Positions 1 to 64,000 of a DNA stretch of 64,000 nt are shown one piece after another (positions within the stretch are counted from its first letter, which is position 1; each line of letters begins with the position of its first letter). The stretch is from Acidiferrobacteraceae bacterium (GTDB taxonomy: Bacteria; Pseudomonadota; Gammaproteobacteria; Arenicellales; UBA868): the NCBI GenBank assembly GCA_002724185.1, contig PBOB01000002.1:14843-78842 (forward strand). The letters run 5' to 3'. The notes under the pieces are model-generated. The model was not told the DNA's origin. It ran no database searches and saw only the letters and a list, made by a program, of their open reading frames with translations. Both the position numbers and the translations under genes were made by a program.

Positions 1-75
1 GAGAAATATCCCCTTGCGCCAGCCGATATACCGATCGCAAGAACGTTGGTGAAGCGTTCCAACGAAGCCAAATGA
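1..75 (+). CDS. Possible C-terminal end of an unidentified gene (partial)
   Basis: Reading from base 1, 24 codons are open and end at TGA 73-75, with a charged C-terminus (KRSNEAK). The gene would begin left of the window. The other + frame (to TGA at 111-113) and a minus-strand frame are also open here, so the coding frame cannot be decided. No family is recognised. Its position just left of the tRNA-Ser fragment means it may belong to an integrated element. Confidence 0.2.
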   Translation, partial: EKYPLAPADIPIARTLVKRSNEAK

Positions 76-203
76 GTGATGTATTTACAGCGGATAAGGC
101 CAGACTCAAAACATGAGATACCATATGGGATAAAAGTTTAACTGTCTTTTGTAGGGCGTCCAAAAAACATCGATAATAAGTCATTTTTAGTGGTACAAAA
201 AAT

Positions 204-229
204 GGGTTCGAATCCCTCCCTCTCCGCCA
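204..229 (+). other. 3' fragment of a tRNA-Ser gene (attachment-site-like)
   Basis: Twenty-six bases match the T-loop and the 3' half of the acceptor stem of a serine tRNA: the T-loop core GGGTTCGAATCCC, then the 3' acceptor strand CCTCTCC, discriminator G and CCA. The bases immediately 5' (AAT) do not complete the T-stem (GAGGG would be needed to pair CCCTC), and no D-arm, anticodon arm or variable arm lies upstream, so this is not a tRNA gene. Short tRNA 3' ends of this kind are the usual footprint (attL/attR) of islands or prophages that integrate into tRNA genes. The element would lie left of the window and native chromosome to the right. Confidence 0.6.
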
Positions 230-422
230 TATCGTTTTTTGCGCCTGCCCCTATGTAGTCCCATAATGTTATAAAAACAGGCATTCTCAATTATATCGGC
301 TTCAGGAAGTTTTCTTGCTGTATAAAAAATGCATTAGAATTACCTACTCTCCGTTACGTTCTTATGCGGTTGCTGCTGGTTTAATAATAAAAGCCTAACG
401 CAATTGGTAGGGGCTCAAAATA

Positions 423-439
423 GACGACTTTAAATCGTC
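423..439. promoter_or_regulatory. Inverted repeat upstream of the catabolic block (candidate operator)
   Basis: GACGA (423-427) and TCGTC (435-439) flank CTTTAAA, giving a short dyad about 40 bases before the first gene of the 482-12671 block. It could bind a dimeric regulator, but no regulator gene is present in the block and the dyad is short. The rest of 230-481 is AT-rich with no gene visible. Confidence 0.3.
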
Positions 440-481
440 GCTTACAAGACTGAATATTTACAGAGAGGAAGGAGTTCGGGG

Positions 482-1261
482 ATGACTGAATGGGTTAGAT
501 ATGCTATGGGTATCGACAGTGGGTTTGGGATGCTTGAGGGGGATACCGTGATTAGTTGTAGTGGTGACATGTTCTGTGATCACGAGCCAGACGGTAAGAG
601 ATTCTCATTGTCGGAGGTAGCGCTACAGTATCCGGTGCCTCGTACCGCAATTATTCTAGGTATGTGGAATAATTTTGACGCTGTACGAGAAAAGCAGCAC
701 CTTCCAAAGCCAAAACATCCTTGGTATTTTATAAAGGCGCCGAGTTGTTTACTCAAACCAGAGGGATTAATAGTACAGCCGCGAACTTACCATGGTCCTG
801 TTATATACGAAGCGGAGCTCGCTGTAGTGATTGGTCGTGACGCTTTTGAGATAGCTGTAGAAGATGCCGTGAGATATATATTTGGATATACCGCAATTAA
901 TGATATTACAGCGGTAAAAATCATACGTGAGGAGGATGGTTATGAGCAGTGGTGTCGATCAAAAAGCTTTGACTCTTTTGCTCCGTGCGGCCCATCAATC
1001 AATACAGAATTCCAGCCGGAGAATCAGTCTATCCGAGCAATAGTAAACGGTGAAGAGCGACAAAGTTATACCGTTGATGAAATGATTTTTTCACCCCTAG
1101 AGTTGGTAAGCTATCTTTCGCACTGCCAAACTTTGCGTGCCGGAGATGTAATTGCTTGCGGCACATCTTTAGGGGCTCGATCAATGAAGGACCAGGACCA
1201 TGTAGAGGTGGTAATTGATGGTTTGCGTCCTTTAGGTAATATTTTTTCATCTCACGGCTAA
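482..1261 (+). CDS. Fumarylacetoacetate hydrolase (FAH) family protein
   Basis: 259 aa enzyme of the FAH / 2-hydroxyhepta-2,4-diene-1,7-dioate isomerase family, which cleaves or isomerises acylpyruvates and related 2-oxo acids (some members decarboxylate or tautomerise oxaloacetate). The C-terminal two thirds carry the metal-binding signature: YEAELAVVIG around residue 110 supplies two Glu ligands and the Asp of GYTAINDITA around residue 140 the third. An N-terminal region of about 55 residues precedes the LGMWNNF segment that opens the fold. The start is secure: GGAAGGAG sits 7 bases before ATG 482. It is first in a same-strand run to 12671, 14 bases before a quinone oxidoreductase. The exact substrate cannot be read from sequence; context suggests a small 2-oxo or dicarboxylic acid. 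Confidence 0.85.
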   Translation: MTEWVRYAMGIDSGFGMLEGDTVISCSGDMFCDHEPDGKRFSLSEVALQYPVPRTAIILGMWNNFDAVREKQHLPKPKHPWYFIKAPSCLLKPEGLIVQPRTYHGPVIYEAELAVVIGRDAFEIAVEDAVRYIFGYTAINDITAVKIIREEDGYEQWCRSKSFDSFAPCGPSINTEFQPENQSIRAIVNGEERQSYTVDEMIFSPLELVSYLSHCQTLRAGDVIACGTSLGARSMKDQDHVEVVIDGLRPLGNIFSSHG

Positions 1262-1275
1262 TACTAGGATTTCCG

Positions 1276-2277
1276 ATGGAATCACACATGCGGGCTATCG
1301 TAATGGATAGTTTTGGATCAGCAGAAGTTCTGAAGTTAATGGACATTACACGCCCAGCTCCCAGCGATAATCAGGTTTTGATAGAGGTGTTTGCGACTAG
1401 CGTGAATAGACCTGATCTTGTGCAGCGTGAAGGTAACTATCCGCCGCCCGCAGGAGAGTCAGAAATTTTAGGATTGGAAGTCGCAGGAGAAATCATTGAG
1501 ATTGGCAAGGATGTCACAGGCTTGCGATTAGGCGAGCGAGTTGCCGCTCTTGTTGGTGGCGGTGGATATGCAGAATTTGCAATTGCTCATCCGGAGTGCC
1601 TCATCAAAATTCCTGATCTAATGTCGTTTGAGGAGGCTGCATGTATCTGCGAAACCTATATAACTTCCTATCTAAATCTCTTCCGGATCGCCCACCTTGA
1701 GACAAAAAATACTGTTCTTCTTCATGGAGGGGGAGGTGGCGTCAATACGGCTGCTGTTCAGTTGTGCCAAGTTTTAGCACCAGAGGCCACAGTCGTAGTA
1801 ACCGCATCTGCGCGAAAGGCAAAAGAAGTTGAAGCTATGGGGGTTAATTATGTAGTGGACTACCAGCAAACTAGCTTCGAAAAAGAAGTAGCAAGAATCA
1901 CTCAAAGTCGTGGTGTGGATGTTATCCTCGATCATGTTGGAGCCTCGTATTTACAATCTAATCTACGATCTTTAGCTATTGAGGGAACCCTATTGATTAT
2001 CGGAGTAACTAGTGGAAGTCGTGCAGAGATTAATCTGGGTACGCTTATGGTGAAGCGACAAAAGATATGCGGGTCGGTTTTGCGCTCAAGATCAGTTGCT
2101 GAGAAAGGTTGCATAATCAATGATTTTAGGCAGAAAGTATGCCCGTTCTTCGAAAGTAGGCAGATTATTCCTACAATTTCAGAAGTATTTTCTCTCGATC
2201 AAGCGAGAGACGCTCATCTAATGATGGAGGAGGGCAGGCATTTTGGAAAAATCGTTCTAAGAGTCAAGGGCTCTTAG
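1276..2277 (+). CDS. NAD(P)H:quinone oxidoreductase, PIG3-like (MDR superfamily)
   Basis: 333 aa zinc-independent medium-chain dehydrogenase/reductase. The N-terminal GroES-like domain has the PIG3/TP53I3 pattern SVNRPDLVQREGNYPPP followed by LGLEVAGEI; the Rossmann domain follows at about residues 135-270. An oddity is the nucleotide-binding loop HGGGGGVNTAAVQ, where the family normally reads GGxxGVGTAA: Asn replaces a usually invariant Gly, so cofactor preference may differ. Structural zinc cysteines are absent, as expected for quinone reductases. Start at ATG 1276 (AGGA six bases upstream); ATG 1288, giving MRAIVMD, is also plausible. It probably shares a transcript with the FAH gene. The substrate is unknown; a quinone or enoyl compound is typical. 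Confidence 0.8.
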   Translation: MESHMRAIVMDSFGSAEVLKLMDITRPAPSDNQVLIEVFATSVNRPDLVQREGNYPPPAGESEILGLEVAGEIIEIGKDVTGLRLGERVAALVGGGGYAEFAIAHPECLIKIPDLMSFEEAACICETYITSYLNLFRIAHLETKNTVLLHGGGGGVNTAAVQLCQVLAPEATVVVTASARKAKEVEAMGVNYVVDYQQTSFEKEVARITQSRGVDVILDHVGASYLQSNLRSLAIEGTLLIIGVTSGSRAEINLGTLMVKRQKICGSVLRSRSVAEKGCIINDFRQKVCPFFESRQIIPTISEVFSLDQARDAHLMMEEGRHFGKIVLRVKGS

Positions 2278-2534
2278 TCGCAACAAGATGCTGGTTTTAG
2301 CTAGGCAGGTAAAATCACAAATTCTTATATGGAGCAAAAAAAGTTCTGATCTTTGAGGAGCGGGATTTCATTTACTTTTAGCTTGTACTGGTCTACGCTA
2401 GGTGTGTGACGCTGCGAACTTCTTTAGAGGATGTACTGCTGCTTCTTCAAAAGCTGCTTAGAGCGGAACAAATTCTGGATGTCTTATATTTTGCGACATC
2501 TGTAAAGGTTAATTTTGCGCTTGGAGGAAAAAAT

Positions 2535-3515
2535 ATGATTCGTTCCCTTATTGTTTTTCGTGCTTCAATAGTAGGTTTGATAGCAGCTTTGGGTTTGTGT
2601 ATTTCGGGAGCTGCCCTGGCTGATTGGGCTCCAAAAAAGCCGATTGATTTTGTAATTATGGCTGGCAAGGGCGGTGGTGCTGATAAAATGGCACGGCTTA
2701 TGCAAAGTATTGTCGAAAAACATAATCTATCGTCAAAGCCGCTTGTGCCTATCAATAAGCCTGGCGGTTCTGGAGCTGAAGCATTGATACACATGAAACA
2801 GAAGCAGGGTGACAACCACACAATCATGGTAACCCTAAATAGTTTCTATACGACACCACTTCGCCAGCCGAGTCTAGATGTAGACATATCAACATTTACT
2901 CCAATTGGGCGAATGGCGGAAGATACGTTTTTGTTGTGGGTTCACGTTGATTCAGGCATTGACAACGTTGATGATTTCGTTGCCGCTGCAAAAGCGGCTG
3001 GCAATGGTTGGCTTATGGCAGGCACCGGCAAGGGTCAGGAAGATCAATTATTGACAACTTTTCTGAATCAGGCTTATGGACTCGACATCAAGTATGTGCC
3101 GTTTAAGGGTGGTGGAGATGTTGCAAAGCAATTAGCTGGACAGCATTGTAATTCTACGGTAAATAATCCGTCTGAGCAGTTGGGATTTTATGAGGCCGGG
3201 ACGACGAAGGCTATTGCTGCGTTTACACCTGATCGTCTTCCCCTATTCCCGGACGCACCTACTTTTCGCGAACTGGGCAAAGATTATGTATATTTTATGC
3301 AAAGAAGTGTGGTTGGTGCGCCTGGGATGAGTCCGGAAGCAGAAGCCTACTATCGCAATGTCTTTGCTCAGGTGTATGCGTCTGACGAATGGCAGGAATA
3401 TATGGCTAAAAAGAGCCTTCGTGGCGGGTTTTTGACGGGCACTGCTCTCAAAAGCTACTGGGCAGGCGAAAAGGCTATTCATCAGACTATGCTTGAGGGC
3501 ATAGGCGAGATATAG
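2535..3515 (+). CDS. tctC: Tripartite tricarboxylate transporter substrate-binding protein
   Basis: About 326 aa periplasmic binding protein of the TctC/Bug family, which captures carboxylates and delivers them to the TctAB membrane pair. A Sec signal peptide is clear (basic start, hydrophobic stretch to about residue 25, cleavage after SGAALA), then WAPKKPIDFVIMAGKGGGADKMAR, the canonical first strand and phosphate-like loop of the family. ATG 2535 was chosen because GGAGG lies 7 bases upstream and the signal peptide begins there; an in-frame GTG at 2406 would add 43 unrelated residues. It is followed by tctB and tctA in the order C-B-A. Bug-family ligands range over citrate, aromatic acids and dicarboxylates; the adjacent frc suggests oxalate or another short acid, which is inference. 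Confidence 0.9.
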   Translation: MIRSLIVFRASIVGLIAALGLCISGAALADWAPKKPIDFVIMAGKGGGADKMARLMQSIVEKHNLSSKPLVPINKPGGSGAEALIHMKQKQGDNHTIMVTLNSFYTTPLRQPSLDVDISTFTPIGRMAEDTFLLWVHVDSGIDNVDDFVAAAKAAGNGWLMAGTGKGQEDQLLTTFLNQAYGLDIKYVPFKGGGDVAKQLAGQHCNSTVNNPSEQLGFYEAGTTKAIAAFTPDRLPLFPDAPTFRELGKDYVYFMQRSVVGAPGMSPEAEAYYRNVFAQVYASDEWQEYMAKKSLRGGFLTGTALKSYWAGEKAIHQTMLEGIGEI

Positions 3516-3554
3516 AGATAAGCATCGAGTAGCAGGTGAGCATCATATAGCATT

Positions 3555-4052
3555 ATGCGTAAAGCAGAGTTGATAATGGCTGTTGTTCTCTCAGCTTTCT
3601 CTGCTTATCTGATGTGGAAGAGCGCTGAACTCCCCATCGGTTGGATCGCAGGTGAAGGTCCAGGCGGTGGGGCGTTTCCTTTTTGGCTTTCGGCAGGAAT
3701 GTTCGGCTGCTGTATATGGATCATCTTCCGTTGGAGTAGACGCGCTAGTAGACTGTCTCAGTCGACAGCTGTATATATGAAGCGCTCAGATTTTTCAATG
3801 TTTTGTATCGTTGCCGGATCACTTGGTGTAATGATAGGAGCTATACATATAATCGGTGTCTATTTCTCGGTTCCTTTATTTCTTCTGTTTTATATGCGCT
3901 TTCTCGGAGCGCATCGTTGGCTACTTTCACTATCAATAAGTTTAGCCACACCAATTGTCTCCTTTTTCTTTTTTGAAATAGCATTGAGGATTACTTTACC
4001 CAAAGGTAAGACTGAGATATTGTTCTATCCTCTCTACGATTGGTTTATGTAA
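3555..4052 (+). CDS. tctB: Tripartite tricarboxylate transporter small membrane subunit
   Basis: 165 aa protein with about four hydrophobic segments: an N-terminal helix from residue 5, one at the GGGAFPFWLSAGMFGCCIWIIF region, and two in the C-terminal half. Length, topology and the motif GEGPGGGAFPFW after the first helix are typical of TctB. It partners the large TctA subunit to form the inner-membrane carrier that accepts ligand from TctC. It lies between tctC (39 bases upstream) and tctA (48 bases downstream). The start has only a weak, distant purine tract, so translation may depend on coupling or on a leader that is not obvious. Confidence 0.85.
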   Translation: MRKAELIMAVVLSAFSAYLMWKSAELPIGWIAGEGPGGGAFPFWLSAGMFGCCIWIIFRWSRRASRLSQSTAVYMKRSDFSMFCIVAGSLGVMIGAIHIIGVYFSVPLFLLFYMRFLGAHRWLLSLSISLATPIVSFFFFEIALRITLPKGKTEILFYPLYDWFM

Positions 4053-4100
4053 AAATACTAACTTGATAAATAACTTATATGATTAGATCTAGGATGATGC

Positions 4101-5600
4101 GTGGAGGTTCTTAGCTTACTAGGCCAGGGTTTTGCATCTGCATTAACTCCACTAAATATTGCACTAATTGTTGGTGGGTGCGCGCTGGGCCTATTTATAG
4201 GAGCAATGCCAGGACTTGGCTCGGTTAATGGTGTGGCAATTTTACTGCCCATGACCTTTCTGGTGCCGCCTGCTGGGGCGATTATTTTTCTAGCAGCAAT
4301 CTACTATGGAGCTATGTACGGCGGCGCTATTAGCTCAATTATGTTAGGCATCCCTGGCGCTTCTACTGCGGTTGCTACTGTTTTTGATGGTCGTCCGTTA
4401 GCACAAAAAGGGGAAGCTGATCGCGCCCTTATAACAGCGGCTGGAGCTTCCTTTATTGGCGGCACAATATCAGTAATTTTGTTTACGCTATTTGCGCCAC
4501 CACTAGCAGATGTAGCATTGGCATTTGGAGCTGCAGAAGAGTTTGCACTAATGATTCTAGCATTTGCTACTTTTGTAGGTTTGGGTGGGGATGATATTCC
4601 GAAGACGCTGTTTTCTATATTTATTGGCTTGGCTTTAAGCGCAGTTGGCTTAGACATAATCAGTGGAGAACCTCGCCTAATTTTTGGAGGGTTGCCTGGT
4701 TTTTATCATGGCATTAATTTTTTGGTACTTGCGATTGGGATTTATGGGATTGGCGAGATGCTCTGGACAATCGAGGAAACGGGAGGAAAGGTTTCTGTTT
4801 CTCAAGCCAATATTACTGTACGAAGAATCTTAGCTAATCTTCGAGGACTAATTTCAACGCTTAAAGCCACAGTCATGGGTTCTTTTTTGGGCTATTTTGT
4901 TGGAATACTGCCGGCTGCAGGAGCTACCCCTGGTTCCATTATGGCGTATGGAGTAGCTAAACAGATGTCGAAGGATCCGGAGTCGTTTGGCAGAGGTAAT
5001 GTTAATGGGGTCGCTGCTCCGGAAGCCGCAAATAACGCAGCGAGCACAGGCTCTATGTTGCCGATGTTGACTCTCGGAATTCCAGGCTCCCCCACGACAG
5101 CTATTCTATTAGGTGGGATGGTTATATGGGGTCTTGAGCCTGGCCCTATGTTATTTGTTGAGCAGCAGAGCTTCGTGTGGGCGTTGATTGCTAGTCTCTA
5201 TGTGGCTAATCTCTTCGCGCTCATTATCAATCTAGCATTCATCCCTGGGTTTATTAGCGTTCTACGAACGCCTTTTACTATTCTTGCGCCTGTTATTTTC
5301 GTACTTTGCGTTATTGGAGGCTATGCCCCCACGCAGGACATGCATGATGTCTGGTTAATTTTTGCGTTTGGTGTGGCCGGTTATTTAATGAGAAAATTGG
5401 ACTACCCTATGGCGCCAGCCGTGCTTGCAATTGTATTGGGTCCGTTAGCTGAGACATCTATGAGGCAGTCGTTAATTATGAGCGATGGGAATTTTTTAGT
5501 ATTTTTTACTCGACCGATATCAGGGCCGATAATGGTGGTTGCATTGATCATGTTTGCGTTACCACTAATTCAACTCCTCCGCAGAAAAAGAACACTGTAG
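4101..5600 (+). CDS. tctA: Tripartite tricarboxylate transporter large membrane subunit
   Basis: 499 aa polytopic membrane protein with roughly a dozen hydrophobic helices. Family signatures are present: GCALGLFIGAMPGLGSVNGVAILLPMTF near the N-terminus, YYGAMYGGAISSIMLGIPG following it, and a second copy of the pattern in the middle (GILPAAGATPGSIMAYG, then TLGIPGSPTTAILLGGM), reflecting the internal duplication of TctA proteins. It starts at GTG 4101 with AGGA six bases upstream; neighbouring ATGs are out of frame. It is the transport pore of the TctCBA system, driven by an ion gradient. All three components are intact, so the system is probably functional. Confidence 0.93.
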   Translation: MEVLSLLGQGFASALTPLNIALIVGGCALGLFIGAMPGLGSVNGVAILLPMTFLVPPAGAIIFLAAIYYGAMYGGAISSIMLGIPGASTAVATVFDGRPLAQKGEADRALITAAGASFIGGTISVILFTLFAPPLADVALAFGAAEEFALMILAFATFVGLGGDDIPKTLFSIFIGLALSAVGLDIISGEPRLIFGGLPGFYHGINFLVLAIGIYGIGEMLWTIEETGGKVSVSQANITVRRILANLRGLISTLKATVMGSFLGYFVGILPAAGATPGSIMAYGVAKQMSKDPESFGRGNVNGVAAPEAANNAASTGSMLPMLTLGIPGSPTTAILLGGMVIWGLEPGPMLFVEQQSFVWALIASLYVANLFALIINLAFIPGFISVLRTPFTILAPVIFVLCVIGGYAPTQDMHDVWLIFAFGVAGYLMRKLDYPMAPAVLAIVLGPLAETSMRQSLIMSDGNFLVFFTRPISGPIMVVALIMFALPLIQLLRRKRTL

Positions 5601-5655
5601 GAAGGAGCGGCAAGAACAAGATTATAGATATCTTAATAAGATTACATTAAGGTAG

Positions 5656-7425
5656 ATGCTGAGGCACTTGACTATGAATGGTAATACAAAATTAACTGGA
5701 AATTCTGAAACCGCCACTGATACGCTAGCGAAGAAGAGCGCGTCAAGTGATCTAATATCCGGAGGTCATCTCGTTGCTAAGGCGCTTAAGGCTGAGGGTG
5801 TTGATACTATTTTTACTTTGTGCGGTGGGCACATAATTGACATCTATGACGGGTGTCTAGATGAAGGAATCCGTATTGTTGATGTCAGGCATGAGCAGGT
5901 AGCAGCTCATGCAGCTGATGGTTATGCTCGTCAAACTGGACGACTGGGATGTGTTGTAACTACAGCCGGTCCTGGCTGTACTAACGCAATGACGGGCATC
6001 GCGACCGCATTTAGATCGGAGAGCCCAGTGTTGCATATTGGTGGTCAGGGCGCTTTGACACAACATAAGATGGGATCGCTACAGGATCTTCCGCATGTGG
6101 ACATCTTGTCGCCCATAACAAAGTTTTCAGCTAGCGTGCGTTCCACGGAGAGAGTTGCCGATATGGTTTCTATGGCCGCTCGAGAATGTTTTGTTGGTGC
6201 GCCGGGTCCATCATACCTAGAGATACCGAGAGATGTGCTTGATCGGGAAGTATCACGAGATAAGGCGGTCGTGCCAGAATGTGGCAGATATAGGAGTTCA
6301 ACCCGCAGTATTGGTGATCCAGTCGATATTGACCGCTTGGCTTCGATGCTTATGAGAGCGCAGCGTCCAGCTATGCTTCTTGGAAGTCAGGTTTGGATGT
6401 CTAGAGGTCACACAGAGGCCGTCGAGCTAGTACGAAAACTTAATATTCCGGCCTACTTCAATGGTGCTGCAAGGGGTATTTTGCCTCCAGGTGATCCACA
6501 TCACTTCCATAGAACCAGAAGAGATGCGTTCAATAATGCGGATGTAATTGTGATTGTAGGCACTCCGTTTGATTTTCGAATGGGTTATGGAAAGCGTTTG
6601 CGAGATGACGCCAATGTTGTCCAGATCGATATGGACTATCGCACAGTTGGGAAGAACCGCGATGTAACCCTTGGTCTCGTTGGTGATCCAGGTGCGATTT
6701 TGAAGGCGGTCCTAGATGCGACTACCGAATCTAGCAATAATGGCCATGATGAACGGTTATCATGGATGGCCGAGCTTCGGTCTCTGGAGGATCAGAAGAC
6801 ACAGAAATTAATGCCGCAATTTATGACTGATAAGAATCCGATATCACCCTATCGGGTAGCCTGGGAGCTTAATGAGTTTTTAACTGATCAGACAGTCTAT
6901 ATAGGTGACGGTGGGGATGTAGTGACGATAAGCGCGCAAGCTGTGCAGCCACGCGCACCTGGCAATTGGATGGATCCTGGTGCACTCGGATCACTCGGAA
7001 TTGGCACCGGATTCGCTTTAGCTACAAAATTGGTACATCCAGACAAAGAGGTCTTGTGTTATTACGGAGATGGATCGTTTGGCATGACAGCATTTGATAT
7101 GGAGACTGCAAATCGATTTAACTCACCCTATATTGCGGTTATTGGAAATAACTCTGCTATGAATCAGATAAGATTTGGCCAGATTACAAAGTATGGCGAG
7201 GAAAGAGGAGATGCGGGCAACTTGCTTGGTGATATCCCATTTTCCAAGTTTGCGGAGATGCTCGGAGGGTATGGCGAAGAGGTAACGGAAGCAAGCAACA
7301 TTGCGCCTGCTCTACAGAGAGCGCGAGAAGAGGTCAGAGTGACAGGTAAGTCTGCTGTAATAAATATCTGGGTCGATCCTACCGAGTATGCCCCGGGGAC
7401 GAAAGCTCAGACTATGTATAAATGA
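5656..7425 (+). CDS. Thiamine diphosphate-dependent acetolactate synthase-like / 2-hydroxyacyl-CoA lyase-type enzyme
   Basis: 589 aa ThDP enzyme with the three classical domains. The N-terminal pyrimidine-binding domain starts near residue 33 (ISGGHLVAKALKAEGVDTIFTLCGGH) and includes the catalytic Glu in RHEQVAAHAADGYAR at about residue 80. A central domain follows, then a C-terminal pyrophosphate domain with the metal motif GDGSF...NN near residues 472-500. The GGH signature resembles acetolactate synthase-like (ILVBL) proteins rather than textbook oxalyl-CoA decarboxylase. It lies 31 bases before frc, the normal partner of oxalyl-CoA decarboxylase, so it may decarboxylate oxalyl-CoA or cleave a 2-hydroxyacyl-CoA to formyl-CoA plus an aldehyde. 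No small regulatory subunit of acetolactate synthase is nearby. The start could be ATG 5656 or 5674; the first 30 residues are not conserved. Confidence 0.8.
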   Translation: MLRHLTMNGNTKLTGNSETATDTLAKKSASSDLISGGHLVAKALKAEGVDTIFTLCGGHIIDIYDGCLDEGIRIVDVRHEQVAAHAADGYARQTGRLGCVVTTAGPGCTNAMTGIATAFRSESPVLHIGGQGALTQHKMGSLQDLPHVDILSPITKFSASVRSTERVADMVSMAARECFVGAPGPSYLEIPRDVLDREVSRDKAVVPECGRYRSSTRSIGDPVDIDRLASMLMRAQRPAMLLGSQVWMSRGHTEAVELVRKLNIPAYFNGAARGILPPGDPHHFHRTRRDAFNNADVIVIVGTPFDFRMGYGKRLRDDANVVQIDMDYRTVGKNRDVTLGLVGDPGAILKAVLDATTESSNNGHDERLSWMAELRSLEDQKTQKLMPQFMTDKNPISPYRVAWELNEFLTDQTVYIGDGGDVVTISAQAVQPRAPGNWMDPGALGSLGIGTGFALATKLVHPDKEVLCYYGDGSFGMTAFDMETANRFNSPYIAVIGNNSAMNQIRFGQITKYGEERGDAGNLLGDIPFSKFAEMLGGYGEEVTEASNIAPALQRAREEVRVTGKSAVINIWVDPTEYAPGTKAQTMYK

Positions 7426-7456
7426 GTGGCGGTACAACAAATAGTGGAGGTTTGTT

Positions 7457-8701
7457 ATGAAGGCGCTTGATGGCGTGAAAGTTCTTGATATGACCCATGT
7501 CCAGTCTGGCCCCACCAGCACCCAGCTTTTGGCCTGGTTTGGAGCTGACGTGATCAAGGTAGAGCGACCCGGATCTGGCGATGCCACCCGAGCGCAGTTG
7601 CGAGATATTCCGGATGTAGATAGTCTGTATTTTACAATGTTGAATCACAATAAACGAAGCATTACTTTAAACACGAAGACAGAGCAAGGTAAAGAGATCT
7701 TTAAAAAATTGATCGAGGAGTGTGATGTTTTGGCCGAGAACTTTGCGCCCGGCGCCTTAGATCGAATGGGCTTTAGTTGGGAGCGGATTCAAGAGATAAA
7801 TCCAAGAATCATTTACGCGTCAGTCAAAGGGTTTGGGCCTGGCCCTTATCAGGACTGCAAAGTATACGAAAATGTCGCGCAGTGCACTGGGGGTGAAGCC
7901 AGCACGACAGGCTTTGATAATGGACCACCTACTATCACTGGCGCGCAAATTGGCGATTCAGGTACAGGTCTCAATATGGCTTTAGGCATTGTCACCGCTT
8001 TGTTTCAACGAGAAAAGACTGGTCGGGGGCAAAGAGTCGAATGCGCAATGCAAGACGGCGTTTTAAACCTGTGCAGAGTTAAACTCCGAGACCAACAGCG
8101 TCTTGCACATGGTCCGTTGACAGAATATCCGCAGTATCCAAATGGTGTTTTCGGCGAAGCTACACCAAGGGCAGGCAATGCGTCTGGTGGAGGGCAGCCA
8201 GGATGGGTCGTTAAATGCAAGGGCTGGGAAGTTGACCCCAATGCATACATCTATGTAATCGCGCAAGCGGCCTCATTTGAAGGTTTGGCTCGGGCTATAG
8301 GCCATGAGGACTGGCTAGATGATCCAGAGTGGAGCACTCCAGCCGCTCGTTTACCAAAGCTGGATAAGATGTTTGAAGAGATTGAAAAGTGGACTATGCT
8401 GCATACGAAGTTTGCAATAATGGAAGTACTAAATCCACTCAATGTCCCCTGTGGTCCAGTGCTATCAATGAAAGAATTAGCTGAAGAGCCGTCACTTCGA
8501 ACGACTGGAACAGTTGTTGAGGTCGATCATCCAACTCGCGGCAGCTATCTAAGTGTCGGAAATCCAATCAAGATGTCAGATTCACCAACTGTCGTTGAGC
8601 GATCCCCGTTGTTAGGCGAACACACAGATGAAATATTAAAAGAGGTTCTCGGCTATAGCGAAGAGCAGATAGCGTCCATTCGAGGCGACGGCGCTGTTTA
8701 G
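7457..8701 (+). CDS. frc: Formyl-CoA:oxalate CoA-transferase (class III CoA-transferase)
   Basis: 414 aa CaiB/BaiF-type CoA-transferase that closely follows the known Oxalobacter Frc from end to end: [16 protein letters not shown] at the start, [31 protein letters not shown], the flexible glycine loop GGGQPGW followed by KCKGWE, and [13 protein letters not shown] at the C-terminus. The catalytic Asp is conserved at about residue 167 (IGDSGTG). The enzyme exchanges CoA between formyl-CoA and oxalate, giving oxalyl-CoA and formate. The ribosome site is good (TGGAGG about 8 bases before ATG 7457). It lies between the ThDP enzyme and a 10-formyl-THF hydrolase-like gene, forming a compact formyl/oxalyl module. 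Another short dicarboxylate acceptor is possible, but this resemblance is far stronger than for generic class III transferases. Confidence 0.92.
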
Positions 8702-8726
8702 CTAAACTATCATCGAGTCAAGTTTG

Positions 8727-9641
8727 ATGCGAATAATTGTTAACGGTCAGCAAGCGTTCGGGAAAGCTGTTCTAGAAAGGCTTCTTTCCGAAAAGTATGA
8801 TGTTGTTGCCGTTTATTGCGCGCCGGATGCGCAGGGAGGTCGTACGGATCCGCTGAAAAAGTTCGCCATTGAGTCTGGGATTACCGTTTATCAGCCCGAA
8901 TCTTACAAGGAGGCCTCGGTCCTAGATCAAATTGTATCTCTTCAGTCTGATCTGTGTGTGATGGCATATGTGACGTTGATGATTCCGGAGAGCATCTTGA
9001 ATGCACCGACATTAGGTACGATTCAGTATCATCCGTCGCTTCTACCAAAGCATAGAGGTCCGAGCGCAATAAACTGGCCAATAATCTTTGGGGAATCTGT
9101 GACTGGCCTATCAATTTTCTGGCCTGATGAAGGTATTGATACAGGTCCAATTCTTATGCAGAAGCAGTGCGCTATTGGTTCCGATGATACTTTGGGCTCT
9201 CTTTATTTTGACAAATTATTTCCAATGGGTGTGTCAGCAATGGTAGAGGCAGTCGATCTAGTGCGAAAGGGCGAAGCACCGTCTATTGCTCAGCCAGCTG
9301 AAAACGTCTCATATGAAGGATGGTGTGGGCTCAACGACGCATTTATCGATTGGTCGAGAAGCGCGGATCAGTTGCATGACTTGATTCGGGGCTGCGACCC
9401 ACAACCGGGTGCATGGACGACATTGAACGGGAAAAGGATGCAGTTATTCGGCTCTTCAAAAGTTGAATCCGTGTTAGGCCCTCCGGGCAGCGTCATCAGC
9501 TCCAAGAAAGATTTAGTTGTGTCGACTGGTGATGGTGGTATCAGGGTGCAGAAGGTGCGTCTTGAAAGAGAACCTAAAGTGACATCGGAGGAATTTATCT
9601 CAGATGTAGGCGCAATAGATGATATTCAACTTGGCAGCTAA
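8727..9641 (+). CDS. Formyltransferase family protein resembling the 10-formyl-THF hydrolase domain of ALDH1L1
   Basis: 304 aa protein combining an N-terminal formyltransferase fold and a C-terminal Fmt-C-like domain. It resembles the hydrolase half of animal 10-formyltetrahydrofolate dehydrogenase (ALDH1L1) more than methionyl-tRNA formyltransferase: QYHPSLLPKHRGPSAINW, LSIFWPDEGIDTGPILMQ and PQPGAWT all match that lineage. The catalytic His (in PKHRG, about residue 109) and Asp (in IDTG, about 138) are present. No aldehyde dehydrogenase or carrier domain follows, so the protein stands alone. The start is taken at ATG 8727 rather than TTG 8724. Placement 25 bases after frc suggests it handles formyl groups, perhaps 10-formyl-THF to THF plus formate, or transfer between formyl-CoA chemistry and folate. 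The exact reaction is unproven. Confidence 0.8.
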   Translation: MRIIVNGQQAFGKAVLERLLSEKYDVVAVYCAPDAQGGRTDPLKKFAIESGITVYQPESYKEASVLDQIVSLQSDLCVMAYVTLMIPESILNAPTLGTIQYHPSLLPKHRGPSAINWPIIFGESVTGLSIFWPDEGIDTGPILMQKQCAIGSDDTLGSLYFDKLFPMGVSAMVEAVDLVRKGEAPSIAQPAENVSYEGWCGLNDAFIDWSRSADQLHDLIRGCDPQPGAWTTLNGKRMQLFGSSKVESVLGPPGSVISSKKDLVVSTGDGGIRVQKVRLEREPKVTSEEFISDVGAIDDIQLGS

Positions 9642-9679
9642 TATTCTTTGCCACGCAAATCTATTTGTTGGGTCTACCG

Positions 9680-9694
9680 TAGCCGTTACGGCTA
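9680..9694. repeat. Short hairpin between the formyltransferase gene and aceK
   Basis: TAGCCG (9680-9685) and CGGCTA (9689-9694) form a perfect 6-bp stem with a TTA loop. No T-run follows, so it is not a convincing terminator. It may be an attenuating or RNA-stabilising element before aceK. Confidence 0.35.
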
Positions 9695-9776
9695 ATGATT
9701 CTGATCCGCCTGTTTGTTGTTTGAGCGGTATTTTGCAGATATCGTATTGTACGGAACGACATTCCATAGTGCCGAA

Positions 9777-11534
9777 ATGATTAGTGAATGTTATTCCGAG
9801 AGCCAGCTGCCTACGCCTAGACCAGAAACGATTATTTGCTCACAGATCCTTGTGGAGTTTGATCGGTTCTATCAAGAATTTCGAACGATTACCTATTCAG
9901 CAAAGACAGCGTTTGAGAATCGCGATTATAGCGGTGTATTAACGGCAAGTCGTAATCGATTATCAATGTACAGTGTTAGCATGAATAGCATCTCACAAAT
10001 TATTACAGATAAGTTTCCAGCAGTATCCAGAGAGGAGTCACTATGGCTCCTTGTAGAGAAAGAATATCTTGTAAATATCCGTGGGCGTTACGAGGCGGAC
10101 CTAGCGCTAGCCTACATGCACTCTGTGCGAAGAGCAATTTTTCGGAGCGAATGGAAACCGGTAACATATCTACGTACTGATTTTAATGAAGAGGATTGTG
10201 ATTTACCACAAAATTATCTAGAGGCCTTTTTACCTGAAACTATCAACACTAAAACGATACTAGATATTTTTGCGGTACCAAGGTTTAGTTGTAGTTTTGC
10301 GAGTCCATCCGTTGATGCCACAATGGTCTCGGCGAGACTAAATCAGATGTTAGAAGGTCACGCACGAAGACAAACAGTTATACGGATAGAGATACTAAAG
10401 GGGGGGTTTTTCCGGAATCGAGGTGCCTATATTGTTGGCCGTATCAGATTATCAGACGACACTTTTATTCCACTGGTTATAGCACTACTAAATTCCGATG
10501 ATGGTATATATGTTGATGCCGTACTCAACTCAGTTCCAGATGTACACAATCTATTTAGCTCGACTCTAGCTAATTTCCATGTCGCTAATAACTATTATCA
10601 CGAAGTTTGTAGATTTCTGAGCAGCATAATGCCTGACCGTCCGTTGGGCCTCATTTATTCAACAATTGGCTTTAATCATTTCGGAAAGATTGCTGTGATG
10701 GAGGAACTTACATCAGAACTAGAGGATAACAATTCTGTTTTTGATACCGCAATTGGCTTTCAAGGCACTGTTGCTATTGGATTTCAGTCTGTCGGATCCT
10801 CATACAGCCTCAAGGTAATACGCGACACACCGACTGCGGCATACAAGTGGGGTGAATTCAGGGGAATTGATTCTGTTTTGATGAAATATAGCCAGGTCCA
10901 TAAAATTAATCGTACCGGCAGCATGCTTGATAACATCATTTACTACAATGTAAAGTTTGACAAAATATACTTCAGCACACTCCTCATCCAAGAGCTGTTA
11001 GAGAGCGCAGGAGAATCTGTAGTAATGTCGGATGATGCTATTTTATTTAAGCATTTGATCGTTCAAAGGCGGGTGACACCATTGCCAGTATATCTAACCA
11101 CAGCAGATGCGTTACAGAGGCAAAAAGTAATGGTCAATTTGGGCCACTGTATCAAGAATAACGCAGCAGCAAATATCTTCAATAAAGATCTCGATGCTCG
11201 AAATTATGGCGTTAGCCAATACCAGAAGGTTTATCTTTTTGACTACGATGCTTTGGAGCCTCTCACCGATGTCAAGATTCGATCTAATGGAGAGCGTTTT
11301 GAGGGGGAGGAAGATGTTCCCGAGTGGTTTTTCGAGGAAGGCACTGTTTTTTTGCCTGAGGAAATTGAGTCAGGGCTAAGAATTCGAGAGCGCGAGTTAA
11401 TACATGTTTTTAGAGAAATGCATGGTGATTTGATGGGGGTAGAGTACTGGGAGGCCATTCAAAGACAGCTGTGCCTGCAACAAATTCCTCCAGTTCGAGT
11501 GTATCCAGAAGAAAACAAGCTAAAAAGAGAATGA
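9777..11534 (+). CDS. aceK: Isocitrate dehydrogenase kinase/phosphatase
   Basis: About 585 aa bifunctional AceK. It phosphorylates and dephosphorylates isocitrate dehydrogenase and so diverts isocitrate to the glyoxylate bypass. The N-terminal regulatory half aligns with the known enzyme (ILVEFDRFYQEFRTITYSAKTAFENRDYSG, NRLSMY). The kinase half has FQGTVAIGFQSVGSSYSLKVIRD (ATP loop and Lys), RRVTPLPVYL, NNAAANIFNKDLDARNYGVS and VYLFDYDALEPL (metal-binding Asp region), ending with FREMHGDLMGVEYWEAIQ. ATG 9777 gives the usual length; an in-frame TTG at 9714 would add 21 residues. No aceA or aceB is in this window. Its presence behind a formyl/oxalyl module suggests the organism uses C2 compounds. 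Confidence 0.93.
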   Translation: MISECYSESQLPTPRPETIICSQILVEFDRFYQEFRTITYSAKTAFENRDYSGVLTASRNRLSMYSVSMNSISQIITDKFPAVSREESLWLLVEKEYLVNIRGRYEADLALAYMHSVRRAIFRSEWKPVTYLRTDFNEEDCDLPQNYLEAFLPETINTKTILDIFAVPRFSCSFASPSVDATMVSARLNQMLEGHARRQTVIRIEILKGGFFRNRGAYIVGRIRLSDDTFIPLVIALLNSDDGIYVDAVLNSVPDVHNLFSSTLANFHVANNYYHEVCRFLSSIMPDRPLGLIYSTIGFNHFGKIAVMEELTSELEDNNSVFDTAIGFQGTVAIGFQSVGSSYSLKVIRDTPTAAYKWGEFRGIDSVLMKYSQVHKINRTGSMLDNIIYYNVKFDKIYFSTLLIQELLESAGESVVMSDDAILFKHLIVQRRVTPLPVYLTTADALQRQKVMVNLGHCIKNNAAANIFNKDLDARNYGVSQYQKVYLFDYDALEPLTDVKIRSNGERFEGEEDVPEWFFEEGTVFLPEEIESGLRIRERELIHVFREMHGDLMGVEYWEAIQRQLCLQQIPPVRVYPEENKLKRE

Positions 11535-11601
11535 TGGCTATAAAAAATCTTTATCACTAAAGGCAGTCGGCTATGGTTAAGATGGAAAGGCTGACTGCTA
11601 G

Positions 11602-11640
11602 CCGATGCTAGATGTGCTAGTCATCGGAGTGTGTTTTTCT
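11602..11640 (+). terminator. Probable Rho-independent terminator after aceK
   Basis: CCGATG with CATCGG and inner CTAG with CTAG form about a 10-bp stem (one bulged T) around the loop ATGTG, ending at 11627, followed by AGTGTGTTTTTCTTG. The T-run begins a few bases after the stem, so termination may be moderate and read-through to the PanE-like gene is possible. Confidence 0.5.
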
Positions 11641-11666
11641 TGTTAAATATATTAATGGAGTAGAGT

Positions 11667-12671
11667 ATGAAGATTTGTGTGGTAGGAGCAGGAGCAATCG
11701 GTGGCTTCATGGCCGTGAAATTGGCTCAATCTGGGTGTGATGTTTCTCTTATTGCTAGAGGCCCGCATTTGCAAGCGATTAGGGAGCATGGGCTCAGATT
11801 ACTTGATGATGCTGGAAGTCATGTTGTACGGCCCATAGCCGCCACGGACAAGATTTCTGATCTTGGCAAACAAGATATTGTTCTTCTGGCACTAAAGGCG
11901 CATCAAGTTGCACCAATAGTGGATGATCTCTCTGTTCTGGTCGGTGCAGATACCTTGATGGTCACTTTGCAAAATGGCATCCCGTGGTGGTACTTTCAAA
12001 AACTTAAAGGTGAGTACAGCGGTCGAGTTGTTGAAACTGTGGATCCAGGAGGGTTGTTGTTCAATGGCATAGATCCTGACTGCCTGATTGGATGTATTGC
12101 TTACCCGGCGGCTGTGATATCGGAGCCTGGCGTGATCAAACATATTGAAGGCAATCGATTTCCTGTTGGCGAGCTAGATGGCTCAATAACAGGTAGGTTG
12201 GAGCGTTTGGCAGCGATTTTTACTGAAGCTGGTTTTAAATCACGTATGCTTGATGATATTCGCTCAGAAATATGGTTGAAGTTATGGGGCAATCTTACAT
12301 TTAATCCGATAAGCGCGCTCACCCATTCGACCCTTGTCGACATCTGCCAGTTTCGACAGACGCGAGATTTAGCGACCAGCATGATGTCCGAAGCTCAAGC
12401 GGTTGGAGAAAAGCTTGGCGCCGGATTTAGAGTTCCTATTGAAAGGCGAATTGCCGGAGCGGAAGCGGTGGGTAAGCATAAGACCTCGATGTTGCAGGAC
12501 CTTGAGGCAGGAAAACCGATGGAGATAGAAGGTATGCTAGGTGTAGTAATTGAACTTGCCGAAATTACGGACATTTCGGTTCCCACGCTGCGCACCATCT
12601 ATGCGTGTGTTTCGCTATTGGACAATACAACGCGCAAAGAAGGAGTCAGGATACGCGCAACGAAGTCCTAG
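11667..12671 (+). CDS. 2-dehydropantoate 2-reductase (PanE/ApbA) family NAD(P)H-dependent reductase
   Basis: 334 aa ketopantoate reductase-family protein. The N-terminal Rossmann domain begins GAGAIGGFMAVKLAQSG, with the family motif LLALKAHQV near residue 75 and LQNGIPWWY near 110. The C-terminal helical domain carries the catalytic Lys/Asn region WLKLWGNLTFNPISALT near residue 207. GGAG lies upstream of ATG 11667. Family members include pantoate synthesis (PanE) and other 2-oxoacid reductases. In Methylobacterium extorquens a PanE homologue (PanE2) reduces oxalyl-CoA to glyoxylate, so its location 3' of frc makes that role an attractive alternative. panB and panC are not nearby. The PanE versus oxalyl-CoA reductase assignment is undecided. 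Confidence 0.8.
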   Translation: MKICVVGAGAIGGFMAVKLAQSGCDVSLIARGPHLQAIREHGLRLLDDAGSHVVRPIAATDKISDLGKQDIVLLALKAHQVAPIVDDLSVLVGADTLMVTLQNGIPWWYFQKLKGEYSGRVVETVDPGGLLFNGIDPDCLIGCIAYPAAVISEPGVIKHIEGNRFPVGELDGSITGRLERLAAIFTEAGFKSRMLDDIRSEIWLKLWGNLTFNPISALTHSTLVDICQFRQTRDLATSMMSEAQAVGEKLGAGFRVPIERRIAGAEAVGKHKTSMLQDLEAGKPMEIEGMLGVVIELAEITDISVPTLRTIYACVSLLDNTTRKEGVRIRATKS

Positions 12672-12691
12672 TGATGAAAAACATTACGACA

Positions 12692-13420
12692 TCATTTTAA
12701 CGATAATTTTTGGATAGTGGCTTGTACTTCAACTTTGCCATTATGGTACTGAATGATCTGAACAGGTAGATATGATATGTCGGGTGCTAGCCAGTAATGT
12801 AAGAGTCGGCTCGTTCTTCCAGTATCAATGATTAGATGGATAGCCTCGAAAGAGCCAAGCTCAGTATCGATTGTCACGTTATCTAGACGGCTAACCTGAA
12901 ACGTTCGAATTTGTTCAACATCATGAACTAGATATGTGTCATAGGGGCGTCCAGCAATAAGATCACGGCGTACACTTAGCTCTACAGTGATCGGATCAAG
13001 TACGCCGACTTCAACTGGAAAAATAAAGCGCTCTTCTTTTCTTTGCGAGCGTGCTAGCCCGCTCTCCCAATCAAACTGAATTGAGTCATGCAGATGGGAT
13101 ATTTCAGATTGATCAATATTACTATAGACAATCGGCTTTATCGATCCGAGCATAAGTTTAAATTGTGACTCTTCAACTATTGGACCGTAGCCAGTTAGGG
13201 ATGCAAGTCCAGTGACTTCATTGACCAGGCTCATCTTATAGATCGGCGCATCATATGAGAGCGTCACTGTGCGTTGGATCTCGACTACACCCCAACCCTC
13301 TATCCTATACACAGCCTCAAAAGGCTGGAGCATCTCATGGCTATCACCTGCTAGGAGATTATTGCCGTGGATGAGGTAGAGTATTGTAACGAAGAGCGAT
13401 ACTGTACCGAATTTTTTCAT
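12692..13420 (-). CDS. Exported DUF3108-like protein
   Basis: 242 aa protein with an N-terminal signal peptide (MKKFGTVSLFVTILYLIHGNNLLAG). The mature region is beta-rich, in the DUF3108 style: an opening FEAVYRIEGWGVVEIQRTV, a central LDPITVELSVRRDL and a C-terminal LHYWLAPDISYLPVQIIQY. Such proteins are predicted periplasmic or outer-membrane-associated and have no established reaction. It is transcribed toward the PanE-like gene, with about 20 bases between stop codons, and away from the methyltransferase at 13629. 13421-13628 is AT-rich and should contain its promoter; nothing else is visible there. Confidence 0.65.
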   Translation of the reverse strand: MKKFGTVSLFVTILYLIHGNNLLAGDSHEMLQPFEAVYRIEGWGVVEIQRTVTLSYDAPIYKMSLVNEVTGLASLTGYGPIVEESQFKLMLGSIKPIVYSNIDQSEISHLHDSIQFDWESGLARSQRKEERFIFPVEVGVLDPITVELSVRRDLIAGRPYDTYLVHDVEQIRTFQVSRLDNVTIDTELGSFEAIHLIIDTGRTSRLLHYWLAPDISYLPVQIIQYHNGKVEVQATIQKLSLK

Positions 13421-13628
13421 TTGGTAATTGCGAAGGACATTGTGCTAGGCTAACACGTTAGTTTATGCAAGTCTCATACCTGAGAAAATTGTGTATCTTT
13501 ACAATCAGAGGGCAAATATTCAGTTAAACTTATAAACGTTTATAGCTTGGTCAGTACGTGCACCATAACGAGGACTGCAACCATTCACCAATCAAGGCAT
13601 ATTTAGCTGGAAAAAGAATATTCAGAAG

Positions 13629-14255
13629 ATGGATAATCCGAATAACTTGTTGGCGCGCGCATATTCTTTGAGTAGTGTAACAGAGACGCTAAGTTTATAT
13701 GAAGATTGGGCTGCGAGCTATGACCAGCACCTTGAAGGGGAACTTAAGTATACTGCTCCTATTACTGTCGCAAGCATGTTTTCTGATTGGCAGCCCAAGA
13801 AAAACATATGTGTGCTCGATGTGGGTTGTGGTACGGGTTTGGTTGGTGCGCAGCTCACGGAGCATAAATTCGATTGCATAGATGGCCTAGATCTATCAAC
13901 AGATATGCTTTCACAGGCACGGAAGAAAGAGGTCTATAGAGATTTATTTGAAATCGATTTAAATCATCCGTTTATACTTCAGCAATCAAGCTATGCAGGG
14001 GTCGTCTCGTGTGGAACTTTTACTCATGGGCATGTTGGAGCAGACGCTTTCCAACGCGTACTCGAACTTTTAGAGATTGACGGTATTTTTGCTTGTACTA
14101 TTCACAGAGAGATTTGGCTGTCTGCCGGATTTGAAAATTTATTCCAAGAGCTATGTGCAGCTGGTAGAATGGTCGTTGAGAAGGTTTGTTCTTTGCCCTT
14201 TTTTGCTGGCGCGCCACCTGACGGATATTATTGTATCGTAAGAAGAACCGCCTAG
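13629..14255 (+). CDS. Class I SAM-dependent methyltransferase
   Basis: 208 aa protein with a Rossmann-type SAM-binding core: motif I VLDVGCGTGLVGAQL near residues 65-80, the acidic strand-2 end IDGLDLSTDMLSQAR near 90-105, and motif IV-like GVVSCGTFTHGHV near 125. The N-terminal YDQHL region resembles small-molecule methyltransferases of the WBSCR27-like group. The substrate cannot be told. The gene stands alone between a divergent exported-protein gene and the 4.5S RNA. The start has only a weak purine tract (AGAAG) just upstream. Confidence 0.75.
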   Translation: MDNPNNLLARAYSLSSVTETLSLYEDWAASYDQHLEGELKYTAPITVASMFSDWQPKKNICVLDVGCGTGLVGAQLTEHKFDCIDGLDLSTDMLSQARKKEVYRDLFEIDLNHPFILQQSSYAGVVSCGTFTHGHVGADAFQRVLELLEIDGIFACTIHREIWLSAGFENLFQELCAAGRMVVEKVCSLPFFAGAPPDGYYCIVRRTA

Positions 14256-14321
14256 GCGTGCCCTCATGCTAGTCAATGAATGATAAACTAGTTGTGAAAT
14301 TTTAAACATGAAACAGGCTAT

Positions 14322-14437
14322 GGCGGCGGCGATTGGTCTCTCCAGTGGCGACAGGTTGTGAACCCGGTCAGGTCCGGAAGGAAGCAGCCGCAGCAGCCGT
14401 GTTGGGTGCTGGAACTGGGCTGGTCGGCGCCGTCTCC
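14322..14437 (+). ncRNA. ffs: Bacterial signal recognition particle RNA (4.5S RNA)
   Basis: The conserved SRP domain IV core is present: GTGAACCCGGTCAGGTCC followed by GGAAGGAAGCAGCCGCAGC, containing the GGAA tetraloop and the asymmetric loop that bind Ffh. The ends pair (GGCGGCG near 14322 with CGGCGCCGTC near 14425-14434) to form the long hairpin of about 115 nt. It lies about 70 bases before dnaX, the usual gammaproteobacterial order. The RNA forms the SRP with Ffh for co-translational membrane targeting. Confidence 0.95.
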
Positions 14438-14506
14438 AGTATGCGTGTCATTGTAGTTCGTTTTATCCGACAAGATATAGACTAAGAAAACTGTTCGATT
14501 GGAATC

Positions 14507-16189
14507 ATGACCTACCAAGCTTTAGCAAGAAAGTATAGGCCTCAACATTTCAGTGAAGTTGTTGGGCAAGTCAATGCTGTGAAGCCCATCATGGCGGCTC
14601 TTGATCAAGGGCGGCTTCACCATGCATTCCTATTTACAGGGACAAGAGGCGTTGGAAAAACAACTATCGCACGATTGCTAGCCAAAGCTATTAATTGCGA
14701 ATCGGGAATGTCATCCGAACCTTGTGGCAATTGCGTGCCATGCATGGGGGTCGAAGAGGGACGTTTTATTGACCTAATAGAAATCGATGCTGCTTCCCGA
14801 ACACGGGTTGATGATACCAGAGAAATTCTCGAGAATGTTCAGTATGCGCCGACTCAGGGCAGATGCAAAGTCTATCTTATTGATGAAGTACATATGTTGT
14901 CTACGCACAGCTTTAACGCATTGCTGAAGACGCTTGAGGAGCCGCCTGAACATGTCAAATTCTTACTAGCTACCACAGATCCTGAGAAGTTGCCGGCGAC
15001 AATCTTATCTCGATGCCTTCAGTTCAATTTGCGAGCCATTGATATTGAGGAGATTCAAGAAAACTTGAAGAGCATTCTTCGCCAAGAAGTAATTGACTAT
15101 GAAGAGTCGTCATTAAGACGGCTTTCTCAAGTTGCGAGAGGCAGCATGCGTGATGGTTTGAGTTTGCTGGATCAGGCTATTGCATTTGGTGATGGCAAAG
15201 TTACGGATGAAGCTGTGCGCCAGATGTTGGGCATGATCGATAGTCACTATTTGAGAGAGATAGTGAAAGCCCTCTCACAAAACAACATCCCAGGATTAGT
15301 AACTGCTGTTCAAGACATTAAGTCGCGTGCATTAGATTATAATGCGGTTCTAGACGATCTTTTGTTAATGCTTCATGATATCGTGCTTTATCATGTTGCT
15401 ATTGAAGCTTTGCAAGCTAGGGGCGGTGATGTTGATTCTATAAGCGAACTTGCTGATGTAATCTCTGCTCAAGATGCTCAGTACTATTACCAAATCGGGT
15501 TATATGGAAAACGTGATCAACCATTGGCGCCCGATCCGAGCAGTGGATTTGAAATGACACTATTAAGGATGGTTGCTTTCTATCCAGGCAAATATCAGGG
15601 AGACTCCAAGATGGCCGTCAGTTCAGATCCAAATGAGTCTGGCGGCAAGAATAGCCATTCGAAAAACAGTACGACACTGACTACAAAAAAGAGTGCAAGA
15701 GGCTCAAAAAGCAATACTCTTACAAGTTCCAAGATTGATGGTAAGGCAGCCTTACCCGGCAACCCTTTGAGTGATGACCAATTGATATCCGACCCAGAAG
15801 TATGGGCATCTCTTGTTAATAAAAGTGATCTTAAAGGAATAACGCGGGAGTTAGCAATGAATCTAGCACCACTAGAGTATAAAGGCCAGGTCTTAACAGT
15901 TAATATCGCGGCTGCTATGAAAGACTTGCACAATCAAGAACGCCAAGGAGTCATCGAGGAAACCATAGGAAGCGCTTTGGGGGACTCATTGAAGTTGAAT
16001 ATTATCCAAGAGACTCGTGAGACAGTTAGAATGGAGACGCCAGCAGCCAGTAACGCCCGGCACGCAGCCGAAGAAAAAGCTCATGCACATGAAGTTTTAT
16101 TAGGGGATCCTACGGTCAAGCAGGTGATGGCACGTTTTGAAGCAACAGTAGTTCCTGATTCCGTCAAGTCCGGCAAACAGAGGAGTTGA
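14507..16189 (+). CDS. dnaX: DNA polymerase III subunits tau and gamma
   Basis: 560 aa clamp-loader ATPase. The AAA+ region (residues 1-240) shows Walker A GTRGVGKTT, the four-Cys zinc site CESGMSSEPCGNCVPC, Walker B LIDEVHMLS and the sensor region LATTDPEKLP. A domain III follows, then a Ser/Thr/Lys-rich linker around residues 370-420 and a C-terminal tau-specific domain. The linker contains the in-frame slippery heptamer A AAA AAG (15685-15691), listed separately, which should yield a gamma-like short form of about 410 aa. It is followed closely by ybaB (3 bases) and recR, the standard operon. It loads the beta clamp and couples polymerase to helicase. Confidence 0.97.
   Translation: MTYQALARKYRPQHFSEVVGQVNAVKPIMAALDQGRLHHAFLFTGTRGVGKTTIARLLAKAINCESGMSSEPCGNCVPCMGVEEGRFIDLIEIDAASRTRVDDTREILENVQYAPTQGRCKVYLIDEVHMLSTHSFNALLKTLEEPPEHVKFLLATTDPEKLPATILSRCLQFNLRAIDIEEIQENLKSILRQEVIDYEESSLRRLSQVARGSMRDGLSLLDQAIAFGDGKVTDEAVRQMLGMIDSHYLREIVKALSQNNIPGLVTAVQDIKSRALDYNAVLDDLLLMLHDIVLYHVAIEALQARGGDVDSISELADVISAQDAQYYYQIGLYGKRDQPLAPDPSSGFEMTLLRMVAFYPGKYQGDSKMAVSSDPNESGGKNSHSKNSTTLTTKKSARGSKSNTLTSSKIDGKAALPGNPLSDDQLISDPEVWASLVNKSDLKGITRELAMNLAPLEYKGQVLTVNIAAAMKDLHNQERQGVIEETIGSALGDSLKLNIIQETRETVRMETPAASNARHAAEEKAHAHEVLLGDPTVKQVMARFEATVVPDSVKSGKQRS
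15685..15691 (+). promoter_or_regulatory. Programmed -1 frameshift site in dnaX (A AAA AAG)
   Basis: The heptamer lies in the zero frame as XXA AAA AAG (AAA codon at 15686, AAG at 15689), identical to the E. coli dnaX slippery site. After slipping, the -1 frame reads 15 codons (ECKRLKK...) to TGA 15736-15738, which removes the C-terminal tau domain. Weak downstream pairing is possible (GAGT at 15691 with ACTC, or AAGAG with CTCTT). No Shine-Dalgarno-like stimulator is evident in the preceding 15 bases. Confidence 0.65.
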
Positions 16190-16192
16190 GCT

Positions 16193-16513
16193 ATGAAAGG
16201 CCCGTTGAGCAATATAATGAAGCAGGCGCAGGCAATGCAGGATAACTTTAAAAAGGCGCAGGAAGAGCTCGAAAAGATTGAAGTCGTTGGTGGCTCTGGC
16301 GGCGGATTGATTGAGTTAACTATGACTTGTCGATACGATGTTCGTAATATCAATATTGATGATTCACTTGTGTGCGATGATAAGGAGGTTCTTGAGGATT
16401 TAATCGCCGCAGCGTTTAATGACGCAGTGCGTAGAGTTGAGGCGGTGTCGCAAGAGAAGATGGGTTCGTTGGCATCCGGAATGAACATTCCCGGCCTAAA
16501 TCTCCCGTTCTAA
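16193..16513 (+). CDS. ybaB: YbaB/EbfC family nucleoid-associated protein
   Basis: 106 aa protein, the normal length of the family: [58 protein letters not shown]. The N-terminal helix with regular Gln/Lys residues and the central GSGGGL turn are diagnostic. It binds DNA as a dimer and is often linked to RecR-dependent repair. GAGGAG precedes the start, and the gene lies between dnaX and recR with gaps of 3 bases on each side, so translation is probably coupled. Confidence 0.95.
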
Positions 16514-16516
16514 ATT

Positions 16517-17122
16517 ATGGTGAGCAATGAGCCCATAACACGCCTTAAGGATGCATTACGCCGCCTGCCTGGGATTGGCCCAAGGAGTGCGCAGCGGATT
16601 GCATTTTATATGCTAGAACGAGATCAAGAGAGTGCTCGATTGCTCTCTGATGCGCTGCTTAATGCAGTAGGTAAGGTGACTCATTGCGGTCGTTGCAATA
16701 ATCTTAGTGAACTTAAACTGTGCGCAATTTGCTCTTCCGAAAAGCGTAATTCGGAGCTGTTGTGTGTTGTCGAAACACCTGCGGATCTTGACATAATTGA
16801 ACAAGCGGGCGCCTACAATGGTCTGTATTTAGTTTTGATGGGGCACATTTCTCCGCTAGATGGCATTGGCCCAGACCAGTTAGCGATCAGCTTACTAGTT
16901 AAAAATATTGAGGCAGACCCGATAAGGGAAGTCATTTTGGCCACAAATCTTACAGTAGAAGGAGAGGCTACTGCTGATTATTTAGGTAATCTATTGAAAG
17001 GGTATGATATTACAGTCAGTCGTTTAGCAAGAGGCGTGCCGGTAGGCGGTGAATTAGAATACATGGATTCTAATACTTTAAATCAAGCATTCTCAGATCG
17101 TCGGACTATGATCGAGAGCTGA
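16517..17122 (+). CDS. recR: Recombination mediator protein RecR
   Basis: 201 aa. It has an N-terminal helix-hairpin-helix (LRRLPGIGPRSAQRIAFYML), a four-Cys zinc finger (CGRCNNLSELKLCAICS, about residues 57-73), a Toprim domain beginning LLCVVETPADLDIIEQ and a C-terminal Walker-like RLARGVPVGGELEYMD. It loads RecA on gapped DNA together with RecO and RecF. It is the last gene of the dnaX-ybaB-recR operon. Its stop directly abuts the stop of the convergent hydrolase gene on the other strand with no gap. Confidence 0.97.
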   Translation: MVSNEPITRLKDALRRLPGIGPRSAQRIAFYMLERDQESARLLSDALLNAVGKVTHCGRCNNLSELKLCAICSSEKRNSELLCVVETPADLDIIEQAGAYNGLYLVLMGHISPLDGIGPDQLAISLLVKNIEADPIREVILATNLTVEGEATADYLGNLLKGYDITVSRLARGVPVGGELEYMDSNTLNQAFSDRRTMIES

Positions 17123-18115
17123 TTATGAGAGAACATCGGCGGAGTTAATATAATTCCAGATACGATCTTCTAGCCAATAATTGGATGATCCGGGTAAATT
17201 GCCTGCAACAAATCCGATGTGGCCACCAAATTGATACAACTCAATAGTGATTCCGGAGCCCAGTCTTTCTTTATCCCGAACGATATTGCTGGAGATTAGC
17301 GGGTCATCAATCGCATTGATTACCAGTGTCGGCGTGGTAATATTCAGCAAGTAACTCTCGCAACTAGCGCTCAAGTAGTAATCAGTTGCATTGTTGAATC
17401 CATGAACTGGTGCGGTGCCAATATTATCGAACGCCTGGAAGGTTTTTGTTCTAAGAAGTTTAGCAATATCAATATGCTCCTGGAGAAGATGTGATTTGCG
17501 TCGGATAGTATTTTTCATACTTCTTAATAGCCAGAACTGATAAAGTCTTGATGCTCCGCGCTCCATCTTTTTTGCGCTAGCCCCTAGATCGAAAGGCGCT
17601 GCAACTGCGACACCACCGGCTAGTATCGAGTTTGAGCCTTGTTCTCCCAGCCATTTCAATAGAATCCCAGCGCCAAGAGAATAACCTACTGCCATAATGG
17701 TGGTTCCAGGAAACTTAGATCTTATATGCTGTACAGTCGAGTTGAGATCGCCAGTTTCACCCCCATGATAGCTTCTTGCCAGTTGGTTTGGCTCACCACT
17801 GCACCCGCGGAAATGCATTACGCAGGATCGCACATTATGTTTCTCTAGTTTCGTCGTCAATCCTCTTACATAGTGAGAATCTGAGGATCCTTCAAGGCCA
17901 TGGAGAATCAGAATAATTGGTAAATCTGCTGTTTCTGGGCCGAGCCAATCAAGATCAATGAAGTCTCCATCAGGCAGTATCATTCTTTCCCGTCGATACT
18001 TTGGTTTAGGATGAAGTTTGCGTGCAAATATGGGCCAGAGAGTTTGTGCATGAGGATTCCTGCACCACCATGCTGGATAAAAACGCTCATCGAGATTTGG
18101 TTTATTTCGAAACAA
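17123..18115 (-). CDS. YheT-like alpha/beta hydrolase
   Basis: 330 aa AB-hydrolase-4 family protein. The N-terminus has the family pattern FYPAWWCRNPHAQTLWP; the oxyanion region LILHGLEGSSDSHYVRGL and nucleophile elbow VGYSLGAGILLKWLGEQG (Ser near residue 145) follow, then the Asp in NAIDDPLI and the His in GGHIGFV near the C-terminus complete the triad. Family members act as esterases on unknown or acyl substrates. The gene probably shares a transcript with the dihydroorotase gene just upstream (18133), a gap of 17 bases. Confidence 0.85.
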   Translation of the reverse strand: MFRNKPNLDERFYPAWWCRNPHAQTLWPIFARKLHPKPKYRRERMILPDGDFIDLDWLGPETADLPIILILHGLEGSSDSHYVRGLTTKLEKHNVRSCVMHFRGCSGEPNQLARSYHGGETGDLNSTVQHIRSKFPGTTIMAVGYSLGAGILLKWLGEQGSNSILAGGVAVAAPFDLGASAKKMERGASRLYQFWLLRSMKNTIRRKSHLLQEHIDIAKLLRTKTFQAFDNIGTAPVHGFNNATDYYLSASCESYLLNITTPTLVINAIDDPLISSNIVRDKERLGSGITIELYQFGGHIGFVAGNLPGSSNYWLEDRIWNYINSADVLS

Positions 18116-18132
18116 TCGCGTATGTAGAGGGG

Positions 18133-19470
18133 TTAATCGTGGATATCCGATCCATGAAAACTTAGCGGTTGGCCAAATACCCCTTCCCTGATAACTCCAT
18201 GATCAAAAACAACTCTTCCGTTGACAATTGTATATATGGGCCATCCTGTGAGTCGCATTCCAGCAAAAGGGCTCCATCCAGCTCGACTAAAGACTTCGGA
18301 ATCCTTAACTGTTTGAAATGCTCTGATATCAACAAGCGCAAGATCAGCATCATATCCTTCTGTAAGCAATCCCTTTTTCTGTATTCCATAAACCTTGGCG
18401 GGGCCCGTGCACATCCATTCTTGAATTTGTTTCAATGTACATTGGCCGGCCACCATTGCCGTAAGCATTAGAGGCAAGGATGTTTCAACACCTGGTGTAC
18501 CGGACGGCGAATTTGGGTAAGGTTTGCTTTTCTCATCAACAGTATGTGGGGCATGATCTGTCGCAATAATATCAATAACATTGTCATAAAGACCGCGCCA
18601 TAGATGCTGGCTATTGTTGACATCACGTAAAGGTGGATTCATTTGCGCTTTGGCGCCTAAGCTTGCGTAGTCATCCGTTGACAAGAATAAATGATTTGGC
18701 ACAACCTCACAGCTGATATGCGCTGATTTGTTGTTTCTAAGAAAGTTAACTTCTTCCGCAGTAGACAAGTGCAATATATGAAGTCGTCGTCCATACTTGT
18801 TAGACAAATCCACAGCTCTTTGGGTGGCGATAAGGGCTGTCTTAGCATCTCGTATTTCGGAGTGTCGTTCATATGGTATATCGGCGCTAGTGTTTTGAGT
18901 TAACTGAGCGTGTCTTTTCTGAATGCGCGATTCATCTTCAGCATGGACCGCGATCAATCTAGCGCCTGTAGAAAAGATCTTATCCAAGATTTGCTGATCA
19001 TCGACCAGTAAATTACCTGTACTCGAACCCATGAAAATCTTGATTCCACAAACTGGATTAGCGTCATTGAGCTCTTTTAGATTTTCTTTTGTAGCGCCAA
19101 TAAAAAACCCAAAGTTTGCGAAGGATGAATGACTTGCTCGTGCTATCTTCCAGTTTAACTGTTCCTGGCCAATAGTTGGAGGGTTACAATTCGGCATCTC
19201 CAGAAAGCTTGTAACGCCTCCGCGCACAGCCGCTCGAGATCCTGAGTTAATGTCCTCCTTATGTGGCGCTCCAGGTTCGCGAAAGTGTACTTGCGGGTCA
19301 ATAACGCCTGGCATGAGCAGGTGTCCATCAGCATCAATAATTTCAGTTGCATTGGCATCCACGCGGTCCGCAATTTTTTCTATTCTTCCATTATGACAGA
19401 CTACATCGCTATCTACGGTTTCACCATCTATTGTGAGTACTTTTGCGTTGTGTATAAGAAGATCAAACAT
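18133..19470 (-). CDS. pyrC: Dihydroorotase
   Basis: About 445 aa amidohydrolase that cyclises carbamoyl-aspartate to dihydroorotate in pyrimidine synthesis. Metal ligands are visible in order: HxH in PQVHFREPG, the carboxylated Lys in CGIKIFMGSSTGNLL, His in AVHAEDES, His in LHILHLSTAEE, and Asp in IATDHAPHT; the substrate Arg/Asn are in HFREPG and PNCNPP. The sequence starts naturally at ATG 19470 (MFDLLIHNAKVL); an ATG seven codons earlier (19491) is possible. The HFREPG/DHAPHT form is class I rather than the short E. coli PyrC. Allantoinase or dihydropyrimidinase is less likely given the residues. Confidence 0.85.
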   Translation of the reverse strand: MFDLLIHNAKVLTIDGETVDSDVVCHNGRIEKIADRVDANATEIIDADGHLLMPGVIDPQVHFREPGAPHKEDINSGSRAAVRGGVTSFLEMPNCNPPTIGQEQLNWKIARASHSSFANFGFFIGATKENLKELNDANPVCGIKIFMGSSTGNLLVDDQQILDKIFSTGARLIAVHAEDESRIQKRHAQLTQNTSADIPYERHSEIRDAKTALIATQRAVDLSNKYGRRLHILHLSTAEEVNFLRNNKSAHISCEVVPNHLFLSTDDYASLGAKAQMNPPLRDVNNSQHLWRGLYDNVIDIIATDHAPHTVDEKSKPYPNSPSGTPGVETSLPLMLTAMVAGQCTLKQIQEWMCTGPAKVYGIQKKGLLTEGYDADLALVDIRAFQTVKDSEVFSRAGWSPFAGMRLTGWPIYTIVNGRVVFDHGVIREGVFGQPLSFHGSDIHD

Positions 19471-19561
19471 AACGTTATGGGTCCGACTCAAGAAGGCATA
19501 GCCATCTGAAAAATGTGTTAATTCTAGACAAGAGAACAGTTACTAGTTTTTGAGGTATATA

Positions 19562-19999
19562 CTAAATATGTTGTTTCTCACGAATCTCGTCAAGAGCTTT
19601 ACAATCAATGCATAAATTTGCCGTTGGTCTTGCTTCCAGCCTCTTTATGCCAATTTCTATTCCGCAAGCTTCACAATAACCGTAATCACCGACATCGATA
19701 GTCTCCATAGATTCCTCTATCTTTTTTATAAGTTTACGTTCACGATCACGTGTTCGCAGCTCAAGCGATCTATCTGTTTCCTGGGTTGCTCGATCATTCG
19801 GGTCCGGTAGATTAATGGTTTCATCTTGCATTGAATGAACTGTTCGTCCGGTATCATCAATTAATTCGTTACGCCAGGCTGATAGGATCATTCGAAAATG
19901 ATCTTGTTGAGCCTCATTCATGTATTTTTCCCCGCGTTTTTGGCGATAAGGTTTAATTCCATGTATGTTGTTTTCTTGTTTTTTTTTCGCAGCAGGCAT
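19562..19999 (-). CDS. dksA: RNA polymerase-binding transcription factor DksA
   Basis: 145 aa. Coiled-coil arms with the tip motif DPNDRATQE (D-x-x-D-x-A) near residue 66, followed by [16 protein letters not shown], then the four-Cys zinc finger CEACG...CIDCK at about residues 108-132. DksA enters the secondary channel of RNA polymerase and potentiates ppGpp, tuning rRNA and amino-acid promoters. It is monocistronic and divergent from smc. The upstream ribosome site is GGAG about 11 bases before the ATG. The N-terminal 25 residues are lysine-rich and poorly conserved. Confidence 0.95.
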
Positions 20000-20399
20000 T
20001 GTTTTTGATCTCCAGGCAATAAATAACTAGTCTCCCTTAGACATATGGACGGGGCGCGTTATACCAGAGTAAAAATGACAACGCAATAGACCGATCACAC
20101 TAGTCCTGAAATCAGGGAAAATATTGATAGTAGCCTCCTAATTTGCCATATAGTGAGTGCATTATTTAGCGTCGATCTGCAGGCTCATTGTTTAACTCCC
20201 TACGAGTGGTTTAATATCAACTAAACAGCCAAAATTTAGCTCTGAAATCCACCAACTAAGGTATAATTATATGGTCACACAACATTGGTTTTCCAATCGA
20301 ATTTCTTGCTAGTTTTCGCCTCTTCCATAGTGGATTATTTAATTAATGATTCGTATCATAGCAATCTAATTCCGTTGACAGATGTTGATTAAATAGCAT
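20000..20399. promoter_or_regulatory. Divergent dksA/smc intergenic region
   Basis: 400 bases with no convincing gene. A good -10-like TATAAT lies at 20262-20267 reading toward smc, with no clear -35. An ATGAT-TCGT-ATCAT dyad lies at 20346-20359. A TTGACA at about 20374-20379 is too close to the smc start to serve with a standard -10. No tRNA, terminator or small reading frame with a ribosome site was found. Confidence 0.4.
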
Positions 20400-23300
20400 A
20401 TGCGTTTGAATAAAATCCATGTTGCGGGTTTTAAGTCATTTGTTGACCCTACGTCAATTCATATTTCGGGCAGCGTTATTGGGATAGTTGGGCCCAATGG
20501 TTGCGGGAAATCTAATGTCATAGACGCTGTTCGGTGGGTAATGGGTGAATCCTCTGCTCGCAATCTTCGCGGCGACAGTATGGCTGATGTGATATTTAAT
20601 GGATCAGGCTCGAGGAAGCCAGTGGGTAGAGCATCAGTAGAGTTGATTTTCGACAACAACGAAGGACGTGCTCCTGGCAACTATGCTGCATTTTCTGAAA
20701 TCTCTGTGAAGAGAAAACTATCGAGAGATGGGGCTTCCGAATATTTCATTAATAATACTCGATGTCGGAGAAGAGATATAACGGATATGTTCCGTGGTAC
20801 CGGTTTAGGTCATAGATCCTACTCAATAATTGAACAGGGTATGGTTGGGCGAATAGTGGAAGCGCGTCCAGAAGATCTAAGAGCCTTCGTGGAAGAGGCG
20901 GCAGGTGTCTCGAAATATAAAGATCGACGCCGAGAGACAGAAACACGCATACGACATACTCGTGAAAATTTGGATCGCGTGGAAGATATCCGGACTGAGC
21001 TTGCCTCTCAATTGCGCAAATTGCAACGACAATCGCAAGCAGCTCGACGCTACCAAAAGTTAAAAGAGGAGGAACGCTTGGTTATCGGCGAACTGCTAGC
21101 TGTGCGCTATCTCTCCCAAAAGAAGGTGATCGATGAGCAGCGTAAAATAACGACTGCTGCGACTGCAGATGTCGATAGACATATGGCGAGGCAGCGAGAA
21201 GTAGAATCTAGCATTGAGAAGTGTCGAGCGGATCAATCTACTATCCAAGAAAATATTAATGTAGCCCAAGGAGACATTTATTCTTTAGGTGCTGATATCG
21301 CAACCGTCGAGCAAAACATCGAGCACTCCAAAGAAACGGAACATCAGCAACGAGGAGAGCTAGAAAGACTTGAGTCATCGCTTCTGGAATTAAAAACCCA
21401 AAAGACTATCGATGATGAGGAACTAGCTTCGCTCGAGAAAAGTTTAACTGCACATCGTGAATCGCGAGCCTCTCAAGTAAAGAGTTTGACATCGAGTGAA
21501 CAACAATTGGGCTCATATGAGAGCGAGTTAGATAATTGGCAACACATGTGGGATACGTTTACTGAGCGAGCGTCGGAGCCGGCTCGGCAGCAGGAAGTGG
21601 AGCGTAATAGAATTATTCAACTTGACTCCCAAGATATGAATCTTCAAGAGAGATTAGCTCGTCTTGACGAGGAAGAGCAATCACTTTTGGAGGAAGAAGA
21701 GTCGTTAGATATTGATGCAGCGCGAGCTAATGTAGATAAACAGTTACAAGCGCTTCAGTTTTGCGCCATACGAATACAGGAACAGAGTAGAACAGCTGAT
21801 AGAAGCAGGCAAACTATAGATACAGTTCGCGAACAGCTAGATAAGGAACGCCAATCATTGCACGAGGTTAGTGGCAAGCTCGCATCATTTGCCGCCTTGC
21901 AAAAGGCAGCGCTTACTTCAGATGATGAGCGCTACCATGATTGGCTGGACTCTCGAGGTTTGTCTGACGCTCCTCGATTGGCGCAGGAAGTCCGGGTAAG
22001 TAGTGGTTGGGAAATTGCCGCGGATGTAATGCTTGGTAATCGACTTGCTGGCGTGATAGTAGAGACGGTAGATGCTCTAACTTCATCTGACCATCAGTTT
22101 TTGGCGCCAAACCTCTTCCTTATACAATCTAGTATAGCCAATGACGAGGAGGCATTTTCAGATGATTCAATCTTGAACTATGTTTATAGCGAGAGATGTG
22201 ATTTAAGATCATTGCTAACAGGTGTATATGTTGCGAGCAATTTAGAGCAGGCACTACTGCGCCGATCTTCACTTAAGCATTCGGAATGCGTTGTCACTCG
22301 AGATGGAATTGTAGTGGGGCAAAACTGGCTGCGAACACCTGAAGACCAGAGTGCGACACATGGAATTCTCACTCGCGGCGAGTTGATAGACAATCTTTCA
22401 TCAGACAAGGATCGGTTGTCTAGTGACATCAATAAGCAGCAAAAGGAGCTGGTGTGTGCTGAGGAAGAGAATCAGTTAGCAATAACACGCCAGCGTGCTC
22501 AGCAAGAAGAATCTGACAGGCTCCAAGAAGACTTAGCAGCTGTAAGGCAGTCTCTTGCAGCCAAGGAAGCTAGAGTTGCGCAGATTCAAACTCGATCCAA
22601 TCAACTTCGCGTTGAAAGTGATGAACTAATTCAGACGCTTACACGTATTGGTTCGGAGGTTGCCGAGGCGAGGAGGAATCTTTCATTAGCAGAAGATGAA
22701 ACAGGCTCGCTCGAAGAAGAAAGAGACAAATTGCTGCAGGACCGCGACGAACTAACCAAAGCACTGGTAAGAGCTCGGCATGATGTACACGAGCAACGCA
22801 ATACACTACATAAGGCAGAGCTTGAAATACAAGGAATAAACGTGTCTCTAGATTCAACTCGGATAACTATTAACCGGCTGGAGATACAATCTACGAGGCT
22901 GGAGGAGAGGCAAGAGGAGCTAAAAAATCAATTGCTGCAAGAGATCCAGCCAGATCAGAATTATGAAGAACAACTGCAGCAATTGCTCGAAACACGCGGT
23001 GAGGCCGAGGTACACTTAAATAGCATAAAAACAATATATTCCAACGGTGAAGAATCATTAAGAAGAAAATCGGCCGAGCTTTCGGAATGTGAGAGGCAAA
23101 TGACCATTGCGCGTGATGAGCTAGAAGCACATCGATTGGTTGAAAAAGAGCATAGCGTCCGTTTCGAATCCCTGAATGAGCAGATTGTATCGGAGAAATA
23201 TTCGATCGACGATATCCTGGCTAATCTCGATAGCGAAGCCAGCGAAGATAAATGGATTGAAAAATCTGAACGTTTAGCTCACAAGATCGGTCAAATTGGC

Positions 23301-23909
23301 CCGGTTAACCTGGTCGCTATCGATGAATTTGAAGAACAATTAAAGAGAAAAGAATATCTTGACAGCCAGCATAGCGATTTGGTCGAGGCATTGGGCACAC
23401 TTGAGAGCGTTATAAAGAAAATAGACATAGAGACGCGTGAGAGATTCAGAGAAACCTTTGATCTGCTGAACAGCGGGTTTGGTGAATTTTTCCCTCAGCT
23501 ATTTGGTGGTGGTAGCGCCGTTTTAGAGTTAACTGAGGGCGATTTACTTAAATCAGGCGTGACAGTAATGGCGAGGCCGCCCGGTAAGAGAAACAGTAAT
23601 ATCCATTTGCTTTCGGGCGGAGAGAAAGCGTTGACAGCTGTAGCTCTACTATTTGCTTTGTTTAGGCTAAACCCCGCCCCTTTCTGCATACTGGATGAAG
23701 TCGATGCGCCGTTAGATGATTCAAATGTTGAGCGCTATTGTTCGACGCTTCGCTTTCTTTCAGACAAGACGCAGTTACTAGTTATAACACACAACAAGAT
23801 CACTATGGAGTCCGCTGATATACTACTAGGAGTAACGATGGGCGAACCAGGAGTTTCAGCTATCGTTTCAGTTAATATCGATCAAGCTGTTGGCATGGCG
23901 ACAAATTAA
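20400..23909 (+). CDS. smc: Chromosome segregation protein SMC
   Basis: 1169 aa. The N-terminal ATPase lobe has Walker A GPNGCGKSNVIDAVRWVMGE (about residues 32-51) and the FRGTGLGHRSYSIIEQG segment. Long coiled coils occupy about 165-490 and 640-1000, around a hinge near 495-640. The C-terminal lobe has signature LLSGGEKALTAVALLFALF and Walker B FCILDEVDAPLDDSN. It condenses and aligns sister chromosomes with ScpA/ScpB. A classical Smc next to zipA-ligA is found in gammaproteobacteria that lack MukB. No clear Shine-Dalgarno precedes ATG 20400. Confidence 0.97.
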   Translation: MRLNKIHVAGFKSFVDPTSIHISGSVIGIVGPNGCGKSNVIDAVRWVMGESSARNLRGDSMADVIFNGSGSRKPVGRASVELIFDNNEGRAPGNYAAFSEISVKRKLSRDGASEYFINNTRCRRRDITDMFRGTGLGHRSYSIIEQGMVGRIVEARPEDLRAFVEEAAGVSKYKDRRRETETRIRHTRENLDRVEDIRTELASQLRKLQRQSQAARRYQKLKEEERLVIGELLAVRYLSQKKVIDEQRKITTAATADVDRHMARQREVESSIEKCRADQSTIQENINVAQGDIYSLGADIATVEQNIEHSKETEHQQRGELERLESSLLELKTQKTIDDEELASLEKSLTAHRESRASQVKSLTSSEQQLGSYESELDNWQHMWDTFTERASEPARQQEVERNRIIQLDSQDMNLQERLARLDEEEQSLLEEEESLDIDAARANVDKQLQALQFCAIRIQEQSRTADRSRQTIDTVREQLDKERQSLHEVSGKLASFAALQKAALTSDDERYHDWLDSRGLSDAPRLAQEVRVSSGWEIAADVMLGNRLAGVIVETVDALTSSDHQFLAPNLFLIQSSIANDEEAFSDDSILNYVYSERCDLRSLLTGVYVASNLEQALLRRSSLKHSECVVTRDGIVVGQNWLRTPEDQSATHGILTRGELIDNLSSDKDRLSSDINKQQKELVCAEEENQLAITRQRAQQEESDRLQEDLAAVRQSLAAKEARVAQIQTRSNQLRVESDELIQTLTRIGSEVAEARRNLSLAEDETGSLEEERDKLLQDRDELTKALVRARHDVHEQRNTLHKAELEIQGINVSLDSTRITINRLEIQSTRLEERQEELKNQLLQEIQPDQNYEEQLQQLLETRGEAEVHLNSIKTIYSNGEESLRRKSAELSECERQMTIARDELEAHRLVEKEHSVRFESLNEQIVSEKYSIDDILANLDSEASEDKWIEKSERLAHKIGQIGPVNLVAIDEFEEQLKRKEYLDSQHSDLVEALGTLESVIKKIDIETRERFRETFDLLNSGFGEFFPQLFGGGSAVLELTEGDLLKSGVTVMARPPGKRNSNIHLLSGGEKALTAVALLFALFRLNPAPFCILDEVDAPLDDSNVERYCSTLRFLSDKTQLLVITHNKITMESADILLGVTMGEPGVSAIVSVNIDQAVGMATN

Positions 23910-23910
23910 T

Positions 23911-25071
23911 ATGAGTTTGCAGATTGCACTAGTATTTCTTGGTGCCTTAGCACTTATCCTGATAATAGTGGTTTCCTACATCAATAATCGATTATCTCTT
24001 GGAGGTAGAAGTGTTTCTATTCATAGAATCATTGGGTTATCTAAACGTCTATCAGTAAAGGGCGACACTCAAACAAATCTTCGGCATTCATATCGAGAGC
24101 CTTCTCTTGTGCCGGCAAACCAATTTAGGCTCGAGCCAATAGCTATAAAAAAATTCCAGGAGGGCGAGAAACTTACTCAGACAGGCACATCTACTGCGTC
24201 TAACGACATCAAGTCAAAGCTTGTACTGGATAAAGAATTCGGCAAGACGCCGCTAAAGATTGATTATTGGGCAAAACTTACTGGGACAACAACTGCGAGC
24301 TACCATGACGCTCTTTCGATTTTTCGCCATCATGAGCCGCAATACGAGTGCATACCTTCGATATATGGAAGATCTCAGCTTACGAAAGGTTGGAGCAATA
24401 TTGAAGAGGGCGGAAGTTCTGATGTGTTCACAGATCTGGTGGTGAGCGTACAACTTGCTGGAGATCGGGGCGCAATTACAGAATCTGAACTAACCCGCAC
24501 AAATAATCTGATCTACGACTTAGCAGAGAGATTCGATAGGAAATGTCAATTTAATATGACAGCTGAAGAAGCAATTATCCACGCGATAAACCTTGACCGA
24601 TTTTGCAAAAATTATGACTTACTCGTTATAACCATAATTTCTTCGATTGATAACAGCCAATTTAGCTATGACACGATACAGCAGCTAGCTGAAGAGTGTG
24701 ATATGTATATGGGTAACGAAGGCATGTTTCATTTTTCGACCTCGGACTCTGTTTTTAATGGATTTACATTAGCGGATCGTGTTGAACCGGGCAGGCTAGA
24801 TACTTCTAGAGTAGATAAGTCCGCAACAAGCGAGCTAGTTTTGTTTATGAGTGTGCCGAGAGTAGAGGATCCCGTTTCAGTTTATGATCAAATGGTAGAT
24901 ACTGCGTTACACATGGGTGCAAAACTGTCTGGTAGATTACTGGATCCGGACGGAGACCCAATCTCTAAGAATGATCTACTTAATATTCGTGAGCAAGTTG
25001 GATATATTCAGGAAATATTTCGGCGTGTCGGAATTGATGCCGGATCGAGAGATGCCCTGAGATTATTTTAA
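23911..25071 (+). CDS. zipA: Cell division protein ZipA
   Basis: About 386 aa. It has an N-terminal membrane anchor (MSLQIALVFLGALALILIIVVSYIN), a variable linker, a possibly duplicated middle, and a C-terminal FtsZ-binding domain recognisable from GMFHFSTSDSVFNGFTLADRVEPGRLDTS and VPRVEDPVSVYDQMVDTALHMGAKLSGRLLDPDGDPISKNDLLNIREQV. It tethers the Z-ring to the inner membrane. ATG 23911, one base after the smc stop, starts exactly at the anchor; an earlier in-frame ATG would lie inside smc. The order smc-zipA-ligA is conserved in gammaproteobacteria. Confidence 0.92.
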   Translation: MSLQIALVFLGALALILIIVVSYINNRLSLGGRSVSIHRIIGLSKRLSVKGDTQTNLRHSYREPSLVPANQFRLEPIAIKKFQEGEKLTQTGTSTASNDIKSKLVLDKEFGKTPLKIDYWAKLTGTTTASYHDALSIFRHHEPQYECIPSIYGRSQLTKGWSNIEEGGSSDVFTDLVVSVQLAGDRGAITESELTRTNNLIYDLAERFDRKCQFNMTAEEAIIHAINLDRFCKNYDLLVITIISSIDNSQFSYDTIQQLAEECDMYMGNEGMFHFSTSDSVFNGFTLADRVEPGRLDTSRVDKSATSELVLFMSVPRVEDPVSVYDQMVDTALHMGAKLSGRLLDPDGDPISKNDLLNIREQVGYIQEIFRRVGIDAGSRDALRLF

Positions 25072-25074
25072 TAA

Positions 25075-27147
<2,073 letters not shown>

Positions 27148-27211
27148 TTTCATGAGAAAGTCGACAATCTTACAGGCTATTAGAACATCAAACCAAATTT
27201 AATTATTACTT

Positions 27212-29878
27212 ATGAACAGTTTCAACACTAGACAAGTTTTACGTACTCATGATGCAGAATATACTTTCCATGCCTTAGATGCATTGGTGACAACATCGGA
27301 TTTAAATCGCTTACCGTATTCTATTAAGATTTTGTTGGAGAACTTGCTTCGAATAGAAGGTGAGCATAATGTTAGTCGTGCTGACATAGAGGCATTAGCT
27401 ACTTGGAATGCTCGTAAAAAACTTAAGAAAGAAATCATCTTTAATCCTTCTCGAGTATTGATGCAGGACTTTACAGGAGTTCCTGCTATTGTAGATCTCG
27501 CCGCGATGCGAGAAGCTATAGAGGAATTGGGTGGCGATCCGAACAAAATTAATCCTCTTGCCCCTACCGATCTCGTAATTGATCATTCTGTGATGGTTGA
27601 CCACTCCGGTTCACCGCAAGTCCTTCACATGAATTCGAAGCTTGAATATGAGAGAAATATCGAGCGATACTCTTTTCTAAGATGGGGCCAGAATGCGTTT
27701 GATAATTTCCGTGTTGTTCCTCCAGCGACTGGAATAGTACATCAAGTGAATCTTGAATATTTGTCTACGGTAATATCGAAAAAAGTAGTGGATGATGAAA
27801 CTTGGGCCATACCAGATACTGTGATTGGTACTGATTCACATACTACAATGATTAATGGGCTTGGCGTTTTAGGGTGGGGTGTAGGTGGTATTGAAGCGGA
27901 GGCAGCAATGCTTGGACAATCACTTACGATGCTAGTTCCAGAAGTGGTAGGTTTCCGTTTACAAGGCGCTCTAGCGGATGATGCAACAGCGACAGATTTG
28001 GTATTGACAATAGTTGAGCTGTTAAGAAAAGAAGGGGTTGTTGGAAAAATTATCGAATTCTTTGGCGATGGGCTGGATAAGTTGTCACTTGCTGATCGTT
28101 CAACAATATCGAATATGGCTCCGGAATATGGCGCGACATGTGGAATGTTTCCTATTGACGAGCAAACTATCGAGTATTTGCAGCTTACTAATCGGAGTGA
28201 GTCGCAGATAGATTTAGTAAGAGCATATAGCAAACGGCAAAACCTTTTTCGTGGCGATAGTGTGGCGGAAGCTATATATGCTAGTGAGGTCATGCTTGAT
28301 TTATCGACAGTTGTCCCTAGCATTGCTGGCCCTAAGAGACCGCAAGACAGGATTCCATTGTCGGTATCCAAGAATCAGGTAGTGTCAGATATTACTGCGA
28401 TCAAAAAAAAAGAAGTAATTGAAGAGGCTAGTCGACCAGTTACCAGCACTACGTTTCGTGATATAGAGGACGGAGCTGTAGTTATAGCAGCTATAACTAG
28501 TTGTACCAACACTTCAAATCCAAATGTAATGATGGCAGCAGGAATCGTGGCCCGTAATGCGACTCAACGAGGCCTTAAGGTTAAACCTTGGGTTAAAACG
28601 TCTCTAGCGCCTGGCAGCCAAGTGGTAACGTCGTACTTGGAGAATGCCGGTTTGCTCACGAAACTTGAAGCGGTAGGATTTTCAGTGGTCGGCTATGGAT
28701 GTACAACTTGCATCGGCAATTCAGGGCCATTATTGAATAGTGTTAGCGATAAGATTCGTTCAGATCAAATTGTCGTTAGCTCAGTATTGTCGGGAAATAG
28801 AAACTTTGAGGGGCGTATTCATCCTGATGTACAGATGAATTTTTTGGCATCCCCACCATTAGTTGTAGCCTACGCGCTAGCTGGGACTATGGCCATTGAT
28901 TTAGAAAGAGAACCTTTAGGCTCAGATTCGAAAGGCGATCCAGTTTTCTTAAGCGATTTGTGGCCAACTGACGAGGAAGTTCAGCAAGTTATATCGAGTA
29001 GCATTACAAAAGAGATGTTTCAGGAAAAGTACTCAGATGTTTTTGTAGGCGACATACGATGGCGGAAAATTGAAACACACCAATCAAATTTATTTAATTG
29101 GGATCCTGATTCTACGTACGTCAGGAAGCCGCCATATTTTGATGGCATTACTAAAGACCCCCCAGGCTTGCTTAATATAAAGAATGCGCGAGCATTAGTA
29201 ATGCTAGGTGATAGCGTTACTACAGATCATATTTCACCCGCAGGCACAATTCGAGACAATAGCCCTGCTGGTATTTATTTAACTAAACTAGGGGTGAGCA
29301 ACGAGAAATACAATTCATATGGCGCTAGGCGCGGGAATCATGAAGTAATGATTAGAGGCACCTTTGCTAATCCGAATTTAGCTAACGAAATGGTGGGCGG
29401 TGCTCTCGGTGGTGTGACGTGCCATTATCCAAGCACTACCGAAACTACTATATTTGACGCGGCTATGCGTTATAAATCTGAGACCGTCCCACTGATTGTT
29501 ATTGCTGGGAAAGAATATGGGGCAGGATCCTCAAGAGATTGGGCAGCAAAGGGCCCTTCTCTTCTGGGCGTGAAGGCAGTATTGGTTGAGAGTTTTGAGC
29601 GTATTCATCGTCAAAATCTATTGGGAATGGGCATTCTGCCATTACAGTTTATTTCTGGTGAGTCACGTAAGACACTTGGACTTAATGGCTCTGAGTTGTA
29701 TAGCATAATCGACATGCAAGTTGGTGCGGATGAAGTAACAATTATGCTTACATATTCTGATGACACTACTATGGAATTCAAAGTTAAAGTTTGTCTTGAT
29801 ACACCGATGGAATGGACCTATTACTTGAATGGTGGTATTTTGCCTTATGTGGTAAGGCGCTTGTCGGAGGAAACATAG
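27212..29878 (+). CDS. acnA: Aconitate hydratase A
   Basis: 888 aa AcnA/IRP-type aconitase converting citrate to isocitrate. The iron-sulphur Cys residues occur in ITSCTNTSNP (about residue 430) and GCTTCIGNSGPL (about 495). Also visible are GTDSHTTMINGLGVLGWGVGG, LGDSVTTDHISPAG and the swivel domain motif GKEYGAGSSRDWAAKG. Isocitrate is the branch point controlled by the AceK encoded at 9777. It is a single gene after ligA with a 64-base gap. It faces the hydantoinase gene convergently. The related 2-methylaconitate-forming AcnD is less likely, since no prp genes are nearby. Confidence 0.95.
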   Translation: MNSFNTRQVLRTHDAEYTFHALDALVTTSDLNRLPYSIKILLENLLRIEGEHNVSRADIEALATWNARKKLKKEIIFNPSRVLMQDFTGVPAIVDLAAMREAIEELGGDPNKINPLAPTDLVIDHSVMVDHSGSPQVLHMNSKLEYERNIERYSFLRWGQNAFDNFRVVPPATGIVHQVNLEYLSTVISKKVVDDETWAIPDTVIGTDSHTTMINGLGVLGWGVGGIEAEAAMLGQSLTMLVPEVVGFRLQGALADDATATDLVLTIVELLRKEGVVGKIIEFFGDGLDKLSLADRSTISNMAPEYGATCGMFPIDEQTIEYLQLTNRSESQIDLVRAYSKRQNLFRGDSVAEAIYASEVMLDLSTVVPSIAGPKRPQDRIPLSVSKNQVVSDITAIKKKEVIEEASRPVTSTTFRDIEDGAVVIAAITSCTNTSNPNVMMAAGIVARNATQRGLKVKPWVKTSLAPGSQVVTSYLENAGLLTKLEAVGFSVVGYGCTTCIGNSGPLLNSVSDKIRSDQIVVSSVLSGNRNFEGRIHPDVQMNFLASPPLVVAYALAGTMAIDLEREPLGSDSKGDPVFLSDLWPTDEEVQQVISSSITKEMFQEKYSDVFVGDIRWRKIETHQSNLFNWDPDSTYVRKPPYFDGITKDPPGLLNIKNARALVMLGDSVTTDHISPAGTIRDNSPAGIYLTKLGVSNEKYNSYGARRGNHEVMIRGTFANPNLANEMVGGALGGVTCHYPSTTETTIFDAAMRYKSETVPLIVIAGKEYGAGSSRDWAAKGPSLLGVKAVLVESFERIHRQNLLGMGILPLQFISGESRKTLGLNGSELYSIIDMQVGADEVTIMLTYSDDTTMEFKVKVCLDTPMEWTYYLNGGILPYVVRRLSEET

Positions 29879-29964
29879 AGATCACCAGCGATAGCAGCTA
29901 TGGGTTTTTATCTAGTGCAGCTCCAGAGGTGTTGTTGAGAAGATATTGCCTCCAAATAGATAGA

Positions 29965-31995
29965 CTAGTGTCGCATCATTGGGAGGCCGGTAGCCGTACT
30001 AATTACAGTACATTCGAAAAATACTGTTGGCGAGAGATCGTCTGGATCAACTGATTTGATGTTAGTTGAGCTCATGACTTTGATTGATTCTGCGCCTGCA
30101 TGAATCGCGGCGTCGTAGGCTTCTTGGTTTGTGACCTTGGTTGCATGTTTAATTGCATGCTCTAATTCAGAGAAATCCTGTGGGCCACTAGTGTCGTGTA
30201 TCCGGTATATGCCAAGAGCAGGCTGAGTAATAACTCTGCATTGTCGTTGTACTATACGACCGACAACAGCACCGATAGCGTTTGCTGCATCCGCATGCGG
30301 TGGCACCACGCTAGAGATATGTAGAATTTTGCTGACTTCTGGATAGTAGAGATATGCAGGCGCGCCAACACCAACTAACCTCACATGCGGATCAAAGCTC
30401 AAACTAAATAGACCATTCTGACTGCGATGGGTATTGGTAACTAAATTAGTTATTGTTGCAGTAATAGAGTCATAGTTACTAATAGATGAGTATGCGTCCT
30501 CGGCGGTAAGAGACACCCGAATTAATGAAGAGACTATCTTACTGATAACTAAGTCATTAATTAGTTGAGCCGCACCCACTGTATCGCCTAAATTGATAGC
30601 GCTCCAACCGTAGACGTGGCGCATTTGTCGGGCCCAGATATTAGTTGCAAGAACGGCCGCCTCATAGGACCAATGTTTAGCATGACCCAATACATGAGCT
30701 GCGTCTGATGGTGTAAGGCCACTGTAAATAACCATGCCGCGCCTAACAAGACTTGCAATGGCTCTCGCTTGATCAGGAAACGCCCGCGTAAAGGTTTCTA
30801 GAGATATTGGTTCATCTTCTAGCCTGTGCCATACATCTTTTTCAATTGTTGACATTTGCGATAGTTGCATCTCATTACCGTGCAGCTGTAGTGCAAATCT
30901 GTTGCTCCGCGATGTTACTGGTTCAGCAAGTTGATTCTCAAGCATGGCTATGGTGCTGGGGTATAGTTCAGCAAGCAGGCTTATTGGGATTACACGTCGA
31001 GGGCCTATGGCGACGCCGAGGCCTCCTTGATATCTTACCTCACTGTCACCACCAAGTCCTAGTGATGAGATCTGAATTGTTTCTACCATCGGCTGCCAGT
31101 CACCGATAAAAGTCTTGCCTGTGCTGATCCGTGGTTGGCCATTAGCAATAACAGCAATATCCGTTGTTGTGCCCCCCATATCAGCTACTATAGCGTCGGC
31201 GGTTTGGCTTAAGTGGTGAGCGCCAATGATACTCGCTGCAGGACCAGACATAACAGTTTCCACTGGACGTTCTAGAGCGACTTCTGCGCTAACTAGTGAG
31301 CCATCCCCCTTAACAACCATCAGTGGGGATTGTATAGAATACTCATTGAGAATATTGGTAACAGAGATAATCAGATCTGAAATATAGGGAATGAGAGACG
31401 CATTAATTGCAACTGTTATGGCTCGCCGTGGCGCATCAAGTGATGATGCAAGCTCATGCCCGCAAGTTACTGGTAAGGTTGTATGCTTTTTGACAAGTTT
31501 CTTCAGGGCTAACTCATGACTTGGGTTTCGCACAGCAAATTGGCTAGAAATACCAATTGCAGACACTTTATCTTTGCATTGAATTAGCATATTTCGCGCA
31601 GCGTTAATGTCGAAAGGCTTAGATTCATGACCTATAGCATCATGTCCACCGTCAATAGAAATAATTCTTCCGGAATGAACTAACGTATGGAGTTTACTTC
31701 GCTCAATTTGTGAAGAGTTATAACCAATGAGAAATAGACCCACTGGTGCGCCTCGACCCTCTACTACGGCATTTGTTGCCAAAGTGGTAGAAATAGAGGC
31801 TAGCACCACTTTGCCGAATTCAGTCGTTGGAAGTTTGCTTAAAGCAGTTCGAATTCCATTTGATAAATCGGTATGAGTGGTCAATGCTTTAGCCTGCGCT
31901 ATCACATTGCTGCTATCATCAATCAGCACCGCATCAGTATATGTTCCACCTGTGTCTAAGCCTAAACGCAGGGATATGTTTGAGGAGGTAAGCAT
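29965..31995 (-). CDS. Hydantoinase/oxoprolinase A (HyuA) family protein
   Basis: 676 aa ASKHA-fold ATPase of the N-methylhydantoinase A / 5-oxoprolinase alpha family. The N-terminus has the phosphate-1 motif RLGLDTGGTYTDAVL; SISTTLATNAVVEGRGAPVGLF and the second phosphate motif IVADMGGTTTDIAVI near residue 270 follow. Family members hydrolyse cyclic imides or lactams with ATP, usually together with a HyuB partner. No hyuB homologue is adjacent, so this is an orphan alpha subunit or has a partner elsewhere. Eighty-five bases separate it from the hydroxyacyl-CoA dehydrogenase gene upstream. Substrate unknown. Confidence 0.8.
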   Translation of the reverse strand: MLTSSNISLRLGLDTGGTYTDAVLIDDSSNVIAQAKALTTHTDLSNGIRTALSKLPTTEFGKVVLASISTTLATNAVVEGRGAPVGLFLIGYNSSQIERSKLHTLVHSGRIISIDGGHDAIGHESKPFDINAARNMLIQCKDKVSAIGISSQFAVRNPSHELALKKLVKKHTTLPVTCGHELASSLDAPRRAITVAINASLIPYISDLIISVTNILNEYSIQSPLMVVKGDGSLVSAEVALERPVETVMSGPAASIIGAHHLSQTADAIVADMGGTTTDIAVIANGQPRISTGKTFIGDWQPMVETIQISSLGLGGDSEVRYQGGLGVAIGPRRVIPISLLAELYPSTIAMLENQLAEPVTSRSNRFALQLHGNEMQLSQMSTIEKDVWHRLEDEPISLETFTRAFPDQARAIASLVRRGMVIYSGLTPSDAAHVLGHAKHWSYEAAVLATNIWARQMRHVYGWSAINLGDTVGAAQLINDLVISKIVSSLIRVSLTAEDAYSSISNYDSITATITNLVTNTHRSQNGLFSLSFDPHVRLVGVGAPAYLYYPEVSKILHISSVVPPHADAANAIGAVVGRIVQRQCRVITQPALGIYRIHDTSGPQDFSELEHAIKHATKVTNQEAYDAAIHAGAESIKVMSSTNIKSVDPDDLSPTVFFECTVISTATGLPMMRH

Positions 31996-32079
31996 GCCGA
32001 AGCTAGCCTCTGATGCCGCATCAGTTATGTTAAAAGTGAAGGAGAAATTGTCATGATAGGATTAAACTAGATTAAATCT

Positions 32080-32934
32080 TCACTTGCTATAATCAAAGAA
32101 TCCCTTGCCATTCTTTCTACCCATATAGCCTGCATTTACCATTTGTTTTAGGAGAGGGCAGGGTCTAAATTTGGAATCTCCGAACTCTCTTAAAAGTACT
32201 TCCATAACGAACAGGCATACGTCGATTCCAATCATGTCTGCCAGTGCGAGTGGTCCGATTGGGTGGTTGGCTCCAAGCTTCATCGCAGAATCAATTTCAT
32301 CAGCAGAAGCTAATCCTTCGTATAAGATGAATGCGGCCTCATTAATCATTGGGACTAGCATCCGGTTAACGACAAAACCTGGACTATCTTTTACTATCAC
32401 CGGCTCTTTACCAAGAGATGTGGTTAGCGAGTGTGTAATCTGGTATGTATCCTCTGACGTTTGTAATCCACGGATGATCTCTACTAGCCGCATTAGTGGC
32501 ACTGGATTGAAAAAATGCATACCAATGACCTTTTCAGGCCGCCCACTTGATGCTGCTAGTGTAGTAAGAGACAATGATGACGTATTAGATGCAAGCACAA
32601 CATCAGCCCCACATATTTTATTGAGCTCAGCAAGAATAGGTATCTTGATTTCTAGACTTTCAGTAACTGCCTCAACAACAAAGTCACTATCAGAAAAATC
32701 TTGTAGTTTTGTTGTGCAAGAGATACGCTCAAGTGACGCGCGTTTATCAGCTTCTGTTAGCGCCTCCTTCGCGACTAGTCTATCTAATCGTTTTTCGATA
32801 CTTTTTAGGCCGCGCTCAAGTAGTAGTTCTGAGGTGTCATGAAGCAGTACATTCAGTCCATGCGTAAGACAAGTTTGTGCAATCCCATTCCCCATCGTTC
32901 CAGCGCCAACAATGCCAATATTCTGGATACTCAT
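32080..32934 (-). CDS. 3-hydroxybutyryl-CoA / 3-hydroxyacyl-CoA dehydrogenase
   Basis: 284 aa, the length of single-function enzymes. It has an N-terminal NAD fold with [17 protein letters not shown], the ASNTSSL segment, the catalytic His in [17 protein letters not shown] (about residue 140) and the C-terminal dimerisation domain ([42 protein letters not shown]). It oxidises L-3-hydroxyacyl-CoA with NAD in fatty acid or butyrate metabolism. GGAG sits 8 bases before the start. A TTAACT-ATGAT-AGTTAA dyad at 32950-32966 lies directly upstream of the gene and may be an operator; the rest of 32935-33113 shows nothing clear. Confidence 0.9.
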
Positions 32935-33113
32935 TAAGATTCTCCGAAGTTAACTATGATAGTTAAAGCGTAGCCTTTAGGGTTAGATCACACCTTAAGA
33001 CGAAGGGTAATTCTATCGTTTTCGTTGAAGAAGTAACAGCATCTGGACTGGCTATTTAAAATACTGTTATATGAGTCGTCATAAGAACATTGTTAGCTAT
33101 ATCCAGTTTACGC

Positions 33114-34220
33114 TTAATTTGTCGTAATGTGGGAATCTCTCGCAGCAAGTTCCGGAATATGGAGAGTCTGAGTCGGATAGGCTATTTCAGCACCATGTTC
33201 CATGATTATGTTATTCACTTTTATCAAGATATCCGATTTAATTTCATTATATTCGGCCCAAACTGTTGTTCGAGCGAAAGCATAGATAAAGAAATCGATA
33301 GACGAAGCGCTGAATTGTGAAAAATTAACCATCATTAGGTCATCCGTATCGATACCAGAATGTACGGCAAGCATATCGCGTACCGCTACTATGATCGATT
33401 CAAGTACCTCGGCATCCGCATATCTAATTCCAATTAGCTCATAAATCCGTCTGTGAGTCATTCTTGACGGATTCTCTATGGTAATAGACGCAAAGATGCT
33501 GTTTGGAACATAAATTGGCCGACGATCAAATGTTCTTATACGCGTTACCCGCCAGCCAATCGACTCTACTGTGCCTTCTATATCTTTATCAGGCGATCTA
33601 ATCCAGTCACCTTCACGAAATGGTCGATCGAAATAAATAATCAAACTTCCAAAAAAGTTAGCAAGTAGATCCCGTGACGCAAAACCGACAGCAATCCCGC
33701 CAATACCTCCGAATGCAAGGACTCCGGAGATGCTAAATCCGAGTGTTTGTAGTGCAATTAGTATGGTTGTAATGCCGATCGAAAGTCGCGCTAGCTTAGC
33801 TATTGCGCTTACCGTAGCAGGGTTTGTTTTAGCCGATAGACCCGACTTTGTTTCTAAATATCTTGTTTCAGCCTGTTTTGCTAGTCGCAATAAGAACCAC
33901 GCGAGTGATGCGATTAATCCCAAATCTCGTATTGGGTCTACAGCTTGTAAAATTGCTATCGGAACGTGGTCATAAACAATATCGATTGCTAGCGAAATAC
34001 CCGCAATCCAAACAGCTGTTCGTATAGGTGTTTCTGCGGCGGACACCATTGCATCGTCCCACCATGTGGTAGTTCGTTCGGTTTTCTGCAGAATCCGGCT
34101 CCCGATAGAGCGTACAAGACGGGCTATAATAGCTGTTACAAAAGTTACAATAAATACTTGAAGCAGAATGCTCCAAACCGAATTATCAAGAAATCGATAT
34201 GTGTCAATAAGGTCAGTCAA
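33114..34220 (-). CDS. MscS-family mechanosensitive ion channel
   Basis: 368 aa inner-membrane protein with about four to five hydrophobic segments in the first 190 residues. The pore-lining helix and gate GISGVLAFGGIGGIAVGFASRDLLANFFGSLIIYFDRPFREGDWI is strongly conserved, followed by the beta domain (GTVESIGWRVTRIRTFDRRPIYVPNSIFA) and a C-terminal alpha-beta domain. The size and extra N-terminal helices resemble YnaI/YbdG-type channels more than minimal MscS. It protects against hypo-osmotic shock, which fits an organism importing methylated amines or osmolytes. It is a single gene in minus orientation before gshA. Confidence 0.9.
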   Translation of the reverse strand: MTDLIDTYRFLDNSVWSILLQVFIVTFVTAIIARLVRSIGSRILQKTERTTTWWDDAMVSAAETPIRTAVWIAGISLAIDIVYDHVPIAILQAVDPIRDLGLIASLAWFLLRLAKQAETRYLETKSGLSAKTNPATVSAIAKLARLSIGITTILIALQTLGFSISGVLAFGGIGGIAVGFASRDLLANFFGSLIIYFDRPFREGDWIRSPDKDIEGTVESIGWRVTRIRTFDRRPIYVPNSIFASITIENPSRMTHRRIYELIGIRYADAEVLESIIVAVRDMLAVHSGIDTDDLMMVNFSQFSASSIDFFIYAFARTTVWAEYNEIKSDILIKVNNIIMEHGAEIAYPTQTLHIPELAARDSHITTN

Positions 34221-34341
34221 AGATTTACTCTCTAGCGATTAGCTTGGATTGAGTTTAAGGAAAGTTTGGCAGAGATTCGGGGTTAGCGCAAATCTATTGG
34301 TTGATTGGTCTGACGAAATAACGATCAATATCGTCCGGATT

Positions 34342-35895
34342 TCATGAGGAAAAGTACCGTTCTAAGAAAGTATCAAATGATTCATTATCTTCTGCTTCCA
34401 GCGCTTCTTGTGCTCGAATTGAATTGGCAGCATCTACGGTAAATTGTGTTGATAGTTCTCTCGATAACTTATTATTTGAGAATAACTGATGTTGTCCTAT
34501 GGATTCCTCCATTGCAAAACAAAAAAATGAAAGATTGTTGTCAGTCATAGTTTCGAGAATCTGCCCTGAGGGTGTTAGTTTAGGTGTGTCAAATTTAGCC
34601 CGCTGGTCATTAAGGGCGGTGGTGTATCCTGGTTTTCCATAATGATCTAATAGCTCTGAAAGGGGCTCAAGGCGATCAAGTAGATTATGACCTGCTGTAG
34701 TGATAGTAAGGTTATCTTCCACAATCAGATCTAAGTCTCGGCCACCTGTCATTACTTTATCATGGGTTACTGTAAGGTCTAAGAATTCGTTACGGGATAG
34801 GGGGGTGTCGTCACTGAATAAGCATCCAAGTAGTAGTAATTCAAGAAATAACACCCCAGTAGAATCTATTCCGCCTAGCACAAATGGATTAAGATCTATG
34901 CTACGAATTTCAATATACTCAACCCCATGCTCTCTCAGGGCATGTGTAGGTTTTTCTCCGGGTCGCGCTATTCGCTTTGGCCTAATAGGCGCATAATACT
35001 CATTTTCTATTTGCAGTAGATTGGAATTTAACTGCAAATACTCATTGTCACGTTTAATGCCAATAGCTTCATATGGTGGGTATGGACTACTGGTCGCTTC
35101 AATGAGTGATTCGCAGTATTCAACCACACCGTTAAAACTAATATTAATTTGTGATTGGGCTTCACTTTGATATCCAATTTTGCTCATGCGCAAGCAAGTA
35201 GCATTAGGAAGATAGTAGGTTCCGGAACCAAATGGGATCAAATGGTGATTACGACCACTAAGGAAACTTCCACACACTGCGGGTGAGGCGCCGAACAAAT
35301 ACAAAATAGCCCAGTATGTGCGGTAGAAGTTTCTTATTAAACGAAAGTAGGATTGCGACTTAAAGTCTTTCAGGGGTAGATCTGAATGCTGCGCATCCTT
35401 CCATAGTTTCCAAAAATCATCACTAAGTGAAAGATTAAAGTGGATGCCGGCAATGCTTTGCATGGTTTTTCCATAGCGATGCGATAATCCATTGCGATAA
35501 GCACGCTTCATTTTTCCTATATTAGAATTTCCATAGTTAGCTACAGGTATATTATCTTCTCCGTTCAAGATGCATGGCATACTTGCGGCCCAGAGGGATT
35601 CGTTCTGTAAGTTCTGAATTACGAATTGATGAAGTGAGTGAAGTGACTCAATGACTCCTGTGGCAGAGGTGCAGACTGGTGTAATTAGCTCGATAAGAGA
35701 CTCGGAGTAGTCAGTTGTAATATATGGATGGGTTAGTGGAGATCCAAGGCATTTGGGATGTGCTGCTTGCGAGAGCGAACCATCTTGCAAAATCCTCAAA
35801 CTTTCTTTTTCGATGCCGCAAGATATCTGCGATAGCGAGCTCCCCGCTCCGATTTTCTCGATCTGTTCGATTGATTGTGTTAGGTTAGCTAGCAT
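34342..35895 (-). CDS. gshA: Glutamate-cysteine ligase
   Basis: About 517 aa class-I (gammaproteobacterial) GshA, the first step of glutathione synthesis. Recognisable segments are CGIEKESLRI near the N-terminus, YITTDYSESLIELITPV, AGIHFNLSLSDDFW, HHLIPFGSGTYYLPNATCLRMSKIGYQS and GVEYIEIRSIDLNPF. The start is placed at ATG 35895 (GGA 8-9 bases upstream; length equals the E. coli enzyme) instead of an ATG five codons earlier. It is divergent from yjbQ, the two starts being about 30 bases apart, so the promoters overlap. Confidence 0.95.
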   Translation of the reverse strand: MLANLTQSIEQIEKIGAGSSLSQISCGIEKESLRILQDGSLSQAAHPKCLGSPLTHPYITTDYSESLIELITPVCTSATGVIESLHSLHQFVIQNLQNESLWAASMPCILNGEDNIPVANYGNSNIGKMKRAYRNGLSHRYGKTMQSIAGIHFNLSLSDDFWKLWKDAQHSDLPLKDFKSQSYFRLIRNFYRTYWAILYLFGASPAVCGSFLSGRNHHLIPFGSGTYYLPNATCLRMSKIGYQSEAQSQINISFNGVVEYCESLIEATSSPYPPYEAIGIKRDNEYLQLNSNLLQIENEYYAPIRPKRIARPGEKPTHALREHGVEYIEIRSIDLNPFVLGGIDSTGVLFLELLLLGCLFSDDTPLSRNEFLDLTVTHDKVMTGGRDLDLIVEDNLTITTAGHNLLDRLEPLSELLDHYGKPGYTTALNDQRAKFDTPKLTPSGQILETMTDNNLSFFCFAMEESIGQHQLFSNNKLSRELSTQFTVDAANSIRAQEALEAEDNESFDTFLERYFSS

Positions 35896-35926
35896 AAAAG
35901 TTCCATCCAAGATCTAGGGCAGTGCT

Positions 35927-36382
35927 ATGACACCTAATACATTGTTGAAACAAACAACCATGGTAGTTAAATCGCATCATCAAAAATTTATCGACGTTAC
36001 GGGAATGATATCAGATTATACGCAGCGTGCATTGATCAGCGTCGGGCTATGCCATATTTTTATAAAACATACTAGCGCTTCAGTGATCATAACAGAGAAT
36101 GCAGATCCTAATGTACATAGAGACCTTCAGACTTTCATGGAAAGGATTGCGCCTGAAGATGATTATCTATACCTGCACGATAGTGAAGGGAGAGACGATA
36201 TGCCAGCCCATATCCGTACTGTGCTGACTCAATCAAGTCTCTTTGTACCTGTATCGGGAGGACGGCTAAACTTAGGTAGATGGCAGGGTATATACTTATG
36301 GGAGCACCGTGCTGTAGCTACGGAGAGACAGTTAGTTGTTACTGTTTCGGGCTTGGATACTATTTCTGGTGTGGAAGTCTAA
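35927..36382 (+). CDS. YjbQ/UPF0047 family protein
   Basis: 151 aa. Family motifs are visible: ISVGLCHIFIKHTSASVIITENADPNVHRDLQTFMERI, then DDMPAHIRTVLTQSSLFVPVSGGRLNLGRWQGIYLWEHR, containing the conserved His, Asp and Glu residues that bind metal. Family members show weak thiamine phosphate synthase activity in vitro; the physiological role is not settled. AGGG lies 8 bases before ATG 35927. It is followed by dusA at a distance of 75 bases. Confidence 0.9.
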   Translation: MTPNTLLKQTTMVVKSHHQKFIDVTGMISDYTQRALISVGLCHIFIKHTSASVIITENADPNVHRDLQTFMERIAPEDDYLYLHDSEGRDDMPAHIRTVLTQSSLFVPVSGGRLNLGRWQGIYLWEHRAVATERQLVVTVSGLDTISGVEV

Positions 36383-36457
36383 TTATATACCCCAATAATG
36401 CAGTGGGTTTAATCATGGCGAACCGTGCCTCAGTAAGCCAATCACTAAAGGCAGTCT

Positions 36458-37510
36458 ATGAGAAAAATTGACCATACCTTCTGTATTGCCCCGATGATGG
36501 AGTGCAGTGATCGGCATGATCGATATCTTTTGAGATTATTTTCTCGAAACATTATGCTTTATACCGAAATGGTGCCAGCTCTAGCTCTTGTGAACGGTGC
36601 GACCACCAAATTTCTTCGTCATGACCAGCTTGAACACCCCGTAGCTCTGCAGCTTGGCGGAAGTGATTCTTCAGTAATGGCGGTATGCGCTGATCTCGGC
36701 GAGAAAGCTGGGTTTGATGAGATTAATATTAATGTAGGATGTCCAAGTGACCGTGTGCAAGCTGGCCGTTTCGGTGTCGCTTTGATGAAGGAGCCTTATA
36801 CAGTAGCTAATTGTTTCCGAGCAATGCAGGATAAAGTAAGCATTCCTGTAACCATAAAATGTCGAATTGGCGTAGACGATCATGATACTTATGATCATCT
36901 TCGAAAGTTTGTTGAAATTCTGGCTTGCGCTGGTTGCAATATATTTATAGTTCATGCGAGAAAGGCATGGTTGAATGGCTTGAGCCCTAAACAGAACCGA
37001 GAAATACCGCCACTTCAATATGATGTTGTATATAGGCTTAAGAAACAATTTGAAAATCTGCAAATCATAATTAATGGGGGTATTCAAGGCATGGAGAGCG
37101 CTAAGAATCATTTAGGTCGCGTTGACGGCGTAATGGTTGGTCGTCAGGCATATCAAAACCCAGCGATGCTAGCAGAGGTTGATCAATTGTTTTTTGGTAG
37201 CTCTGAGCCGAAGATTACACCGCTAGAGGTGCTTGAGCGTTACAAGGTATACATAGAGCGACAATTGCAGAATGGCGTGCGATTACACCATATAACCAAA
37301 CATATGCTAGGTCTGTTTCAAGGCGTTCCTGGGGCGCGTTCCTGGCGACGGCATCTTTCATCATTTGCGACTGCGCCAGGTGCTGATATAAGGGTTATAG
37401 AAGAGGCGCAATCATGGTTATCACTGCCACAATGCTACTACCAGGATACAAGGTCATCAGGCAGTGATGTTGTAGCTAATAAATCTTCCAAAGGGGCGAT
37501 GTTATCGTAA
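36458..37510 (+). CDS. dusA: tRNA-dihydrouridine synthase A
   Basis: 350 aa FMN enzyme reducing U20/U20a in tRNA. DusA signatures are present: FCIAPMMECSDRHDRYLLR at the start, LYTEMVPALALVNG, ININVGCPSDRVQAGRFGVALM with the catalytic Cys near residue 93, VTIKCRIGVDD, FIVHARKAWLNGLSPKQNREIPPL, and VDGVMVGRQAYQNPAML. An AGG-containing purine tract precedes the ATG. It is two bases upstream of the AsmA-family gene, so the pair is probably co-transcribed. The 5' end of dusA is a known integration site for some prophages, but no element is present here. Confidence 0.95.
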   Translation: MRKIDHTFCIAPMMECSDRHDRYLLRLFSRNIMLYTEMVPALALVNGATTKFLRHDQLEHPVALQLGGSDSSVMAVCADLGEKAGFDEININVGCPSDRVQAGRFGVALMKEPYTVANCFRAMQDKVSIPVTIKCRIGVDDHDTYDHLRKFVEILACAGCNIFIVHARKAWLNGLSPKQNREIPPLQYDVVYRLKKQFENLQIIINGGIQGMESAKNHLGRVDGVMVGRQAYQNPAMLAEVDQLFFGSSEPKITPLEVLERYKVYIERQLQNGVRLHHITKHMLGLFQGVPGARSWRRHLSSFATAPGADIRVIEEAQSWLSLPQCYYQDTRSSGSDVVANKSSKGAMLS

Positions 37511-37512
37511 CG

Positions 37513-39699
37513 ATGTTTAAATGGGCCAGGAGGTTTGTCAGTTACTCTATCGGGCTCATACTTGTTTTGGCGCTATGCGTATTCATGTATATAAGCTTTT
37601 GGTTTGAGCTGGCAGATCATCGCGATCAGGTTAGCAGATGGGCAACGCAAAGGCTTCAATCACAAGTTATTTTTAGTGGAGATATGGAGCTAAAGTTGAA
37701 GCTCTTTGAAGGTTGGCCGTCAATTACACTCTCGTTTCACGACGTAGCGCTAAAGGAAGACCCAGCGATTGGCACAGAAAATCTATTTGGAGCAAATCAG
37801 CTAATTGCACATTTCGCTTTACATCGTCTATTTATTGGCCATCTTTCTCCAAAGATTGTGCTCGATACACCGTATGTACGCCTTATGCGCATAAATAATG
37901 AAACAACTAATTGGGATAGTTTATCTTCAGCTATAAGGCCTGACGGTGCACCACTTACAGAAACTGACTTAGGCGTAGGCTTGTTACTTTTAGCTGATTC
38001 TGGACTCACCATAGCCAATGGTTCTATTGAGTGGAAAAATAATAATACACAAATAGCGAGGAGACTATCGGCGATCGAGCTAAGCACCTCTTCTGTAGGT
38101 AACGATGGTCGCGCTTATTTTTTTGCAGATTTTGATTTTGGAAGCAACTTATCCTTAGAGCGGTTTAGGATGCAGGCGAGTGCTAGTGTAAGCAGAAGAT
38201 CTTCATTTGGCCCGATTATGTTCAAAGCAGTTGATCTAGAATTGTTAGCGCCACGAATTCTCATTTCTTTGCAGGCATCGGAAGTTGAAGTAAGGGAGGA
38301 GTGGGAGGGTTTCGATGTCGACGGGCTACGCGTAAGCGGCGCAGTTGATGATCGGGAATTTCAGATAGTCAGCGACCGGATGCTATATACAACATCGGTT
38401 GAAAGCGTTGTAATGACAAATACTACTGTTGCATGGTTGATGCCTTTGCTAGATCTAAGAGCCAACTTCGACTCGATTGAGCTATCTGATGCGCTAAAAC
38501 AATTGGAAAAACATCGACACTTTGCCAAATATGATGCTATAGGCGATATCTTATGGTCATTGGCTAGATCAGGAAAATTAGGCGTTAATGGAGACATTGC
38601 ATTTCACGTTACTGATCCATACCAGCTGTTTGACTCGCTCGAGGTGTCGCCTGATATGTCTTTCCCTAAAATTAAAGGAGCTCTTTCTGGGAGCGCAATT
38701 TTTTCGGTTACAGATAGTATTACTGAAATCGAGGCATTCCAACTTAATTGGGAAGAGTCTTCACTGTCCGCCGCTTTAACTGACGCAGCATCAGGGGCTT
38801 ATGAGTTTAGTTTTGATCTCATAGAGCAAGATGTGGAGTTGATATCGTCGCCAGAAGGGGCAGTGATCCTTAGTAGGGGCTTTGGTGTGGTGGCTTTGGG
38901 TGAATTACTTTATCGCTGGAGACCGCAAGGACGTGGCAATATCAGAATCAGTCGCGTTCGTTGGAATGGTGTCGAATTGAGAAATATTCACATTCCATTG
39001 TATTCAAGGAATATGCAGATCGGGGCAAAAGAAGCTAAATTTGATTTATATGGGGGCCGCGCTACGATCGATGTATTTATAGACCACTCATCAGACGGCA
39101 TAACGATCCACTCTAGTCAGATATATCACGATGTTAGTCTGTTACCTATGCTACGGAATTTTGGGTTCGCTGAGATACTAGATGCGCAGGATCTATCTTT
39201 AGATATACATCTATTTCACCCACTTGACCAGTTTGCTCTAGCTCGAGTTAACGGTACGGTCAGGCTAGCTATCCCAAATGGCAGGCTGAGAAAGCTCGGG
39301 GGGATAGAGTTTCTTGGCAAGCCAATAAGAGAGTACATTTACGATGGTCGTCGCTTGCTTGGAATCGAGAATAGCGGGCAAGGAGGCGATGATGCTATAG
39401 ATTTTAGAGATGGAGAGTTAGTTTTGGGGCTTGAAGATGGGCAAGTTGTTATCGAAAATGCATCTTTTAACGCGTCGGGAATTACAGTTAAGGCAAAGGG
39501 CCGATATCTCCCAGGCGCAGCGACTTTTGACACTTTGTGGTATTTAGATTGGGCAGACTCAGTTAAAGCCGCGAGACCTATTATTACAGATCAGGTTGAT
39601 AATATCGCAATACCTTTACGCGTCAAAGGGGATCATAACAACGTCACGGTATCGCTCGACATGGTTGAGTTCATCCGGCTTCTAAGTAATGCTCCATAA
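37513..39699 (+). CDS. AsmA-family membrane-anchored protein
   Basis: 728 aa. One N-terminal transmembrane helix (about residues 10-30) is followed by a long beta-rich periplasmic body with AsmA features: VIFSGDMELKLKLFEGWPSITLSFHDVALKED near residues 55-85 and, near the C-terminus, LSLDIHLFHPLDQFALARVNGTVRLAIPNGRLRKLGG. AsmA-like proteins resemble bridge-forming lipid-transfer proteins between inner and outer membrane and influence outer-membrane composition. It begins two bases after dusA. The specific paralogue (AsmA, YicH, YhjG type) cannot be assigned. Confidence 0.8.
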   Translation: MFKWARRFVSYSIGLILVLALCVFMYISFWFELADHRDQVSRWATQRLQSQVIFSGDMELKLKLFEGWPSITLSFHDVALKEDPAIGTENLFGANQLIAHFALHRLFIGHLSPKIVLDTPYVRLMRINNETTNWDSLSSAIRPDGAPLTETDLGVGLLLLADSGLTIANGSIEWKNNNTQIARRLSAIELSTSSVGNDGRAYFFADFDFGSNLSLERFRMQASASVSRRSSFGPIMFKAVDLELLAPRILISLQASEVEVREEWEGFDVDGLRVSGAVDDREFQIVSDRMLYTTSVESVVMTNTTVAWLMPLLDLRANFDSIELSDALKQLEKHRHFAKYDAIGDILWSLARSGKLGVNGDIAFHVTDPYQLFDSLEVSPDMSFPKIKGALSGSAIFSVTDSITEIEAFQLNWEESSLSAALTDAASGAYEFSFDLIEQDVELISSPEGAVILSRGFGVVALGELLYRWRPQGRGNIRISRVRWNGVELRNIHIPLYSRNMQIGAKEAKFDLYGGRATIDVFIDHSSDGITIHSSQIYHDVSLLPMLRNFGFAEILDAQDLSLDIHLFHPLDQFALARVNGTVRLAIPNGRLRKLGGIEFLGKPIREYIYDGRRLLGIENSGQGGDDAIDFRDGELVLGLEDGQVVIENASFNASGITVKAKGRYLPGAATFDTLWYLDWADSVKAARPIITDQVDNIAIPLRVKGDHNNVTVSLDMVEFIRLLSNAP

Positions 39700-39837
39700 T
39701 TGCCTTCTAGATAGACATCACGCAGAAATTATTTTATTGGTGTGCAGTTCTGCTATGCTTTAAGCTAATCTATACGTGAAGTGATAGAGAATGAGAGTCC
39801 GAAAATATACATGTAAAGCATTTTTATGGAGAAATTC

Positions 39838-41517
39838 ATGAGCAGCAATTTGAATAAAGTGAGTTCCAGGATTACACAACCACGCTCTCAGGGGGCATCT
39901 CAGGCAATGCTTTATGCCACCGGTCTTAAGAAAGAAGATATGGATAAAGCGCAGATCGGGATTGCTAGCATTTGGTGGGAGGGAAATCCATGCAACATGC
40001 ACCTTAATGATCTTGCTGCTGTTATTAAGGAGGGTGTAGAGGATGTTGGTCTAGTTGGCATGAGATTCAATACCGTTGGTGTAAGTGATGGGATTTCTAT
40101 GGGTACTGAAGGGATGAGTTACTCTCTTCAGTCTCGGGATTTAATTGCTGATTCGATTGAAACTGTTATGGGTGGCCAATGGTACGATGGGCTAGTTACT
40201 GTACCTGGCTGCGACAAAAACATGCCTGGTTGTCTAATGGCAATGGGGCGAGTTAATAGGCCTTCTCTTATGGTATATGGTGGGACCATTCGGCCAGGCT
40301 ATGTAGGCAAAGAGACTGTAGACATCGTGTCAGCCTTCCAAAGTTATGGCGAGTATTTGGCAAACAAGATTAGTGACGACGCTCGTCAAGAAATTGTAAA
40401 CAAGGCATGCCCTGGGCCCGGAGCATGCGGAGGAATGTACACTGCGAATACTATGGCATCTGCAATTGAGGCGCTTGGCATGTCGTTACCATATAGTTCG
40501 TCAAACCCCGCTACCGCTAAAGATAAGTTAGATGAATGCTCGTATGCTGGAGCTGCAATACGTTATTTATTAGAGATAGATCTTCGGCCTCGGGATATTA
40601 TGACACGATCCGCATTTGAGAATGCTATGGTAGTTGTCACAGCGCTGGGGGGGTCAACCAATGCAGTGTTACACCTGATTGCTATGGCCCGTTCGGTCGA
40701 TGTTGATCTAGCTATTGAAGATTTCCAGCTGGTATCAGACCGGGTACCGTTGTTAGCGGATTTAAAGCCAAGTGGCCGATATGTGATGGAGGATCTGCAT
40801 CATAATGGGGGGCTACCCTCGGTCATGAAGTATCTTTTAGGGGAGGGGTTCTTAGATGGTTCTTGTGTAACTGTAACTGGGAAAACATTGGCTGAAAATG
40901 TTGCGAACGTACCGTCATTAAGCGAGGAACAAGATGTATTCCATTTTTTGTCCAATCCTATAAAGCTAACGGGTCATATACGTATACTTAAGGGCAATCT
41001 TGCCCCCTTGGGAGCGGTAGCCAAGATTACAGGCAAGGAAGGTCAACTATTTGTTGGCCCTGCACGGGTATTTGACGGCGAAGAAGCAATGCTATTAGCT
41101 CTTGAAGATGGCAAGATATTGGAAGGAGATGTGATAGTTATAAGATACGAAGGGCCAAAGGGTGGGCCGGGTATGCCTGAAATGCTGACTCCAACGTCAG
41201 CTATTATGGGCGCAGGGCTGGGTGATTCAGTGGCGCTGATAACGGATGGTCGCTTCTCTGGAGGTTCACATGGATTCATTATTGGCCATGTTGTTCCCGA
41301 AGCTCAAGAAGGCGGACCAATAGCATTATTAGCTGACGGCGACCAAATTACCATAGATGCCGAACGTAATACCTTAGAAGTTAAATTAACGAATGAAGAA
41401 TTGCAAGCACGTCGTTTGAGCTGGAAGATGCCAGCGTACAAATCAACGCGTGGCACTCTTTATAAGTATATAAAGAATGTAAAAACAGCGAGCGAAGGCT
41501 GTGTAACTGACGAATAG
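39838..41517 (+). CDS. ilvD: Dihydroxy-acid dehydratase
   Basis: About 559 aa Fe-S enzyme of branched-chain amino acid synthesis. Fe-S cysteines are visible in [11 protein letters not shown] (about residue 52), [17 protein letters not shown] (about 124) and [19 protein letters not shown] (about 197); [16 protein letters not shown] lies near the C-terminus. ATG 39838 was chosen because GGAG lies 7 bases upstream; the ATG at 39826 would make that site part of the coding region. It is the shorter form compared with the 616-residue E. coli enzyme. Upstream 39700-39837 is AT-rich and likely holds the promoter. Confidence 0.95.
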
Positions 41518-41526
41518 AGTTTAAGG

Positions 41527-42216
41527 TTAATCTAAACTGGCCCTCAACGCGGCCGAGATAGCAATTGGCGCAAATGTTAGGGCAAGAGCCAGTAGCGCGC
41601 CAAGCGCATAGAGCTCTCCGAGAAATGGAATGCCCTTTGTTGCAGAGCCTACAGCGCTTGCCCCAAATATAAGAACTGGTACATAAAGTGGTAAAACTAA
41701 TAATGATAGTAATAACCCACCTTTGCCGGTACCCACAAGCAGTGCAGCGCCAACTGCGCCCACAAGACTCAATGTTAGCGTCCCAATGAGCAAGGCTAAT
41801 ATCATTACACATATTGCAGATAGATCAATATTTAGCAATAGAGCTAAAATGGGAGCAACTATCACTAACGGCAATCCACTAATAAGCCAGTGCGATCCGA
41901 CTTTCGCCAGAACTAGTAGTGGCAGCGGGTAGTGACTTAAGAGTAACTGTTCTAAGTAGCCGTCATCATGATCGCCTTGAAATAATCCTTCTAGAGCTAA
42001 TAGTGTTGCCAACAAAGCAGAGACCCAAATAACTCCTGGACCGATCAGCGTTAATAGTGGAGGAACTGGTCCAATCCCCATGGGGAAGATAGATGTGACA
42101 ATTATAAAAAATACTATTGGGTTCAGAACGCTACTTTTGCCGCGATATGCCACTTTTAGGTCACGTTTTAACTGTGCTGCTAAGGCACGACTGAGGCGAT
42201 TAGCAGACATGTGCAA
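41527..42216 (-). CDS. ccmB: Heme exporter protein CcmB
   Basis: 229 aa integral membrane protein with about six hydrophobic segments. The family start LKRDLKVAYRGKSSVLNPIVFFIIVTSIFPMGIGP and the FQGDHDDGYLEQLLLSHYPLPLLVLAKVGSHWL region are typical CcmB. It forms an ABC complex with CcmA that releases heme-charged CcmE in cytochrome c maturation. It starts 6 bases after the ccmA stop. The usual ccmC and ccmE genes do not follow; the next feature is the convergent ilvD, so the rest of the Ccm system must be elsewhere. Confidence 0.92.
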   Translation of the reverse strand: MHMSANRLSRALAAQLKRDLKVAYRGKSSVLNPIVFFIIVTSIFPMGIGPVPPLLTLIGPGVIWVSALLATLLALEGLFQGDHDDGYLEQLLLSHYPLPLLVLAKVGSHWLISGLPLVIVAPILALLLNIDLSAICVMILALLIGTLTLSLVGAVGAALLVGTGKGGLLLSLLVLPLYVPVLIFGASAVGSATKGIPFLGELYALGALLALALTFAPIAISAALRASLD

Positions 42217-42222
42217 CAGCCT

Positions 42223-42975
42223 CTACAGTCTTATAGCTCTCGCATGATGAGAGCTTATTGGAATTGGCTGATGACTAACAAAAATACTGATACCGCCTCG
42301 AGCGAGGTGAGATGAAATTAACTCTCCAACGAGGTCGAATCCTGAATGGTCAAGATTGCTGCAGGGCTCATCTAGGATCCAAAGCCGACCCCTTCGCATC
42401 AATAGGCGAGCTAGCGCAATTCTACGGCATTGACCGGCTGATAGTGTGGAGCAGCTATGATCGCGAAACTGGAAGAGTCCGACCCTATCAAGAATTTCTT
42501 CTATAGTCATAGAATCATCCATAGTGCTAAATTCTTGTTCAATCTTAAGATTTTCTATAGGTGTTAGCTGTGGTTTGATGCCATGCGCGTGCCCCACATA
42601 GACGAGATCTTCATTGTAAGACTGTCTGTCTTTGTGTATTGAAGCGCCATTCCATCGAATTTCACCTGATTCTGGAAATGTCAGGCCGCATATGATGCGT
42701 AACAATGTTGTCTTGCCGGACCCATTGATTCCTTCAATTTGTAGATTATCTCCAGGCTGCAGTTCGGCATCTATTGAAGAAAACAATTCACACTCTGCTT
42801 TAATACAACTAATATTGATTAGCTCTAACTTGCAGTCATCTCTACTAATCTCGTCGGGTAGAGTATTTTCCAAATCTCGCTGTTCTTTGCTATTCATCCT
42901 ATTTATACGCATCATACTTAATTTCTTTAGCTGTTGAAATCTGAGTTGAGTGGCTCGCAATTGGTCCAAAAACAA
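42223..42975 (-). CDS. ccmA: Heme exporter ATP-binding protein CcmA
   Basis: 250 aa ABC ATPase: Walker A GINGSGKTTLLRIICGL (about residues 82-98), signature LSAGQCRRIALARLLMRRGRLWILDEPCSNLD including Walker B, and the H-loop in FVSHQPI. The LSAGQ signature and small size are characteristic of CcmA. An N-terminal extension of about 45 residues precedes the normal start of the fold near LELINISC; the true start may be one of the internal ATGs (residues 21, 22 or 27). It is co-transcribed with ccmB. 42976-43109 separates it from the divergent formate dehydrogenase operon. Confidence 0.88.
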   Translation of the reverse strand: MFLDQLRATQLRFQQLKKLSMMRINRMNSKEQRDLENTLPDEISRDDCKLELINISCIKAECELFSSIDAELQPGDNLQIEGINGSGKTTLLRIICGLTFPESGEIRWNGASIHKDRQSYNEDLVYVGHAHGIKPQLTPIENLKIEQEFSTMDDSMTIEEILDRVGLFQFRDHSCSTLSAGQCRRIALARLLMRRGRLWILDEPCSNLDHSGFDLVGELISSHLARGGISIFVSHQPIPISSHHARAIRL

Positions 42976-43109
42976 TATTACCTCAACTTAGGCTTTGAAC
43001 CACTATACTACTTGAGAGACAATTAGACATACAAAGCATGTCTGCGTTGAATATTGGCAAACAATGATGCGGGAACTATCTCTCGGCACGTAAAGCGTAT
43101 TCCATAATA

Positions 43110-44798
43110 ATGAGCAAGAAATCACAATCGCCCAATTCTGTAAAAAAGCCTAGAAGAAGCAGAGGTCGTCGTGTAAACGAAGCTGCTTTGTCTCTTGTCC
43201 GTTCAGCCATAGCGCATTTACCAACACGGAGAGATCTTCTTGTTGAGTATTTACATTGCTTACAAGATGTCAGCGGCTGTTTGCATAGCAGCCAACTTGT
43301 TGCGTTAGCATCTGAATTAGATATATCAACAGCAGAGGTTTATGAGGTAGCAACTTTCTATCACCATTTTGATGTTATAGCGGATGGCGGGCAGGCCCCA
43401 CCAGAAACAACAGTGCGAGTCTGCGATTCAATCACTTGTGAGATGTTCGGCGCGGAATTCCTTATTTCAAAGCTTCAGAAGTTAGAAACTAGTGAGGTTC
43501 GAATTCAGCGTGTTCCATGCGTCGGTAGATGCGATCAAGCGCCAGTCGCTGTAGTTGGCAAATATCCTATTGCGAGAGCGGATGCTAAGAAAGTTTTCGA
43601 ATGCATAGAAGAAGGATGCATTAGTGTTGTCCCTAAAGAGCCGTGGATTCGCTTTGCAGAATATAGAGATAGTAATGGTTATGAGGTATTTCGCCGATGT
43701 AAAGATAAGTCCATCGATATAGAGTCGGTGCTGTCTCATCTTGAGGCTTCAGGGCTTAGGGGCCTTGGTGGCGCTGGATTCCCAGCAGGAAAAAAATGGA
43801 GAATACTGAGAAATCAGGAAAGTCCGCGTCTGATGGCAGTAAATATTGATGAAGGTGAGCCGGGGACATTTAAGGATCGCTATTATCTAGAGAGAGATCC
43901 ACACAGATTCTTAGAAGGAGTACTGATTGCTGCCGAAATTGTAGGCATCGAGGCTTGCTATCTTTATGTTCGTGATGAGTATCCAGCAGTGTTAGAAATC
44001 CTACAGTACAGTATCGAGGAGTTGGAGCAGGCATATTCTGGAATTCTGCCAAGAATAGAGTTACGTCGTGGAGCAGGCGCCTACATCTGTGGTGAAGAGT
44101 CCGCAATGATTGAGTCAATCGAAGGGAAGCGTGGCATGCCTCGTTTGCGACCTCCATATGTAGCTGAGGTTGGTTTATTTGGTCGGCCAACCTTAGAACA
44201 TAATTGCGAGACTTTGTATTGGGTGCGTGACATTATAGAGCGTGGGCCGGAGTGGTTTTCCAGTCATGGTTATAATGGTCGTAAGGGGTTGCGCTCTTTT
44301 TCGGTAAGTGGGCGAGTCAAGAAGCCAGGGGTGCATTTAGCGCCTGCTGGCATAACCCTTAATCAGTTAATTGATCAATACTGTGGCGGGATGATGGATG
44401 ACCATGAGTTATATGCATATTTCCCGGGTGGTGCTTCAGGCGGAATTTTGCCTGCTACTTTAGCCGACATCCCTCTTGATTTTGATACTCTTGATGATCA
44501 TGGATGCTTTATTGGATCAGCAGCAATTATTGTGCTTTCGACAGAGGACGACGTAGTGGTAGCAGCGCGTAATGCAATGCGCTTTTTTGCACAGGAGTCA
44601 TGTGGACAGTGCACACCGTGTAGAGTTGGCTCAGATCGAGCTTGGAATCTAATGCAAGATAAGTCTTGGGATTCGGATCTATTGGAAGATCTCTGCGTTG
44701 TTATGGAGGATGCATCAATTTGCGGGCTTGGACAAGCTGCCCCAAATCCGCTTCGAAGTATTATGAGGCATTTTCCGGGAGAGGTGGGTATTAAGTGA
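43110..44798 (+). CDS. NAD-dependent formate dehydrogenase, fused gamma-beta (NuoE-NuoF-like) subunit
   Basis: 562 aa fusion of two electron-transfer modules. Residues about 25-170 are a NuoE/FdsG-like [2Fe-2S] thioredoxin domain with cysteines in VCDSITCEMFG and VPCVGRCDQAPV. Residues about 200-560 are NuoF/FdsB-like: NAD loop GLRGLGGAGFPAGKKW, FMN region VNIDEGEPGTFKDRYYLERDPHRFLEG, and a [4Fe-4S] motif SCGQCTPCR with a later Cys in SICGLGQ. The fused form resembles the beta subunit of the soluble formate dehydrogenase FDH1 of Methylobacterium. It passes electrons from formate to NAD. The stop overlaps the next gene's GTG start by four bases. Confidence 0.92.
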   Translation: MSKKSQSPNSVKKPRRSRGRRVNEAALSLVRSAIAHLPTRRDLLVEYLHCLQDVSGCLHSSQLVALASELDISTAEVYEVATFYHHFDVIADGGQAPPETTVRVCDSITCEMFGAEFLISKLQKLETSEVRIQRVPCVGRCDQAPVAVVGKYPIARADAKKVFECIEEGCISVVPKEPWIRFAEYRDSNGYEVFRRCKDKSIDIESVLSHLEASGLRGLGGAGFPAGKKWRILRNQESPRLMAVNIDEGEPGTFKDRYYLERDPHRFLEGVLIAAEIVGIEACYLYVRDEYPAVLEILQYSIEELEQAYSGILPRIELRRGAGAYICGEESAMIESIEGKRGMPRLRPPYVAEVGLFGRPTLEHNCETLYWVRDIIERGPEWFSSHGYNGRKGLRSFSVSGRVKKPGVHLAPAGITLNQLIDQYCGGMMDDHELYAYFPGGASGGILPATLADIPLDFDTLDDHGCFIGSAAIIVLSTEDDVVVAARNAMRFFAQESCGQCTPCRVGSDRAWNLMQDKSWDSDLLEDLCVVMEDASICGLGQAAPNPLRSIMRHFPGEVGIK

Positions 44799-47536
44799 AT
44801 AATAGCCGTAAAACTGTTGCAGATCGCGTCCTATTCTCTTTGGATGGGGATATGCTTGAAGCACACGAGGGCGAGACTATCCTGCAGGCAGCAAAACGCT
44901 GTGGTTATGAGATACCTCATCTATGCTACTCTGACTCATTAAGAGCTGATGGAAATTGTCGTGCGTGTGTAGTTGAGATCGATGGAGAGCGGGTTCTAGC
45001 GCCATCATGCTGTAGGTTTCCTGAAAACGATATGAAAGTTCAGTCAGTCAGTATGCGTGCTAGAAAATCGCAGGCAATGGTGATTGAATTGTTAAGTGGA
45101 GAAGTTGGGGATGTAGAGTTTTCAAATAATTCTGAACTAGACTACTGGAAGAAACATTTAAGTGTCCAATCGTCTCGTTACGGTGACCGCCATAGACATG
45201 TCGAAGATAATTCCCATCCAGCGATCACCGTCAATATGTCAGCCTGCATTCAATGTACACGTTGTGTGCGGGCATGCAGAGAGGAGCAAGCCAACGATGT
45301 GATTGGATTTGCTAACCGTGGGGTGAAATCAGAAATCGTATTTGATCTTGGCGATCAAATGGGAGATAGTTCTTGCGTCGGATGTGGCGAGTGCGTGCAG
45401 GCATGCCCAACTGGGGCATTGATGCCGTCGGGGAAAGCCGGACTTGAAGAGATTGATAGAGTTGTAGACTCTGTCTGTCCGTATTGTGGCGTGGGATGTT
45501 TGCTCAGTTATCATGTTAAGGGTAATGAGATAAAATATGTGACTGGTCGTGACGGCCCTTCTAATAAGGGTCGTTTATGTATTAAGGGCCGATATGGCTT
45601 TGACTATGTTCGTCATGCTGAGCGGATTGACCGTCCCCTTATACGAAAAGATGGTATTCCTAAGGGTCTAAATGAATACTTCGATCCATCTGATTGGTCA
45701 AAAATGTTCCGAGAGGCGGATTGGGACGAGGCAATTGAGTTTGCAGTAAATGGTTTGCGGCAGATTAGAGATGAGCATGGCGGTAATGCGTTGGCTGGAT
45801 TTGGTTCTGCAAAAGGTAGTAATGAAGAGGCATATCTTTTCCAAAAGTTAGTGCGGACGGGGTTTGGTACTAATAATGTTGACCATTGCACTCGCTTATG
45901 TCACGCATCCTCAGTCGCGGCTCTATTGGAAGGTATTGGCTCAGGAGCTGTCTCAAATCAGGTGTCGGATGTCGAAAACGCTGAAGTGATTATTGTTATT
46001 GGTGCCAATCCAGAAAGCAATCATCCAGTTGCAGCAACTTTCATGAAGAATGCTGCCCGATCAAATGCCAAGCTTATTGTCATTGATCCCCGTCGTACTG
46101 ACCTGGCTAGGCATGCACATTGTTTTATACAGTTTAGGCCAGACACCGATGTTGCTCTGCTCAATGCCATCATCTATACGATAATAGAGGAAGGAATGGT
46201 CGACGAAGAGTATGTGTCGCAATATACGGAAGGCTTTGAGAGCATAAAAGAGAATATGGATGGCTATAGTCCAGAGGCGATGTCTCCTTTGTGTGGCGTT
46301 GATTCTGAAACAATTAGATACGTTGCGCGCTTATATGCAAAATCTAGACATTCAATGATTTTCTGGGGAATGGGTATTTCACAGCATGTCCATGGTACAG
46401 ATAACGCTCGTGCTTTAATTACACTTGCACTGATGACTGGAAATCTTGGGCGACCGGGGACTGGTTTGCATCCACTTAGAGGGCAGAATAATGTGCAGGG
46501 AGCATCGGATGTAGGTTTAATACCGATGGTCTTTCCCGACTATCAGAGAGTCGATGATGATAGCGCCAGACAATGGTTTGAGGCTTATTGGAATACAATC
46601 CTGGATGATAATCCAGGATTAACAGTTGTTGAGATTATGAACGCCGCGTTGGTTGGGAAAGTTAGCGGAATGTATATCATGGGTGAAAATCCAGCTATGT
46701 CTGATCCTGACCTTAATCATTCTAGAAAGTGCTTATCATCGTTGAAACATCTAGTAGTACAGGACTTATTTCTAACCGAAACCGCAGCATATGCAGATGT
46801 TTTCTTGCCTGCATCTGCGTTCCCGGAGAAGACTGGAACGTTTTCAAACACTGATCGCAGAGTGCAAATGGGTCGGAAGGCAATAGATTGTCCCGAAGGG
46901 GTGCGACAAGATCTATGGATTATCCAAGATGTTGCTAATGGGTTGGGGTTAAATTGGTCCTACAAACATGTTAGTGATGTGTTTGAAGAGATGCGCGGTG
47001 CTATGCCAAGTATTTCTGGTATGAGCTGGAGCCGTATTGATGAACAACATAGCATCACGTATCCGTGTTTAGATGATGATGATAATGGGCAGAGTGTTGT
47101 ATTCAAGGATGGCTTTCCTACGGCAAGTGGTCGCGGCCGATTTGTACCAGCCAAACTAATTTGGGCTGATGAGCGACCAGATAAGCAGTACCCTAACGTG
47201 TTAATGACTGGGAGACAGTTGGAGCATTGGCATACCGGGGCAATGACTCGTAGGGCATCTGTCTTAAATGCTATCGAGTCCAGGCCCGTTGTTTCACTGA
47301 ATCCAGAGGATCTGACTTCCTTAGGGATTCATGAAGGTGACTTAGTACGTGTTGAATCGCGCCGTGGGGAACTAATAGCGCACGCGCGGGTCGATCCAGG
47401 TCTAAGAAGCAAAGAAATCTTTATGCCTTTTTGTTACGTGGAGGCTGCAGCTAATCTTTTGACAAATTCAGCTCTAGATCCAGTTGGAAAGATTCCGGAG
47501 TTTAAGTACTGCGCAGTACGACTTGCTGCGGTGTAA
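44795..47536 (+). CDS. NAD-dependent formate dehydrogenase, catalytic (alpha) subunit
   Basis: 913 aa molybdenum- or tungsten-bis-MGD enzyme. The N-terminal [2Fe-2S] domain has CGYEIPHLC...CRAC; two [4Fe-4S] ferredoxin motifs follow (CIQCTRCVRAC, CVGCGECVQACPTG, about residues 150-210), then the proximal cluster CPYCGVGC and the catalytic domain. The probable metal-ligand Cys is in DHCTRLCHASSV (about residue 370). IIVIGANPESNHPVAATF, GRPGTGLHPLRGQNNVQGASDVG and the cofactor-binding C-terminal domain MTGRQLEHWHTGAMTR support FdsA/FDH1-alpha. It converts formate to CO2. The GTG start overlaps the beta gene; folD begins 13 bases after the stop. FdsC/FdsD maturation genes are not in the window. 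Confidence 0.94.
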   Translation: MNNSRKTVADRVLFSLDGDMLEAHEGETILQAAKRCGYEIPHLCYSDSLRADGNCRACVVEIDGERVLAPSCCRFPENDMKVQSVSMRARKSQAMVIELLSGEVGDVEFSNNSELDYWKKHLSVQSSRYGDRHRHVEDNSHPAITVNMSACIQCTRCVRACREEQANDVIGFANRGVKSEIVFDLGDQMGDSSCVGCGECVQACPTGALMPSGKAGLEEIDRVVDSVCPYCGVGCLLSYHVKGNEIKYVTGRDGPSNKGRLCIKGRYGFDYVRHAERIDRPLIRKDGIPKGLNEYFDPSDWSKMFREADWDEAIEFAVNGLRQIRDEHGGNALAGFGSAKGSNEEAYLFQKLVRTGFGTNNVDHCTRLCHASSVAALLEGIGSGAVSNQVSDVENAEVIIVIGANPESNHPVAATFMKNAARSNAKLIVIDPRRTDLARHAHCFIQFRPDTDVALLNAIIYTIIEEGMVDEEYVSQYTEGFESIKENMDGYSPEAMSPLCGVDSETIRYVARLYAKSRHSMIFWGMGISQHVHGTDNARALITLALMTGNLGRPGTGLHPLRGQNNVQGASDVGLIPMVFPDYQRVDDDSARQWFEAYWNTILDDNPGLTVVEIMNAALVGKVSGMYIMGENPAMSDPDLNHSRKCLSSLKHLVVQDLFLTETAAYADVFLPASAFPEKTGTFSNTDRRVQMGRKAIDCPEGVRQDLWIIQDVANGLGLNWSYKHVSDVFEEMRGAMPSISGMSWSRIDEQHSITYPCLDDDDNGQSVVFKDGFPTASGRGRFVPAKLIWADERPDKQYPNVLMTGRQLEHWHTGAMTRRASVLNAIESRPVVSLNPEDLTSLGIHEGDLVRVESRRGELIAHARVDPGLRSKEIFMPFCYVEAAANLLTNSALDPVGKIPEFKYCAVRLAAV

Positions 47537-47549
47537 GTAGGAGAATTAT

Positions 47550-48428
47550 ATGGCGGAATTAATAGATGGACGGTCATGTGCCGAAGAGCTCAGAACGAGC
47601 GTATCGGACCATGTCAGTGACCTCAAAATCAATCATGCAATAACGCCCGGATTAGCAGTTGTCCTTGTTGGCGAGGATCCCGCAAGCCAGGTATATGTTC
47701 GAAACAAGAAAAAGCAGACCATTGAAACAGGAATGAAGTCCTATGACTACCACCTTGATGAAAATGTAGGTGAGCGCCAACTTCTAGATCTGATTGATGA
47801 GTTAAATTCGGACCCTCATGTTCATGGAATACTTGTGCAGCTACCACTGCCAGACTCTATTGACTCGCACGCTGTTATTAACGCCATCGATCCTATGAAA
47901 GATGTTGATGGCTTCCATCTTAGAAATGTTGGCTTACTGTCTACCGGAAATGCCAATCTGGTGCCGTGCACGCCACTTGGGTGTATGATGCTATTGAAAA
48001 GAACTTGTGAGAAATTGTCTGGCATGAATTCAGTTGTTGTTGGCCGGTCAAATATTGTAGGCAAGCCAATGGCAGCCTTGTTGTTGGCGGAAAATTGCAC
48101 TGTAACTATTGGTCACTCACGGACAAAGAATCTCCCAGATGTTTGCCGAGAAGCCGATATTTTAGTTGCCGCTGTTGGTAGGGCTGAGATGATTACTGGT
48201 GAGTGGGTTAAGCCAGGTGCAGTAGTAATTGATGTTGGAATTAATCGGATAGATGGCAAGCATGGAAAGACTAGACTGGTTGGCGATGTTGAATTCGAGA
48301 GTGTAAGTATGGTTGCCAGTGCAATAACTCCAGTTCCAGGCGGTGTTGGTCCAATGACTATAGCATGTTTGCTGCGTAATACTGTTCAAGCTGCTTGCGC
48401 AATAAATAATCTACCATTTAATTTGTAG
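47550..48428 (+). CDS. folD: Bifunctional methylene-THF dehydrogenase / methenyl-THF cyclohydrolase
   Basis: 292 aa. Motifs: [28 protein letters not shown] (catalytic Tyr and Lys near residues 50-56), [18 protein letters not shown], the NADP domain [18 protein letters not shown], and [16 protein letters not shown] at the C-terminus. It interconverts methylene-, methenyl- and 10-formyl-THF. A good ribosome site (AGGAG) precedes ATG 47550. Its position directly behind the formate dehydrogenase genes suggests a dedicated role in oxidising C1 units to formate and on to CO2, in addition to the housekeeping role; no second folD is visible here. Confidence 0.96.
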
Positions 48429-48485
48429 AAGAATTTAGGTTACCCAAGATGTTTGCGGTTATAGTAAATAGTCAAGTTAAAAAAA

Positions 48486-51400
48486 CTATCGAAAACTTCT
48501 AGCTTGAATTATTTTCTCGTTCAGCATCTTGGTGTAGTCAAAGAGGTCACAAACTACTATTTGTACTGTTTGATTATGGCGTTGAATTATGCCTAGCGCC
48601 CCTAGCAGTTCTGCATTAATTATCGTTTCACGATTATTTTGAGCAACTTCTTTCCATATAATTAGATTAGCGCTTCCTGTTTCATCCTCAATTGTGATAA
48701 AGGTAACATTCTTAGCGCTAGATGGCCGCTGTCGGATGATTGTTAATCCCGCTACTCTAACTCGTGAGCCAGCAGTGTATTTGTAGAGATCAGCGCTAGT
48801 AACTATATTAAGTTCTCTTAGTTGTGTCCTTAATAAGGCCAGTGGGTGTGGGCCAAGCGTGAACCCCATATTTGCATAGTCGGTATATGTTTCCTCAGAG
48901 CTAGTGGGTCGGTGTAAAAGTGGAATTCCTTCGAAATGCTCTGGGAAAGGAAGGCTTAGTTTCGAGTATTTAGGCTTGGAGGCGTTCCAGATAGCCTGCC
49001 TACGATTACTTTTAATGATCATTTTTAACGCATCTGACGCCGCAAGAGCCTGTAGATCATTTTGACTTAGGTGTGCTCTTGCCGCTATATCATCTATGCT
49101 GGAGAACGATTTTTGAGAACGCACTTTTATCAGTTTTTCCATCTTGTTTTTATTCAGGCCTTTAATTAGTCGCAGGCCCAATCGAATCATATCTCCATGA
49201 TTGCTTCTCTCAAGCGTACAGTCCCAACTACTAATAGTAACGTCTATTGGGTTTATAGTGATTCCATGTCGCTGTGCGTCCTGGATGAGTTGTGATATGG
49301 AATAGAAGCCCATTGGTTGACTATTAAGAACTGCGCAGGTAAAAATTGCAGTTTTATGACGCTTTAGCCATGCAGATACATAGACTATTGAGGCAAAGCT
49401 GGCAGCGTGAGATTCAGGAAATCCGTACTCTCCAAATGCAAGAATTTGATTGTAAGTTTGATATGCAAAACTTCTACCATAACCGCGTTTTTCTATTCCA
49501 TTGATTAGCTTTTTTTTATATTTTTTTAACTCATTAATTCCTTTCCATGTAGATATAGAGCGACGAAGATCATCTGCTTCACCTGGTGTAAATCCGGCAG
49601 TTGCTACTGCAAGCCGAATTACTTGTTCTTGGAAAATAGGCACCCCAAGAGTACGCCCAAGTATTTGCTGTATGTCATTATTAGGATAGGTAATTAGTGC
49701 TTTGCTCTCTCTTCTTTTCAGATACGGATGCACCATTTTCCCCTGAATTGGACCAGGACGTACGATAGCAATTTCTATCACTAAGTCATAAAAGCACTGC
49801 GGGCGTAGTCGTGGAAGCATTGCCATCTGAGCTCGAGATTCTATTTGAAAAACACCAATCGTATCTGCCGCACTAATCATTTTATACACCGAGCCATCGT
49901 TTTGTGGCACAGTAGACATCGTAAGTGATTGGCCATGATGCTTCGCTATCATTTTGAAGCTTTTATGAATAGCAGTTAACATACCTAATCCCAGGCAATC
50001 AATTTTAAGCAGTCCCAGCGCTTCAAGATCATATTTGTCCCATTGAATAACTGTACGATTTATCATAGAGGCATTCTCAATTGGAACTAGCTCACATAGA
50101 GGTTTATGAGAAAGAACAAATCCACCAGAGTGTTGCGACAGATGTCGTGGGAAATCTATTAGATCAACTATGATGTTTAATGCATCACTTGCTATGGGTT
50201 CGTCTGTATCTACTCTATCCTCTTGTAGTTGTTCGATTGATACATCTTTTCCATCTAACCAAGATATATTCTTTGTTAGTTGATCTACTGTTTTTTGCTC
50301 CAATCCTAGCGCCTTACTAACATCTCTTATAGCGCTTTTAGGGCGGTATCTCACAACAGCAGATGTTAGTGCTGCATGATCCTTGCCATATTTTGCATAT
50401 ATGTATTGCACAACTTCTTCACGTCTTTCATGCTCAAAATCTATATCAATATCAGGTGGTTTATTTCTTTCACGCGAAAGAAAGCGCTCAAATAGCAGAT
50501 TGATATGCGTAGGATCTACCTCGGTGATACCTAAGCAGTAACAGACAACGGAGTTAGCTGCAGATCCACGACCTTGACAGAGAATATTTTGCGATTTAGC
50601 AAATTGAACAATATCATATACGGTGAGAAAATAAGACTCATAGCTAAGATCTTTAATTAATTCGAGCTCGATATCTATTTGTGCTTGGATAGGCAAGGAT
50701 GCACCATTGGGCCAGCGGTTATTCATTCCTTGAATAGTTAGTCGCCGCAGGTAAATGTCTTTATTCAAACTTTCTGGAGTAAATTCATCTGGATAAGAAT
50801 AATCTAGTGCATCTAAAGTGAAACTGCATTGATCTGCAATATTTATTGTTTCGCTTAGCATTTCTATCGGATACAAATTTCGTAGTAAGTTGAGATTTCT
50901 TAAATGCCGCTCACTATTGCTATTTAATTGATGATGAGATTCATATATTGTCTTTTTAAGCCTAATAGCGGTCATTACATCTTGGACTTTTTGTCGATCG
51001 CGTATATGCATGCAAACGTTGCCAGTAGCGACTAAAGGTGCGTTGTCTATTTTGCTAATGCGTTTTAAGTAGGTTAAGTGATCAAGATCAAATCCATTAA
51101 TAGATTGTTGTGTGGCAATCCATACTAGACCAGGGAATAAACTATTTAGCCATAAGAAGTTATGACGTAGATTGTTATATCGATCTTTTAAATCATTTTT
51201 ATTCCCAAAATGTGCATTGCAACATATGATGAATAGGCAATTAGTCAGTGTCGAATTTTCTATGTTGTCTTTAGTAATTAAATATTTTCCCTTTGGGGCA
51301 GCACTACGAGTAAGCGTGATTAAGCGTGTTAGATTAGAGTAGCCCAAATTATTCTTTGCAAGAATTAGAATCTTCAGACCGCCAGAAAATAGAAACTCAC

Positions 51401-51596
51401 TTCCGATTATTAAGTGCAGATTGCAATTCTTTGCGGCGATATGTGCTTTTACGATACCCGCGACACTACATTCATCGGTGATGGCTAACGCCCTGTATCC
51501 AAGTTTATGTGCTTGCTGTACTAATTCCTCCGGATGTGATGCCCCCCTAAGAAATGTGAAATTAGATATGCAGTGCAGTTCAGCGTAGTCAATCAA
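48486..51596 (-). CDS. dnaE2: Error-prone DNA polymerase DnaE2
   Basis: About 1036 aa C-family polymerase. The N-terminal PHP domain starts YAELHCISNFTFLRGASHPEELVQQA, which marks DnaE2 rather than replicative DnaE1. The catalytic acid motif is RNKPPDIDIDFEHERREEVVQYI, followed by helix-hairpin-helix and OB domains at the C-terminus. An upstream in-frame ATG at 51647 lies within the promoter spacer defined by the -35/-10 elements, so it cannot be on the message; the likely start is TTG 51594-51596, right before the conserved DYAELHC. The gene is controlled by a LexA box (listed separately). The usual imuA and imuB partners are absent on both sides. It reads as AT-richer than its neighbours by eye, which may hint at transfer. 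Confidence 0.93.
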   Translation of the reverse strand: MIDYAELHCISNFTFLRGASHPEELVQQAHKLGYRALAITDECSVAGIVKAHIAAKNCNLHLIIGSEFLFSGGLKILILAKNNLGYSNLTRLITLTRSAAPKGKYLITKDNIENSTLTNCLFIICCNAHFGNKNDLKDRYNNLRHNFLWLNSLFPGLVWIATQQSINGFDLDHLTYLKRISKIDNAPLVATGNVCMHIRDRQKVQDVMTAIRLKKTIYESHHQLNSNSERHLRNLNLLRNLYPIEMLSETINIADQCSFTLDALDYSYPDEFTPESLNKDIYLRRLTIQGMNNRWPNGASLPIQAQIDIELELIKDLSYESYFLTVYDIVQFAKSQNILCQGRGSAANSVVCYCLGITEVDPTHINLLFERFLSRERNKPPDIDIDFEHERREEVVQYIYAKYGKDHAALTSAVVRYRPKSAIRDVSKALGLEQKTVDQLTKNISWLDGKDVSIEQLQEDRVDTDEPIASDALNIIVDLIDFPRHLSQHSGGFVLSHKPLCELVPIENASMINRTVIQWDKYDLEALGLLKIDCLGLGMLTAIHKSFKMIAKHHGQSLTMSTVPQNDGSVYKMISAADTIGVFQIESRAQMAMLPRLRPQCFYDLVIEIAIVRPGPIQGKMVHPYLKRRESKALITYPNNDIQQILGRTLGVPIFQEQVIRLAVATAGFTPGEADDLRRSISTWKGINELKKYKKKLINGIEKRGYGRSFAYQTYNQILAFGEYGFPESHAASFASIVYVSAWLKRHKTAIFTCAVLNSQPMGFYSISQLIQDAQRHGITINPIDVTISSWDCTLERSNHGDMIRLGLRLIKGLNKNKMEKLIKVRSQKSFSSIDDIAARAHLSQNDLQALAASDALKMIIKSNRRQAIWNASKPKYSKLSLPFPEHFEGIPLLHRPTSSEETYTDYANMGFTLGPHPLALLRTQLRELNIVTSADLYKYTAGSRVRVAGLTIIRQRPSSAKNVTFITIEDETGSANLIIWKEVAQNNRETIINAELLGALGIIQRHNQTVQIVVCDLFDYTKMLNEKIIQARSFR

Positions 51597-51614
51597 TTTA
51601 AAAATTATCGTAAA

Positions 51615-51661
51615 TACTGTAAATATATACAGTATATTACCGAACATTATCTTGATGTCAA
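51615..51661 (-). promoter_or_regulatory. SOS promoter with LexA operator for dnaE2
   Basis: On the minus strand a consensus -35 TTGACA (51656-51661) is 16 bases from TAATAT (51634-51639). Directly downstream lies TACTGTAAATATATACAGTA (51615-51634, + strand), a full CTGT-N8-ACAG LexA box extended to a 20-base dyad. The operator covers the expected transcription start, so LexA should repress dnaE2. The remaining 51662-51911 between here and the ODC gene is AT-rich and otherwise shows no gene. Confidence 0.85.
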
Positions 51662-51911
51662 TTATTCTTTGAAATTTCTACATAACGAAAAAGTAATAAT
51701 TAGCAGTTGATAATGACGAACAGGTGCGTAGGTCTTTGTTTCACCCAATGTTTGCAATAAGAGCAGGGTATTTAGGAATATCCCATCTTGGTATTAAGTA
51801 AATGACTTTTATGTAAATTAAATTAAAGCATTCAAGTGCCTTTGTATGTCAAAATCAGTCAATACCCTGGTAGAAAATAAATAAATACCGCCTGTATGTG
51901 AGGAAAACTGT

Positions 51912-53078
51912 ATGTATGATGCCAATAAGAGCTACGATGACCCTCTCTTAGTGTATGAGTCACCAGAATTGGTTGTTAAGGATTTAGAGCCCGATTATCC
52001 TGTTTATTGTGTTCGTCCAGCAGCTATTCATAGAGTCGCTCGGAAGTTTTGCGATCATTTTCCAGGCGATGTTTTATACGCTGTTAAATGTAACCCAAGC
52101 AGGCATATGCTAAATGAGCTGTATAGGGCAGGGATCAGACATTTTGATACCGCTTCTTTATCTGAAATAGAATTAATATCAGAAATGTTTGACGATGGTT
52201 CTGCTTATTTTATGCATCCAATAAAAAGTAGAAGTGCGATAGAGCGTGCGTATTATGCGCATAAAGTTAACTACTTTGTCATTGATCATCCATCTGAGTT
52301 TGAGAAGATATCAGAGTTGATTCCGCCATCTAGTGATGTAACGCTAGTGGTGAGAGTCGCGGTTGACAATTCCGGGGCTACTTACGAACTATCTAGTAAA
52401 TTTGGTGCAGATTTGGATCTAGCTACAACCTTAGTTCGTGAGGTGCTAGAAAAAGGCTTCAGATATGGAATAGCTTTCCATGTTGGTTCGCAGTGCCTGA
52501 GCGTCGAAGGCTATGAGACTGGTTTACGAATGACAGCTCAGATTCTTCAATCAGTTGGCCAATTGCCATCATGTATTGATATCGGAGGAGGATTCCCAGC
52601 CCAATATATTAATTCCTCCGGACCCGATCTAGAGATCTATATGGATGCAATTATTAGAGCTATCGAATCTTTGCAGTTACCAGCTAGCTGCCGTTTGTTT
52701 TGTGAGCCAGGCAGAGCATTATCAGCAGGTGGCGAATCATTGATCGTCCAGATTCAGCTCAGAAAGGATAATGCTCTTTATTTAAATGATGGCATGTACG
52801 GCAATATGATTGAAGAAAAGTATGGACTGCGATTACCAGTTAGGGTTATTCAGACCCGGAAATTTTCTAGTAGAGCGATTGCATTCACGGCGTATGGCCC
52901 GACATGTGATGCGCTCGATATCTATCCAGCAACGCTAAGCTTGCCAAGTGACATCGAGGAGGGTGACTGGATTGAGTTTGGTCAAATTGGCGCCTACGGA
53001 GGCGCGTGCCGAACAAACTTTAATGGATTTTACTCAGATGTATCGGTGATGGTAGAAAAAGAATTTAACGCTATGTAG
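51912..53078 (+). CDS. Ornithine decarboxylase-type PLP enzyme (fold III)
   Basis: 388 aa alanine-racemase-fold decarboxylase. PLP Lys lies in YAVKCNPSRHML (about residue 58). Further motifs are FDTASLSEIE, AFHVGSQC (about 187), DIGGGFPA (phosphate-binding glycines, about 226), CEPGRALSA and GPTCDALDIY (substrate Cys and Asp, about 325). The eukaryote-like CDALD form indicates an ornithine (or lysine/ornithine) decarboxylase rather than diaminopimelate decarboxylase. It would make putrescine; polyamine uptake could be served by the ABC system at 58530. GAGGA precedes the ATG. The gene is monocistronic or coupled to the quinone reductase gene 56 bases downstream. Confidence 0.88.
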   Translation: MYDANKSYDDPLLVYESPELVVKDLEPDYPVYCVRPAAIHRVARKFCDHFPGDVLYAVKCNPSRHMLNELYRAGIRHFDTASLSEIELISEMFDDGSAYFMHPIKSRSAIERAYYAHKVNYFVIDHPSEFEKISELIPPSSDVTLVVRVAVDNSGATYELSSKFGADLDLATTLVREVLEKGFRYGIAFHVGSQCLSVEGYETGLRMTAQILQSVGQLPSCIDIGGGFPAQYINSSGPDLEIYMDAIIRAIESLQLPASCRLFCEPGRALSAGGESLIVQIQLRKDNALYLNDGMYGNMIEEKYGLRLPVRVIQTRKFSSRAIAFTAYGPTCDALDIYPATLSLPSDIEEGDWIEFGQIGAYGGACRTNFNGFYSDVSVMVEKEFNAM

Positions 53079-53134
53079 AAAAATTATTAGGCAAAATTTA
53101 TAACATAGGTATCTAATCAATATGAGGGTTGCTA

Positions 53135-54112
53135 ATGAGTTTTGAAGTAAAAGTAGTAGAGGCTGGCGGGACAGATGCGCTACTCTGGAAGCAAGCGCGA
53201 TTTGATGGCTTAGCACCGGACGAAGTTCGTTTGCGACACACTGCTATTGGCGTAAACTATATCGATGTCTATTTTCGAAGTGGCGTCTATCAGTCTCCCG
53301 TGATGCCGTTTACGCCTGGGTTGGAAGCTGCAGGCGTTGTAACTGCGGTGGGATCGGAGGTCGCTGATCTTGATGTTGGTGATAGAGTTGCATATGCGAG
53401 TCCACCACTTGGAGCATACTCAGAAGAGAGATCAATGCCAGCGGACCGACTAATTAGACTTCCGAATAGCATTGATGATCGTATTGCTGCTGCAGTTATG
53501 TTGAAAGGTATGACAGTGCAATACCTGCTTCGTACAACATTTCGAGTGGGGTCAGACACGACTTTACTAATACATGCAGCTGCAGGTGGCGTGGGCACAA
53601 TAGCTTGCCAGTGGGCAAAGTACCTTGGCGCCACAGTTATTGGAACAGTAGGCTCTGAATCGAAGGCAGAGACTGCTATTTCGCACGGATGTGATTATCC
53701 TATTTTATATCGGGATGAAGACTTTGTTTCTCGAGTAGATGAAATTACAAGTGGTCGTGGTGTTGATGTTGTTTATGATTCTGTAGGGAAGCAGACATTT
53801 ATGAAAAGTTTGGAGTGTCTTCGTCCGCTCGGTATGATGGTGCTATTTGGACAATCGTCCGGAGCAGTAGATCCAATCAGCCCAAGTGTATTGCAGGATA
53901 AAGGTTCTCTATTTCTTACTCGCCCTACACTGATGACATATACTGCCCATCGGAAAGATCTAGAAGCATGCGCTGGCGAGCTACTAGAATTAATTGCCAA
54001 GGATGTTGTTAAGCCGGACATCAGGCAAGAATTTCCGTTACGAGAAGCAGCAGCAGCACATATCGCTCTGGAGTCGAGGAGCACTCAGGGAGCAACACTG
54101 CTCATTCCTTAG
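53135..54112 (+). CDS. NADPH:quinone oxidoreductase (QorA-like, MDR superfamily)
   Basis: About 325 aa zinc-free MDR protein. The N-terminal domain contains RLRHTAIGVNYIDVYFRSGVYQSPVMPFTPGLEAAGVV, the standard QorA pattern; the Rossmann loop is canonical (IHAAAGGVGTIACQWAKYLGATVIGTVGS, about residues 145-170), unlike the altered loop in the homologue at 1276. It reduces quinones by one or two electrons using NADPH, commonly in stress defence. ATG 53135 has GAGGG six bases upstream; an in-frame TTG two codons earlier is less likely. trpD follows after 28 bases. Confidence 0.92.
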   Translation: MSFEVKVVEAGGTDALLWKQARFDGLAPDEVRLRHTAIGVNYIDVYFRSGVYQSPVMPFTPGLEAAGVVTAVGSEVADLDVGDRVAYASPPLGAYSEERSMPADRLIRLPNSIDDRIAAAVMLKGMTVQYLLRTTFRVGSDTTLLIHAAAGGVGTIACQWAKYLGATVIGTVGSESKAETAISHGCDYPILYRDEDFVSRVDEITSGRGVDVVYDSVGKQTFMKSLECLRPLGMMVLFGQSSGAVDPISPSVLQDKGSLFLTRPTLMTYTAHRKDLEACAGELLELIAKDVVKPDIRQEFPLREAAAAHIALESRSTQGATLLIP

Positions 54113-54140
54113 TAGTGCTACGTAATTCTTAAGAACAATT

Positions 54141-55172
54141 ATGAATCTAGTAGACGCAATAGATGCTTGTAGTCAGTTAAGAGATCTCACCACTGTTGAG
54201 ATGGAGTCAGTTATGGGGTTGATAATGAAGGGTGAGGCGACTCCTGCACAGATAGGAGCATTTCTGGTCGTGCTCAAAATGAAAGGTGAAACAGTTGAGG
54301 AGCTGGTTGCCGCCGCTCGTGTAATGCGAGGCTTTGCGACTAGTGTAAAAGTGTCAAATGATAAAGTAATCGACTCTGTTGGTACAGGAGGGGATAGGGC
54401 AGGTATTTTCAATGTTTCAACGGCTGCAGCCCTAGTTGTTTCTGCGCATGGTGGCGTAGTAGCAAAGCACGGAAATCGAGCAGCGACCGGTAAATCAGGT
54501 AGCGCCGATGTACTTGAAGCCGCTGGTGTTAATATTGATCTTAAGGCTGAGCAGGCCGCCCACACTATAGAGCAAATCGGTATTGGGTTTTTGTTTGCTC
54601 CTGCCCATCATAGTGCGACTCGACATGCAATGCTCCCCCGTCGAGAGATCGGTGTACGTACAATATTCAATTTGTTAGGTCCCCTAACGAACCCGGCTGA
54701 TGCAAAATATCAGCTTGTTGGCGTTTTTGATAAGAAATGGTTAGGCAAAATTTGTGAAGTATTCAGGCAGCTTGGCAGCATTCATACTTTAGTTGTTCAT
54801 TCACGAGATGGTCTTGATGAGATTAGCATTGCAGCAGAGACAGACATCGTAGAGTTGCGAAACAATGTCATTACTAGCTACACAGTACGACCTCAGGATT
54901 TCGACATCGAGAAGGGCTCATTAGAGGAGTTGCAAGTAGATACTCCTCAAGAAAGTTTAGATATTATTTTGGAGGCTTTATCTGGAGTGCGCGGACCTGC
55001 TTATAACATGGTTGCAATCAATAGCGGTGCAGCACTTTATGCGGGAGATCGAACTAGATCACTGAGAGATGGGGTGGATGAAGCACGCAAGGTTCTAGAT
55101 TCTGGTGCGGCGTTGGACAAGCTTTATGAGCTCGTTGCGCTTACGAACAAGTTGGGTGATTCGAGCTTTTGA
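54141..55172 (+). CDS. trpD: Anthranilate phosphoribosyltransferase
   Basis: 343 aa, the normal length. It carries the PRPP-binding motif VIDSVGTGGDRAGIFNVSTAAALV (about residues 75-98), KHGNRAATGKSGSADVLEAAGVNI (anthranilate and PRPP binding) and RTIFNLLGPLTNPA. It joins anthranilate to PRPP in tryptophan synthesis. It stands without trpE, trpG or trpC neighbours, which is unusual since trpD is commonly in a trpGDC operon. It follows the quinone reductase gene closely and faces a lipoprotein gene, with five bases between the ends. Residues are intact, so it should be functional. Confidence 0.95.
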   Translation: MNLVDAIDACSQLRDLTTVEMESVMGLIMKGEATPAQIGAFLVVLKMKGETVEELVAAARVMRGFATSVKVSNDKVIDSVGTGGDRAGIFNVSTAAALVVSAHGGVVAKHGNRAATGKSGSADVLEAAGVNIDLKAEQAAHTIEQIGIGFLFAPAHHSATRHAMLPRREIGVRTIFNLLGPLTNPADAKYQLVGVFDKKWLGKICEVFRQLGSIHTLVVHSRDGLDEISIAAETDIVELRNNVITSYTVRPQDFDIEKGSLEELQVDTPQESLDIILEALSGVRGPAYNMVAINSGAALYAGDRTRSLRDGVDEARKVLDSGAALDKLYELVALTNKLGDSSF

Positions 55173-55177
55173 AGCAG

Positions 55178-55972
55178 TTAGGAGCATACTGCCTCAATTG
55201 TATGGTTTGAAGTAATATTTGAGAAGCTATAAGTGCAGCCACCGGCCGCACAGTTTTCAGCAACGCCATCAACATTGAGAACTGATAACGTTCCAGAATT
55301 GACCGTTATGGTAATGGATTGATCGGATCCCTTTAACACAGAAATATCACCGGAGGGAGAAAAGGCGCAATCGCCAGATTGAACAGAAGTCGAGATAACG
55401 TAGCTTGTGTTTATATCTCCAGGAGTGCTGACTGTATCCATGAAAGTTACTTTGAAGTTGTGCGCTTTTACTATTGGACCAATAACGAAATAACGGTTTG
55501 GGTGGTCACCGGACAATTGAGCGGCGACACCATCAAATTCAACTATATTATCAATATGCCCCTTTTTTGCTAAAACACTTAGCTTCAGCATAGAGTAACC
55601 ATTGACATTCTTAACGCCACCCGGAGTAACTGTGCCTTCTCCGGAGCTGATTATAGTTATATCAAAACAGCCGTGACTCACTGATAAGCTAGAATCAGAA
55701 GCTATAACATTTTTTGGTTTAGGAGTTTGTGCATAAATTGTGCCTACGTTTGTAGTTGCGGTACATCCACCACTATTCTTGGCTATAAATTTCCCTGTAA
55801 AGCCTGCTGTTAAGTAGAGCTCAGCTGCTTGATCAAGAGTCAGTCCTCTAAATTCTGGCACAGTAGTGATGGTGGCATGCCCGGTATCGGTCGTGGTGCC
55901 CGATTGATTGCATGCGCTAAGCGCAGCAAGACTAGCAGCTATAAGAACTAGCAGCATTTTAGGGTGAGGCAT
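55178..55972 (-). CDS. PASTA-containing lipoprotein with bacterial repeat domain
   Basis: 264 aa lipoprotein. A signal peptide ends in the lipobox LSAC (Cys about residue 21). Residues about 35-100 form a PASTA-like domain: VPEFRGLTLDQAAELYLTAGFTGKF ... AQTPKPKNVIASDSSLSVSHG. The rest contains two copies of a beta-repeat seen in cell-surface proteins (ITIISSGEGTVTPGG..., then SGDCAFSPSGDISVLKGSDQSITITVNSG...YSFSNITSNHTIEAVC). PASTA domains bind cell-wall or glycan structures, mostly in Gram-positive kinases and penicillin-binding proteins; a stand-alone lipoprotein form in a gammaproteobacterium is uncommon. Function unknown. There are several cysteines in the mature part, consistent with disulphides. 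Confidence 0.6.
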   Translation of the reverse strand: MPHPKMLLVLIAASLAALSACNQSGTTTDTGHATITTVPEFRGLTLDQAAELYLTAGFTGKFIAKNSGGCTATTNVGTIYAQTPKPKNVIASDSSLSVSHGCFDITIISSGEGTVTPGGVKNVNGYSMLKLSVLAKKGHIDNIVEFDGVAAQLSGDHPNRYFVIGPIVKAHNFKVTFMDTVSTPGDINTSYVISTSVQSGDCAFSPSGDISVLKGSDQSITITVNSGTLSVLNVDGVAENCAAGGCTYSFSNITSNHTIEAVCS

Positions 55973-56038
55973 CTATTATTCCCATCAGTTTGATCATTCT
56001 CTTTGGTTATTTAAGAACGTCCACACTATTGGTCAAGA

Positions 56039-56069
56039 GGAGGCAGACATCGCCTCTAACTCTTTTTAC
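56039..56069 (+). terminator. Possible Rho-independent terminator
   Basis: GGAGGC pairs with GCCTCT around the loop AGACATC (5 Watson-Crick pairs plus G-T), followed by AACTCTTTTT. It reads on the + strand with no + gene immediately before it; it could end read-through from trpD that runs antisense through the lipoprotein gene. The remaining bases 55973-56175 contain no supported gene. Confidence 0.35.
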
Positions 56070-56175
56070 TTATTACTGAGAACTAGATGTATAGGACAGA
56101 TTATATCACAGCGCGGCCGACGTCGTTCGAGCCTGTTCGCTAATTAATCCATAGTCTGTGTGTATTCAGATAACG

Positions 56176-56204
56176 TTGTGGTAAAAGGTAAATCGTTCTA
56201 GAAT
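56176..56204 (+). promoter_or_regulatory. Sigma70 promoter of a very small gene
   Basis: TTGTGG (56176-56181) and TAGAAT (56199-56204) are separated by the optimal 17 bases. The expected start of the RNA is near 56211, 30 bases before the small reading frame at 56241. This gives the small gene a complete transcription unit of its own. Confidence 0.6.
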
Positions 56205-56240
56205 GAAGACCCCTAAATAAACATACAAGGAGGTGATCCA

Positions 56241-56312
56241 ATGTCTAGTGATATGTCATTACTCGTGGTGAGCGTTGGTGTTTTTTGGAGACTAGAGGAT
56301 ATCTCCTCCTAG
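56241..56312 (+). CDS. Very small protein (23 aa) with a perfect extended Shine-Dalgarno
   Basis: The frame encodes 23 residues (MSSDMSLLVVSVGVFW..., ending in LEDISS) before TAG 56310-56312. AAGGAGGTGATCC (56227-56239) immediately upstream is complementary to the full 13-base 3' tail of 16S rRNA, an exceptionally strong ribosome site. A sigma70 promoter lies before it and a terminator after it. The end of the frame (56297-56310) can pair with the ribosome site (AGGAGG with CCTCCT, then GAT with ATC and CC with GG), so the coding region would form the loop of a self-sequestering hairpin. No family is recognised. Alternatives are a regulatory RNA with several GGA motifs (CsrA-type binding sites) or a leader peptide. 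The middle of the peptide is hydrophobic. Confidence 0.5.
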   Translation: MSSDMSLLVVSVGVFWRLEDISS

Positions 56313-56362
56313 TGGAATAACACATGCTCCAGTGACAATGTTCACTGCGATGACCAATCACG

Positions 56363-56389
56363 GCGCCCACGTAAGTGGGCGTCTTCTTT
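56363..56389 (+). terminator. Rho-independent terminator of the 56241 small gene
   Basis: CGCCCAC (56364-56370) and GTGGGCG (56375-56381) form a perfect 7-bp stem closed by the GNRA-type loop GTAA, followed by TCTTCTTTA. Just upstream a second hairpin, CAGTGA with TCACTG (56330-56347), is also present. The predicted transcript is about 180 nt. Confidence 0.75.
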
Positions 56390-56438
56390 ACGATGGGAGT
56401 TTGTTTCAGCGTTGCAAAATTAGGAGGCTAGTAAGCGC

Positions 56439-56705
56439 CTAACCGTGTGTTTGCAGTAAGTGTCTTATAATTTCGTCAGATTCACTGAGCCAGCAGTCTT
56501 TACCGTTGTCTGCTATATAGTAGAGTACAGGTACAGTGGCCCTCCCACAGTTAGCCACTAATCGTTTCTTGTACTGTTTTGAAGTTGAAATATTACGGTA
56601 GTCTATATGTATACCTAGCTCATCAATTATGTCTATGACAATTTCGCAATAATGGCATTTATTTCGGATATAAAGTTCTCGAATGTTTTTCAATGCTCCG
56701 CTCAC
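56439..56705 (-). CDS. Glutaredoxin-like thioredoxin-fold protein
   Basis: 88 aa protein with the redox motif CHYC at about residues 17-20, a second helix (IVIDIIDELGIHIDYRNIS), the cis-Pro segment ATVPVLYY near residue 60 and a C-terminal helix (ESDEIIRHLLQTHG). This is the glutaredoxin / GST N-terminal fold. It would reduce disulphides or glutathionylated proteins; gshA elsewhere in the window supplies glutathione. The start is uncertain: GTG 56705 or the TTG four codons later, which has a purine tract before it. It lies alone, transcribed toward the small-gene terminator. Confidence 0.7.
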   Translation of the reverse strand: MSGALKNIRELYIRNKCHYCEIVIDIIDELGIHIDYRNISTSKQYKKRLVANCGRATVPVLYYIADNGKDCWLSESDEIIRHLLQTHG

Positions 56706-56838
56706 CCTGATATTGTACTGTTCTTCGGTAGCAAAAGTGTTATTAATTGCGTATTAATGCAAAATCATATAGGCACAGAAGGTTGTTTATTATTGATCCT
56801 GATGAATCTATCAATTTACCAAAGGAGACTTACTCATA

Positions 56839-57186
56839 TTGCCAGAGGATAAACTACTCAGTTTTGCGCAAAAACTTTTTCCAGTGTTACTGTTAGTTAT
56901 TCCCGTTTCCTGGATTGCGATGGGTTATTGGTTTCTCGACAATACCAAAGTAGAGGTTAGTCAGGTATATATCGTCGTTTGGCTAATTACGGGTCTAATT
57001 CCATGGCTAATGGTCTGGTATATAGCAAGAATTATAGATAATTTTCAGTCATCGCTATATGGCGCTATTTTAAAATATAGTATCTTGGTTCGCCTCCTAG
57101 CAATTATTGCATTGGTAGTCGTTCCCGGAGTAATTTTTTTATTGGCAGTATTATTATTCATATGGAAGCGCTCCTTGATCTCCTAG
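56839..57186 (+). CDS. Small integral membrane protein, unknown function
   Basis: 115 aa with three strong hydrophobic segments (about residues 14-32, 41-62 and 84-110) and short polar loops; the middle has WLITGLIPWLMVWYIARI and the C-terminus ends in a basic WKRSLIS. There is no signal peptide beyond the first helix. It starts at TTG 56839, with AAAGGAG about 12 bases upstream, which is rather distant. No family is recognised. It sits in a run of small unknown genes, divergent from the glutaredoxin-like gene and convergent with the 63-residue protein gene. Confidence 0.5.
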   Translation: MPEDKLLSFAQKLFPVLLLVIPVSWIAMGYWFLDNTKVEVSQVYIVVWLITGLIPWLMVWYIARIIDNFQSSLYGAILKYSILVRLLAIIALVVVPGVIFLLAVLLFIWKRSLIS

Positions 57187-57262
57187 TATCTGCAATTCTC
57201 TCACTGACATTATGGTATCGTCAGGCTTCTGTGTTTTGCTATCTGTAACATCTATCAATCAA

Positions 57263-57290
57263 TGATGCAATAACACTGTTTATTGCATCA
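57263..57290. repeat. Perfect 11-bp inverted repeat at the 3' end of a small gene
   Basis: TGATGCAATAA (57263-57273) and TTATTGCATCA (57280-57290) pair completely around CACTGT. The right arm contains the stop codon of the small minus-strand gene at 57280. No T-run follows on either strand, so it may be a transcript-end stabiliser or weak bidirectional terminator between two convergent genes. Confidence 0.6.
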
Positions 57291-57471
57291 AGGTTAAGAT
57301 GCCGCTATGGTGCAAATGAATATTGAGTCTTCCGCTAAGCGTCTCCGCCAAAGCGTTTGTGATTGGAGGTGAAATCTCCAATGCATTCGCAAAAACACCG
57401 AGCGCAATAATAAGTAAAATAATTTTTGTTGATTTTTCAAGTTTTAGCTCATGTGTAACAGTTTTCTTCAT
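57280..57471 (-). CDS. Small membrane-associated protein, unknown function
   Basis: 63 aa: basic start MKKTVTHELKLEKSTK, one hydrophobic helix (IILLIIALGVFANAL), then a polar tail rich in Leu, Ser and His (LSGRLNIHLHHSG). A good ribosome site supports expression (GAGGA about 6 bases before ATG). It could be a single-pass inner-membrane protein or a small secreted protein. No family is recognised with confidence. Confidence 0.5.
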   Translation of the reverse strand: MKKTVTHELKLEKSTKIILLIIALGVFANALEISPPITNALAETLSGRLNIHLHHSGILTLMQ

Positions 57472-57792
57472 GATGATTCCTCGTAAATATTGTTTGTTGG
57501 GTTTCTCATGGTGCTCTCATTAAAGATAGGTCAAAATAAGTTCGCTTTTTTGGCGGCGAGATTCTAGTAATTATAGGAATATATACCAGACTAGGTGTTC
57601 TAGCCTGTATTTTTAAGGAGACAGTTAGCATCCTTTATATGCATGCTAATTGTTTCGATGTATGTCTGGATGATAGGGTACGGTTAGAAATAAGTCGCTT
57701 CAAATATTAGGTGGGGGTGATTAAGCGAATGCGATAATCTAAGGGTTTTACGTGCTTGAAAATACTAAGACAAAATAATTACGCTGTAGTGT
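57472..57792. other. Intergenic region, 321 bases
   Basis: No reading frame with a ribosome site was found. A partly matched hairpin lies at 57587-57607 (CAG-A-CTAG with CTAG-C-CTG around GTGTT) followed by TATTTTTAA, which resembles a + strand terminator, but no + strand gene precedes it directly. The upstream part probably contains the promoter of the small minus-strand gene at 57280. Confidence 0.35.
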
Positions 57793-58095
57793 TCACACCT
57801 TCTTTTTTGGGATAGTTCTCTGATTTAGGTCTTCGATTAGAGTGCCGCAGTAATGCACCACCTCTTCTTTAGTTCCTTGCCGATATCCAGTGACTTCAGA
57901 TACTGTATTTGCGACAACGTATCGGTAGCAGTTACCAGTTGCCGAGAGGCTGGGGAGCTCGGCTTTCTCAATCTTGACTACGACGTATTCTAGATGTGCG
58001 AATTGCTCACGGTCTAGCTCGATATCAGGCACCGTTTTTTTTATGATTGGCTTAGTTTCTGGCATTCGGCTGTCCGGTGCGGTAGTTGATGGCAT
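57793..58095 (-). CDS. Hypothetical protein
   Basis: 100 aa with no signal peptide or membrane segment: an acidic-basic mix with DIELDREQFAHLEYVVVKIEKAELPSL, two cysteines (about residues 56 and 82) and a lysine-rich C-terminus ending KKKV. A frame in another register overlaps its start and looks spurious. Start candidates are ATG 58095 and the ATG ten codons later; neither has a strong ribosome site. It is not recognised, and coding status is moderate at best. Confidence 0.35.
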   Translation of the reverse strand: MPSTTAPDSRMPETKPIIKKTVPDIELDREQFAHLEYVVVKIEKAELPSLSATGNCYRYVVANTVSEVTGYRQGTKEEVVHYCGTLIEDLNQRTIPKKKV

Positions 58096-58391
58096 GTCTC
58101 AGGTTTTGTGGCGCTTGGGGTGACACGGAACGTCGCCAGCCATCCGCGAGAGCTTTGTTTCTCATCAAAAGCGTGGTTGGAAAGACATAATTTGTAGTGA
58201 TTTTAATAGTTTGTAGTGGAAATTGCACGCATTTCCTAACTATTTGCACATTTAGGGAGCCTAATAGCTCGATTCTAGAGCTTTGATTCGCCCACGATAG
58301 GCATATGCCTTGCATCGAACCCCAGCAAAATAACGGTTTACAGTAGGAATTCAAATTCTAAAAGTAGTCAGGCTCGCTCTATCGATTTTCG

Positions 58392-58479
58392 TCTGATTGG
58401 CGTAAATCAGAAACTTTACCAATGGGGCTCATATTATTGTAGACATAAATCCTTAACGAGGGTAGGTTGTGTGACACAC
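58392..58479. promoter_or_regulatory. Two inverted repeats upstream of the ABC transporter operon (candidate operators)
   Basis: TCTGATTGGCGTAAATCAGA (58392-58411) is a 7-bp perfect dyad with a 6-base centre, and GTGTGACACAC (58469-58479) is a perfect 5-bp dyad around one A. Both lie within 140 bases of the binding-protein start, in a 434-base region (58096-58529) without a convincing gene. They could bind repressors or activators of amine uptake. No clear -35/-10 pair was identified. Confidence 0.4.
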
Positions 58480-58529
58480 GTCTAATTATAGAAACCGCAA
58501 TATATGTCAAGTTTGACGAGGAGGATCAA

Positions 58530-59669
58530 ATGGATAATCGCAGCAGCCTTAGGCAACGCTACATGCAGCCGATCAATAGACGGAAGTTTCTTAAGCAGCT
58601 AGGCCTAGCCGGGGTAAGTTTGGCGGCAGTGCCGGGTATGCAGTTTGCCCGCGCGGCCGATAAGCCAACTTACTTCACTTGGGGTGGGTATAACGATGAT
58701 AATTTTTTTGGCGCTGGGGAGGTTGTTACTTCGGGTCCATTTGCGGATAAGTATGGTGGCCCACCAAACTATGCAATTTTCGGCGATGCAGAAGAAGGCC
58801 TAACTAAGATGAAGGCAGGATTTGTCGTAGATGCAGTCCACCCGTGCAGTACCGATGTTATTCGTTGGAGAGAGACTGGTTTGTTCCAAGCATGGGATAA
58901 TGACCAATTGTTGCATCTAAATGATATTTTCCCACAGTTGAGTAAAATGCATGGCGCTCAGGATTACCGTGGCCAGTGGTTTTTACCAATCGAGTGGGGT
59001 GCAACGTCCATTACTTATCGAACTGACTTAGTTGATATTCAGCCAGAAGATGAATCATGGGAAATGCTTTTCGATCCGAGATATAAAGGTAAGATAGCGG
59101 TGATTGATAGTGCGGCTGATACATGGTATTGCATGGCGATCTTGGCGGGCGTTGATCTAATGCAGCCAATGTCTGATGCAGATATTGAAAAAACTAACAT
59201 ATTGATGAAGAAGTTAAGGCCGCAAGTTAGAATGTTTACGAACGACATGACATCACTTGGGCAGGCCCTAGCTTCAGGTGAGGTTGTCATGGCTATCAGT
59301 TGGAACGAAACTCCCGTTGGGTTATGGTGGGAAGGTCATCCAGTGAGATTTGCAAGCCCCAAAGAGGGCACAATGACTTGGTTTTGTGGGCTGATGTTGC
59401 ATAAGGATGCGCCGAATTATAGTGGCGCACATGACATTGCTAATTCTCTTACATCTCCTGTAACTGGGCAATATCTAATGGAAAACTGGGGTTATGGACA
59501 CGCAAATCAGAAAGCATTCTCGATTACTGATCCAGATACTCTTGCAATTCTTGGCCTAGATGCCGATCCCGTAGCCTATATGGAGTCAGGAGTATTTGGA
59601 ATACCACAGTCCGACGAGGTAGAGACAAGGATTAATCGTGATTTTGAAGCTATTAAGACTGGCTTCTGA
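58530..59669 (+). CDS. ABC transporter substrate-binding protein, PotD-like, with Tat signal
   Basis: About 379 aa extracellular solute-binding protein of the spermidine/putrescine (PotD/PotF) type. The N-terminus has a twin-arginine signal: NRRKFLKQLG at residues 16-25, a hydrophobic stretch and an ARA cleavage region, so it is exported folded. The mature part starts KPTYFTWGGYNDD, then has the PotD-like IEWGATSITYRTDL and WNETPVGLWWEGHPVRFASPKEG. ATG 58530 is preceded by GAGGAGG; an upstream in-frame GTG at 58467 is unlikely. The ligand could be a polyamine, but the MttB-family gene in the same operon favours a quaternary or methylated amine. Confidence 0.88.
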   Translation: MDNRSSLRQRYMQPINRRKFLKQLGLAGVSLAAVPGMQFARAADKPTYFTWGGYNDDNFFGAGEVVTSGPFADKYGGPPNYAIFGDAEEGLTKMKAGFVVDAVHPCSTDVIRWRETGLFQAWDNDQLLHLNDIFPQLSKMHGAQDYRGQWFLPIEWGATSITYRTDLVDIQPEDESWEMLFDPRYKGKIAVIDSAADTWYCMAILAGVDLMQPMSDADIEKTNILMKKLRPQVRMFTNDMTSLGQALASGEVVMAISWNETPVGLWWEGHPVRFASPKEGTMTWFCGLMLHKDAPNYSGAHDIANSLTSPVTGQYLMENWGYGHANQKAFSITDPDTLAILGLDADPVAYMESGVFGIPQSDEVETRINRDFEAIKTGF

Positions 59670-59709
59670 CATATCGATCTGCGATATCAATATATCATAA
59701 GCCTTAGGA

Positions 59710-59743
59710 GCGGCGGAGTTAGTATGATAACTAACTCCGCCGC
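59710..59743 (+). repeat. Strong hairpin between binding-protein and permease genes
   Basis: A 14-bp perfect stem (59710-59723 with 59730-59743; core GGCGGAGTTAGT with ACTAACTCCGCC) closes on the 6-base loop ATGATA. No T-run follows. Such intercistronic hairpins after the binding-protein gene commonly stabilise the upstream mRNA and let the binding protein be made in excess over the permeases. The region 59670-59879 otherwise has no gene. Confidence 0.8.
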
Positions 59744-59879
59744 CCACTACTTATTAGGCCAGCAGATAATCTTGATTTAGCTCTGGCGTCATACCCTCGA
59801 TGGCATGCCATACATGCCGCAAATTGATTGTGCGCCTAGCTCAGTAAGTAACAAATACTGCGTGTAAACTATTCGTTAT

Positions 59880-60782
59880 ATGAATATTTATCATAAGACT
59901 ACTCAAAAGCTTCGGAGGAAGTTGCAGCGAAGCGAAAGTCTAAAGGGATACTTGCTTCTGTCGCCAACGATACTCGTGATGGCTGGCATTATGCTGATTC
60001 CATTTATTGGGATGATTATTTTGAGCTTATGGACACAAATAGGTTATGCAAAATTTGATACTACTCTGACTTTAAATAACTTCATTGTCGTATTTACAAA
60101 TGAGATGTATAGGGTCCTTTTTAGTCGCTCATTAGTCGTTTCAGCAATGACTACTTTTCTTACAGTCCTATTGGCATATCCTATGGCGTATTTTGTTGCG
60201 TTTCACGTACAACGTAGGAAATTATTGTGGATCATTCTGATGACATTACCGTTTTGGACAAGTTATTTGTTGCGTGTTTTTGCTTGGAAAGTAATTCTTG
60301 GATATAACGGAGTTATCAATTCAGGCCTGTTGTGGTTGGGAATCATTAACGAGCCTATTACGCTGCTTCTATATAACCCAAGCGCTGTTATAATCACTCT
60401 AACGCATGCTTGGGCTGCGTTCGCGATTCTGCCAATTTATGTGTCACTTGAAAAAATTGATCGCTCACTGCTAGAGGCGGCTACTGATCTAGGGGATAGT
60501 CCTCTTGCGCGCTTTTTTCGTATAACACTTCCACTGTCTTTACCTGGTGTTGTCGCGGCCACCGTGCTAATTTTTATACCTACTGTTGGAGATTATGTAA
60601 CACCTTCGCTAGTCGGAGGCTCCGATGGATACATGATTGCCAATGCGATACAGTTCCAGTTTGGTCGGGGGAGTAATTGGCCTCTAGGTGCTGCACTATC
60701 ACTATCATCGATGGCTGTAGTGACCGTCATTACAATAGTATATTTTCTAGTTTCTAAGACCCTTACTCAGAATATCCGCTGA
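59880..60782 (+). CDS. ABC transporter permease, PotB-like
   Basis: 300 aa permease with six predicted helices. The first is LLLSPTILVMAGIMLIPFIGMIILSLW near residues 25-50; the cytoplasmic EAA loop is LLEAATDLGDSPLARFFRITLPLSLPGVVA (about residues 198-227), matching PotB/PotH-type permeases. It pairs with the next permease to form the channel. There is no obvious ribosome site at ATG 59880. It is the second gene of the operon, after the intercistronic hairpin. Confidence 0.92.
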   Translation: MNIYHKTTQKLRRKLQRSESLKGYLLLSPTILVMAGIMLIPFIGMIILSLWTQIGYAKFDTTLTLNNFIVVFTNEMYRVLFSRSLVVSAMTTFLTVLLAYPMAYFVAFHVQRRKLLWIILMTLPFWTSYLLRVFAWKVILGYNGVINSGLLWLGIINEPITLLLYNPSAVIITLTHAWAAFAILPIYVSLEKIDRSLLEAATDLGDSPLARFFRITLPLSLPGVVAATVLIFIPTVGDYVTPSLVGGSDGYMIANAIQFQFGRGSNWPLGAALSLSSMAVVTVITIVYFLVSKTLTQNIR

Positions 60783-60804
60783 GACTCGACGAATAAAATA
60801 GCTT

Positions 60805-61629
60805 ATGAAAAATACTAGCCGGTCATTGCTTGTTTATGCATTCATATATCTGGGTTTTCTCTACATTCCAGTGCTATTCTTACCGTTATTCTCATTTAAT
60901 AATTCGATGTACTTCTCATTTCCATTGAGCGGGTTTACGTTTGAGTGGTATCGGGAGATGTTTAGAAACGAAGCAATGCATCAGTCACTATTTAATAGCA
61001 TTCGCGTAGGAGGTTTCGTGGCTCTGTTTAGTACCATCCTCGGGATATTTGGTGCCAAGGCGATAACACGTTATCGTATGAGAGGGAAAAAACCAGTGCT
61101 AGCTATCATTATGCTACCTTTAGTTATTCCAGAAATTATTGTAGCTGTAGCGCTGTTAATATTTATTTTGCAAGCTGGCGGCTCGTTATCGTTGTTATCA
61201 GTCGCATTGGGGCATGTGTTGCTTTGTGTGCCATTCTCAATTGCTGTACTTATTTCTAGATTTGAAGGTTTTGACCAATCAATGGAAGAAGCTTCAGCAG
61301 ATCTTGGGGAAAATTCATGGTGGACATTTTGGCGAGTGACCTTCCCTGTTGTTTTGCCTGGTATCGTTGCAAGTTTATTGTTGTGTTTTACGATTTCGTT
61401 TGATGAATTCATTGTCGCGTATTTCTTGAGCGGCACAGAGCCTACCTTGCCTGTTTATATGTGGAACCAGCTACGTTTTCCAAAACTTTTGCCGGGTGTC
61501 TTGGCTCTTGGTGCTTGTATTTTGCTGGCTTCTTTTATTGTTATTGCATTTGCTGAGTGGATTCGGCAGAGGAATAACAATATGGCCTTACGGCAATCAT
61601 TAGCATCTATGACCTCAAAAATCCGGTAA
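60805..61629 (+). CDS. ABC transporter permease, PotC-like
   Basis: 274 aa with six hydrophobic segments. The family segment LPLFSFNNSMYFSFPLSGFTFEWYREMF lies near residues 28-55, and the EAA motif is MEEASADLGENSWWTFWRVTFPVVLPGIVA (about residues 158-187). It is typical of PotC/PotI. It lies 22 bases after the PotB-like gene and 20 bases before the ATPase gene. It completes the heterodimeric permease. Confidence 0.92.
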   Translation: MKNTSRSLLVYAFIYLGFLYIPVLFLPLFSFNNSMYFSFPLSGFTFEWYREMFRNEAMHQSLFNSIRVGGFVALFSTILGIFGAKAITRYRMRGKKPVLAIIMLPLVIPEIIVAVALLIFILQAGGSLSLLSVALGHVLLCVPFSIAVLISRFEGFDQSMEEASADLGENSWWTFWRVTFPVVLPGIVASLLLCFTISFDEFIVAYFLSGTEPTLPVYMWNQLRFPKLLPGVLALGACILLASFIVIAFAEWIRQRNNNMALRQSLASMTSKIR

Positions 61630-61649
61630 ATATTCTTAGATCAATTGCC

Positions 61650-62717
61650 ATGGATCATATCAAAATATTATCGGTTTCAAAGTGCTTTGGCGAAGTAATA
61701 GCGGTTAATGATGTTTCTATAAACATCAAGAAGGGCGAATTTTTCTCGTTGCTGGGACCCTCAGGTTGCGGAAAGACCACGCTACTAAGATTGCTAGCTG
61801 GGTTCGAAATGCCAGACAAGGGAGAGATCATAATTGATGGGATAGAAATGAACGGGGTGCCACCGCACCAAAGACCGACGAATATGGTGTTTCAGAGTTA
61901 CGCTATCTTTCCTCATTTAGATGTTACAGCAAACGTCGCATACGGCCTTCGCAAAAGCGGACTCTCAAAAGCGCAGATTACGCAACGAGTAACAGAGGCG
62001 CTTGAGTTGGTCAAGTTATCAGGCTACGAGGCGAGAAAATCTAATGAGCTTTCTGGGGGGCAACGACAACGTGTAGCATTAGCGAGAGCGCTGATCATGA
62101 GGCCTAAGGTACTACTGCTTGACGAACCGTTGGGCGCTCTTGATAAGAAGCTTCGTGAGGAGATGCAGATTGAACTCCGAACATTGCAAGAGCAGATTGG
62201 AATAACTTTTGTATTTGTGACTCACGATCAGGAGGAAGCTCTAACGATGTCGGATCGAATGGCTGTTATGGGTGATGGAATCATCCAGCAGGTCGGGACA
62301 CCTCGAGAGATTTACGAGCAACCAGTGTCTCGGACAGTCGCGACCTTCATCGGTAATATAAACTTGCTTGAAGGTATTGTGCTAAGTCGTAGTAGTGCAG
62401 CACTGAGCGTAGAGCTACCTATATTTGGGAAAGTCGAAATAAGAAATTCTGGACCTGGAAGAGCAGTAGGAGAAACAGTCTCATGTGTAATACGACCCGA
62501 AAATTTATCTATTGGAGCTAGCCCAACTGATTCTAGTATCGGTGTGATTTTGCAGCGTTCTGCCTATTTCGGAAAATCCACTTATTTTATCGTTCGCGCC
62601 GAAGATAGTTCGATTGAGATAACAGTGTCTATGCAAAATTCCCGCGTTGCACCTCAAGCAGGGAGTCATCTATGGATAAGCTGGGATAGTTCAGATCTAG
62701 TAATACTGGACGAGTAG
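61650..62717 (+). CDS. ABC transporter ATP-binding protein, PotA-like
   Basis: 355 aa ATPase. Walker A is LGPSGCGKTTLLRLLAGFEMP (about residues 35-55). The Q-loop lies in PTNMVFQSYAIFPHLDV. The signature LSGGQRQRVALARALIMRPKVLLLDEPLGALDKKLREEM includes Walker B; the His switch is in FVTHDQEEALTMSD. The C-terminal 120 residues form a TOBE/MOP-like regulatory domain (VIRPENLSI). It drives import by the two permeases. The MttB-family gene follows within about 100 bases, probably in the same operon. Confidence 0.93.
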   Translation: MDHIKILSVSKCFGEVIAVNDVSINIKKGEFFSLLGPSGCGKTTLLRLLAGFEMPDKGEIIIDGIEMNGVPPHQRPTNMVFQSYAIFPHLDVTANVAYGLRKSGLSKAQITQRVTEALELVKLSGYEARKSNELSGGQRQRVALARALIMRPKVLLLDEPLGALDKKLREEMQIELRTLQEQIGITFVFVTHDQEEALTMSDRMAVMGDGIIQQVGTPREIYEQPVSRTVATFIGNINLLEGIVLSRSSAALSVELPIFGKVEIRNSGPGRAVGETVSCVIRPENLSIGASPTDSSIGVILQRSAYFGKSTYFIVRAEDSSIEITVSMQNSRVAPQAGSHLWISWDSSDLVILDE

Positions 62718-62779
62718 GAGATAGTGTTGCAGACTGAATCACAGTTTGTGATTAATGCATATGCCGCAGGGGAAGTTAC

Positions 62780-62830
62780 ATGGAGAATAAATTAAAGACG
62801 CGAAGCAAGAGGCGCAACCCAAGTGGTTAG
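62780..62830 (+). CDS. Short leader frame overlapping the start of the MttB-family gene
   Basis: ATG 62780 has a strong ribosome site (AGGGGA about 7 bases upstream) but the frame ends after 16 basic residues at TAG 62828-62830. That stop overlaps GTG 62823, the first possible start of the MttB-family frame, which is in a different register. The Arg/Lys-rich peptide (KTRSKRRNP) resembles the basic N-terminus usual in that family. It is either a coupled leader peptide, or the true start separated from the gene by a one-base frameshift. Confidence 0.4.
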   Translation: MENKLKTRSKRRNPSG

Positions 62831-64000
62831 CACACGACCAGCAAGGCGCCGAACTCGCACTCGAAATGCTCGAACATTAGTCACCTCCGTAGTTACGCCG
62901 GGTCAGCATGGCGGACAGTATAGGCCTCTCGCAGCGTCTGATCTTAGTCGCTTGCATAACGCCGCACTTACTATGCTTTCGGAGATCGGGATGGCTAACC
63001 CAATTCCTATTCTTGAACAACGTGCCCTTGAGTCCGGATGCAACATTAATGAGTATGGACGATTATGTTTTCCACGATCGTTAGTCGAAGATATTATCGC
63101 CTCATCACCTAAGGAGTTGGTTTATTACGGTAGAAATCCACAGCACGATGTTGAGTATAAAGGTACGCGAGTACACTTCGGCGCTTCTGGTGAAGCGGTT
63201 CGAATACTCGATCATGAGACCGGCAAATACCGACCATCAACACTTAAAGATGTTTATGATTGCGGGCGAATTATAGATAAATTGGAACATATACATGATT
63301 ATTCGCGATGGGTGGTTCCAACCGATATTAGTGATCAATTAGAGGCTGATATCAACACAGCCTATGCAAGCTTTGCTGCAACTGAGAAGAGCGTTGCCCT
63401 GAGTTTTGATAGCGCAAATAATGTTGATCCAGTATTAATAATGGCGCAGCTAATAGCGGGTAGCGAGAAGGCATTTCGAGATCGCCCTTTCTGCAACGGT
63501 GGAGGTTGTTGTGTTGTATCGCCACTAACGTACGCAACTGAGAATAGCGAAGTGTGTATAGCATCAACTCGTTTCGGCTCACCTGTTTGGATAGTCGTTG
63601 CGCCACAAGCCGGAGCTACAGCACCGGCTGCATTGGCTGGTGCATTAGCACAGGCAATCGCAGAAGCTCTTGCCGGTATTCTGCTCATTCAGCTTGTGGT
63701 TCCAGGCTATCCCGTTACATTGGGATCTTGGCCTTTTGTGTCGGATCTTCGCACCGGTGCATTTTCTGGAGGTGGAGGTGAGGAGGGTCTTTTGAATGCA
63801 GCAGCAGCCCAAATTGCAAACTTCTATGGCTTACCATGCAGTGTAAGCGCTGGAATGACTGACTCAAAAATTCCAGATAACCAAGCTGGTTTTGAAAAGG
63901 GGATAAATGTCACATTAGCAGCTTTAGCTGGTGCAAATTCTATTGGCGAATGTGCTGGCATGGTGGCAAGTTTAATGGGCTGCTCTTTCGAATCCTTAGT
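62823..64000 (+). CDS. Trimethylamine methyltransferase (MttB) family protein, partial
   Basis: The gene is open from GTG 62823 to the window edge (about 392 codons, C-terminus missing). It has an Arg-rich start (RPARRRTRTRN), GGQYRPLAASDLSRLHNAALTMLSEIGMANP, HFGASGEAVRILDHETGKYRPSTLKDVYDC, FCNGGGCCVVSPLTYATE and GAFSGGGGEEGLLNAAAAQIANFYGLP, all typical of the superfamily. No in-frame amber codon is seen, so it belongs to the non-pyrrolysine branch, whose characterised members demethylate glycine betaine and related quaternary amines onto a corrinoid protein. The upstream ABC transporter would bring in the substrate. The corrinoid partner would lie beyond the window. The start is uncertain because of the overlapping leader frame at 62780. 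Confidence 0.82.
   Translation, partial: MVSTRPARRRTRTRNARTLVTSVVTPGQHGGQYRPLAASDLSRLHNAALTMLSEIGMANPIPILEQRALESGCNINEYGRLCFPRSLVEDIIASSPKELVYYGRNPQHDVEYKGTRVHFGASGEAVRILDHETGKYRPSTLKDVYDCGRIIDKLEHIHDYSRWVVPTDISDQLEADINTAYASFAATEKSVALSFDSANNVDPVLIMAQLIAGSEKAFRDRPFCNGGGCCVVSPLTYATENSEVCIASTRFGSPVWIVVAPQAGATAPAALAGALAQAIAEALAGILLIQLVVPGYPVTLGSWPFVSDLRTGAFSGGGGEEGLLNAAAAQIANFYGLPCSVSAGMTDSKIPDNQAGFEKGINVTLAALAGANSIGECAGMVASLMGCSFESL

Follow-up and report, generated by a model that had tools for sequence, protein, structure and literature searches.

A conserved proteobacterial mini-gene with a complete Shine-Dalgarno sequence and a covarying fold may encode a CC2171-like, ribosome-gated RNA

The DNA analyzed here, a stretch of 64,000 nucleotides hereafter called the window, is part of a single contig in a draft genome, whose class, Gammaproteobacteria, was judged from its relatives. 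It carries a mini-gene that an earlier note, made from the sequence alone, had described as self-contained, with a promoter, a 13-base perfect Shine-Dalgarno (SD) sequence, a 23-amino-acid frame and two hairpins. All of these parts were found, and their recurrence in relatives indicates a conserved stand-alone gene. The upstream neighbor (55178-55972, reverse strand), a PASTA-domain protein and putative lipoprotein, is divergent from the mini-gene, and the downstream gene is convergent. Elsewhere in the window, at 62823-63998, the Rfam family PYLIS_3 (pyrrolysine insertion, mttB) matched positions 63855-63957 within an MttB-like frame; this frame showed no in-frame TAG as far as the window end, and probably encodes a non-pyrrolysine homologue. 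The features of the mini-gene, all on the forward strand, are the following.

56176-56204, forward strand: putative sigma70-type promoter read from the sequence, with a -35 box TTGTGG (56176-56181), a 17-nt spacer and a -10 box TAGAAT (56199-56204)
56211-56226, forward strand: short unstructured leader; in relatives AACAAC often lies directly 5' of the SD
56227-56239, forward strand: 13-nt Shine-Dalgarno sequence AAGGAGGTGATCC, complement of the 16S rRNA 3' tail GGAUCACCUCCUU
56241-56312, forward strand: mini reading frame, ATG at 56241, 23 codons and TAG; selected for length and largely not for amino acids
56248-56252 (codons 3-4) with 56357-56361, forward strand: helix P1, adjoining the terminator, with covariation across families
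56262-56273 (in the frame) with 56340-56351 (after the stop), forward strand: helix P2, four pairs with two-sided changes
56277-56281 with 56320-56324, forward strand: helix P3 of the family consensus, one-sided changes only
56293-56310, forward strand: hairpin P4, formed by the final part of the frame, six of seven pairs with two-sided changes
56325-56338, forward strand: hairpin P5 in the conserved 3' half, from the family consensus fold
56362-56389, forward strand: Rho-independent terminator, stem at 56362-56383; a terminator-like site is present in 157 of 187 family loci

The most striking part of the mini-gene is its ribosome site. Pairing of the SD with GGAUCACCUCCUUA reached -25.5 kcal/mol, while the best value across the 44 window genes of at least 150 amino acids was -12.3 kcal/mol (median -7.7), and none of 8,000 random 22-mers was as strong. 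The sequence AAGGAGGTGATC occurs only once in the entire assembly. The suggestion of a rare match to the full 16S tail is thus borne out. The ATG follows the SD after one base and opens the 23-amino-acid frame MSSDMSLLVVSVGVFWRLEDISS. The promoter match is weak (TTGTGG-17-TAGAAT, 8 of 12 consensus positions) and was missed by a consensus scan, but relatives carry a -10-like TA(C/A/G)ACT box at an equal distance from the SD. Transcription would be expected to start near 56211. In 148 of 193 family members, CAAC was found in the 12 nt that precede the SD, compared with 10% in shuffled sequences; the window copy carries AACATAC in its leader.

To describe the distribution of the mini-gene, sequence searches, covariance models and motif scans were combined. 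A match was present in 23 of the 61 genomes searched, host counted. The host family (f1) has ten genomes with a completeness of at least 90%, and each of them matched at least in part, one only at a contig end and one with a degenerate copy. Shared elements in the alignment are the promoter box, the SD, the start, the frame and the 3' half. The degenerate copy (locus L272, genome G014) has a broken 3' half and an altered SD, and another genome (G025) carries a second, partial copy consisting of the 3' end and terminator only (L271); both are signs of decay or duplication. A covariance model built from 18 family members found more copies in three other families of the order (f7, f8 and f12). 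A class-wide search with model R1 at an E-value of 1e-5 returned almost nothing outside the host, and the wider distribution therefore rests on motif scans and on order-level R1 matches. A scan of 84,980 species genomes for AAGGRGGTGATCYARTGTCT gave at least 119 stretches, mostly from Alphaproteobacteria among the matches listed. With a looser SD motif, 73 of 399 genomes across the phylum were positive, nearly always with a single copy, compared with a single control match; within the class, 9 of 369 genomes were positive. Some motif matches are chance or unrelated, for example four starts of korB-like genes. The same layout was found in other Gammaproteobacteria and in more than 100 Alphaproteobacteria.

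Several observations were made around these loci. One genome (G443) harbors two mini-gene classes (L239 and L240), one with an MSHCH frame of CC2171 type, the other with an 18-codon MSHGSA frame. In Bradyrhizobium, a tRNA gene lies about 150 nt from the mini-gene on the opposite strand (L043, L054 and L065). Matches on viral contigs were mostly ordinary phage genes with an identical SD, a few being alphaproteobacterial flanks. Several loci on these contigs (L151, L158, L161-L166, L168, L169 and L172-L174) carry a phage gene family starting with VSNCGTKR behind the same perfect SD, and this family was set aside as unrelated to the mini-gene.

The reading frame is conserved in its extent. The SD-start motif yielded 196 cellular loci, of which 187 have a frame no longer than 35 codons. 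The nine exceptions are the four korB-like gene starts, two other loci and three Azospirillum loci (L061, L086 and L098), in which the perfect SD and an ATGTCT start precede a protein of 57-59 amino acids with a signal-peptide-like N-terminus. In a set of 140 non-redundant peptides, from which frames longer than 35 codons had been excluded and which has to be read together with these nine exceptions, 98% end at codons 14-27, whereas the share is 25% for shuffles and 19% and 14% for the other two frames. All three stop codons, TAA, TAG and TGA, are in use. A terminator about 50 nt past the stop was detected in 157 of 187 short-frame loci, against 7 of 141 control stretches. The 23-amino-acid frame at 56241-56312 is real, with start, stop and length conserved.

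The RNA is predicted to be strongly folded. For positions 56213-56385, the minimum free energy was -65.9 kcal/mol compared with -44.1 kcal/mol for shuffles (z = -5.28). What the earlier note called two hairpins is more aptly seen as a single long composite hairpin followed by the terminator. In f1, the consensus P1-P5 comprises 34 pairs, of which 12 show two-sided changes; 94.9% of cells are paired, and no shuffle equaled this fold. P3 is absent from the minimum free energy structure of the window copy. In P4, the 5' arm is purine-rich and the 3' arm of CUCC type. P1 joins codons 3-6 of the frame to the bases just 5' of the terminator. It is invariant inside f1, and its arms change in step between families: AGTGAT/ATCAC in f1, AGTGAGA/TCTCAC in f12 and AGTATTTTG/CAAAATAC in f8. 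When P1 arms were swapped between partners, none of 20,000 swaps paired as well as the true partners, and only 1 of 10,000 did so in a wider set with very different arms. Class-wide, pairs between the frame and the post-stop region numbered 23.4 versus 11.7 in dinucleotide shuffles (p = 3e-5 on 23 representatives, used because kinship inflates counts), while pairs within either half were fewer than in shuffles. The long-range helices have their 5' arms inside the frame and their 3' arms past the stop. The stop lies near the apex of the fold, often slightly beyond it, at a median of 81% of maximal crossing. Mean identity was 0.83 in the 3' half, which is among the best-conserved parts, and 0.94 over the SD and start. 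Conservation of the SD is partly ascertained because most members were collected with the SD motif, those of f1, f7 and f8 having been found by BLAST or covariance model.

We tentatively favor, at slightly less than even confidence, that the mini-gene produces a stand-alone structured RNA of about 175 nt, similar to CC2171, that works as a ribosome-gated regulatory RNA. The exceptional and mostly open ribosome site, the selection on the start, stop and length of the frame, and the covariation of P1 agree with this reading. The footprint of an initiating ribosome extends about 15 nt past the A of the start codon. P1 begins 7 nt past this A, inside the footprint, and ribosome loading and P1 would therefore be mutually exclusive. 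From this geometry, a loading ribosome would break P1. Translation up to the stop would then remove the 5' arms of P1-P3 and pass P4, leaving the conserved 3' half single-stranded. The 3' half would be shown or hidden according to the ease with which free 30S subunits load, and it could act in trans on an mRNA or a protein, or set the lifetime of the RNA. Either role would be likelier than control of a neighboring gene, because neighbors and their orientation are not conserved.

The main rival, which we consider unlikely, is a 30S decoy, as the earlier note had also envisaged: an abundant RNA would tie up 30S subunits through the whole 16S 3' tail, and its frame would let ribosomes terminate and recycle. 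The full 13-nt complement is indeed retained through wobble changes, since the SD changes observed in f1 and f8 (GGAGG to GGGGG, GATC to GGTC) keep G-U pairing with the 16S rRNA, and the leader and SD are open. However, a decoy needs neither a covarying P1-P5 fold nor a conserved frame length, and its effect would require a high copy number.

A functional micropeptide, with the RNA serving as a small mRNA for a product acting in trans, appears doubtful. The strong ribosome site and the selection of start and stop agree with it, but the substitution pattern shows no synonymous excess in the real frame over the dummy frames. The pN/pS ratio was 0.82 in f1 (dummy frames 0.92 and 0.62) and 0.90 in Rhodobacterales (0.69 and 0.80), and it reached 1.46 in Bradyrhizobium and 1.56 in Rhizobium. 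One alphaproteobacterial group (n = 16; 0.62 versus 1.20 and 1.04) was the only sizeable group leaning to coding. A pairwise count of indel phase was set aside as unreliable, because it came from global alignments whose 3' parts are unequal. Peptides of different lineages have only M/V-S in common, and eight family peptides gave no match above cut-off in Pfam and NCBIfam. The suggestion of a new small protein is not upheld by these results. On sequence evidence, selection has kept the frame and its length but largely not its amino acids, which suggests that translation of the mini-frame, rather than the peptide, is the signal. For the ribosome-gated RNA, the peptide would probably be a by-product.

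More doubtful still is a structured RNA whose action on ribosomes would not depend on translation, for example in maturation of the 16S 3' end or on a subset of ribosomes. That the complement spans the mature tail in full, farther than an ordinary SD does, would suit such a role, but the selected stop codon and frame length would be left unexplained.

The earlier note had also proposed that the last codons of the frame pair with the SD, hiding the start until warming or translation frees it. The 11-pair complementarity is exact, but the corresponding fold (-52.7 versus -65.9 kcal/mol) lies 13 kcal/mol above the best one, with a pairing probability of 0.000 at each temperature from 10 to 45 °C; over this range SD openness was predicted to be flat, and no thermosensor was found. 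Across the family, SD openness is slightly higher than in shuffles (0.455 versus 0.373, p = 0.02 on representatives), and in transcripts cut at the stop the SD is not more hidden than in shuffles. A self-hiding frame or RNA thermometer is therefore very improbable as a general explanation. SD-complementary stretches in the family bodies are slightly stronger than in shuffles (-12.2 versus -10.6), these being mononucleotide shuffles, as were some of the other controls; this leaves room for a lineage-specific switch. In the Rhodobacterales, the SD is fully paired with a CAUCUCCUU segment 5' of the terminator (openness 0.02 in L055), and the start codon lies within a local hairpin, unlike in other members. 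This SD-paired form is seen in L055 and in further Rhodobacterales loci among L027-L145, L241-L244 and L254, and the modeled structures indicate that the switch may differ in this order.

A leader or attenuator of a neighboring gene is barely credible: a tiny frame with a terminator behind it looks like a leader-peptide attenuator, but the downstream gene is convergent here, 94 of 144 loci have it on the opposite strand, and synteny is not shared. The chance that the RNA is a CsrA sponge is negligible, since the GGA motifs are few: ANGGA occurs once in the window copy and 0-2 times in most relatives, it is not conserved, and one genus has the SD AAGGGGG, without GGA. The placement of these motifs relative to hairpin loops was judged by eye on the alignment.

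Returning to the ribosome-gated RNA, a broader version would be a widespread class of alpha- and gammaproteobacterial RNAs that sense free 30S subunits or the state of the ribosome (e.g., ribosomes lacking bS21). The near-complete complement of the 16S tail would capture the subunit, and the 3' half would be opened by a disposable frame whose length is limited. We regard this version as a speculative possibility. The comparison ties CC2171, an uncharacterized sRNA of Caulobacter, to a far wider array of mini-genes spread over two proteobacterial classes, and suggests that selection acts on translation and not on the peptide. Control of the 3' half by ribosome loading, and the role of that half, are testable in Caulobacter, Rhodobacter and Bradyrhizobium.

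Among known systems, dual-function sRNAs such as Spot 42/SpfP and rnTrpL/peTrpL (PMC10117765) are likewise short RNAs with a tiny translatable frame and a conserved structure. Their peptides are functional, whereas the peptide sequence of the mini-gene is not conserved, and its ribosome site is far stronger than theirs. Leader-peptide attenuators follow a like logic, in which the translating ribosome alters which helices form, but the mini-gene controls no downstream gene in cis, and any action would be in trans. In the extended SD-anti-SD sites of Staphylococcus aureus, pairing likewise extends along the 16S tail toward the start codon, and bS21 would hinder such extended pairing in E. coli (PMC13009471). 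A complement that reaches within 1 nt of the start and is conserved in Proteobacteria is odd for this reason, and raises the question of why it is kept where bS21 is thought to block the pairing.

The closest resemblance is to CC2171, a Caulobacter sRNA (Landt et al. 2008) listed by Rfam as an sRNA gene (RF01867). A search of the accessible literature returned no functional study of it, and the frame is unmentioned there; Schrader 2014 states that two ncRNAs predicted earlier are translated. At the gathering score, Rfam gave no match for the element. Below it, RF01867 was the only matching family, aligning over its full length (1-159) with 21.7 bits (E-value 0.006-0.024) against the cut-off of 75. 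Caulobacterales and Hyphomicrobiales include members that exceed this cut-off, and intermediate scores were obtained for L239 (68.9 bits), L237 (54.0) and L190 (48.8). With an SD-less model (R2), L057 was the only significant match outside the family (E-value 0.0037). As this match stands alone and the window score is below the cut-off, we call the RNA CC2171-like and not a member of the family. Both have the ribosome site and start AAGGAGGUGAUCCARUGUCU, a helix that starts directly behind the start codon and ends immediately ahead of the terminator, a similar length and a single intergenic copy, all of which the window copy displays. They differ in the start codon, AUG in the window and GUG in CC2171, and in the sequence of the arms. 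Common descent of the RNA bodies across the two classes is plausible. As part of the same ribosome-gated reading, and with the same reserve of not quite even confidence, the window RNA may be a gammaproteobacterial relative of the alphaproteobacterial CC2171.
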